Shown one piece after another: positions 1 through 33,768 of a DNA stretch of 33,768 bases (position 1 is its first letter; each line of letters begins with the position of its first letter). Location of the stretch: positions 1 through 33,768 of IMG/VR virus record IMGVR_UViG_3300033148_002117, one strand, 5' to 3'. Made by a program: the position numbers and the translations under genes. This DNA comes from a virus. The notes beneath the pieces are model-generated. The model did no database searches. It was not told where the DNA came from and saw nothing but the letters and a program-made list of their open reading frames with translations.

Positions 1-753
1 CTGGATGCCTACATCAACACAGTTACCAAGCGCCAGGACGTGAACATCCACGGCGGGCTGGTTGAAATTGCCAACCGGCAACCGCTGAATAGCCTTGCGC
101 CGATCATCGCGGTTACGGGGATAGGCAAGATCGTGTTCGTAGTCAACGCAGGGATTGACATGGTAGGCACGATCACCATTTCAGGCACTAGCGTTAACCG
201 TGATACTGGCGTGCAATCCGCGCTTGACTCTGAGGTCATTACAATCAACGGCGCGACCACTGATAACAGCGGAGTTGACGGCGGCGGCAACATCACTCAC
301 GATTGGGCTAATGCTTACATCAGCAGCAAATGGTGGCGCGACGGAATCATCCTATCAACTACCAACACTGACATTTCAGACATGGATGTATGGCACTGCT
401 CATTTGAGCAGTTTGACGACCAGGGCGGTATCACCGTCAATACATTCGACATTAACGCTTACCTTGAGAACACCAGCGCCGAGCTATACGCCCACCTGTA
501 CTATGTGAATCCCGGCGCAGGCAGCACGCTGGCACTCAGCACCATCGCTGACATTGAATACCAAGCGGCTGGCAGTGTTGCTAATCGTTACGTCAGGTTG
601 CGGAGGAGCACTGGCGCAGGCTCATTACCTCAAGCGATTGACGGCACTAGCGAGGGCATATTCCTCGATGTGTTTTTCGAGCCGTTCGCCTTGGCATACT
701 GGAAAGATGTGACGCTTAAGATATGGTTTGATAGTTTGAGGGATTTAGAGTAG
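1..753 (+). CDS. Virion/tail-associated protein, C-terminal part (5' end outside window)
   Basis: The frame is open from the first base of the window to the TAG at 751-753, so the gene starts upstream and at least 250 residues are present. The sequence is rich in Gly, Thr, Asn and Ile with beta-strand character and no catalytic motif I recognise. It stands directly before the lysis block, where many siphoviruses place the last tail-tip, fibre or minor structural gene. I infer a structural protein of the tail tip or a fibre from composition and position only. A GTG at position 40 is unlikely to be the true start because the frame is open through the window edge. Confidence 0.6.
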   Translation: MDAYINTVTKRQDVNIHGGLVEIANRQPLNSLAPIIAVTGIGKIVFVVNAGIDMVGTITISGTSVNRDTGVQSALDSEVITINGATTDNSGVDGGGNITHDWANAYISSKWWRDGIILSTTNTDISDMDVWHCSFEQFDDQGGITVNTFDINAYLENTSAELYAHLYYVNPGAGSTLALSTIADIEYQAAGSVANRYVRLRRSTGAGSLPQAIDGTSEGIFLDVFFEPFALAYWKDVTLKIWFDSLRDLE

Positions 754-761
754 GAGTAATC

Positions 762-962
762 ATGGACACGACTACAATCAATGAGGCTAAGATTGAGAAG
801 GCGATTCTCAGACATGAGGCCACTGCCCATGCTCCTATTGTCGAGCGCCTGATCCGCCTGGAGATTTACAACAAGATCATCCTTGCTGTGCTCATGCCCG
901 TTTCAATCGGGTTCATTGTGTACATTGCAAGAGCCCTCTTCGGATTAGCCCCAGTAGGGTAA
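762..962 (+). CDS. Small membrane protein, possible holin (XhlA-like layout)
   Basis: A 66-residue protein with AGGAG at 752-756 before the ATG. The N-terminal half is a charged helix (about residues 5-33, with ERLIRLEIYNK) and the C-terminal half is one hydrophobic segment (about residues 36-59, IILAVLMPVSIGFIVYIARA). This layout of an amphipathic helix followed by a single C-terminal membrane span matches XhlA-type accessory holins. Two cysteine-peptidase genes follow within 1.3 kb, which fits a lysis module. Small single-span phage proteins have many other roles, so the holin call is an inference from topology and neighbours. Confidence 0.5.
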   Translation: MDTTTINEAKIEKAILRHEATAHAPIVERLIRLEIYNKIILAVLMPVSIGFIVYIARALFGLAPVG

Positions 963-972
963 AGGAGATACT

Positions 973-1203
973 ATGAGTTTCAAAAGTGAATGGCGCAAGT
1001 TCGAGCGCAGCATCAAGCGGAGCCGCACACTGAAGCAGATCAAGAAGGCTTACAAGAAGTCGATCTCACCCGGAGCACAGAGCGCTCTTGCTTATGTGTT
1101 TAAGCAAGTCGAGCGTGAGGTCAAGGACAAGATCAGGGGCAGGGCAGATGTTCGGCGGATTGTAGAACTGCTTAACCAGTATGATGATAGGTGCGGAGAA
1201 TGA
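973..1203 (+). CDS. Small basic protein of the lysis block, function unknown
   Basis: A 76-residue, strongly basic protein (many Lys and Arg, e.g. RSRTLKQIKKAYKKS) predicted to be helical, with no membrane span. A strong AAAGGAG site stands 6 bases before the ATG. The gene lies 10 bp after the putative holin gene and its TGA overlaps the ATG of the next gene, so the three are probably co-translated. I do not recognise a family. A nucleic-acid-binding or lysis-accessory role is possible but unsupported. Confidence 0.65.
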   Translation: MSFKSEWRKFERSIKRSRTLKQIKKAYKKSISPGAQSALAYVFKQVEREVKDKIRGRADVRRIVELLNQYDDRCGE

Positions 1204-1922
1204 ATCCCACGACTAAGTACCCTATGACGCTATCAAAGCTCGCTGAGCTGGGAGTGACGACGGGTTGGCTCGCGTTCACCCTGCGGCTGACATTCGCAGA
1301 TGTCATGCGGGTAACGCGGCGCGCGCTCCCCCGGTATCGCTGGGTTACATTCTGGCAACAGTTCGGTGCGTGGATCGGTGGGCTGGTGATTACGAATAAC
1401 CAGCTCAGGTTCAACCTCGGGCTCTGGCGCTCCGGGCGTCACAAGCTAAATCATGTTGCCACTGTGATCGTGCGCAACATTGACCTGCTCTGCCTGTTCG
1501 AGTCACGCACCAAGCGCGGCGTTACCATTACCCCGATTGCATCCAGGCTGGCTGATGGCCGGGTCTGGTATCTGGTTCCACCCGTGCGACCTGCCACGCC
1601 AGAAGATATTGACAAGCTACAGACCTTCGCCAACCGGGTCGAGGGTATGCCTTACGGCTATGCGGCGCTGACTGGCACGCTGCTTGACCTCGGGATCGGT
1701 TCCCCCGAGGCGTGGATTTGTAGCGAGCTTGGCGCACGCGCTGCACAGATACTCAAGTACATCCCGCTCTGGCTGCGGGCAATCCGTAAGGACGGGCTCA
1801 TGCCGATGCAAAACCGGCCTGCCGCTTACGAGCCTGCCCAGCTTGCGCGCTCTGACTCTTACGATTGGTGGAACGCAATCGAGATCAGAGACGGCGTTGT
1901 GATTATTGTTCCAGGTAAGTAG
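1200..1922 (+). CDS. Permuted papain-like (YiiX/NlpC-P60-type) cysteine hydrolase
   Basis: From the ATG at 1200 (ATGA overlap with the preceding stop) the protein has 240 residues. A GTG at 1191 is an alternative start. The order of the likely catalytic residues is the permuted papain arrangement: His85 in LNHVATVI, then the helix-capping Cys174 in AWICSELGARAA, with PYGY at 151-154 before it. This H...C order, with a CSEL box, is typical of YiiX-like enzymes that cleave peptide or amide bonds. In this position the substrate is plausibly peptidoglycan stem peptide, making it a lysis enzyme, but no cell-wall-binding domain is visible. A hydrophobic stretch near residues 55-66 might be membrane-associated. 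The family call is fairly firm and the lysis role is inferred from neighbours. Confidence 0.6.
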   Translation: MNPTTKYPMTLSKLAELGVTTGWLAFTLRLTFADVMRVTRRALPRYRWVTFWQQFGAWIGGLVITNNQLRFNLGLWRSGRHKLNHVATVIVRNIDLLCLFESRTKRGVTITPIASRLADGRVWYLVPPVRPATPEDIDKLQTFANRVEGMPYGYAALTGTLLDLGIGSPEAWICSELGARAAQILKYIPLWLRAIRKDGLMPMQNRPAAYEPAQLARSDSYDWWNAIEIRDGVVIIVPGK

Positions 1923-1950
1923 CTATCCCATTGTCCGCCTTCCTTCTATA

Positions 1951-1976
1951 GAGCCCGGCTCACCACCGGGCTCTTC
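1951..1976 (+). terminator. Intrinsic terminator after the lysis trio
   Basis: GAGCCCGG (1951-1958) pairs perfectly with CCGGGCTC (1966-1973) across a 7-nt loop, followed by a short TTC tract. It lies 28 bp after the stop at 1920-1922 and touches the promoter of the next gene. The T tract is short, so termination may be partial. Confidence 0.65.
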
Positions 1977-1985
1977 TGGTACAAT
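1977..1985 (+). promoter_or_regulatory. Extended -10 promoter for a leaderless gene
   Basis: TGGTACAAT (TG-n-TACAAT) stands exactly 6 nt before the ATG at 1992, so transcription should begin at or within a base of the start codon. There is no Shine-Dalgarno site in this gap and no good -35 box, which extended -10 promoters do not require. The same spacing recurs at 2434, 12503 and 16409. Confidence 0.65.
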
Positions 1986-1991
1986 TCAAGC

Positions 1992-2417
1992 ATGTTGAAC
2001 AAGCTGCTACTGGAACTCTGGAATAACAAGATCGCCAGACGCGCGGCGCTGATCATCAAGCGCTACGCAATTGGGAACGCGCCGGGGTGCGCGACAGTTG
2101 CATCGGCCTACCTTCAAATGGCAGGCGTGCTGCCCGAGGGCAAGCATTACGCTTGGACGCTGGCACTATCGAATAAGCTGGAGTCCTTGGGCTGGGCGAG
2201 CAGTACCCACATTAAGAAGGTCGTACCGGGATGCCTGGTCTTTACGATTGACGACAACAACAACGACGCGCCTGATCACGTGTTCGGCGTGCTGGCAATT
2301 GAACCAGCAGAGCATGTACTGGCCGTCGACAACCGCAATAGCGGCGAGCCTTATGTGCGCAACCTTGGGGTGGGACGCTATGGCTCAATGCAGTATGCCC
2401 TCTTCCCCCCTTCGTAA
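1992..2417 (+). CDS. Papain-like cysteine peptidase, probable endolysin (NlpC/P60 or CHAP-like)
   Basis: A 141-residue protein. Cys33 sits in GCATVASAYLQMAGV, the Cys-capped helix typical of NlpC/P60 and CHAP amidases. His96 lies in APDHVFGVL, followed by a polar residue in AVDNRN (113-116). The Cys-then-His order is the non-permuted papain layout, unlike the preceding gene. The enzyme probably cleaves peptidoglycan peptide cross-links or the amide bond during lysis. It is only the catalytic domain, without a signal peptide or binding domain, so it would need a holin to reach the wall. It is expressed from its own promoter as a leaderless message. Confidence 0.6.
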   Translation: MLNKLLLELWNNKIARRAALIIKRYAIGNAPGCATVASAYLQMAGVLPEGKHYAWTLALSNKLESLGWASSTHIKKVVPGCLVFTIDDNNNDAPDHVFGVLAIEPAEHVLAVDNRNSGEPYVRNLGVGRYGSMQYALFPPS

Positions 2418-2419
2418 TG

Positions 2420-2439
2420 TTTAACCCGTGTGTTAAAAT
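2420..2439 (+). promoter_or_regulatory. Operator palindrome overlapping a leaderless promoter
   Basis: TTTAAC (2420-2425), six bases, GTTAAA (2432-2437): a perfect 6+6 inverted repeat. Its right arm overlaps the -10 box TAAAAT (2434-2439), which stands 6 nt before the ATG at 2446. A weak -35 (TTCGTA, 2411-2416) lies 17 bp upstream. A protein bound here would block transcription. A copy matching at 16 of 18 positions lies at 7856-7873. The downstream gene encodes an HTH protein, so autoregulation is the natural reading. Confidence 0.65.
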
Positions 2440-2445
2440 AGGGGC

Positions 2446-2673
2446 ATGGCGCAACACGGCCTGACTAAACTTATTAGAGCCCAAGGCTACTTGGTTGCTG
2501 AGATCGCCGCCGCGCTCAATGTTCACACCTTCACTGTCTACAGGTGGGCTACCCGCCCGCGATCTGTATCGCTCGAAAGCAAGCTGGCCTTGGCTAAAGA
2601 GCTGGGTGTGAACATCAAGACAATCGAAAAGGCACTAGCGTCCGATGACCTCAATATTGTAAAAGGGAAATAG
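2446..2673 (+). CDS. Small helix-turn-helix regulator (Cro/CI type)
   Basis: A 75-residue protein that is almost entirely one HTH domain: YLVAEIAAALNV forms the first helix pair and HTFTVYRWATRPRSVS the turn and recognition helix, followed by a LALAKELGV helix. Such proteins bind palindromic operators as dimers. The promoter immediately upstream carries a 6+6 inverted repeat and the same palindrome recurs before the second early operon, so I infer that this protein represses both. The message is leaderless: a GGGG run sits one base before the ATG, too close to act as a Shine-Dalgarno site. It could act as a Cro-like lytic regulator. No partner CI-type repressor or integrase is visible. Confidence 0.7.
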   Translation: MAQHGLTKLIRAQGYLVAEIAAALNVHTFTVYRWATRPRSVSLESKLALAKELGVNIKTIEKALASDDLNIVKGK

Positions 2674-2675
2674 TT

Positions 2676-3461
2676 ATGACAGAAGATGCAGCAAAGATCG
2701 GAACGCATTGCGGCGTACCCGATGCAGACTACTTGGCGGGGGAAGCTGAGAAACTAGTCGAACCGGTAAGTTCAATCTCGCCGGTTGGGACTGCGATTGA
2801 CGCAATGGGGGTGAAACTTAATGAAGCGACAGGAGAGCCCCAGCCCCGCCGCTCCATGAACATCGTCAAGATCGACCGGGCGCACAGCGATCAGGCTGAC
2901 GATGAATTGGAGATTGATCTGAACGAAGGGCTTGCTTATGCGTGCAGGCGCATGATCGATCTAAAGAACATCCGTTCATTTACTAAGCAGCGCAAGCAGC
3001 TTGTAGCAGTGCTCGACAAGATCGCGGTCGTGAACATCGATAAGCTGGATGCGGCGATGCAGTTGATGATTATTGACTATGCGCGAGAGAACGCGAAGGG
3101 CAAAGCGAAGTACGCAGAGCTGAACCTGGAAGCTGCCCACCGGCCTGAGTTGAACGTGCGGCTCAGTACACGTGCGCAGCAGGATACCGTTGAGGTCACT
3201 GACGCTGATGCACTGATGGCACACTACAAGCGGACGGGCGAACTGAAGGAAGGCACGTCCCCATTCAAGCTCGTGCCTGCTCACTATGAGCTGAGCAAGG
3301 ATGCGCTGAACGCTGAGGCGAAGAGGCGCGATGCGCAGGTGGCTGAACAGTTGATGCAGATCGCAGCAGGAAAGAAGATCAAGCATGACGATCTTGTCGG
3401 CCAACTCCCCGGCGTTGTCGTGAAGCACCAACCCGACAAGGGTTACTTTAAGGAGGTCTGA
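2676..3461 (+). CDS. Putative Gam/Gp157-like DNA-end or recombination accessory protein
   Basis: A 261-residue protein with AAAAGGG 8 bases before the ATG. The N-terminal ~75 residues look disordered. The middle is helical and charged (about 85-145). The C-terminal third has the order seen in Mu Gam and siphovirus Gp157 proteins: a strand-rich piece (NVRLSTRAQQDTVEVTD), then a helix beginning LSKDALNAEAK, then a Lys-rich piece closing with PGVVVKHQPD. Those families protect DNA ends or aid recombination. The next gene also looks like a DNA-metabolism protein. The match is by pattern only and I hold it loosely. It begins 3 bp after the HTH gene, so it belongs to the same transcript. Confidence 0.45.
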   Translation: MTEDAAKIGTHCGVPDADYLAGEAEKLVEPVSSISPVGTAIDAMGVKLNEATGEPQPRRSMNIVKIDRAHSDQADDELEIDLNEGLAYACRRMIDLKNIRSFTKQRKQLVAVLDKIAVVNIDKLDAAMQLMIIDYARENAKGKAKYAELNLEAAHRPELNVRLSTRAQQDTVEVTDADALMAHYKRTGELKEGTSPFKLVPAHYELSKDALNAEAKRRDAQVAEQLMQIAAGKKIKHDDLVGQLPGVVVKHQPDKGYFKEV

Positions 3462-3465
3462 AGTT

Positions 3466-4797
3466 ATGACAACTGAACTTGCAACAATTGAATCCGGTGT
3501 AGCTCAAGTTACGCAGGCGCACCCGCAGGCGATGAAGCTGCACGTGGATGAGGCTATCGAACACGTTAAGCAGCTTGAGCGGCTGCTCAGTAGCGTACTC
3601 AAAGAAGGCCGTGACTATGGCACCATCCCCGGTTGCGGCAAGAGCAAAGTCCTATTCAAGCCAGGTGCTGAGAAGTCACTACTCGCTTGCCGCTTAGGTA
3701 TAGGCGAGCCAGCGATTGCAACCGAAGAATTGTCTGGTGGGCATGTTCGGTATACAGTAGTTATGCCGATCATTGATCGCGCAAGCGGAGCAGTGGTAGG
3801 CCAGGGCGTAGGCTGCTGTTCGACAATGGAAAGCAACCGGCGCTATGCTGAGCTTTGGAATGACAAGTTGAAGCATTACCACACTGTAGTTGAACGCGGT
3901 GATGCCAAGACCATCGTGGAAGTTCCCCCCGAGGATCAGCGTAACTCAGTATTGAAGATTGCAACCAAGCGAGCCTTTGTGGATGGCACGCTTAGGACGT
4001 GCGCACTGTCTGAGTTCTTTACGCAAGACCTGGATGATATGGCACCCGGCACAATCTCAGACCGTGACGATGAAAGCCGCGCGCCTGCTGATATCCCCGA
4101 AGGCGTAAGCGATAAGTTCACCGAGGGCGATGGCGTTTACTTGCTGAAGTCCCTTACCTGCGCACTGACTAGCAATAAGGCCAAGACACCCAATGCGCCG
4201 TACTGGAAGCTCAACCTGCACAGCGGATCAGGTTCCAAGGATATCAGCGCCTTCGGTGACCCAGCCGGGTTACTACGCAAGCTGAGCTTGCCGGTGCCAG
4301 GTGAGATCACGCGGGGCGTTAAGGTTGCGGCTGACATTCTTGTGCGCTGTGAACTGGTGAAGAGCGGCAACTATCTAAACCTGAATAACATCGAACGCGC
4401 GAGCGGTGGTGGTGCAAGTGCCAGCGAGGGCGCGAGCATGACGCACGAGCAGTACGCTGGGCTGATCTTCCAGCAGGGCAGGACACAAGGCTCTGCTGAC
4501 TGGGATCTGATGCGGACTGTTACCGATACCAATATCATCGATGAGCTTGAGCGCATGATCGACAAGGATCAACTTCCAGGTTCGATGCGTGATGGTTTGA
4601 ATATCTGGAATACACCCGCGATGGTAGCGGCGAGCTGGATCACTAAGATGGTAGGCATACCGACAAGCCCTGCTTACAAGGATGGCCTACCGTACAATGA
4701 GTCCGATGTTTTCCTGGCGATCACAGAAGTATTGAAGGACGAAGAGCAGGTAGCAGGCGCACCGATGGAAGGCGATATGTCTGACGTAAGTGTATGA
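3466..4797 (+). CDS. Conserved phage DNA-metabolism protein (DYG-IPG-KPGAEK type)
   Basis: A 443-residue protein with a strong AAGGAGG 9 bases before the ATG. The N-terminal half carries EGRDYGTIPGCGKSKVLFK followed by PGAEKSL. I recall this pattern from many phage and plasmid replication/recombination modules, usually annotated as hypothetical. A later segment, DQRNSVLKIATKRAFVDGTL, resembles the helix near the end of annealing-protein cores. A low-complexity GGGASASEGAS linker (about residues 312-322) separates a C-terminal helical region. The place between a Gam-like gene and a helicase loader suggests single-strand DNA annealing or replication initiation. That role is inferred from context. 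Confidence 0.5.
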   Translation: MTTELATIESGVAQVTQAHPQAMKLHVDEAIEHVKQLERLLSSVLKEGRDYGTIPGCGKSKVLFKPGAEKSLLACRLGIGEPAIATEELSGGHVRYTVVMPIIDRASGAVVGQGVGCCSTMESNRRYAELWNDKLKHYHTVVERGDAKTIVEVPPEDQRNSVLKIATKRAFVDGTLRTCALSEFFTQDLDDMAPGTISDRDDESRAPADIPEGVSDKFTEGDGVYLLKSLTCALTSNKAKTPNAPYWKLNLHSGSGSKDISAFGDPAGLLRKLSLPVPGEITRGVKVAADILVRCELVKSGNYLNLNNIERASGGGASASEGASMTHEQYAGLIFQQGRTQGSADWDLMRTVTDTNIIDELERMIDKDQLPGSMRDGLNIWNTPAMVAASWITKMVGIPTSPAYKDGLPYNESDVFLAITEVLKDEEQVAGAPMEGDMSDVSV

Positions 4798-4816
4798 GCT
4801 GGGAGGCTCAGAGATA

Positions 4817-5383
4817 ATGGCTAAGACAATTCTATTTGGTCTGAAGAACAGGGTGTATGCGGGCAAGCCGGTGAACTTGAATCCCCGCAAGCACGAGCGC
4901 AAGAACATGCCCGACGAACAGGTCTGTGATCTGATACTCGACATTGCACTGCAACCGGCAGACCTGAAAGGCGCTGACGGCCTGTACCCAATTGCGATTG
5001 ATGAAGCTGGGCACGCTGTACCCGGAGACAAGCACACCTTTGAGAAGAGCCTACAGAATGACGGCTACGCGGTCGAGCTCACCCTGAATGGCAAGGCGCG
5101 GGTGCTGCATCCCAAGCATGGGATTGCACTCAAGCAGTTCAAACTCGACTCAGACAAGACCACCAACATGCCGATCACGGTTGGGCGCTTCAGCGTTAAG
5201 GGACTGCCTGCTGCTGAGGGCGGGCGCAATTGGCTACTCGCTGGAGTCGAGGGCTTGTCTGTCAAGTTCGTTCCCAAGGACAATGGCATGAAGGCAATAG
5301 AGGCTAAGGAAGCCAGGGCTGCTGATTCGGAAGTACAGGTAGCAGACGGCCAGACTTCCATCGAAGAGCCGACCGATGGGTGA
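4817..5383 (+). CDS. Early protein of unknown function
   Basis: The ATG at 4817 is preceded by GGGAGG (4801-4806), which favours it over an in-frame GTG at 4790 that would overlap the upstream gene. The product has 188 residues, mixed alpha/beta in appearance, with an acidic tail (SEVQVADGQTSIEEPTDG). Acidic tails are found in single-strand DNA-binding proteins, but the rest shows no OB-fold pattern I can recognise and the last residues are not the usual DDDIPF type. It sits between two DNA-metabolism genes and overlaps the helicase loader gene by 8 bp. Confidence 0.65.
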   Translation: MAKTILFGLKNRVYAGKPVNLNPRKHERKNMPDEQVCDLILDIALQPADLKGADGLYPIAIDEAGHAVPGDKHTFEKSLQNDGYAVELTLNGKARVLHPKHGIALKQFKLDSDKTTNMPITVGRFSVKGLPAAEGGRNWLLAGVEGLSVKFVPKDNGMKAIEAKEARAADSEVQVADGQTSIEEPTDG

Positions 5384-6347
5384 GCCTGAGAAACTTGGAT
5401 CGAAGCTGACTGGCAAGCTTGATAAGCTCTTCGCTGGCCGCAAAGTCGATCCTGATATCGAAGCGGGGTACCGGGTTATTGACCCGGTGCCCTTGGCCGA
5501 ATGGGTTGCGCCCGACGCTAACTGCTACTCAGTATTCAATGTGACTGACGGCGATGGCGGCGACAAGCAGACCACTTCAATTCCAACCACATGCCTTGGA
5601 GTTGATAGCATACTCGACTGGGGCGAGCAAGCGGCTTGCAAACGCGCCAAGCAGATTGCGATTGAAGTCCTTGGCTACTCACCCCATTGCACTTTGCATT
5701 TCACACTTGCTGATAACCATGAGTTCAAGCAACGCGAACGTGCCAGGAAATTACTACCCGAAACCATGAGCCACTTCCCGCAAGCTGTACAGAGCTTCGG
5801 TGAGCTGGAAGTCACAGCTTGGAATACGGAAGCTATCGAGCGCGCGAAGCGCTACACACAGAACGCCAGGCAGATGCGATGTGAAGGAAAGGGTATCGGC
5901 ATCAGGCATTCGCAGGTGGGCTGTGGTAAGACTGCACTGCTCACGATTGCTATTCTGGAAGCTGCCCGGCGTTACGGCTTCACGGCTCATTATGTATTCA
6001 TCCATACCCTACTTGATATGCAATTCGGGAAGGAACGGACGCGGGCAATCGAAGCCTGCTATGCGCCTGACTTCCTGCTGATGGATGATATTGATGCCAA
6101 CTCGAAACCCACAAGCCAAGGTGGAACTGACGGCCATCCCAAGCGCACTCCATTATTGAGCATCACACAAGAACGAGAACGGCGCGGCTTGCCAATCCTC
6201 TGGACTTCTAATAGTGCCAGCGATGAGGACATGATTGATAACCTGGGTGAGCGCACCTTCAGCAGATTAAAGAGCCACAATTATTTACTCCAGTTCGGCG
6301 TAAACGCGTGGGACTGGCGCACCATTAAGCGAGGAGCTAAGTTATGA
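5376..6347 (+). CDS. DnaC/IstB-type AAA+ helicase loader
   Basis: A 323-residue ATPase. The P-loop region is SQVGCGKTALL (Lys185), where Ser replaces the usual first Gly/Ala of the Walker A pattern. Walker B is FLLMDDID (233-240), and ILWTSNSAS acts as the sensor 1 strand. ERTFSRLKSH near the end matches the arginine-finger/sensor region of the DnaC family. The first 150 residues are family-specific and should bind the helicase. Because no phage helicase or polymerase is seen, it probably delivers the host DnaB-type helicase to the phage origin. The start overlaps the previous gene by 8 bp and the stop overlaps the next start (ATGA). Confidence 0.8.
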   Translation: MGEPEKLGSKLTGKLDKLFAGRKVDPDIEAGYRVIDPVPLAEWVAPDANCYSVFNVTDGDGGDKQTTSIPTTCLGVDSILDWGEQAACKRAKQIAIEVLGYSPHCTLHFTLADNHEFKQRERARKLLPETMSHFPQAVQSFGELEVTAWNTEAIERAKRYTQNARQMRCEGKGIGIRHSQVGCGKTALLTIAILEAARRYGFTAHYVFIHTLLDMQFGKERTRAIEACYAPDFLLMDDIDANSKPTSQGGTDGHPKRTPLLSITQERERRGLPILWTSNSASDEDMIDNLGERTFSRLKSHNYLLQFGVNAWDWRTIKRGAKL

Positions 6348-6763
6348 GACTCATTCAAATTATTATGCTGGCAATGCTAGTGCTTGTAGTTGGTTGCGGA
6401 GGCGGTAGTCCAGTAGATTCATTGAACCCGCCGTCACCCAAGGTAAAGGTTCTGACTGAAAGGCCGTTAGATGTGGTGGCCAGATCAGAGCCACCATCAC
6501 CACCAGGCACACCAACGGGCAAGAGCATACATATGACTATCACCATCAGCACGTCACGAGCATTCGACTTGTATTGCTGGAACGATGCACTGGAAGAGTA
6601 CACCTTTTTCTGGCAGCATGACAGTGGCACAGAATCAGTTGATGGCCTGTTCACCCCGGACTTTGAATACGAGGTCTTCATTGAACATGGCAATCAGTAC
6701 AGGCTGATTGATTTAACTGATGGCAATTACGTGATCAACTTCGATCCGTTTGGGGGAGCTTAG
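6344..6763 (+). CDS. Small lipoprotein
   Basis: A 139-residue protein starting in an ATGA overlap with the helicase-loader stop. The N-terminus is a lipoprotein signal: basic MR, hydrophobic core, then LVLVVGCGGGS with the lipidated Cys at 18. A Pro-rich spacer (about 27-58) leads to a compact beta-rich domain (about 62-139). The mature protein should be anchored to the outer face of the host cell membrane, or to the outer membrane in a diderm. Phage lipoproteins made early often block superinfection by binding a receptor or DNA-entry channel. That role is inferred from the signal and timing. The domain itself is not recognised. Confidence 0.7.
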   Translation: MRLIQIIMLAMLVLVVGCGGGSPVDSLNPPSPKVKVLTERPLDVVARSEPPSPPGTPTGKSIHMTITISTSRAFDLYCWNDALEEYTFFWQHDSGTESVDGLFTPDFEYEVFIEHGNQYRLIDLTDGNYVINFDPFGGA

Positions 6764-6765
6764 TA

Positions 6766-7077
6766 ATGACACTAGTACCCACTGACAGGCAGCTTGAGCT
6801 TGCCAGGTTCGTATTCGAATACAACGAGCGGCACGCCCGGCCACCTAGTCTTGTCGAGATCAGCAATTATCTAATCTGCTCTGTGCGAAGTGCGTGTGAT
6901 GTAGCATTTGCTGCACGATGCAAAGGGTTGATCGCTGGCGTGCCGGGTAAGGTTCGCACGCTGACGATTACCCACTTCGGCCTGATGTCGATTGGCGAGC
7001 CAGTCTGCCATATCCACCGCACAGTCAAATCGCTGGATGCTTACCGGCTACCAGAGGGGGTGAACCTTGAACGCTAA
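6766..7077 (+). CDS. LexA-type winged-helix DNA-binding protein
   Basis: A 103-residue protein with GGGGGAG before the ATG. The first ~70 residues match the LexA DNA-binding domain layout: TDRQLELARFVFEYNERH, then PPSLVEISNYL and a second helix ending GLI, then the wing VRTLTITHFG. The LexA autocleavage peptidase domain is absent, so it would not respond to RecA by self-cleavage. A role as a transcription regulator, perhaps at host SOS-type or phage sites, follows from the fold. No target is evident. The last 35 residues are unassigned and carry one Cys and two His. Confidence 0.6.
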   Translation: MTLVPTDRQLELARFVFEYNERHARPPSLVEISNYLICSVRSACDVAFAARCKGLIAGVPGKVRTLTITHFGLMSIGEPVCHIHRTVKSLDAYRLPEGVNLER

Positions 7078-7720
7078 GAACGAAGTACATGAGATGCATT
7101 GGGTTGGCATCGACCCCGGCCTTAACCATGTAGGCATTGGCATTATAAAAGAGCGCTTCACGATGGAGCCGCGTGGCGATGAACAGCGCAAGGTCACGCT
7201 TGATCTGCTACCTGTCACGGCTGCGTATCTGAATATCGAATACCCCGAAGGAGGGAAGCCACAGAAGAATCCGCTGCTGATCCGTGAAGCTGCTCACCAA
7301 ACCATCTCAGTTATGAGCCAGACCCTGGATTCACACGCGCTAGTTGGCAAGTTCACCCTGGCTATCGAAGACATCATCTTCATGGGCGCACGGACTACTG
7401 ACATAGCGATGGCAATGTGCAAACTGGTGTGGCTATTGACCGGGCTGCTGCGCGGAACGCACGCGGAGCCGATGGTAGTCTCCCCGACAGATTGGCGTAA
7501 GTGGCTCACGGGCAAGGCGCAAGCCCAGCCCGCAGATACCCGCGCCGCGATACTCCAGCAAGGCCTCGCACCCGAAGGGCTAGTGCTTCAACTGGAAGGC
7601 CAGCAAGATCATATGCAGGATGCGATTGGTGTAGCTTACGGTGCATGGGCAGCAGCTAACGCAGGACGCCGGGTTTATTCGTTCGCAAGGATGCTGATGC
7701 CTGGCAGCGCACAGGCGTAA
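7067..7720 (+). CDS. RuvC-like Holliday junction resolvase (RNase H fold)
   Basis: The chosen start is TTG at 7067, placed well after GAGGGGG. An in-frame ATG at 7094 lacks a good site. The 217-residue product shows the RuvC acidic residues: Asp16 in GIDPGLNHVG, Glu101 in TLAIEDIIFMG, and Asp181/Asp185 in QQDHMQDAIGVAYGAWA. TDWRKWLTG resembles the segment before the last acidic helix in RuvC. It should cut four-way junctions or branched replication intermediates before packaging. It is the last gene of the first early operon, followed by a strong terminator. The fold call is solid. The exact substrate is inferred. Confidence 0.8.
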   Translation: MNAKNEVHEMHWVGIDPGLNHVGIGIIKERFTMEPRGDEQRKVTLDLLPVTAAYLNIEYPEGGKPQKNPLLIREAAHQTISVMSQTLDSHALVGKFTLAIEDIIFMGARTTDIAMAMCKLVWLLTGLLRGTHAEPMVVSPTDWRKWLTGKAQAQPADTRAAILQQGLAPEGLVLQLEGQQDHMQDAIGVAYGAWAAANAGRRVYSFARMLMPGSAQA

Positions 7721-7759
7721 GTAATCATGGCGGGCATTTGCGCAGCCCGTGTAAGCAGT

Positions 7760-7800
7760 GAAGCCGTCCGGTATCTAAGTAGAGCCGGGCGGCTTCTTTA
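7760..7800 (+). terminator. Intrinsic terminator of the first early operon
   Basis: GAAGCCGTCCGG (7760-7771) pairs with CCGGGCGGCTTC (7785-7796) with one G-T pair over a 13-nt loop, followed by TTTAT. This is a 12-bp stem with a T tract 40 bp after the resolvase stop. Confidence 0.8.
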
Positions 7801-7846
7801 TAACCATAGCGGCGATCTATAGCCCTCGGGTCGTGGCCGCGCCCTA

Positions 7847-7875
7847 TAGACAAAGTTTAACGCATGTGTTAAAGT
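7847..7875 (+). promoter_or_regulatory. Early promoter with embedded operator
   Basis: The -35 box TAGACA (7847-7852), a 17-bp spacer and the -10 box TAAAGT (7870-7875) form a near-consensus promoter. The spacer and -10 are covered by TTTAAC-GCATGT-GTTAAA (7856-7873), identical in arms and spacing to the operator at 2420-2437. A second inverted repeat, TCTATAG (7816-7822) with CTATAGA (7844-7850), touches the -35 box. The predicted start near 7882 gives a short leader with AGGAG at 7893-7897 before the ATG at 7905. Repression by the HTH protein is the natural inference. Confidence 0.7.
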
Positions 7876-7904
7876 CTTGGTATCTCAAGTTTAGGAGCAA
7901 AGTT

Positions 7905-8549
7905 ATGACAGAGACGAAACACACACCAGGGTCGATTGGGTATGGCCATCCCAGGCATACACCAGATGCGGTAGCTGGACTCGCCGGTATCATGCGCGAG
8001 TCGAATTACTACATACAGCAGCAATATCCACATGGGCTCGATCCCTCAACGGCAAGCGTAATCGACAGGCAAGCAGGAATGCGGCTAGGCGAGGCCGCGC
8101 TTGATTTGCTGGCAGCGTTGCAGGGGATCACGGATCGCTATTACGAATTGCTGGCGTCGGGCGATCTGGGGCAGTGTTACGAGGACGAGAACGAGGATAT
8201 TATCGCAGCCAAAGCAGCCATCGTCAAGGCAACAGGGGAGGGTAGCCAGATGGATTACATCGACCCGATGAAGGAAGCCAAGGATGAAGTCGAGGATCGG
8301 ATGGTTGATGATGCTGTCGCTAAACGGCAGCGCGATCATAAAGCTGAAATATTGCGAGCACAATACGAAGAGGCAGTTGCAAACCACACTGCCCGTGTTA
8401 GTGATCTGGAAGCCCTGACCCGCGAGCACCGTAACGGCGCGATGGTAGATGACGTGCGCTGGGATGCTTACTGGTCAGCCTGCGAGACTGCCAGGATACG
8501 ATGCACTGAGCTTCGTAGCGCCCTCGATGCGGTGATGGGTTATGAGTAA
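7905..8549 (+). CDS. Early protein with phage-type helical domain, function unknown
   Basis: The ATG at 7905 has AGGAG 7 bases upstream. An in-frame GTG at 7833 lies upstream of the promoter and is rejected. The 214-residue product has a segment, LLAALQGITDRYYELL...IIAAKAAIVKATG (about residues 64-110), of a type common in small early proteins of many phages and plasmids, with no assigned function. The C-terminal half (about 115-210) is strongly charged and helical, probably a coiled coil. It is the first gene of the second early operon and overlaps the next by 8 bp. Confidence 0.65.
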   Translation: MTETKHTPGSIGYGHPRHTPDAVAGLAGIMRESNYYIQQQYPHGLDPSTASVIDRQAGMRLGEAALDLLAALQGITDRYYELLASGDLGQCYEDENEDIIAAKAAIVKATGEGSQMDYIDPMKEAKDEVEDRMVDDAVAKRQRDHKAEILRAQYEEAVANHTARVSDLEALTREHRNGAMVDDVRWDAYWSACETARIRCTELRSALDAVMGYE

Positions 8550-8823
8550 GTCAACGAATCCAAATCATCGCCAGCAGCAACTTGATTACGAGCAGGCGCG
8601 CGTTCCGTGGGCTCGCTCCCGATTGATCGACACGATGCCCAGCTACAGCCGTCCATACAGCGCACGTTATCTTGCTGGCCTTACCCCGTTTACACCGCGC
8701 CTGATTCTAAAGGCGCTCACGATGTTGAAGGGTGAAGGTAAGGTAACTCACGATACGATGCGCGGCTGGCGTTGGGTGTACAGTGCAGCCGAGCGCAAAG
8801 CTCGAAAGGAGATGCAGCGATGA
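8542..8823 (+). CDS. Small basic protein, possible winged helix
   Basis: A 93-residue basic protein. The order helix (SARYLAGLTPFTPRLILKALTML), short turn (KGEGKVTHD) and strand (GWRWVYSA) looks like a small winged-helix domain, but this is a shape argument only. It overlaps its upstream neighbour by 8 bp and its stop overlaps the next start as ATGA, so it is translationally coupled on both sides. Confidence 0.6.
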   Translation: MSKSTNPNHRQQQLDYEQARVPWARSRLIDTMPSYSRPYSARYLAGLTPFTPRLILKALTMLKGEGKVTHDTMRGWRWVYSAAERKARKEMQR

Positions 8824-9533
8824 ACAAGCAACTTAGTGAAGCAATGCACTTACCACTGAGCCCATTCCTGCAGCGTCATCGCAAGTGTCAGCGTCAACGC
8901 GCGCTGGCTGACATCGTGTACTGGCTCAAGACATTCGCGTTCGCTGCATTATTGCTAGTCGGGTTTGTTACTGCGCTGCTGCTGATCTTCGCGGTGTTCG
9001 CTGGATGTGCCAAGGCTGATGAGCCAGACGTGTTCACATTGGCCGAGGGCATCTCCCCACTAGTTCACGATGATCAGCTTGACTATCGGTTCTGGTTGAA
9101 TGGCGGCAGTGCATGGTGTCAATATCCGTGCGGTGCACGACGCATCATTCCACCATGCGAATGCGATTACTGTAATGTTGAACAGGAGGACGTGATGGAG
9201 ATAACCCAGATTAACGATAAGCATCGCTGGATTAAGATTCAAAATCCCGAGGGTGTTTCGTCCAGCAACGCATATCACACATTCGGAGACATTGCCTCTA
9301 CACAGATGGGTGATGAGCTGAAGGTGATCGCGGAATCAGAAGAAAGAGCCCTTGTGCAGATCATCAACAAGGCAACTACTGGGGGTGCGTGTGCCCCCAA
9401 TGGCACGATGTTCTTTATCGATAAACAAGAGTTCTACACCATGACACGTAACTATGAGACCGAAATGGCGCGCCAGGCAGCAGAAAAGGCCAAGGTTAAA
9501 TATCTGCTGCGCAATGCGAAGGTGTCCCAATGA
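8820..9533 (+). CDS. Single-span membrane protein with Cys cluster
   Basis: The ATG at 8820 follows AAGGAG by 8 bases and overlaps the previous stop as ATGA. The 237-residue product has a ~30-residue cytoplasmic N-terminus, one long hydrophobic segment (about 33-60, including FAALLLVGFVTALLLIFAVF) and a large remainder that should lie outside the membrane. Just after the span comes a Cys-rich piece, CQYPCGARRIIPPCECDYC, that could bind metal or form disulfides. The last 30 residues are basic and helical. I do not recognise a family. The next gene, also exported, is a lytic transglycosylase with its start overlapping this stop, so the two may work together at the envelope. Confidence 0.65.
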   Translation: MNKQLSEAMHLPLSPFLQRHRKCQRQRALADIVYWLKTFAFAALLLVGFVTALLLIFAVFAGCAKADEPDVFTLAEGISPLVHDDQLDYRFWLNGGSAWCQYPCGARRIIPPCECDYCNVEQEDVMEITQINDKHRWIKIQNPEGVSSSNAYHTFGDIASTQMGDELKVIAESEERALVQIINKATTGGACAPNGTMFFIDKQEFYTMTRNYETEMARQAAEKAKVKYLLRNAKVSQ

Positions 9534-10162
9534 AGCACTACATTACATGGCTACTTATCATTATTGCTGCTGTGGGGGCCGCGCCCTCACGTGCTGATGA
9601 TCGTGATGCGACTGACCTAAACTACACCTATGAGGATGGCGTGCTCTTCCCGATTGAGCTGGGCATCCTTTACGGCCTAGACGTTGGTGATGAACTGGCA
9701 GCAATCAATCTAGTTGATGCGCTCGGGCTACAAGCCGTTGCACTAATCGAAGAGCTGGGCATCGCGCGCACCGAAGCTGCGATCATCCACTGCCGCCCGA
9801 ACATCGACCAGGGCTGGGCTAGTGAGCTGGCCGGGCTGATCTACTTTGAAGCTAACGCCAACGCCCTCGACCCGCTCTTCTGCGTTGCAGTCTGCTTCAA
9901 AGAGTCGAGCTTCAACCCGAACGCCACAAACCCCACCACGAGATGCGCGGGGCTATTCCAGCTGCATCCTATGCACAAGATAGCGAACGTGTATGAGCCT
10001 GCTGTAAACGTCCGCTGGGGTTGTTTGAAGCTACGCAAGTACATCGACGAACGCGGCGGCGATCTGCGGCGTGGGCTGCATCGGTATGGACACGATGATC
10101 GCGGGGCGAGGGCAACGCTCGCGCTCTACGAAAAGCTGAAGGAGGCCACCGATGCAAAGTAA
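9530..10162 (+). CDS. Secreted lytic transglycosylase (SLT/goose-lysozyme fold)
   Basis: A 210-residue protein with a Sec signal peptide (ITWLLIIIAAVGAAPSRAD, cleavage near 22). The C-terminal half is an SLT domain: catalytic Glu125 in VCFKESSFNPNA, then CAGLFQLHP (AGLFQ is the family's second motif), then the region around VNVRWGCLKLRKYI and a closing LHRYGHDD. It should cut the glycan strand of peptidoglycan in the periplasm. It stands in an early operon well away from the lysis genes, so local wall opening, virion DNA entry or an envelope-modifying role is as likely as lysis. The region between (about 25-100) is unassigned. Confidence 0.75.
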   Translation: MKHYITWLLIIIAAVGAAPSRADDRDATDLNYTYEDGVLFPIELGILYGLDVGDELAAINLVDALGLQAVALIEELGIARTEAAIIHCRPNIDQGWASELAGLIYFEANANALDPLFCVAVCFKESSFNPNATNPTTRCAGLFQLHPMHKIANVYEPAVNVRWGCLKLRKYIDERGGDLRRGLHRYGHDDRGARATLALYEKLKEATDAK

Positions 10163-10448
10163 AGCTGGACACAACACGACAGACACCGCGCCTGAGTGTA
10201 AGCGATGCAAAGGTGACTTTGTCGGCGTCGAACCATCCCTGATGGCTGACGGACTGGAAATGCCCTGTGATGATTGCCACGGCTTAGGCCACTACTGCCC
10301 CGGTGGTGAGGTTGAATGGGAATGTGGTGGGACTCTCTACGACATATACTCGATTGCAAACATTGCCAGTATTGCAACCGGCTTGCCGATTAGGTGTATC
10401 TGCACAGCCTGCAGGCAGCAAGTGGAGGCCAACAATGGAACTGAGTAA
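10152..10448 (+). CDS. Small Cys-rich, probably zinc-binding protein
   Basis: A 98-residue protein starting inside the transglycosylase gene, with GGAGG 6 bases before its ATG. CKRCKGD (16-22) and MPCDDCHGLGHYC (38-50) resemble the paired CxxCxG knuckles of DnaJ-type zinc domains, and CICTAC near the end adds another pair. It could be an adaptor or DNA/RNA-binding protein. No family assignment is possible beyond the zinc-binding pattern. Confidence 0.65.
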   Translation: MQSKAGHNTTDTAPECKRCKGDFVGVEPSLMADGLEMPCDDCHGLGHYCPGGEVEWECGGTLYDIYSIANIASIATGLPIRCICTACRQQVEANNGTE

Positions 10449-10980
10449 CCCTTTCAACCCCGGCAAGTGGGGTAAGACTTACAAGGAAGTGGCGGGGTGG
10501 ACGCCGGAGCCGTGCGACGGCGTGATCATCATTCCAGCTTATGACGCCCCCGGCGAGTTCATCGCGGGCATTCCCTACGTCGGCTCTGACGAAATTGACT
10601 TCCCGTCGATCAGGAAGCACCCCCCCCTACTCCCCTCGCCTGAGTGGATCAACGCGCAGGACAACCCGCGTGAGGTTGCCATAGCGGCGCTGGAACGTGC
10701 ATGGCAGGTGGGGCAATTCATCCAAGCGGATGACGAAACTCGTGAGGGCTGTTACCACCTGACCTTGATGCGCGGTGAGGAATATCACCAAGTCGCGTTC
10801 ATGGTGCTGAAGCCTTTTCCAACGGTGACACATCCAACTACCCCCGAGGCCGTGGATGCACGGTTAGCCCGATTCTATGCAATGGATATAGGCGACCCCG
10901 TCCTAGCCCGCTGCGCCTCGGATTGCTTCACGGTGCTCAAGCCGTGGGCTGATGCAATAAACTGGGGAGGTGCGGAGTGA
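10435..10980 (+). CDS. Unrecognised early protein
   Basis: The ATG at 10435 is preceded by GGAGG at the same 6-base spacing as its upstream neighbour, so it is preferred over an in-frame upstream start at 10303. The 181-residue product has two Trp/Pro-rich parts and a likely alpha/beta core (CYHLTLMRGEEYHQVAFMVLK). No membrane span or known motif is visible. Its stop overlaps the next start as GTGA. Confidence 0.65.
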   Translation: MELSNPFNPGKWGKTYKEVAGWTPEPCDGVIIIPAYDAPGEFIAGIPYVGSDEIDFPSIRKHPPLLPSPEWINAQDNPREVAIAALERAWQVGQFIQADDETREGCYHLTLMRGEEYHQVAFMVLKPFPTVTHPTTPEAVDARLARFYAMDIGDPVLARCASDCFTVLKPWADAINWGGAE

Positions 10981-11159
10981 GCGATACATTTCCAATAGTA
11001 GGTATAGACGATGTAGCGCACCTGGTCAGCTCAGAACTGGCAGGCACCCATTTGATGGATGACGACGGGAAAGTTGCAGCGCTGGACGTGTGCATTGTGC
11101 TTTTGAATGACCTTGTAGAACACTATGGCGGCAAACGCTGGGAGGCCGACAATGACTAA
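10977..11159 (+). CDS. Very small acidic early protein
   Basis: A 60-residue acidic protein with a GTG start overlapping the preceding stop (GTGA) and a GGGAGG site nearby. Likely helical (VAALDVCIVLLNDLVEHYGG). The size and charge would suit a DNA mimic or protein inhibitor, but nothing in the sequence proves this. Confidence 0.55.
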   Translation: MSDTFPIVGIDDVAHLVSSELAGTHLMDDDGKVAALDVCIVLLNDLVEHYGGKRWEADND

Positions 11160-11553
11160 CATCGACATAGTAGCCGTGTTCAAGCCTGAGCTAGAGGCCG
11201 TGATTGCCACGCTGAAAGGTGGCACGCCGGGGGAGTGGTATGCGCTGGAATACAGCGACAGTGAGATTACCTATTGGTATATCTCAACCGACCCCGATGG
11301 GAAAGTCGCCGACGTGATTTGCGGTGGTGGGCGTATGGGTAAGGAAGACGCCCAAGCCATCGCCACTGCCCACAACCACGCTGCTGTGTTCGAGGCGCTG
11401 CTGGAAATGGTGGAGTATTGGCTACGTGCGGTGAATTTCACTACCGACACCGGGGCGCAAGAGTTCGCTGCTGATCAACTACTCACCATCATCCGTACAT
11501 GTTGCAAGTCCCCCGGATTCGCAGCTACACGGGCTGCGTTGGGGGTGGAGTGA
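11152..11553 (+). CDS. Early protein with helical C-terminal domain, function unknown
   Basis: The ATG at 11152 has GGAGG 6 bases upstream and is preferred over the in-frame ATG at 11125. The product has 133 residues: a beta-rich first half (GEWYALEYSDSEITYWYIST) and a helical second half (AIATAHNHAAVFEALLEMVEYW) of a kind often seen in small phage proteins that contain an A-x-A-H-N motif. No known activity. The stop overlaps the next ATG by one base. Confidence 0.6.
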   Translation: MTNIDIVAVFKPELEAVIATLKGGTPGEWYALEYSDSEITYWYISTDPDGKVADVICGGGRMGKEDAQAIATAHNHAAVFEALLEMVEYWLRAVNFTTDTGAQEFAADQLLTIIRTCCKSPGFAATRAALGVE

Positions 11554-11867
11554 TGATCGTGTGTATTGACAAACATGGCGAAGTGGCCGCTATAGGGCCA
11601 GAAGCATCTAAACGGCAAGCGGAGCGGTTGATTTCCGAGAATAAGCCCATCAACACCTCCGACTATGTTGTGATGAAGTGGCTTGATCTGCTGAATGACG
11701 GCACTGTGTATTTCACCATAAGTGAACCTGGTAGCAGGGCATGTGCGTCGGTGGCAGAAGTCCAAAACAACCCAGTGCTTGACACATACGAAGCACTGTA
11801 CAACGCGGAGTTGGAACGCACTATTGAGCGGATAGACACCCCTGCCACGGCAGGTAAAGGAGAGTAG
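11553..11867 (+). CDS. Unrecognised small early protein
   Basis: Start ATG at 11553 in a TGATG overlap, with GGTGGAG just before. The 104-residue product is mixed alpha/beta and acidic, with no motif I recognise. An in-frame TTG at 11499 would lie deep inside the previous gene and is rejected. Confidence 0.6.
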   Translation: MIVCIDKHGEVAAIGPEASKRQAERLISENKPINTSDYVVMKWLDLLNDGTVYFTISEPGSRACASVAEVQNNPVLDTYEALYNAELERTIERIDTPATAGKGE

Positions 11868-11868
11868 T

Positions 11869-12183
11869 ATGTTTGGAATTATGGTCAATAATATTGATGA
11901 GGCTTTAGGCATGATGCTGATAGGTGCCTATTTTAGCTACCACGAATCAGAGCGGCCAGTGGATACCGATCAACTGGGTCAACGATTCACTGAGTACCTG
12001 GGCAGTGGGCTTACCAGCGGAGCGCTGGAAGAGTTCGAGTCAACGATGCAAAGCATGGGTTACCGATTCTATTCACCGTGGGAAGATCACGACGGTCAAT
12101 TCATCATTGAACCCGGCAAGAACTTCGAGGCTGAGTGCGAACGCATCATGGCGGAGATTGACAAGGACACCCCCAATGACTGA
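11869..12183 (+). CDS. Unrecognised small acidic early protein
   Basis: A 104-residue, markedly acidic protein with a strong AAAGGAG site 9 bases before the ATG. Likely alpha/beta. Small acidic early proteins are common among anti-restriction and host-takeover factors, but no specific motif supports that here. Confidence 0.6.
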   Translation: MFGIMVNNIDEALGMMLIGAYFSYHESERPVDTDQLGQRFTEYLGSGLTSGALEEFESTMQSMGYRFYSPWEDHDGQFIIEPGKNFEAECERIMAEIDKDTPND

Positions 12184-12442
12184 GCTTACAACTGAGCAGA
12201 AACTCACTAAGTGCATGACTGAACTGGATAGGCGGGATGCGGCGTTGGCTCAGCAGTTCGGACTCCCCGCTGACACTCCAACGACTTATTCCGCACTGAT
12301 CCGCAAGCTGCTGGGACGGGCGTGGCGGGGATATAGCAAGTCTGGCAGTGAATCAATACGCCACGATTCCTGGCTTACAATCCACACAATCCACGACGCG
12401 CTGTGCAAAGGCAAGGGATGCGGTATAATCCCCGCGTCATAA
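12176..12442 (+). CDS. Last small gene of the second early operon
   Basis: An 88-residue protein whose ATG at 12176 overlaps the preceding gene by 8 bp. The ribosome site is weak, so it probably depends on coupling. The N-terminus is helical (EQKLTKCMTELDRRDAALAQQ), followed by LIRKLLGRAW and a Gly/Ser-rich region. No family recognised. It ends 8 bp before the operon terminator. Confidence 0.55.
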   Translation: MTELTTEQKLTKCMTELDRRDAALAQQFGLPADTPTTYSALIRKLLGRAWRGYSKSGSESIRHDSWLTIHTIHDALCKGKGCGIIPAS

Positions 12443-12449
12443 CTTTGCT

Positions 12450-12492
12450 GGGCGGCTGCCCTCCATTAACTCCGGTAAGCAGTCGCCCTTTT
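12450..12492 (+). terminator. Intrinsic terminator of the second early operon
   Basis: GGGCGGCTGC (12450-12459) pairs with GCAGTCGCCC (12479-12488) through one G-T pair, followed by TTTTA. It closes the run of overlapping genes begun at 7905 and stands just before the promoter at 12500. Confidence 0.8.
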
Positions 12493-12499
12493 ACTTGCG

Positions 12500-12508
12500 T
12501 GGTAGAAT
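12500..12508 (+). promoter_or_regulatory. Extended -10 promoter for the leaderless ParB-like gene
   Basis: TGGTAGAAT (TG-n-TAGAAT) stands exactly 6 nt before the ATG at 12515, with no Shine-Dalgarno site between. The arrangement matches the one at 1977, and here too a terminator lies immediately upstream. Confidence 0.65.
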
Positions 12509-12514
12509 CTCTAC

Positions 12515-13135
12515 ATGGCAGCAAAGGCTAAAGTTGTGACGATGAAGTTGGCAGACCTCAAGCCAGCACCATACAACCCCCGCTCGATATCAGCAGACGC
12601 GCTTGACGCGCTCACTGCAAGCTTGGAACGCTTCGGCCTAGTCGAGCCGATCATCGTGAACATCAGGACGGGCTACATCGTGGGCGGGCATCAGCGCCTG
12701 GAAGCATTGCGGAGGCTGGGCAAGCGCAGCGTGATGGTAGTACAGGTTGATCTTGATGCGACGGAAGAGAAGGCGCTGAACCTTACGCTCAATAACCCGG
12801 CAGTACAGGGGCAGTTTACCGAGGGACTGGGCGCGATCCTCGAAGAGCTGGCCGATGCGAAGTTTGATGCGCTCGATGATTTGCAGCTACCTGCGCTTAC
12901 TGATTTGTTGGAGTATGAACCGATGGACGGACTGACTAGTGACAAAAAGACGATCAGTAAGTCGGTCGATGCTAAGGGCAACATCCTGTATCCGGTTGGC
13001 TTTCGCCTGACGGAGACGCAACTAAAGAGAGTCACGAAAGCATTGATCCAGGCAGGCAAGGGAGACATGTCAACAGACGAAGAGCGCGCGGCTGCGCTTG
13101 TCCGCATCTGCAATAGCTACGTGCGAAAGCCATGA
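12515..13135 (+). CDS. ParB/Srx-fold protein paired with a DNA methyltransferase
   Basis: A 206-residue protein. The N-terminal ~95 residues are a ParB-type nucleotide-binding domain: KLADLKPAPYNPRSI, then GLVEPIIVN, then the signature IVGGHQRLEALRRLG (equivalent to the GERRxRA box). It continues with EEKALNLTLNNPAVQGQF, a segment I associate with ParB-like domains that accompany phage DNA methyltransferases. The rest (about 110-206) is helical and unassigned. It overlaps the C5 methyltransferase gene by 4 bp. Such proteins may guide or regulate DNA modification, or act as nucleases. A plasmid-style partition role is unlikely because no ParA is present. Confidence 0.75.
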   Translation: MAAKAKVVTMKLADLKPAPYNPRSISADALDALTASLERFGLVEPIIVNIRTGYIVGGHQRLEALRRLGKRSVMVVQVDLDATEEKALNLTLNNPAVQGQFTEGLGAILEELADAKFDALDDLQLPALTDLLEYEPMDGLTSDKKTISKSVDAKGNILYPVGFRLTETQLKRVTKALIQAGKGDMSTDEERAAALVRICNSYVRKP

Positions 13136-13908
13136 AGGTGGGATCTCTATTCTCAGGTGTCGGCGGGCTTGACCTAGGGCTTGAGCGCACAGGTATGACA
13201 ATCACCTGGTCGGCTGAGTGGTTAGACTATCCGCGTAGCGTACTCAAAAAGCACTGGCCTAATATTACGCACTATCGCGATGTCACGAAAGTTGACTGGA
13301 CAAAAGCGGAAGCCGTCGATCTAATCTGCGGGGGCTTCCCATGTCAGCCGTTCTCAATGGCCGGACATCGCAAAGGAATTGAAGATGAAAGATGGCTATG
13401 GGACTACTTCGCAGGAATCATTCACACCATCAAGCCGCGCTACGTTCTCATCGAAAATGTCAGAGGCTTGCTGTCCGCCAATGATGGCTGGACTTTCGCG
13501 TGCGTCCTGTCTGACCTGGCCGAACTCGGGTATGATGCGGAATGGAAGATTGTTTCAGCAGCGTCAGTCGGCGCGCCTCACCAGCGGGACAGAGTATTCA
13601 TTGTTGCCTACCCCAATAGTAACGGAGGTGGGAGGTGCGTACAGCCATTATTTACGGGCGGGAGATACCTGGCAGACCACCTCCAACTTGGTGTGTTATC
13701 TGTTTGGTCTGAAACATCAATTGATCGGTCGTCAAGAGCCGCTATCCTCGATTCGGTTCCGAGTATTTGTAAACCCTTCCTTCTGCGAATGGCTGATGTC
13801 CCTACCTATTGGGTGGACAGAAGTAAAGCTTGCGGAAATGCCGTAGTTGTTAAGGTTGCTGAGGTTATAGGCCGCGCGATAATGGAGCATGCGAAACAAT
13901 ATGAATGA
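13132..13908 (+). CDS. DNA (cytosine-5) methyltransferase
   Basis: A 258-residue enzyme that transfers a methyl group from S-adenosylmethionine to cytosine C5. Motif I is GSLFSGVGGLDLGLE (4-18), motif IV is GGFPCQPFSMAG with catalytic Cys71, motif VI is ENVRGLL (108-114), motif VIII is QRDRVFIVAYP (151-161), and motif X is GNAVVVKVAEVIGRAI near the end. The target-recognition region between motifs VIII and X is only about 70 residues and a motif IX (LQGFP-like) is not evident in this frame, so the enzyme is short for its family. It probably protects phage DNA from host restriction together with the overlapping ParB-like gene. A second open frame lies inside it (see 13385-13846). Confidence 0.85.
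   Translation: MKVGSLFSGVGGLDLGLERTGMTITWSAEWLDYPRSVLKKHWPNITHYRDVTKVDWTKAEAVDLICGGFPCQPFSMAGHRKGIEDERWLWDYFAGIIHTIKPRYVLIENVRGLLSANDGWTFACVLSDLAELGYDAEWKIVSAASVGAPHQRDRVFIVAYPNSNGGGRCVQPLFTGGRYLADHLQLGVLSVWSETSIDRSSRAAILDSVPSICKPFLLRMADVPTYWVDRSKACGNAVVVKVAEVIGRAIMEHAKQYE
13385..13846 (+). other. Candidate overprinted gene inside the methyltransferase (+1 frame)
   Basis: A 153-codon open frame shifted +1 from the methyltransferase. Its ATG at 13385 has AAAGGA (13372-13377) 7 bases upstream. It carries LTWPNSGMMRNGRLFQ, SGTEYSLLPTP and NPSFCEWLMSLPIGWTE in that order, a pattern I recall from proteins found with phage C5 methyltransferases. The piece SGTEYSLLPTP is the +1 reading of the bases that encode motif VIII (RDRVFIVAYP). 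It may be a truly expressed overlapping gene, or a constrained frame that gene callers pick up by mistake. Expression is unproven. Confidence 0.4.
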
Positions 13909-13974
13909 ACTTCCAATGACACTGCATCACCAGCACGCCACTGAATAAGCCCCTAAGTCTACTTACACGCCAGA

Positions 13975-14106
13975 CGCCTTTCACGCGCGCCAGCGGCCAG
14001 CAAATCCCCGATACCTGATAGTCTTAAGCCGTCCTGAGAAGTGAAAGGCGACCGGGGGAGAACTCGGTCGCCAGTCGGCTCGCCGATGCAGCACAAGGAA
14101 CGAGCC
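13975..14106 (-). ncRNA. Candidate leftward structured RNA
   Basis: No + strand gene occupies this stretch. On the minus strand TGGTACAAT (14121-14113) is followed 6 nt later by a predicted start at 14106, the first base of a hairpin GGCTCG/CGAGCC (14106-14101 with 14082-14077). Next come GGCGACCG/CGGTCGCC (14072-14065 with 14054-14047) and CGCCTTTCAC/GTGAAAGGCG (14050-14041 with 13984-13975). The second and third stems share four bases, so they may compete. All arms pair perfectly. No clear terminator is visible, so the 3' end is uncertain. No known RNA family was recognised. Confidence 0.45.
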
Positions 14107-14112
14107 ACCTGA

Positions 14113-14121
14113 ATTGTACCA
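14113..14121 (-). promoter_or_regulatory. Minus-strand extended -10 promoter
   Basis: Read on the minus strand this is TGGTACAAT, identical to the element at 1977-1985 on the + strand. At the 6-nt distance where the + strand copies have a start codon, this one has the first base of a hairpin (14106). A minus-direction terminator lies just upstream, as at the + strand copies. Confidence 0.5.
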
Positions 14122-14131
14122 CCATTGAAAT

Positions 14132-14158
14132 AAAAACACCGCCCGGTGGGGGGGGCGG
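14132..14158 (-). terminator. Terminator-like hairpin, best read leftward
   Basis: CCGCCC (14139-14144) pairs with GGGCGG (14153-14158) across 8 nt. On the minus strand the stem is followed by TTTTTA (14136-14131), a proper T tract. On the + strand it is followed by CGTCTCTT, weaker, so it may also stop transcription from the methyltransferase gene. It insulates the candidate RNA promoter from leftward read-through. Confidence 0.5.
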
Positions 14159-14230
14159 CGTCTCTTCACGCGGGCTCACTGTTGGAACCCGGCTGAATTA
14201 TACCAGCTAGCGTTAAAGTTTGCAGTGCGC

Positions 14231-14236
14231 TATAAT
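14231..14236 (+). promoter_or_regulatory. Candidate -10 box TATAAT
   Basis: A consensus TATAAT in the noncoding block, without a clear -35 box. Transcription would begin near 14243 and read through the 13-bp inverted repeat at 14277-14329 toward the virion genes. Half-sites GTTAAA (14212-14217) and TTTAAC (14253-14258), the arms of the early operator, flank it, but their spacing is different. Confidence 0.45.
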
Positions 14237-14276
14237 CTGTGTAAGGTCTCTATTTAACTTTGCCCACCAACTTACT

Positions 14277-14329
14277 GCGGGGACTAGGCCATATTATTTG
14301 CTCACCTGCAACTAGTGCCTAGTCCCCGC
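14277..14329. repeat. 13-bp perfect inverted repeat before the late genes
   Basis: GCGGGGACTAGGC (14277-14289) and GCCTAGTCCCCGC (14317-14329) pair perfectly around a 27-nt, AT-richer loop. There is no T tract on either side, so it is not a standard terminator. It could be an mRNA leader structure, a protein-binding site such as a packaging or replication signal, or a processed RNA. Inside, ACTAG-TGC-CTAGT (14311-14323) can form a smaller competing hairpin. Confidence 0.6.
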
Positions 14330-14356
14330 TCATCTCCCTTATCCACGGCTGCGCGG

Positions 14357-14362
14357 TACAAT
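14357..14362 (+). promoter_or_regulatory. -10 box TACAAT for the first virion gene
   Basis: GGTACAAT, 29 nt before the ATG at 14392. The predicted start near 14369 leaves a leader of about 23 nt holding TTGGAG (14379-14384), so this gene is read with a Shine-Dalgarno site, unlike the leaderless genes. No clear -35 box. Confidence 0.5.
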
Positions 14363-14391
14363 CTGAGCATCTAATCTCTTGGAGTTTGATT

Positions 14392-15495
14392 ATGGCGCAA
14401 CCAAATATCAATATCAATCTTTCGCGCGACGGGCTAGACATCCAGCGCGGTGAAACTTCGATGCTCGGCGTCCTGGGCGTAAATGGGTTTGGCACGAACG
14501 TTGACCTGGACATTGGGACTGAGGATGTAATTGATGCTGGCAGTACGCTGGTCGAGACCCTGGTCGGCACGCCTGCGCTGGTAGCGCTCTACAGCGGCAA
14601 TGCTAACGATGTACTTGCCGCTGGTACATTGACCTTTGGGGATAACGCCTCCGATGGTGAAGTGATCGTGATCGGGGCTAAGACCTACACGCTGGAAGAT
14701 GTGCTCACCAACGTGGACGGCCATGTACTGCGCGAGGCTGCAGCTACCGATACGATTGATAATCTGATCGCGGCGATCAACCTCGGGGCTGGCAGCGGGA
14801 CTAAATATGCTGCAGCTACTACAGCCAACGCCGCGCCGACAAGTGCGGTGGCGGGCGCGGCTGACACCATGACGCTCTACGCTGAGACGGCCATTGTCAC
14901 GACTACGGACATCGCTGGCGGCTGGGGTGCTGCTACTGCTGTACTGGGAACCGGCGCGCGCACGATCACAATCTTCGGGCTGGATTCAAGCGGTAACCTG
15001 CAAAGTGTTACTAAGAACATGCGCGGTATCACGCTCACGGATACGGATGAGACTTGGAGCTTCATCTACCTGATGGAAGTCACAACGGCGGGCAGCGGTG
15101 GCACTAACGCGGGGCTGATCAAGTGCGTGGACAACCCTGAGACTGAAATCTATGCTGAGATTATTGCTACCAACGGGCAATCCATGATGGCCGTGTACAA
15201 GGTGCCGACTGGTTACACCGGCTACCTGATTGATTACTACTTCTCGCTGGGGATCACGCCACCTGCTGCTGCCAACGTGACCTGCTTCCTATTCGTGAAG
15301 CCGAGCGGCGGCGCATACACCAAGAAGCATTCAGGTGGGATTGTGACGGAAGGCAAGACCGGCTTCCGCATTCCATTCCCGCTGCCCCTGGTAGTGGCTG
15401 AAGGCTCGATTGTAAAATGCCGCGCCACAACGGACACTGACGATGTAGTCTTGGATGCAGCCTTCACGCTGACGCTGATCCCGAACGACCTGTAA
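14392..15495 (+). CDS. Virion structural protein with an inserted beta domain
   Basis: The ATG at 14392 follows GGAG by 7 bases and is preferred over an in-frame TTG at 14386. The product has 367 residues. The outer parts (1-74 and about 184-367) read as one phage structural protein of the type with ALVALYSGNANDV, then GTGARTITIFGLDSSGN, then a GTNAG turn, and a closing region with PTGYTGYL and FPLPLVVAEGS. Residues about 75-183 are a separate module (LTFGDNASDGEVIVIGAKTYT...LDNLIAAINLGAGSG) that I know as a repeat found in many unrelated phage structural proteins. The location ahead of the terminase genes suggests a minor head, spike or decoration protein. Confidence 0.65.
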   Translation: MAQPNININLSRDGLDIQRGETSMLGVLGVNGFGTNVDLDIGTEDVIDAGSTLVETLVGTPALVALYSGNANDVLAAGTLTFGDNASDGEVIVIGAKTYTLEDVLTNVDGHVLREAAATDTIDNLIAAINLGAGSGTKYAAATTANAAPTSAVAGAADTMTLYAETAIVTTTDIAGGWGAATAVLGTGARTITIFGLDSSGNLQSVTKNMRGITLTDTDETWSFIYLMEVTTAGSGGTNAGLIKCVDNPETEIYAEIIATNGQSMMAVYKVPTGYTGYLIDYYFSLGITPPAAANVTCFLFVKPSGGAYTKKHSGGIVTEGKTGFRIPFPLPLVVAEGSIVKCRATTDTDDVVLDAAFTLTLIPNDL

Positions 15496-15510
15496 GCAAA
15501 CAGGTATAAT
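15488..15510 (+). promoter_or_regulatory. Promoter with overlapping 6+6 palindrome
   Basis: ACCTGT (15488-15493), six bases, ACAGGT (15500-15505): an inverted repeat with the same 6-6-6 geometry as the early operators but a different sequence. Its right arm runs into TATAAT (15505-15510). GTTGCAAC, an 8-bp palindrome, follows at 15511-15518. It could be an operator for the downstream gene. The left arm lies over the stop codon of the upstream gene, so it might instead be part of its 3' end. Confidence 0.45.
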
Positions 15511-15547
15511 GTTGCAACCTATATTTTAGCTAAATGTGAGGTACAAG

Positions 15548-16330
15548 ATGAGAAAGAACTACAGACATACAGCAGTAGTGGTTGCATTGGTGCTGCTGAT
15601 CACAGCCCTGGCGTGGCCTGCTATTGCTGCGCGAGGCCCGCACTATGGTGATGAGGTCACAGCGGGGCAAGTCCAGCTCAGCGATGGCAGCGAGCATTGG
15701 CTAACGATCACCACTGGTGCCCTCAGCGCTGATGCAGACTTCGCTTTCCCCACGGGTGAAGGTACTAACGGGCAGGTACTTAAGACCGATGGCGCAGGTG
15801 TGGCATCGTGGGCTGAGAAGTTTAATCAGTTAGCCACTAACACCGCCGCCGACATTGTTGAAGGCAATGAAGCGGGTGCCAATGCGTTCGTATTCAGCGG
15901 AGACGGTGACCTGACATGGGACGCTGCATACTTTGCTGCTGGCCAGACCAGCCACGTCATTATGGCGGGCTACCTAAAATCCGATAACACCGGCACTGAA
16001 ACCATTGACTTCACGTTCCTGATTGGCACTACCGAGTTCCTTGGTACTGGCGACCTGGCGCTGGCCGTTGAAGAGGAAGCTGGTTCGCCCTGGATATTCG
16101 AGTGCGACATTGTAGGCACTGGCGTTGATACCCAGTTTGCCACAGGTACGTTCAGCTACATGTTCAATGCTACAACTGCTGCAACGGTGATCCCGTTCCA
16201 TAAGACCTTGACCGAGACTACGGCGGGCACATCGTTATTCAGTTGCACAGTAGAATGGAAGAATGGCGCAGTGACCAACGACCAGGCCACGATGACGATG
16301 GCCAACGTGAACGGCATTGCTTTTGATTAA
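15548..16330 (+). CDS. Exported or fibre-like structural protein with Sec signal
   Basis: The ATG at 15548 has GTGAGG 6 bases upstream. An in-frame GTG at 15536 is less likely. The 260-residue product starts with a clear Sec signal peptide: basic MRKNYRHT, hydrophobic VVVALVLLITALAW, cleavage site near PAIAA (about 26). The following segment, FPTGEGTNGQVLKTDGAGVASW (about 73-94), is a tail-fibre type pattern, and the rest is a beta-rich domain. A signal peptide is unusual for a virion protein. It might be surface-displayed by the infected cell, or the hydrophobic start may anchor or be processed during assembly. Confidence 0.6.
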   Translation: MRKNYRHTAVVVALVLLITALAWPAIAARGPHYGDEVTAGQVQLSDGSEHWLTITTGALSADADFAFPTGEGTNGQVLKTDGAGVASWAEKFNQLATNTAADIVEGNEAGANAFVFSGDGDLTWDAAYFAAGQTSHVIMAGYLKSDNTGTETIDFTFLIGTTEFLGTGDLALAVEEEAGSPWIFECDIVGTGVDTQFATGTFSYMFNATTAATVIPFHKTLTETTAGTSLFSCTVEWKNGAVTNDQATMTMANVNGIAFD

Positions 16331-16356
16331 GCCCCGCTGATACTGGATTCCCCACT

Positions 16357-16391
16357 AGGCCGGGTAAGGGTCGTGAGCCCCCCCGGCTTTT
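16357..16391 (+). terminator. Intrinsic terminator before the small terminase gene
   Basis: GCCGGG (16359-16364) pairs with CCCGGC (16382-16387), with a nested GGG/CCC in the loop, extended by a G-T and an A-T pair, and followed by TTTTGCTT. It lies 26 bp after the stop of the fibre-like gene. Confidence 0.65.
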
Positions 16392-16408
16392 GCTTGCCCG
16401 CAATCAGG

Positions 16409-16414
16409 TATAAT
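16409..16414 (+). promoter_or_regulatory. -10 box TATAAT for a leaderless small terminase gene
   Basis: TATAAT, then CGAAAC, then GTG at 16421: exactly 6 nt as at the other leaderless genes. There is no Shine-Dalgarno site. It follows a terminator directly. Confidence 0.6.
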
Positions 16415-16420
16415 CGAAAC

Positions 16421-17071
16421 GTGGCTGGTAAACCTCAATATGACTGGCAGGAAATTCAAGACCGCTTCATCACCGGTAAGGAAACCATGCGGGAGCTGAT
16501 CGCCATATACGGCTGCGCTCACTCCACCCTTGGCGTCAGGGCCAGTACAGAGGGATGGAATAAGAAGCGCACTGAGTACCGCCGTAAGATCAAAACGGTC
16601 GCTAACGCTAAAGCAAAACGAGCCGCTGAGCGCGAGCTGAACGGCATTCCGAACCCTACCATTGCTGAGGTCTTAGATCGTTTGAACTTCGATAATAGGT
16701 GTGAGCGGAGCTGTGATGTAGTAGTGGCCAGAGCCGGGATTACTCTTACTGCCTGGAACAATGCGATAGTCAAGCCCAAGGAAGAGCGAACTGAACATGA
16801 GCATGACTTGGCACAGATGAGGTGGGTAGACGTGCAGCGCGTGCTACAGGTAGTTAAGGAAGCCCAGGCAGTGAAGTACCGCGCCCTGGGTGTGCCTGCT
16901 CCCTTGCAGGAGTATCGTGATACGACGATTCTAGCGCCCGCTCGTGTTACTCGTAGTGAGATTGAAGAGCTACTCGGTGAGGCGGTGAGGGCAGGTGACC
17001 TGAGTTTACCGAGCATAGCGAGCAGTAACGGATCAATGAAAAGAAATGGGAAGTCGAAAGCGGAAGCGTAG
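16421..17071 (+). CDS. terS: Terminase small subunit (TerS), DNA recognition for packaging
   Basis: The GTG at 16421 is chosen because a TATAAT lies exactly 6 nt upstream and the protein then begins MAGKPQYDWQEIQDRF. A GTG at 16373 would fall inside the terminator. The 216-residue product has an N-terminal helix-turn-helix: TMRELIAIYGCAHSTLGVRA followed by EGWNKKRTEYRRKI, a pattern typical of TerS and related packaging proteins. The middle is charged and helical, as in the TerS oligomerisation core, and the C-terminal tail is basic. TerL lies 1.35 kb downstream, separated by four small genes, which is looser than usual. The call rests on the HTH pattern and the context. Confidence 0.65.
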   Translation: MAGKPQYDWQEIQDRFITGKETMRELIAIYGCAHSTLGVRASTEGWNKKRTEYRRKIKTVANAKAKRAAERELNGIPNPTIAEVLDRLNFDNRCERSCDVVVARAGITLTAWNNAIVKPKEERTEHEHDLAQMRWVDVQRVLQVVKEAQAVKYRALGVPAPLQEYRDTTILAPARVTRSEIEELLGEAVRAGDLSLPSIASSNGSMKRNGKSKAEA

Positions 17072-17227
17072 AGGCTATAGCAACGTCGAGAGTTTCAGCC
17101 GATTAGTTAAACAAGAATCTTAAATGAGACTGAATAGCGGTAAATGAGAATAGTAAGTGTTTAACTATTGGGGTGGGAACTTCGATTATGTAGGTAGAGC
17201 CCGTTGGTGAGGCTCTGAGGAGTTGAG

Positions 17228-17425
17228 ATGGCCAGCAGGAACCTAAGCCTTGATGTTCACTGCAAGGGCAGCTACCGTCCTGGTGAGTCCTTGTGGGTCA
17301 GCATGGCTGTAACATCAGGGGCGCACCGCTGGCATTGGCGCACTAAGATCATCCACCTGGTAGCAAGGCTGCTGGGATTCAAGGAACGGGAGGTAGGCGA
17401 TGAAGATACCAATGCGCAGGATTAG
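17228..17425 (+). CDS. Small protein between the terminase genes
   Basis: A 65-residue protein with GAGGAG 5 bases before the ATG. It is Trp- and His-rich in the middle (SGAHRWHWRTKIIHLVARLLG) with no known motif. The 156 bp before it (17072-17227) hold no gene I can support, only two short repeats of TAAATGAGA and a weak hairpin at 17196-17216. It overlaps the next gene by 26 bp. Confidence 0.5.
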   Translation: MASRNLSLDVHCKGSYRPGESLWVSMAVTSGAHRWHWRTKIIHLVARLLGFKEREVGDEDTNAQD

Positions 17426-17603
17426 TGACGGAGCAAGGGGCTACTTGGTTACGGGGACTTTCACTCCTGAGCTGCTGGAAGATGAAGCAGGCAAGGCAGC
17501 AGTACGTCAGGGGATCGAAGCCGACATTGCTGATGCTGGTGGCCAGCGCGTCGGCGAATGGCCTGAGAACCTCAAGGAACGTAATCACAAGGAGACTGAC
17601 TAG
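17400..17603 (+). CDS. Small protein between the terminase genes
   Basis: A 67-residue protein with GGGAGG ahead of the ATG. The segment GTFTPELLEDEAGKAAVRQG is helical and acidic. Function unknown. It precedes the next gene by one base. Confidence 0.5.
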   Translation: MKIPMRRISDGARGYLVTGTFTPELLEDEAGKAAVRQGIEADIADAGGQRVGEWPENLKERNHKETD

Positions 17604-17604
17604 C

Positions 17605-18144
17605 ATGGAGACCATAAAGGTAAACGCGACCATCGAGCTGCTTGGCGGTAGCAAGGTTCAAGTCAACATCACCCATGACGGTGCTCTAAGGGATTTACCA
17701 GGGCAGTTAGCGGAGCGCGTGCGGGCTGAAGCTACCAAGCTGCTAGCACCCAAGGTTGAAGCTCAGCAGCCGGTAGAGCGATCAGGCAGTGAGGATGTAA
17801 CGCTGGAATCCAATCCGGTTGCCAGTCAGCAAGCTGCCCCTGCGGTGATCGACTTCAGTAAGGATCGCTTCGGGGATATCGTGCGCGGCTTCGATCCTGA
17901 GTACAAGATCGGCTTCGTTCAAGGCTCGCCCGTGCTGATGGATGAAGCTAACAATAAACAGACATGGTTAAGTAAGGTTCAAGTTGACGGCCAGCCCGTG
18001 ACTGAGCAGCTACTCGAAAAGATCGGCATGGATATTATCATGAAGGGAGCTGATAAAGCGATTGACGAAGTGAACGCAGAGGCCGAAGCCAAGAAGCGCA
18101 CATCTCGCAAGCGCAAGCCTACCGCTAAGAAGAGAGGGAAGTAA
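17605..18144 (+). CDS. Late protein with basic Lys/Arg tail, function unknown
   Basis: The ATG at 17605 is preceded by AAGGAG at a longish distance. The in-frame upstream start at 17425 would overlap the preceding gene fully and is rejected. The 179-residue product has a beta-rich N-terminus (IKVNATIELLGGSKVQVNI), a Gln/Ala-rich linker, a compact middle (VIDFSKDRFGDIVRGFDP) and a strongly basic tail (AKKRTSRKRKPTAKKRGK) that could bind DNA. No family recognised. Confidence 0.6.
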   Translation: METIKVNATIELLGGSKVQVNITHDGALRDLPGQLAERVRAEATKLLAPKVEAQQPVERSGSEDVTLESNPVASQQAAPAVIDFSKDRFGDIVRGFDPEYKIGFVQGSPVLMDEANNKQTWLSKVQVDGQPVTEQLLEKIGMDIIMKGADKAIDEVNAEAEAKKRTSRKRKPTAKKRGK

Positions 18145-18413
18145 TGGAATTAACCAAGGAACGCATGGAGTTGATTGTGCTTGGCAGTGATCCTGAATTT
18201 GCCCTGCACTCAGAGTACTGCAAGACACGTGTACTTCAGCCTGTGGTCATCCAGGACGCAGCAGGGAACGTGATCAGCTATACCGTGGTCATCCAGGACG
18301 CAGCAGGGAACGTGATCAGCTATACCGTTGACGGGGACACCGTGAGCTGCGGATGGATTGACGATAGCCTTGCATGGCTCTGGCACGATAGCAAACTACC
18401 AAGGGGCAACTGA
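18144..18413 (+). CDS. Small late protein containing a 14-residue tandem duplication
   Basis: An 89-residue protein whose ATG overlaps the preceding stop by one base. Fourteen residues beginning VVIQDAAGNV are present twice in a row because of an exact 42-bp tandem repeat at 18243-18326. The protein is beta-rich and of unknown role. It lies just before TerL. Confidence 0.6.
   Translation: MELTKERMELIVLGSDPEFALHSEYCKTRVLQPVVIQDAAGNVISYTVVIQDAAGNVISYTVDGDTVSCGWIDDSLAWLWHDSKLPRGN
18243..18326 (+). repeat. Perfect 42-bp tandem duplication, in frame
   Basis: Two identical 42-nt units (18243-18284 and 18285-18326), beginning GTGGTCATCC and ending AGCTATACC. The length is 14 codons, so the frame is kept. 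The lack of any difference between copies means a very recent duplication or an assembly artefact. Confidence 0.95.
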
Positions 18414-18420
18414 GTAGCCC

Positions 18421-19803
18421 ATGCCGCATATCGATCCTGTTGCACTCAACCGGGTTGTAGAGCGCCTGCTGCGTCCTGCCCAGCGTAAGAAGGTGATGAA
18501 GGCAGTCGGCTATATCCCCCATGCCAAGCAGCAGCAGCTACATGATGCCTTCGATAGCGGCGCTGAGTACATCGGTGTAGTAGCGGGAGCGCGCTCGGGT
18601 AAGACTGAAGCGTTAGCCATTGAAGCAATTACCGAAGCTGGCTTTGAGAAGATATCCAGGCTTGATGATCACCGCATGATCCAGGTGGCAGCGCCAGAGG
18701 CCGATCTTACAGATCGTATCTTTGAGAAGTGCTGGCGTGCCCTGGTCGATCAGCGTATCTATGGGTGCTCACCTATCAGACAGCTCCTATCCCAGCGCGT
18801 TATTGAAATGCCCTGGCACTCCCGCATCGAAGGTAAGACCACTAAGGAGCCTGCCTCACTGCTGGGCAAGGGGATCGCACTCAGCCTGCTTGACGAGTTC
18901 GCCCGGATGAAGGATGGCGTGTTCGAGAATTACATCCAACGTAACAAGATCGATAACCCCGGCTCCCGCATCGCATGGATCAGCACGCCACTGGGCAAGC
19001 TCAATCACGCTAGCAAGAAGTATGAAGCGTGGACTGATGAGATGCAGGCGGGCAATCATAAGTTCTTTACGATGGGTCCACGCACCGGGCTATGGCGCTC
19101 AGTAGACAACCCGCACGTTGACCATGAAGAGCTGATGAATACCAAGCGCATGCTCTTCAATGCGCAGATGCAAGAAGTCTGGGAGCGCGAGTATGAAGGT
19201 AAGATCACTTCGATGTCCGGTGGCGTCTTCCCAACATTCAACCAAGACTTCCATGTCGGCGAGCCCACCCCCCTCACTGGCGTAATGGATGGGGCGATTG
19301 ACTGGGGCTTCTCTAATCCATTCGCGACGCTCTTCTGCCAGCTCTGGCCTGATGATCAGCTAGTAATCTTTGATGAAATCTACGAGCGTGGACTTGACGA
19401 TGATGATAAGGCAAAGAAGGTCAAAGCTAAGTTAGAGCAATGGGGCTGGCGCTGGGGCATGGGTGTTGGAGATCCAAGTTCACCGGGCGCGATTAAGACC
19501 TTCAGGAAGAACGGGCTAGCGATGTATGAGCCGCGCGACAACAAAGAGGCCGGACGCCTGAACAACATCACCGACGGCAACAATGCCGTGCGCATCCTGT
19601 TCGGGCGCAAGGATAAGCCAGGCATCCTGATTCACCGCAGATGCAAGAACCTGATCAGTGAGACCGGGGCATTGGCAATTGATCCAAAGTCAGCTGACGA
19701 GAAGCCCTTGAAGGTCGATGACCACACTACAGATGCTTTGCGGTATTATGTAGTAGCCAAACTCGGTGCAGCAATCCGACATAGTTTGATTTTAAGGGTA
19801 TGA
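18421..19803 (+). CDS. terL: Terminase large subunit (ATPase and nuclease)
   Basis: A 460-residue packaging motor. The ATPase domain shows Walker A AGARSGKTEA (Lys61) and Walker B ALSLLDEF (Asp158, Glu159), with IAWISTP as the coupling motif. The RNase H-fold nuclease shows an acidic triad: Asp294 in GAIDWGFSNPF, FDEIYERG, and the late Asp in VDDHTTDALRYY. The full length and intact motifs point to a working enzyme that cuts and pumps DNA into proheads. The ribosome site is weak (AGGGG about 15 bases upstream). It is followed by the portal gene, the usual order. Confidence 0.93.
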   Translation: MPHIDPVALNRVVERLLRPAQRKKVMKAVGYIPHAKQQQLHDAFDSGAEYIGVVAGARSGKTEALAIEAITEAGFEKISRLDDHRMIQVAAPEADLTDRIFEKCWRALVDQRIYGCSPIRQLLSQRVIEMPWHSRIEGKTTKEPASLLGKGIALSLLDEFARMKDGVFENYIQRNKIDNPGSRIAWISTPLGKLNHASKKYEAWTDEMQAGNHKFFTMGPRTGLWRSVDNPHVDHEELMNTKRMLFNAQMQEVWEREYEGKITSMSGGVFPTFNQDFHVGEPTPLTGVMDGAIDWGFSNPFATLFCQLWPDDQLVIFDEIYERGLDDDDKAKKVKAKLEQWGWRWGMGVGDPSSPGAIKTFRKNGLAMYEPRDNKEAGRLNNITDGNNAVRILFGRKDKPGILIHRRCKNLISETGALAIDPKSADEKPLKVDDHTTDALRYYVVAKLGAAIRHSLILRV

Positions 19804-19817
19804 GGTAGCAAGCAAGT

Positions 19818-21938
19818 ATGCGGTTGCTGGATCGAATCTTCAGGCGTGCCCGTGAAGTCAGGTACATAGCTACGCATTTCATCGGCAGCCTGCTGGGCCA
19901 GGTCGGTAGCGTGTCAAGCTGGGACTATGAGAACTATGCCAAGCAAGGCTACCTGCGCAATGCCACGGTGCGGGCTTGCATTGATCAGATCGCAGGCGCG
20001 CTGACTAACATCGACTTCGATATTCAGGACGGGGATAAGGAACTTATAACCATCCCCGCCGCCCTCAAGCCATTGAACAAGCTGCTTACCCGGCCTAACC
20101 CGAACCAGGGCTGGGATGCCTTGCTGCAAGAGATGGCAGTGCACATGTCCCTCGCCGGTGTTGCCTACCTCCAGCTTACAGCAGCGGGTGAAACGCAGAT
20201 CGGGGGCACCGTGCGCAAGAGCACTAACCCCGAGCTGTGGCTGATCCGGCCAGACCTTGTGACGGTTAAGTACACCGGACGCCATGTAGACGGCTATAAG
20301 GTTCAGGGCATTGCCACTCCGTTCACCCGTGACGAAGTGCTGCAGCTCGTTTACGTTGATCCCTTGCAGCAGTTCGGTGGCGCATCCCCAATCAAGTCCG
20401 TTGAGAATGTGATCGACTCAAGTAACCGCGCAACAGACTGGAATGCAAACCTGCTCAAGAACAGCGCGAGGCCCGATGCAGTGCTCGGTGTGAAGGGCGT
20501 CTTTAATCTCACCGGGGATGAGCGCACCAAAATTAAAGAGGATTATGAGAAGGCACTGGGGGGCAGCGACAAGGCGGGTGGGCTGGTCGTGCTCGAAGCT
20601 GATGGCTATGACTATAAGCAACTGAGCCTTTCGCCCTCTGAGATGAGCTGGCTTGAAGGCTTGATGTATGACAAGCGGGAGATCGCCGCCGCCTTCAAAG
20701 TCCCCGGTCTCATGGTTGGCGATCCTGAGTCTAGCACTTATGCAAACTACAAGGAGGCGCGTAAGGCCTTCTATGTTGAAACGATCCTGCCGCTGGCCAA
20801 CTACATTGCAGGCGAGCTGAATAACTGGCTCGTGCCTAAGTACTCCAAGACCGCTAAGATCGTGCTGGGTACTGAGTCCATCGGCGAGTTGCAAGATGAT
20901 AAGAACGAAGAGAACTTGCGGCGGTGGCGCTCTAACTGGCTGACGCAGGATGAGAAGCGCGTAGCCGAGAACCTGCCACCTGTCGGTGGGCAAGCAGCAG
21001 AAGTGCCTGTAGCACCTGGGCAGATGCAGCTCGTGATGGTGCGTGACTTCCCCGCGCCGACTGCAACTGAGTCACGCTCACAACATGCAACCCACATCAC
21101 AGCCTTGGGAGCCGGTGGGGCAATGCCCCGTGCGGACGCTATGCGCGAAACCCCACCGGTTACCTCCCTTCGTATCACTAGGCTATTCACTACCAGGGCG
21201 AGCCTGGAAGCTGACTACCGGAAGTTGCAGGATGAGTTCGAGCGTAAGTACACCAAGGTGATTGATAAGTACCTACAGGGGCAGGTGCAACGCGTAGCTA
21301 AGAAGCTCAAGAAGCAACTAAAGCGCAGCGTGCTCGGGATCGAAGAGCGCATCGCCAAGAGTTCGATCCTTAATGAGCATACCGAGCTTGAGATTTATGC
21401 CGAAGTTGTAGAGCCGATTGCACTTGAAGCGCTGTTCGAGTTCGGGCAGCTTGCCCTTGATGAGCTGGGCGCTGGCGGTGAGTTCGATATCGAGCGGCCT
21501 GGATTACAGAAGCGGCTCGCGGCTGACCTTGCCAAGCGCAGCAAGCTGATCACAAACACGACTGCGAATGAGATTAAGGACGTGCTCACCAAGGCAACCA
21601 GCGAGGGTGTAGGCACGGATGAAACCGCGCGCCGGTTACAAGAGTCACTCGAAGGATTACCCGAGCGCAGAGCCGGGGCAATCGCCCGCACGGAGACGAA
21701 CAGGGCAGCGTCGGGTGCCACGCTTGAAGGCTATGAGCAGGGCGGGGTTAAGAAGAAACGATGGGTAACCAACCTTGATGGCAAGGAACGCGAAAGCCAC
21801 CGCGCCGCGAATGGTCAAGTACAGAAGCTGGATGCTAACTTCAAGGTCGGTAGCGATGTAATGCAAGCGCCCGGTCACGGATCAGTGGCGAGTGAGAATG
21901 TTAATTGCCGGTGCAGGATCGCGCCGGTCGTGAGGTAA
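19818..21938 (+). CDS. Portal protein fused to a MuF-type head protein
   Basis: A 706-residue fusion. Residues about 1-390 are an HK97-type portal: YLRNATVRACIDQIAGAL, LLTRPNPNQGWDALLQEM, and ASPIKSVENVIDSSNRATDW, closing with the wing-to-stem region EIAAAFKVPGLMVGDPESSTYANYKEA. Residues about 450-560 are a charged coiled coil. The C-terminus is a MuF domain: RTETNRAASGATLEGYEQ, then KRWVTNLDGKERESHRAANG, and the closing HGSVASENVNCRCRI. In most phages these are two genes. The portal forms the DNA entry ring and MuF is a minor head protein linked to it. The fusion would fix their ratio at 1:1. Confidence 0.88.
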   Translation: MRLLDRIFRRAREVRYIATHFIGSLLGQVGSVSSWDYENYAKQGYLRNATVRACIDQIAGALTNIDFDIQDGDKELITIPAALKPLNKLLTRPNPNQGWDALLQEMAVHMSLAGVAYLQLTAAGETQIGGTVRKSTNPELWLIRPDLVTVKYTGRHVDGYKVQGIATPFTRDEVLQLVYVDPLQQFGGASPIKSVENVIDSSNRATDWNANLLKNSARPDAVLGVKGVFNLTGDERTKIKEDYEKALGGSDKAGGLVVLEADGYDYKQLSLSPSEMSWLEGLMYDKREIAAAFKVPGLMVGDPESSTYANYKEARKAFYVETILPLANYIAGELNNWLVPKYSKTAKIVLGTESIGELQDDKNEENLRRWRSNWLTQDEKRVAENLPPVGGQAAEVPVAPGQMQLVMVRDFPAPTATESRSQHATHITALGAGGAMPRADAMRETPPVTSLRITRLFTTRASLEADYRKLQDEFERKYTKVIDKYLQGQVQRVAKKLKKQLKRSVLGIEERIAKSSILNEHTELEIYAEVVEPIALEALFEFGQLALDELGAGGEFDIERPGLQKRLAADLAKRSKLITNTTANEIKDVLTKATSEGVGTDETARRLQESLEGLPERRAGAIARTETNRAASGATLEGYEQGGVKKKRWVTNLDGKERESHRAANGQVQKLDANFKVGSDVMQAPGHGSVASENVNCRCRIAPVVR

Positions 21939-21940
21939 CT

Positions 21941-22948
21941 ATGGAACTTGAGACCAGAGCAGCTAAGTTTGAGATTCGGGCAATGGATGCGACTAAGGGC
22001 AGCTTCACCGGTTACGCCTCGCTGATTGAGAACATCATCCCTGGCAGTAACATCGGCGCGCCTTGGGATGAAGTGGTCAAGGCTGGCGCATTTACTAAGA
22101 CGATCAAAGAGTCCGGCGGCAAGAATCCGATCCTCGCAGTACATGACCGGGGCAAGTGGCTGGGCAGTAGCACCGGCGCGACCGAGGATAAGGTCGGCTT
22201 GCTGATTGATGCCGAACTACTAATCAATGACGTGCAAGAATCCCGGGAGCAATTCGCACTGATGCAGCAAGCCCACAAGCTCAACAGGCCAGCCGGGTTG
22301 AGCATCAGCTTCAGGCCAGTGCAGGAACTTTGGGACGATGATCTTAACCAACGTCAGATACTTGAGCTTGATTGGAAAGAGACCAGCGTGCTGCCCACCG
22401 GCTTTGCCGCCAACCCCGGCAGCGATGTTGTGAGCCTGCGCTCTACGCTCCCCTTCAAGGGCTTAACCCTTGCACCGATGGATACCGCATGGCATGCCGA
22501 AGCAGCGCGCGAGCGGGTACAGGAATTCGCGCAGTGGGAAGGCAGGCTCAGTAAGCAATCTTTCAGCCAGGCATTCATCTGGCAGGATCGGAGCGCGATC
22601 ACTGAGGATGGCTACAGCTTGCAGATTGCAGACGTGATCGAAGGTGAGCTGCGCGCAGTGCCGCGTGCCATCTTCCATGCAGCGGCCATCCTTCAGGCCG
22701 GTAAACACAGCAAACCAAATACGGACGTAAGCAGGGCGCGCTTGCACTTAGGCAAGTACTACGAACGTATGGAACTCACAGCGCCGTGGGACGTCCGCAT
22801 CATTGAGCCTACCTACCTGATCGGCGGGGACGCACTCAAACGCATTGCGGATATTGATGACGACCTGGCACTTGAGCTGCATCGCGCAGACCAAGCCGCT
22901 ATGACCTCCGAAGCAATGAAACTAATTGAGGAGATTCTACATGGATAA
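21941..22948 (+). CDS. Prohead maturation protease (HK97 type) with C-terminal extension
   Basis: The ATG at 21941 has TGAGGT upstream. A GTG at 21905 inside the portal gene is rejected. The 335-residue product begins with the U35-type serine protease: FTGYASLIENI, catalytic His68 in AVHDRGKWLGS, and Ser121 in GLSISFRP, closing with ETSVLPTGFAANPGSDV. Residues about 195-295 form a second domain (QSFSQAFIWQDR, IADVIEGELRAVPRAIFHAA, HLGKYYERM) that I know from other prohead proteases, with unknown purpose. It cleaves the scaffold and capsid precursors during maturation. It overlaps the capsid gene by 8 bp. Confidence 0.88.
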   Translation: MELETRAAKFEIRAMDATKGSFTGYASLIENIIPGSNIGAPWDEVVKAGAFTKTIKESGGKNPILAVHDRGKWLGSSTGATEDKVGLLIDAELLINDVQESREQFALMQQAHKLNRPAGLSISFRPVQELWDDDLNQRQILELDWKETSVLPTGFAANPGSDVVSLRSTLPFKGLTLAPMDTAWHAEAARERVQEFAQWEGRLSKQSFSQAFIWQDRSAITEDGYSLQIADVIEGELRAVPRAIFHAAAILQAGKHSKPNTDVSRARLHLGKYYERMELTAPWDVRIIEPTYLIGGDALKRIADIDDDLALELHRADQAAMTSEAMKLIEEILHG

Positions 22949-24140
22949 GCAGAAAGAACATGAAGGAATAGTAGCGGGGCTGTTGGAAGTCCGCGAGAAG
23001 CTGGAGAAGATACCACAGTCGGCTGAGCTGCAAGCCCTCGAAACCCGCATGGGTGACTTGGCTATAGAGAGTAAAGCCCAGCACGATGAAGTCAAGCGTG
23101 CTAACGATGCGGCTGAAGCCTCCCTGAAGCGTGCTGATGAGCTTGAAGCTCGCATGTCACAGATGAACTTCAACGGCGAGGGGAGTGGCAGTGTAGCCAA
23201 GCCCACCGGGCACATGCTTGCCTACGTTGACTACCTGCGAACGAATGGGAAGGGCGCTGTGTGTCAGAAGTTTGAGCAGGACGCCGAGTACCGCGCCTTG
23301 CAGGAAAGCGCTGGCGCTGACGGCGGCTTCCTTGTGCCTGATGTAATCGAGCAGGAGATCGGCAAGAACATCACCGAGATGAGTCCCTTCCGGCAGTTCG
23401 CCCGCGTGTCCACAACCACCAGCGACGGCATCACGCTGCGCAAGCGGCTCACTATCCCCACCGCTAAATGGCTAGATGAGACTGGAACTGCTGACGCCAG
23501 TAGCCTCACCTATGGCAAGCTGAAGATTCAAGTGAATCCGCTGGGTGCTAAGGTGCCTGTGACTTCGGACATGCTCGCTGATGTTCCGATGATTCAGTCT
23601 GAGCTAAACCAGGACGCGGCTGAAGCAATCGCACTGGCTGAAGGCACTGCCTTTATGACTGGCGACGGCGTCAATAAGCCGCTGGGGATCAACTCGGATG
23701 CTGACTACAGTTCAGTTACGAGCGTTGCCACTGGTGCCATCTCAGCAGATGACTTCTTCAACCTGAAGGTCGCGCTGAAAGACGGGTACATGGGTAACGC
23801 TAAGTACCTGATGAACCGTGAAACCGAGAACGACGCCCGCAAGCTGAAGGACAGCAACAACAACTACATCTGGCAGCCGGACTTCAGTGCATCTAACCCG
23901 GCTACCTTTGCAGGCTTGCCCTATGGGATTATGAACGGCCTGCCTGACCCGGCGGCTAGTGTCAAGTTCCTGTGGTTAGGTGACTGGAGCAAGGCTTACC
24001 GGATCGTTGACCGCAGCGGCATCGCCGTGTTGCAAGACCCCTTCGCAACCATCTGGAGTATTGACTTCAACTTCCGTCAGCGCGTCGGCGGGCATTCGTA
24101 CATCACTGAAGCTGCTAAGGTTCTTGTCGGCAAGACCTAA
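22941..24140 (+). CDS. Major capsid protein (HK97 fold)
   Basis: The ATG at 22941 follows GAGGAG and lies inside the protease gene end. The 399-residue product begins with a ~90-residue coiled coil (LEVREKLEKIPQSAELQALE and on), the delta domain that acts as a built-in scaffold and is removed by the protease. The HK97 core follows: ADGGFLVPDVIEQEI, the E-loop around LRKRLTIPTAKWLDETG, AIALAEGTAFMTGDG, and the P- and A-domain segments with YLMNRETENDARKLKD and LPYGIMN. The order protease then capsid is the rule in this group. Confidence 0.92.
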   Translation: MDKQKEHEGIVAGLLEVREKLEKIPQSAELQALETRMGDLAIESKAQHDEVKRANDAAEASLKRADELEARMSQMNFNGEGSGSVAKPTGHMLAYVDYLRTNGKGAVCQKFEQDAEYRALQESAGADGGFLVPDVIEQEIGKNITEMSPFRQFARVSTTTSDGITLRKRLTIPTAKWLDETGTADASSLTYGKLKIQVNPLGAKVPVTSDMLADVPMIQSELNQDAAEAIALAEGTAFMTGDGVNKPLGINSDADYSSVTSVATGAISADDFFNLKVALKDGYMGNAKYLMNRETENDARKLKDSNNNYIWQPDFSASNPATFAGLPYGIMNGLPDPAASVKFLWLGDWSKAYRIVDRSGIAVLQDPFATIWSIDFNFRQRVGGHSYITEAAKVLVGKT

Positions 24141-24185
24141 GTAACCAGTGCTGACCATCAGTAACTTTGAAAGGAGAAATGAATT

Positions 24186-24626
24186 ATGCCAAGACGAGAT
24201 AATTTCTATGATCAGCTTGTAGAGTCGCTGGCGATTCCAGAGAACAAGACCGCCACTGTTACAAGCTCGACCTGTGACTTGCAGGATTACAACATGGTCT
24301 CGTTCTTTGTTCACTTCGGGGATAGCGCCGACACGCTCAGCGGCTCGGTGTACTGGACTTGTAAGTTGCAAGACAGTGACGATGACTCAACCTACGCCGA
24401 CGTGGCCGCTGCCAACCTGATCGGCAGTGACGATGTTGGCTGGGCTGTTGTGAACGCGCCCACCGATGACAGCCGCATCCTTGGCGTTGGCTATTCGGGG
24501 ATCAAGCGCTATGTGCAGGTCGTGGTTACGGCCACCGGCTCGCATTCCAGCGGCACGCCGATTAGCATTATTGCTAAGAAGTCTCCGGTTGTAATGTCAA
24601 CTGGCCAGGAAACGGCGGCACCGTAA
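24186..24626 (+). CDS. Head decoration/stabilisation-type protein
   Basis: A 146-residue protein with AAGGAG before the ATG. It contains TVTSSTCDLQDYNMVSFFVHF, KLQDSDDDSTYADVAAANLIG and GYSGIKRYVQVVVTATG, a pattern I recall from small proteins found right after the capsid gene in many siphoviruses. The fold looks all-beta. It probably binds the capsid surface. This is inferred from position and pattern. Confidence 0.6.
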   Translation: MPRRDNFYDQLVESLAIPENKTATVTSSTCDLQDYNMVSFFVHFGDSADTLSGSVYWTCKLQDSDDDSTYADVAAANLIGSDDVGWAVVNAPTDDSRILGVGYSGIKRYVQVVVTATGSHSSGTPISIIAKKSPVVMSTGQETAAP

Positions 24627-24629
24627 GCA

Positions 24630-24773
24630 ATGCGTGAACTCATCCTGTTAGTCGATTGGAATGACAGGCAAGCCGGGGAGCTTGTGGCGGTTGATTACGC
24701 TACGGCTCTCCGGCTGATCCGCGACGGTATTGCTTGCGAGCAGCATTCATTAGTCAAATCGGAGAGTCACTAA
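24630..24773 (+). CDS. Very small protein between decoration and connector genes
   Basis: A 47-residue frame from the ATG at 24630 to the TAA at 24771-24773. It begins 4 bp after the preceding stop and its stop abuts the next ATG, so it fills the gap exactly. The sequence (MRELILLVDWNDRQAGELVA..., then ALRLIRDGIACEQH) resembles the small proteins with a helix ending in a Gly-Ile-Ala turn often found in this place. No ribosome site is obvious; coupling is likely. Confidence 0.55.
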   Translation: MRELILLVDWNDRQAGELVAVDYATALRLIRDGIACEQHSLVKSESH

Positions 24774-25655
24774 ATGGGCGTCATCACTTCCGGGCTGGCA
24801 CGGCTTGCGCTACTAAAGGGTGAAGTTCTGCTCGGCGAGTTAAGCGATCAGTACAACGGCGATTTGAAAGCCGCCATCGAAACGGCCACGCAGATCGCGA
24901 ATAAGATCACCGGATGCCAATTGGTCTCGACTGTTTACACTGACGAGCGGATGTCAGGCACCGGCACTAACAAGCTGACGCCGCCTGAGTACCCGATCAC
25001 TGAGATTGGTGCGGTGAAGATTTGGGACGGCTCGGCCTTCACGACTGAGACGGCTGCATATTACGAACTGATCCGGGAGTTCTGGATTAACTACCCGGCG
25101 CTTGGGCAAGAGTCCGGTGCCACCTATCCGAGCTGGCCTGGCAGCCCAGCCGAGAATATCAAGCTCACCTACACGGCGGGCTTTGATACTACCGACTGGG
25201 ATACGCTCGAAGTCGTGCTCGACGTAGCGAGCTTTGTCACTGCCCCGGCGGTCGGCGATGTGCTCACCCAGGCTAACACCGGCGCGACGATCACTGTCAC
25301 TGAGTCGAGCGCCGTTACCAACTACGCGAAGGGCGTCTCCACAGGAGCACTAAGCCGCGTTGATAGCAATACCTTTACCAGCGATGACGCTGGCGCGACG
25401 ATGAATCCGGCCACGGTTGCGCCGGTAGCTATTGCGCAGTCACTCCCCGCGTTTGCGGTTCCCGAAGATTTAGAGTATGCAGTTGCGAAGATGGCAGCGC
25501 TGATCTGGAAAGAAGGCGCGGGCGATCAGTCCCGGCTAGGAATTACAACCCGCTCGCGTGGCGGTGAGAATGAAAGCTATATAAGATTCACAGGCATGAT
25601 GCCCGAAGAGGTGAAGCAGATACTTCGTGGTTACACCAAGCGGAGGTTTGCATAG
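24774..25655 (+). CDS. Head-tail connector (HK97 gp6-like) with inserted domain
   Basis: A 293-residue protein. The first ~143 residues have the connector features: LKAAIETATQIANKITGC (helix), TPPEYPITEIGAVKIWDG, and IKLTYTAGFDTTDW. The last ~65 continue the connector with VPEDLEYAVAKMAALIWKEG and PEEVKQILRGYTKRRF. Between them, about 145-222, lies a Gly/Thr/Ala-rich beta module (VGDVLTQANTGATITV, GALSRVDSNTFTS) not usual for gp6-like proteins, which are commonly shorter by that amount. The ring of this protein joins the portal to the neck. The insert may project outward as a decoration. Confidence 0.7.
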   Translation: MGVITSGLARLALLKGEVLLGELSDQYNGDLKAAIETATQIANKITGCQLVSTVYTDERMSGTGTNKLTPPEYPITEIGAVKIWDGSAFTTETAAYYELIREFWINYPALGQESGATYPSWPGSPAENIKLTYTAGFDTTDWDTLEVVLDVASFVTAPAVGDVLTQANTGATITVTESSAVTNYAKGVSTGALSRVDSNTFTSDDAGATMNPATVAPVAIAQSLPAFAVPEDLEYAVAKMAALIWKEGAGDQSRLGITTRSRGGENESYIRFTGMMPEEVKQILRGYTKRRFA

Positions 25656-25660
25656 GCGCT

Positions 25661-26149
25661 ATGGCACGGAAGATCATAGTTAAGAGCGAACGTATAGGAG
25701 CAGTGCTCACGGGCGTCCTGCGGCTTGCAGCGCGTCATAACGCGAAGGTGGTCAAGAAGCATATGAAGCTCTGGCCGTTCGAGTTTGAAGCTGCGGCCAT
25801 TGATGCTTACCCGAGTTTCCTTAACGTGAAGAGCGGACGCCTGCGCGGGGCGATCCGTGGATTCAGTAAGGTAAGTGCCCAGCGGTACATCCTCGGGTTG
25901 CGCGTGCGTGGTCTTGCCTATGCGACGATCCTCCACGAGGGCGGCACGACCAGACCGCACATGATCCGCCCACGCAAGAAGGGCGGCACGCTAAGCTGGA
26001 TCGGTGCGGGTGGCGTGAGACGATTTAGCAAAGGGCATATGCATCCCGGCTCGAAGTTCAGGCCGCGCCCTTACCTGCGTAAGCCAATGTTTAAAGAGTC
26101 CAAGAAGCTGACGGTGCGGCTGGTCAAAGACATCGGGTGGGGAGGTTAG
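25661..26149 (+). CDS. Neck protein (HK97 gp10-like)
   Basis: A 162-residue very basic protein. VKSGRLRGAIRG, GLAYATILHEGGTTRPHMI and HPGSKFRPRPYLRKPM are the conserved blocks of the HK97-gp10 family, which joins head and tail. The ribosome site (GGAGG at 25642-25646) is rather far from the ATG, so coupling to the connector gene 5 bp upstream is likely. Confidence 0.8.
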   Translation: MARKIIVKSERIGAVLTGVLRLAARHNAKVVKKHMKLWPFEFEAAAIDAYPSFLNVKSGRLRGAIRGFSKVSAQRYILGLRVRGLAYATILHEGGTTRPHMIRPRKKGGTLSWIGAGGVRRFSKGHMHPGSKFRPRPYLRKPMFKESKKLTVRLVKDIGWGG

Positions 26150-26152
26150 GCG

Positions 26153-26593
26153 ATGGCCAACGAAACACTCAGAACTGCCATCGAAGCCCTGCGCCTTGTA
26201 GTCCAGGGCGTTGATGGTATCAAAGAGGCCACGATCAACCCGCGCATCTCTTCGAGCCTATCCCCCAGCCAGCTCCCGCTGGTCGTGATCCATGAGGGCG
26301 CGTTTGAGAATGACTACTCGGTCACCAATGAGACCGGCATCACTTATGACATTGCAATGCGGATGCTGTACAAGCCGAGCAAGGATCAGTTTGAAGAGTT
26401 CGGCAGTGAGATGAATGCCCGTGATCTTGGCGAGTCGATCATCGGTGCGATCGATGTAGACCCAAGCCTTGGTGGTACATGCCTGCTCTGCGAGTTGATT
26501 CGCGGCGATCCGCCTGTGAGCTGGCCCACAGATTCAAGCGTAAACTTCCGGGATTACCTTGTGCAGTTGACCGTGCGCCGTGACAGATTATAA
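26153..26593 (+). CDS. Tail terminator/completion protein
   Basis: A 146-residue protein with GGGGAGG before the ATG, 3 bp after the gp10-like gene. PLVVIHEGAFENDYSVTNETGITYDIAMRMLYKP and the closing RDYLVQLTVRRDRL alternate strands in the manner of tail terminators of the gpU type. The place between gp10-like and tail tube genes is the standard site of this gene. It caps the tail tube and docks it to the head. Confidence 0.65.
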   Translation: MANETLRTAIEALRLVVQGVDGIKEATINPRISSSLSPSQLPLVVIHEGAFENDYSVTNETGITYDIAMRMLYKPSKDQFEEFGSEMNARDLGESIIGAIDVDPSLGGTCLLCELIRGDPPVSWPTDSSVNFRDYLVQLTVRRDRL

Positions 26594-26611
26594 ATAGCTA
26601 GGAGGCTGAGT

Positions 26612-26770
26612 ATGTCCGATCCAAAGAAGAAGCCTAAGCCAAAGCTGAAAGGTGATAGCCTGCCATGCCCGGCAACCTACACCGCGCGGTCTTGGAAGAA
26701 GCTCACGAACAAACAGCAGCACGATTTATATGAAAGCAAGGGCTGGATCAAGCCCGAGGAGAATGACTAA
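26612..26770 (+). CDS. Very small Lys/Pro-rich tail-region protein
   Basis: A 52-residue frame from the ATG at 26612, with AGGAGG (26599-26604) 7 bases upstream, to the TAA at 26768-26770, which overlaps the next ATG by one base. The N-terminus is KKKPKPKLKG. The C-terminal half, ARSWKKLTNKQQHDLYESKG, resembles the small proteins often sitting between the tail terminator and tail tube. Role unknown. The strong ribosome site supports expression. Confidence 0.65.
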   Translation: MSDPKKKPKPKLKGDSLPCPATYTARSWKKLTNKQQHDLYESKGWIKPEEND

Positions 26771-27669
26771 TGGCAGTACCGCATGTTGAAAAGCTGACGC
26801 GGATTCTCATTGGTAGTAATTTAGTTAAAGCTACTAATGTCGATTACGACGTTGTCCAGAACGAAGTGCACAGCAACAATGACCAGCTCCCGTATGCGAT
26901 GCGCGAGCAGCCGTTGCCAGGTGGCTTCTGGTCAAAGTTCAACTTCGATTTTAAGTGCGCGGGCTCAGGTACTGCGGGCACGCCGCCCGTTGATATGGAC
27001 GCGCTGAAAGCCTGCGGGCTGGTGTATATCAATGCTCCGGCTACGAGTGACATCTTCACGGTGACCCGCACCCTTCTCAGTGTCTCAGGTTCTTTCAGTA
27101 ACTACCTCGGGAAAGCATACCTACAGACTTGCACTGCTGCGCTTGGCAATGTGAGCTGGGCGTTCCGGAAAGGGCAGCCGGTGATCGCGACCTACAACAT
27201 GCTGGGCGCTTACGTTGAGCCGACTGAGGCAGTTGACTCAACCGGGTTGGCTACGAGTGCCAGGCCCGTCGCGTGTAAGGGAATGACGATTGATGTCAAC
27301 GGCGATACGCTCGTGATCCGTGAAGTTGACATCAACCTGGCGGTTGAAGTCATGCTCCCCGAGCGTGACGATCTTGTAGCTGCTACTGGTAAAGCGGCCG
27401 CGGTGATCGTTGACATGATCCCTACGATGCGGATACTTGCTGAAATGCCGTTATTGGCAACAGCCAACTATCACGCGGGCTTCACTGCCGGTACAGTACT
27501 GGACTGTCAGATCACGAATGCTGGCGCGGCTGGGAACATTATTGACTGGGCGTGGAAAGGTTATCAGAACACGCCGCCTCGAATCAGCGCACCGAAGCTC
27601 GGGCTGGTCGAGTTGAACATGGATATGGGCTGGGGCTCTGGTGAAGAGCTTGTAGTCACTTACACTTAG
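26770..27669 (+). CDS. Major tail tube protein
   Basis: A 299-residue beta-rich protein without Cys-rich or enzymatic motifs. It lies between the tail terminator and the two tail-assembly chaperone frames, the fixed place of the tube gene in siphoviruses. Blocks such as FWSKFNFDFKCAGSGTAGTPP and ITNAGAAGNIIDWAW fit the tube fold family loosely. The call leans on gene order. Confidence 0.65.
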   Translation: MAVPHVEKLTRILIGSNLVKATNVDYDVVQNEVHSNNDQLPYAMREQPLPGGFWSKFNFDFKCAGSGTAGTPPVDMDALKACGLVYINAPATSDIFTVTRTLLSVSGSFSNYLGKAYLQTCTAALGNVSWAFRKGQPVIATYNMLGAYVEPTEAVDSTGLATSARPVACKGMTIDVNGDTLVIREVDINLAVEVMLPERDDLVAATGKAAAVIVDMIPTMRILAEMPLLATANYHAGFTAGTVLDCQITNAGAAGNIIDWAWKGYQNTPPRISAPKLGLVELNMDMGWGSGEELVVTYT

Positions 27670-27680
27670 GAGGCAATGAA

Positions 27681-28160
27681 TTGAAAGCATTACCAGCGAG
27701 GATGCAGCCAGCTTGGTACAAGGCAGTCACCGACCCTGATGGTAAAGTTCACTTTGAGCTTACGGCGCTAACGGGCGCGCAGCACCTAGAGATTATGAGT
27801 TGGCACGCCACGGCGAAAAGCACCGACTCGAACGATGTAGCTGTCGATCAGATTGGATTAATCATGGATCGGATCGCCGCGAGCTTGACTGGCTTGAAGG
27901 GATTGACTGACGCCGACACCGGCGAGGACTTGCTGCTTGAAACAGAACAGCGCGGCACGATTAAGTTGCTGAAGAAGGAAGTGCTTAACCGTCTCCCGCC
28001 AAACCTGCTTGGCGAGATCACGGGCGCTGTCCATGAGTTGACTACACTTAGCGAGGTGAAGCGCAAAGCCGTGGATTTTACTTCGCGCTCATCCAAGCAG
28101 AAGTCACGTGCAAAGGAAATGAAGAAACGTGCGAGCACGGGTGCGCGAAAGGCGAATTAA
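27681..28160 (+). CDS. Tail assembly chaperone, upstream (G-like) frame
   Basis: The start is TTG at 27681, 6 bases after AGGAGG. The 159-residue product is helical with a Lys/Arg-rich tail (SRSSKQKSRAKEMKKRASTG). The position between tail tube and tape measure, followed by an open -1 frame, identifies it as the G-type chaperone that coats the tape measure protein during tail assembly. Confidence 0.65.
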   Translation: MKALPARMQPAWYKAVTDPDGKVHFELTALTGAQHLEIMSWHATAKSTDSNDVAVDQIGLIMDRIAASLTGLKGLTDADTGEDLLLETEQRGTIKLLKKEVLNRLPPNLLGEITGAVHELTTLSEVKRKAVDFTSRSSKQKSRAKEMKKRASTGARKAN

Positions 28161-28168
28161 TTATTGAC

Positions 28169-28444
28169 GTGATCGAGCATGAGAATGGCGAGCTTGAATA
28201 CATTTATTCGGAGGGATGTCCGTGGAAGCAAGTAGATGCGGAAGTGACCTGGTTTGTAGAGTTGTTCGTGCATTACGACAGCGGGCATCTGCTGGTGGCG
28301 GGCTCAATGATGGAGCAGCCGAACTGGTATCTGGACGCTATGCGATATCTGAAGTTCAAACGGGAAGAGGCGAAGAGCAATGCAAACAAGGAAGCGCAGG
28401 AGGAAGCCCGGATGAAGTCGGGCTTACCGGGACTGCCGAGGTAA
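28169..28444 (+). CDS. Tail assembly chaperone, downstream (T-like) frame
   Basis: This frame is -1 relative to the upstream chaperone and is open from 28052, so the two overlap by about 110 bp as open frames. The first start codon is GTG at 28169, 9 nt after the upstream stop, with no adjacent ribosome site. In related phages the second frame is made as a fusion by programmed -1 slippage. Here no canonical slippery heptamer is present in the overlap. The best sites are A_AAG at 28148-28151 and 28112-28115. Reinitiation at the GTG is the alternative. The product is acidic and rich in Glu, Trp and Tyr, ending in a Lys/Glu helix. Confidence 0.6.
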   Translation: MIEHENGELEYIYSEGCPWKQVDAEVTWFVELFVHYDSGHLLVAGSMMEQPNWYLDAMRYLKFKREEAKSNANKEAQEEARMKSGLPGLPR

Positions 28445-28447
28445 CTG

Positions 28448-30253
28448 ATGGGAGCCACTGACAAGAAAACGCTTGAGGTTGTACTAGAGCTTAGGGATAA
28501 GCTCACCAAGCAGCTTGAGCAAACTTCCAATAAGACTACCAAGTCATCAGACGCGATGGCTAAGAGCTTCGGCATGGTGGCGCTGAAGTTCGCGGCGGTA
28601 GTGGTTGCAGCTAAAGCGGTAGTAGTTGTACTGAAGGCGCTTGGTACTAGCCTGCTCTCAATCACTCAGAAAGGCAGTGACCTCAGCGAAACGATGAGTT
28701 TGGTTGGCGTGGTGTTCGGCGAGAATACCGAAGTGATGAAGACGTGGGCTGAGACTGCAAGCGCGTCATTAATCCAGACTCAGAGTGAGACGCTGAAGCA
28801 GGCGGCGATGCTCTTCGATATGACGAAGAACCTCGGGCTGGCAGATGAAGCAGCGCTCAGTATGTCGAAAGGGTTGACGGCGCTCACTGCCGACTTTGCA
28901 TCCTTCCGCAACATGGAAGCTGCTGAGGTCTTTGAGAAGATCAACGCGGCGCTGATCGGTAGCCATGAGCCGATGCGCTCACTAGGTGTGTTCCTATCAG
29001 TAGCCAAGGTTGAACAGGAGGCGCTTAACTCTGGTATCTGGGATGGGGTTGAAGCGATCACGAGCGCGCAAAAGACGCAAGCCACTTACAACATCATCCT
29101 GGATGAGGCGGGCTCAGCGCTTGGAGATGTAGAGCGCACGTCAGAAGGCTTTGCGAATGCGACGCGCGGGCTGATCGCGGAATGGGACACGTTCCAAGCC
29201 AAGCTCGGGCAGTTCACCGCGGACAGTCCAAGCGTCAGCTTTGCAATCGGTTCGATTAAGGACGCCGTTATAACACTGACTGACGGGCTAGTTGATTCAG
29301 AAGACTCAGCTGCAACTTTCGCACACGCCATCTCGATTGCAATGTTGGAAGCAGCAGCCGGAGTGCTCACACTCGCAGCATCTATTGGCGTAATGACAAA
29401 TGGATTAATTGAATTTACACTTCTCAGTAAACAGGGACAGCTCAGACGTGCCAGGGAGTTGGCGCAGGGCAGGGATCCCGGCGGGATACTGACGCCGGGG
29501 GAACTTCGAGTAGTTGGTGATCGTCCGGCTGCTGCCGCACGCGAAGCCCGTTTACTTGAAGAAGTGAGGGCGCTAATACGGGTGCAAGGATTCTTTGATG
29601 TTGGCGCGCTGAACAGTGCTATTACTGGTATTGAGTCTGATATCTCAGAATTGAAATTCAGGGGAGTCAATCCGCAGCAGTACCAACTACCTGGGAACGC
29701 GACGGGCTTTGACTTTATGACTAGCACCTTCCCCGCCCCCGTCCCGGTGATTATTACTAAGGATGAAACCGCAGGCGAGACAGCCAAGAAGGTAGCCGAC
29801 GCGCTGACGCTTAGCATCCCACGGGCTGCAGGTGATCCGAGCTTTGGTCTCGGTGCTCAGATTGATGCGGCCGATATTCCATTCAGCGATGCGTGGTGGG
29901 CGAGCATGCCTGCGGGCAATGTCAAAGAAGCCACGAGCGAATGGGGGCGCGCGATCCAGGGCAACATTACTTCCAGCGACGATCTTGGTATCAGCGTTAT
30001 GCGTGCTGGCCAGGAAGTCGAAACCTTTGCTGACGTGCTGATCGCGCAGACCAGCAGGCTCGCTGATGATCTTGGTTTAATAAATGCAATTAACGCTATC
30101 CCCGGTCGAGCAGATAAACTTCAAGACTTCCTAAATTCAGGTGGTCAATTCCTACCGCTTCAAACACAGGTTGAAGTCTTCGGGTCTGCTAAACCTGATA
30201 TCGGGCTTGGGGCTGACGGCTGCATAACTTATGCCGATGGCAGCAAGGCTTGA
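28448..30253 (+). CDS. Tail tape measure protein, up to an in-frame TGA
   Basis: A 601-residue frame. After an N-terminal helical part and a hydrophobic stretch (VALKFAAVVVAAKAVVVVLKAL, about 39-60, given here as a 22-residue zone) comes the tape measure core: SDLSETMSLVGVVFGENTEV, WAETASASLIQTQSETLKQA, ADFASFRNMEAAEVFEKI, SHEPMRSLGVFLS. This pattern is diagnostic of siphovirus tape measure proteins, which set tail length and later enter the cell envelope. The frame stops at TGA 30251-30253, but the same frame stays open to 30706, so the gene appears to be interrupted. The start follows the T-like chaperone by 3 bp. Confidence 0.8.
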   Translation: MGATDKKTLEVVLELRDKLTKQLEQTSNKTTKSSDAMAKSFGMVALKFAAVVVAAKAVVVVLKALGTSLLSITQKGSDLSETMSLVGVVFGENTEVMKTWAETASASLIQTQSETLKQAAMLFDMTKNLGLADEAALSMSKGLTALTADFASFRNMEAAEVFEKINAALIGSHEPMRSLGVFLSVAKVEQEALNSGIWDGVEAITSAQKTQATYNIILDEAGSALGDVERTSEGFANATRGLIAEWDTFQAKLGQFTADSPSVSFAIGSIKDAVITLTDGLVDSEDSAATFAHAISIAMLEAAAGVLTLAASIGVMTNGLIEFTLLSKQGQLRRARELAQGRDPGGILTPGELRVVGDRPAAAAREARLLEEVRALIRVQGFFDVGALNSAITGIESDISELKFRGVNPQQYQLPGNATGFDFMTSTFPAPVPVIITKDETAGETAKKVADALTLSIPRAAGDPSFGLGAQIDAADIPFSDAWWASMPAGNVKEATSEWGRAIQGNITSSDDLGISVMRAGQEVETFADVLIAQTSRLADDLGLINAINAIPGRADKLQDFLNSGGQFLPLQTQVEVFGSAKPDIGLGADGCITYADGSKA

Positions 30254-30706
30254 CCTGGCTTAACTCCGCCGGGTGCGGATGATGGTTTAGGTAAAGCGCA
30301 GGGAGCGATCACGGAACAGACTACGCAGATTAGTAATGCTTTCGTTGGCTCACTAAGCCGGGCAATCGGTAATGCGTTCGTAACCCACGACTGGCAACCT
30401 ATTGGGCGCATTGTGCTTGACGGGTTAGCGAGCGCGATCACTCAGGCAGGGGCGGCGTTCGGGATTGCTGGCCAGCTCTTCAGTGGGATACTCGGCGGGA
30501 TCGTGAGCGCCTTCGGTGGTAGCAAACGTAAGCAACGCACCGGGAATACTGAAGCTGATGCGCTACTCGTTAAAGTTGTAAATGAGGACGGCATTGGCAT
30601 GGCGATCTTAAATGCCGTGCAGGGTTTGATAATCGGTAGCTCGGGTGAAGGCATCGACGGCGTTACCGCGCAGCTTCACAGGCAGTCAAGCCTGCTGGGG
30701 GTATAG
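30254..30706 (+). pseudogene. Tape measure C-terminal part after the in-frame TGA
   Basis: The 150 codons from 30254 to the TAG at 30704-30706 are open in the same frame as the tape measure gene. They encode PGLTPPGADDGLGKAQGAI, a helical part, then a hydrophobic Gly/Ala-rich stretch (AGAAFGIAGQLFSGILGGIV) and a helical end, typical of the C-terminus of tape measure proteins. The first internal start codon is a GTG at 30413 without a ribosome site. So this part is made only if the TGA (context GCT TGA CCT) is read through, or the TGA is a mutation of TGG or a sequencing error. With read-through the protein would have about 752 residues. Confidence 0.6.
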
Positions 30707-30708
30707 CG

Positions 30709-31521
30709 ATGGCACGACCTGAAGTAAGACTGACGCGCCTGGATTCGATTGACTACTGCCGTCGTGATAATACCGGGGCTGGTGCCTTTGACGATTATGA
30801 CGCAGAGGCTAGTAGCGTCGCGGGCGTGCCTAAGTTCCTAATGGAAGATACCAATGATGTGATGTACTTCGGCTGGGACGCGGCTAACTATGTACTGGGC
30901 TGGTTCGCGCATACCCTCGGGGATTACGGCAACCTGACCTGGGAGTTCTGGAATGGTGGCGCATGGTTGGCATTCAGCTTGGACTTCGATAGCACCAGCG
31001 GCTTTGAAGCCAACGGCTATATGACCTGGAGTGGGTTGACTGGGTGGGCAGCTAACACAGTTGATGGCCAGAGCGCGTTCTGGATCAGAGTCACAAGCGC
31101 CGCGTCGGTTACAACAGCCGCGAAGTTTTATTCGATGATGCAGAGCGTAACGCTGGCAGAGCCTGTGTACCTCGAACCGCGCTACCGTGGTGAACCATAC
31201 TACCGGACTGTGTTAGGTACTGTGAAGCGTCGGGATATGTCCCATACGACAGTTGACGAGCTGTTCATCGAAGCTACCCAGCGGGCGCTACCAATGGAAA
31301 ATATCAACCTGTTGCACTTCTGGCGGGAGCACCGCGCGCAGGTGTACGTGGAAGACCTCGCGGTTACTACCCCAGCCGACCCGAGCATTGACGCTTATTT
31401 CTCAGACTACACCGGGCGATTGCGGTTAGTAGGCGCGAACGTCGCCAGCCCGAGCAAGATGCGGGCGCGCAAGTATGACATCATGGTCACTGTAAGTTCA
31501 GCCACGGGGATATTGCAGTAA
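30709..31521 (+). CDS. Tail-tip/distal tail protein with a beta-sandwich module
   Basis: A 270-residue protein with a G-rich site before the ATG, 3 bp after the tape measure frame. Residues about 45-145 contain FLMEDTNDVMYFGWDAANYV, LTWEFWNGGAWLAFS, TWSGLTGWAANTVDGQSAFW and IRVTSA, a beta-sandwich module I know from several phage tail and cell-surface proteins that may bind carbohydrate. The remainder (PRYRGEPYYRTVLGTVKRRD onward) is family-specific. Position after the tape measure is that of the distal tail protein. Confidence 0.65.
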   Translation: MARPEVRLTRLDSIDYCRRDNTGAGAFDDYDAEASSVAGVPKFLMEDTNDVMYFGWDAANYVLGWFAHTLGDYGNLTWEFWNGGAWLAFSLDFDSTSGFEANGYMTWSGLTGWAANTVDGQSAFWIRVTSAASVTTAAKFYSMMQSVTLAEPVYLEPRYRGEPYYRTVLGTVKRRDMSHTTVDELFIEATQRALPMENINLLHFWREHRAQVYVEDLAVTTPADPSIDAYFSDYTGRLRLVGANVASPSKMRARKYDIMVTVSSATGILQ

Positions 31522-33768
31522 TGGCCGACGTGCTCACATTCACTAACCCCGCTGAGAATTACGCAGGCGCTGGCACGTCGGTTTCCGTGCCAGTCGCGGC
31601 ATGGGTGAAGCGTGCCGACTTCGATTCGATCAGCCAGCTAGTCTGCTTTATTAAAGAGGATGTACTTGCGCTCTATGACATTGAGACTGATGATGATAAC
31701 GCGGTGCAGCTTAACGGCACACTGACATTGACGGTCGATGGCTGGCCTGCATTCTCAGGCTTCACTACAGAGAAACCAGTCGTAAGGGCATACAAAGAAG
31801 GCAACCATTTAGAGGTTGTGATCCAGGGGGAAGAGGGCGTGCTTGCGAAAGCCCTATGCCCTGACGCTGACGGCAATTATGTGTGGACGCGCAACACCTC
31901 TTTCGTTGAAGTTACCGACCTGGCGCTCGCTGCCACTGATGACTTCCCTGGTAGTTGGCAAGGCTCTACGCTCTGGCCTGATCCGACTGCGGGTGTTGGC
32001 GCTGATGCGTGGGTAGGGGACGCGATCAGCCCGAGCGATTTGCTCAGCGTCCAGATACTTAACGTTGACGTTGTACCTTTCGATATTGTGCTCAGCACTA
32101 GCTTTAAGGCATTCCTGCCGCGTAGCTTCTTAAAGATCAATAATGAATGGTTCATCATTGAGGCTTATGACGATGCAGGCCCTGGCGGAAAGTATGTCGG
32201 CGCTTGCGTTGCGCGCGGGGTGTTCGGCACTGTGGCTGCAACCCATGTGGTTAATGACACCGTGTACGGCAAGCAAGCCAAGTCGATTGCTGCTGGCGTA
32301 TTCGAGATGGTCAAGAACGGAACTGACGCGCAGCGCTTCGGTAAGGACTATGCGGTAATCCCGACGCTCGGGGGATTCGCCCTGGCCACCGCCGCCGGGA
32401 TTGATACGTTCACGCTGACTTACAATATCTATGACCGCGATGCGACGCTTGACGGTGGCAGTACCCAGCAAACTCTTAATGATGTAATCGAACTGCTGGT
32501 AACCGGGGCAGGCGATGACGGTGGGGCGGGATTCATCGGCGGCGATCTTGACTTTGACACCTTGGTAACGGGCGGGCTGGCGATTGCGAAGTATGACTAC
32601 AACCCGAATGATCGCCCACCGTATGCGTGGTCAGCTATCCAGGATGCAATTAAAGCGCTGGCGCTTAGCGAGTCCGTAAAGTTCTGGTTTAACCATCGCA
32701 CTAGCAAATTGCGCTTGGGCATTCCCGCGAACGACACCCCGGCCTTCACGCTGAATGATGTGAGTAGGATCGGCTACGAAAAGAATCTGGATGGGGTTGC
32801 GAGTTCGATCCTGGTTGCGTGGCAAGATGACCAAGCGCTTAACCGGGTACATGAGGACTTCTGTATTCACGCTGGCGCTGCGGGCGCTGGAGCTAAACCG
32901 GATAAATGGGTAAGGGTTACCGCTGACGGTAACAGTTGGGATTTGGGAACTAACACCGAGGACACGAACGCTGCTGATAACACTTTCGGAATCGACATGA
33001 TCCGAGATGGTAAAGGCAGCACTAAGCTAACGGCGTTCTTCACGCATAACCCCGGTGCTGAGTTCATCTTCTCAACCCATTGGTTCGGTGCTCCGGTTGC
33101 CAATATCCCTCCGCAGCTTGAGCTTGGGCGTATCGCGATCAGGGCTGCGAACTATCGAGCGATTGCCGGGTGGTCGCGCAGCTACACGAATACCGGGAAT
33201 ACCTACCGCTACAAGTTCCAGGGCTGCACCGATTACAACACTTCCACCGGTAACGGGACGTGGCAAGATTTAGGCTCTGAAGTCCAGGGTATCCCCGATG
33301 CTGAGGGCGTTCCAAAGTTACACGAGACCACCCGCTTCATGCTGCCCTATGTAAATGCGGTGCGGCTGGTGATGCTCTTCATGCCAGGACCGAAGCAGGA
33401 TGGGGACAGGTATCGCGGCGAAGTCCACGAGCTGTACATTGAAGGCACGACCCGCCACTACAACCACGTGCGGATTGATGACGCGACCCAGCAGGACGCC
33501 AGCCTGCTCTATGCGCCGGGCTCTTATGAGAAGTTGCGCGGCGGGGTTAACAGTTCGGTTGGAACAGGTGGCGCAAGCCGTGCGCTGTTCCTGCCAATCG
33601 GCGCGGCGAATGAAGCGGCTGCGATCAGCGTAGCGCGCACGACACTTAAAACCAGGCTGGCAGTCTCCGAGCAACGGCGCTATGAATACGAAGGCGCATT
33701 GAGCCAAGGCCCAGAGCTTGGCGATACGATTGCAGTTGACGAAAGCGAAAGCGGTAGCGCTGACTTCA
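31521..33768 (+). CDS. Large tail-tip/baseplate protein, 5' part (runs off the window)
   Basis: The ATG at 31521 overlaps the previous stop (TAATG) and the frame is open to the last base, giving at least 749 residues. The segments WPAFSGFTTEKPVVRAYKEG, AIQDAIKALALSESVKFWFN and HRTSKLRLGIPANDTPAFTL are of the kind seen in tail-tip hub proteins that carry receptor-binding parts. The C-terminal half of the visible part is beta-rich. It would seal the tail tube and hold receptor-binding or hydrolytic domains beyond the window. No catalytic motif is visible in the part seen. Confidence 0.65.
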   Translation, partial: MADVLTFTNPAENYAGAGTSVSVPVAAWVKRADFDSISQLVCFIKEDVLALYDIETDDDNAVQLNGTLTLTVDGWPAFSGFTTEKPVVRAYKEGNHLEVVIQGEEGVLAKALCPDADGNYVWTRNTSFVEVTDLALAATDDFPGSWQGSTLWPDPTAGVGADAWVGDAISPSDLLSVQILNVDVVPFDIVLSTSFKAFLPRSFLKINNEWFIIEAYDDAGPGGKYVGACVARGVFGTVAATHVVNDTVYGKQAKSIAAGVFEMVKNGTDAQRFGKDYAVIPTLGGFALATAAGIDTFTLTYNIYDRDATLDGGSTQQTLNDVIELLVTGAGDDGGAGFIGGDLDFDTLVTGGLAIAKYDYNPNDRPPYAWSAIQDAIKALALSESVKFWFNHRTSKLRLGIPANDTPAFTLNDVSRIGYEKNLDGVASSILVAWQDDQALNRVHEDFCIHAGAAGAGAKPDKWVRVTADGNSWDLGTNTEDTNAADNTFGIDMIRDGKGSTKLTAFFTHNPGAEFIFSTHWFGAPVANIPPQLELGRIAIRAANYRAIAGWSRSYTNTGNTYRYKFQGCTDYNTSTGNGTWQDLGSEVQGIPDAEGVPKLHETTRFMLPYVNAVRLVMLFMPGPKQDGDRYRGEVHELYIEGTTRHYNHVRIDDATQQDASLLYAPGSYEKLRGGVNSSVGTGGASRALFLPIGAANEAAAISVARTTLKTRLAVSEQRRYEYEGALSQGPELGDTIAVDESESGSADF

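Follow-up and report, generated by a model that had tools for sequence, protein, structure and literature searches.

The DNA between positions 13909 and 14391, which separates a methyltransferase gene from the virion genes, is the biggest gap in the gene list of a virus whose intergenic DNA amounts to 3.6% of the sequence, and it has no meaningful DNA match among known phages. What does this gap hold? The stretch that we analysed (henceforth, the window) is an entire virus record of IMG/VR, 33,768 bases long, which may be only a fragment. Its protein families mark it as a tailed phage, and all genes recognised by the protein-family search lie on the + strand:

+ strand: DnaC-like loader, RuvC-like resolvase and ParB-like protein (protein families)
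13132-13908, + strand: C5-cytosine methyltransferase (DNA methylase; protein families)
14392-15495, + strand: virion-protein-like gene, with weak similarity to phage virion proteins
After 14392-15495, + strand: small terminase, large terminase, portal, protease and major capsid protein

Ahead of the large terminase gene, the open frame 18144-18413 contains a 42-bp unit repeated perfectly in tandem (two copies, 18243-18328).

For the gap itself, we regard it as likely that two self-contained leftward units, A (~59 nt) and B (~67–69 nt), lie there in tandem, each with an extended -10 promoter, a short 5′ stem exactly at the predicted +1 and a G+C-rich terminator hairpin whose loop is C-rich, such that each would give one short structured noncoding RNA. 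The best explanation taken whole, namely that these two tandem leftward units produce short regulatory RNAs, we put at an even chance. As read from the sequence, the predicted anatomy is supported by the promoters, the spacing of the starts, the stems, the terminators and the absence of a coding frame. The features concerned are:

14193..14205, - strand: unit A promoter TGGTATAATTCAG, an extended -10 lacking a good -35 (motif search and chance estimate)
14132..14190, - strand: predicted small RNA A, ~59 nt (fold z; start by 6-nt spacing)
14136..14161, - strand: terminator hairpin of unit A, with a C-rich loop (terminator scan)
14109..14121, - strand: unit B promoter TGGTACAATTCAG, an extended -10 (motif search and chance estimate)
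14038..14106, - strand: predicted small RNA B, ~67–69 nt (fold z; stem-hairpin-tail search)
14047..14072, - strand: terminator hairpin of unit B, the 8-bp stem of an earlier note on this DNA (stem search and terminator scan)
13975..13984, - strand: GTGAAAGGCG, the downstream partner of a 10-bp stem, outside predicted RNA B

Promoters and predicted starts

The earlier note had pointed to a minus-strand TGGTACAAT at 14121-14113 as identical to a + strand promoter at 1977, which the motif search bears out, and had overlooked a second promoter, TGGTATAATTCAG, at 14205 on the minus strand. The exact motif TGGTAYAATTCA occurs three times in the window (1977+, 14121- and 14205-) against a chance expectation of 0.13 matches even with one mismatch permitted, which is far above the chance level. 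A generic sigma-70 scan did not list the 14205- and 14121- sites because, as extended -10 elements, they are without a good -35. We infer transcription of both units, with the host RNA polymerase as the probable enzyme given that the element resembles an extended -10.

The + strand sites at 1977, 2431 and 12500 allow the starts to be placed: at each, the spacing from the -10 to the ATG is exactly 6 nt (n = 3), which reads as leaderless transcription at these three genes. The apparently leaderless genes lie at 1951-1992, 2431-2446 and 12450-12515, two of the three with an intrinsic terminator directly ahead. Palindrome-like copies of GTTTAACNCRTGTGTTAAA are shared by 2419-2438 and 7855-7874, where they overlap promoter-like sites and look like an operator for one regulator. 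Applied to the minus strand, the 6-nt offset taken from the + strand genes places the starts of units A and B at 14190 and 14106, so that each RNA would begin with the first G of a 6-bp stem; a perfect 6-bp stem (loop 4–20) begins at 0.49% of window positions. The proposal that the 14106 start is the first base of a GGCTCG that pairs with CGAGCC was upheld.

An open frame also starts beside the predicted start of unit B, and a small protein of 49 aa (GTG 14108 to 13959) might be made from a nearly leaderless transcript. We consider this highly improbable: the GTG precedes the calibrated start by 2 nt, the frame passes through the terminator hairpin and its codon score on the phage's own codon usage is -0.05, as against a median of 0.33 and a 5th percentile of 0.05 for 50-codon windows of real genes. 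This candidate was rejected for its non-coding score, as was a 62-aa minus-strand frame (14169-13981). ARAGORN found no tRNA, and an Rfam search, a check that the earlier note had proposed, gave no family above the gathering threshold in the window, the weak matches being at chance level; Rfam and the coding scores therefore agree with its view that no gene or known RNA family explains the region.

Folding, termination and extent of the two predicted units

In RNA A, the 5′ stem GGGTTC/GAGCCC (one G-U pair) is followed by a linker, the terminator hairpin and TTTTT; in RNA B, the 5′ stem GGCTCG/CGAGCC is followed by a short linker, the terminator hairpin with its C-rich loop and the tail TTTCACTT. 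The two units have their promoter and layout in common but not their RNA sequence, which speaks against the favoured reading. Unit A (14190-14132) folds at -30.2 kcal/mol with z -4.55 and unit B (14106-14040) at -30.9 kcal/mol with z -3.98, in either case with 0 of 200 shuffles as good, these z values being somewhat inflated by the choice of ends after the hairpins were seen. A search for a stem followed by an 8-bp hairpin and a T-rich tail, with criteria modelled on unit B, matched the window solely at 14106-, compared with 0.03 matches per shuffled window.

The terminator scan, which allowed loops of up to 20, found 10 sites in the window, half of them intergenic, far above the 3.6% share of intergenic DNA: 1951-1973, 7760-7796 and 12450-12488 on the + strand, and 14161-14136 and 14072-14047 on the minus strand. 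The tails of the + strand terminators (TTCTGG, TTTATAA and TTTTACTT) are as imperfect as the TTTCACTT of unit B, so an ending of RNA B at this tail suits the phage's own style. The leftward terminator that had been noted upstream of the 14121 promoter is indeed present, at 14161-14136; given the promoter TGGTATAATTCAG of its own at 14205-, we reinterpret it as the 3′ end of the separate small RNA A.

These results also bear on the earlier note's proposal of a leftward noncoding RNA of ~130 nt from 14106, for which it had suggested control of late genes, the methyltransferase or a host process as possible roles. A leftward noncoding RNA that starts at 14106 is supported by its promoter, calibrated start, structure and terminator, whereas its length is revised to 67–69 nt and its place to the second of two tandem units: the 132-nt extent 14106-13975 folds no better than shuffles (z +0.69), as against z -3.98 for 14106-14040 alone, and the 8-bp stem with the tail TTTCACTT is itself terminator-like. 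Both of the further stems described, 8 bp (GGCGACCG/CGGTCGCC) and 10 bp (CGCCTTTCAC/GTGAAAGGCG), are present and have four bases in common, but the switch proposed between them did not hold up. The stretch with both alternatives (14072-13975) shows no folding excess (z +0.87), and the 10-bp partner at 13984-13975 is beyond the terminator of unit B, so the switch cannot control termination during transcription. Accordingly, we reject a 132-nt RNA with an 8-/10-bp stem switch, and the 10-bp partner is probably a chance match.

Across the window, a fold scan with 65-nt windows at steps of 12 nt on both strands placed unit A and a neighbouring hairpin at 14277-14329 in three of its four most extreme windows. 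The latter is a perfect 13-bp inverted repeat (GCGGGGACTAGGC/GCCTAGTCCCCGC) with a 27-base spacer and is the window's strongest folding signal (z -7.7 on the + strand, -6.2 on the minus strand); it is without a T-run, sits immediately before the promoter of the virion operon at 14354 and is a candidate operator, terminator or processing site. The second strongest fold window is 24661-24725 on the + strand (z -6.75) and falls within 24630-24770, an apparent frame of 46 aa that comes after the capsid genes.

The hairpins of the gap fold on the + strand too (14041-14105, z -3.7), and the 14277-14329 repeat does so on either strand, which is consistent with stems that serve as protein-binding, replication or packaging sites or act in a rightward transcript. 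We deem such a DNA-level or + strand element improbable, as the T-runs follow the hairpins 3′ on the minus strand, and the stems keep register with the promoters of that strand. The main rival to regulatory RNAs, which we regard as somewhat unlikely, is an insulator based on convergent transcription: rightward read-through from the ParB/methyltransferase operon would be met head-on or halted by the leftward promoters and terminators, the virion operon would stay on its own promoter (CGGTACAAT at 14354) and the RNAs would be by-products. Units A and B are indeed flanked by two rightward blocks, and the terminator scan of the gap found no strong rightward terminator with a T-run, though the 13-bp inverted repeat is present; elsewhere, a terminator and a promoter are paired at block borders (1951/1977 and 12450/12500). 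An insulator, however, does not require a stem exactly at +1 in both units.

Relatives and likeness to known small RNAs

To find relatives, we queried viral contigs with six proteins plus one alignment and ran one genome scan. The virion gene 14392-15495, TerL and the methyltransferase found none in the viral contigs; the portal and major capsid protein have relatives there at only ~22–34% identity, and the ParB-like protein has relatives of up to 54% identity without a similar gap. Neither the 12-mer motif nor a similar gap was present at any of the relatives' loci retrieved, and neither the viral contigs nor the genome scan yielded a relative near enough for covariation. Two copies of TGGTAYAATTCA 58–88 bases apart had no match in the viral contigs; in genomes, this pattern picked out five contigs, which were rejected because inspection by eye showed all of them to be tandem repeats or unrelated sequence. 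The lack of conserved relatives in these searches, along with that of any remaining leftward gene in the window, would fit promoters and terminators that are relics of a lost leftward gene, with no RNA function today. Yet each unit has an intact 12-mer promoter and a strong terminator, and we view relics as decidedly unlikely.

Returning to short RNAs, the predicted layout is close to that of OOP and similar short leftward RNAs of phages, a likeness that extends to the size and terminator of OOP and applies to the regulatory and the insulator reading alike. Short phage antisense RNAs include lambda OOP, P22 sar and lambda aQ (review PMC12197685), and units A and B would share with OOP a short leftward RNA, a promoter of its own and a location in a region of rightward genes (PMC12197685). 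OOP, sar and aQ are each antisense to a gene, whereas A and B, two in tandem, are confined to the gap 13909-14391 and overlap no gene. They have the marks of phage intergenic small RNAs: their own promoter with a placeable start, their own intrinsic terminator and no coding frame.

The C-rich terminator loops of the two RNAs (CCCCCCCAC; AGTTCTCCCC) bring to mind bacterial small RNAs with C-rich loops, such as mycobacterial 6C/B11 (PMC10470900) and Xanthomonas sX13 (PMC3771888), of which those such as B11 are proposed to pair with G-rich ribosome-binding regions (PMC10470900). Like these, A and B would be short and structured, with C-rich loops able to pair with G tracts near start codons. B11 differs in having two C-rich loops per RNA, where here two RNAs have a single one each, located in the terminator. 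As for 6C, A and B have no Rfam match, the 6C covariance model gives no match even at E up to 10, and the pairing here is not specific. By analogy, the C-rich loops might pair with phage or host mRNAs at their G-rich ribosome-binding regions, and we hold regulatory action by this route to be a tentative possibility. Ribosome-binding regions did beat random positions in pairing (p 0.001 for loop B, p 0.006 for loop A), with those of the genes at 6766, 7067 and 26153 as the top predicted partners, but specific pairing with ribosome sites was rejected, as loops shuffled without change of composition pair about equally well; hence, the target pairing is compositional only and weak. That A and B are a sibling pair founding a new phage small RNA family, with twin promoters and trans-acting C-rich loops that would shift phage or host translation between the early and virion phases, we consider unlikely. 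They are probably orphan small RNAs, ordinary in kind. Small RNAs are seldom annotated in metagenomic phages, and the combination of starts taken from the phage's apparently leaderless genes with ends taken from its terminators provides precise, testable transcripts, which, if real, would constitute an orphan RNA pair where the early and virion gene blocks meet.
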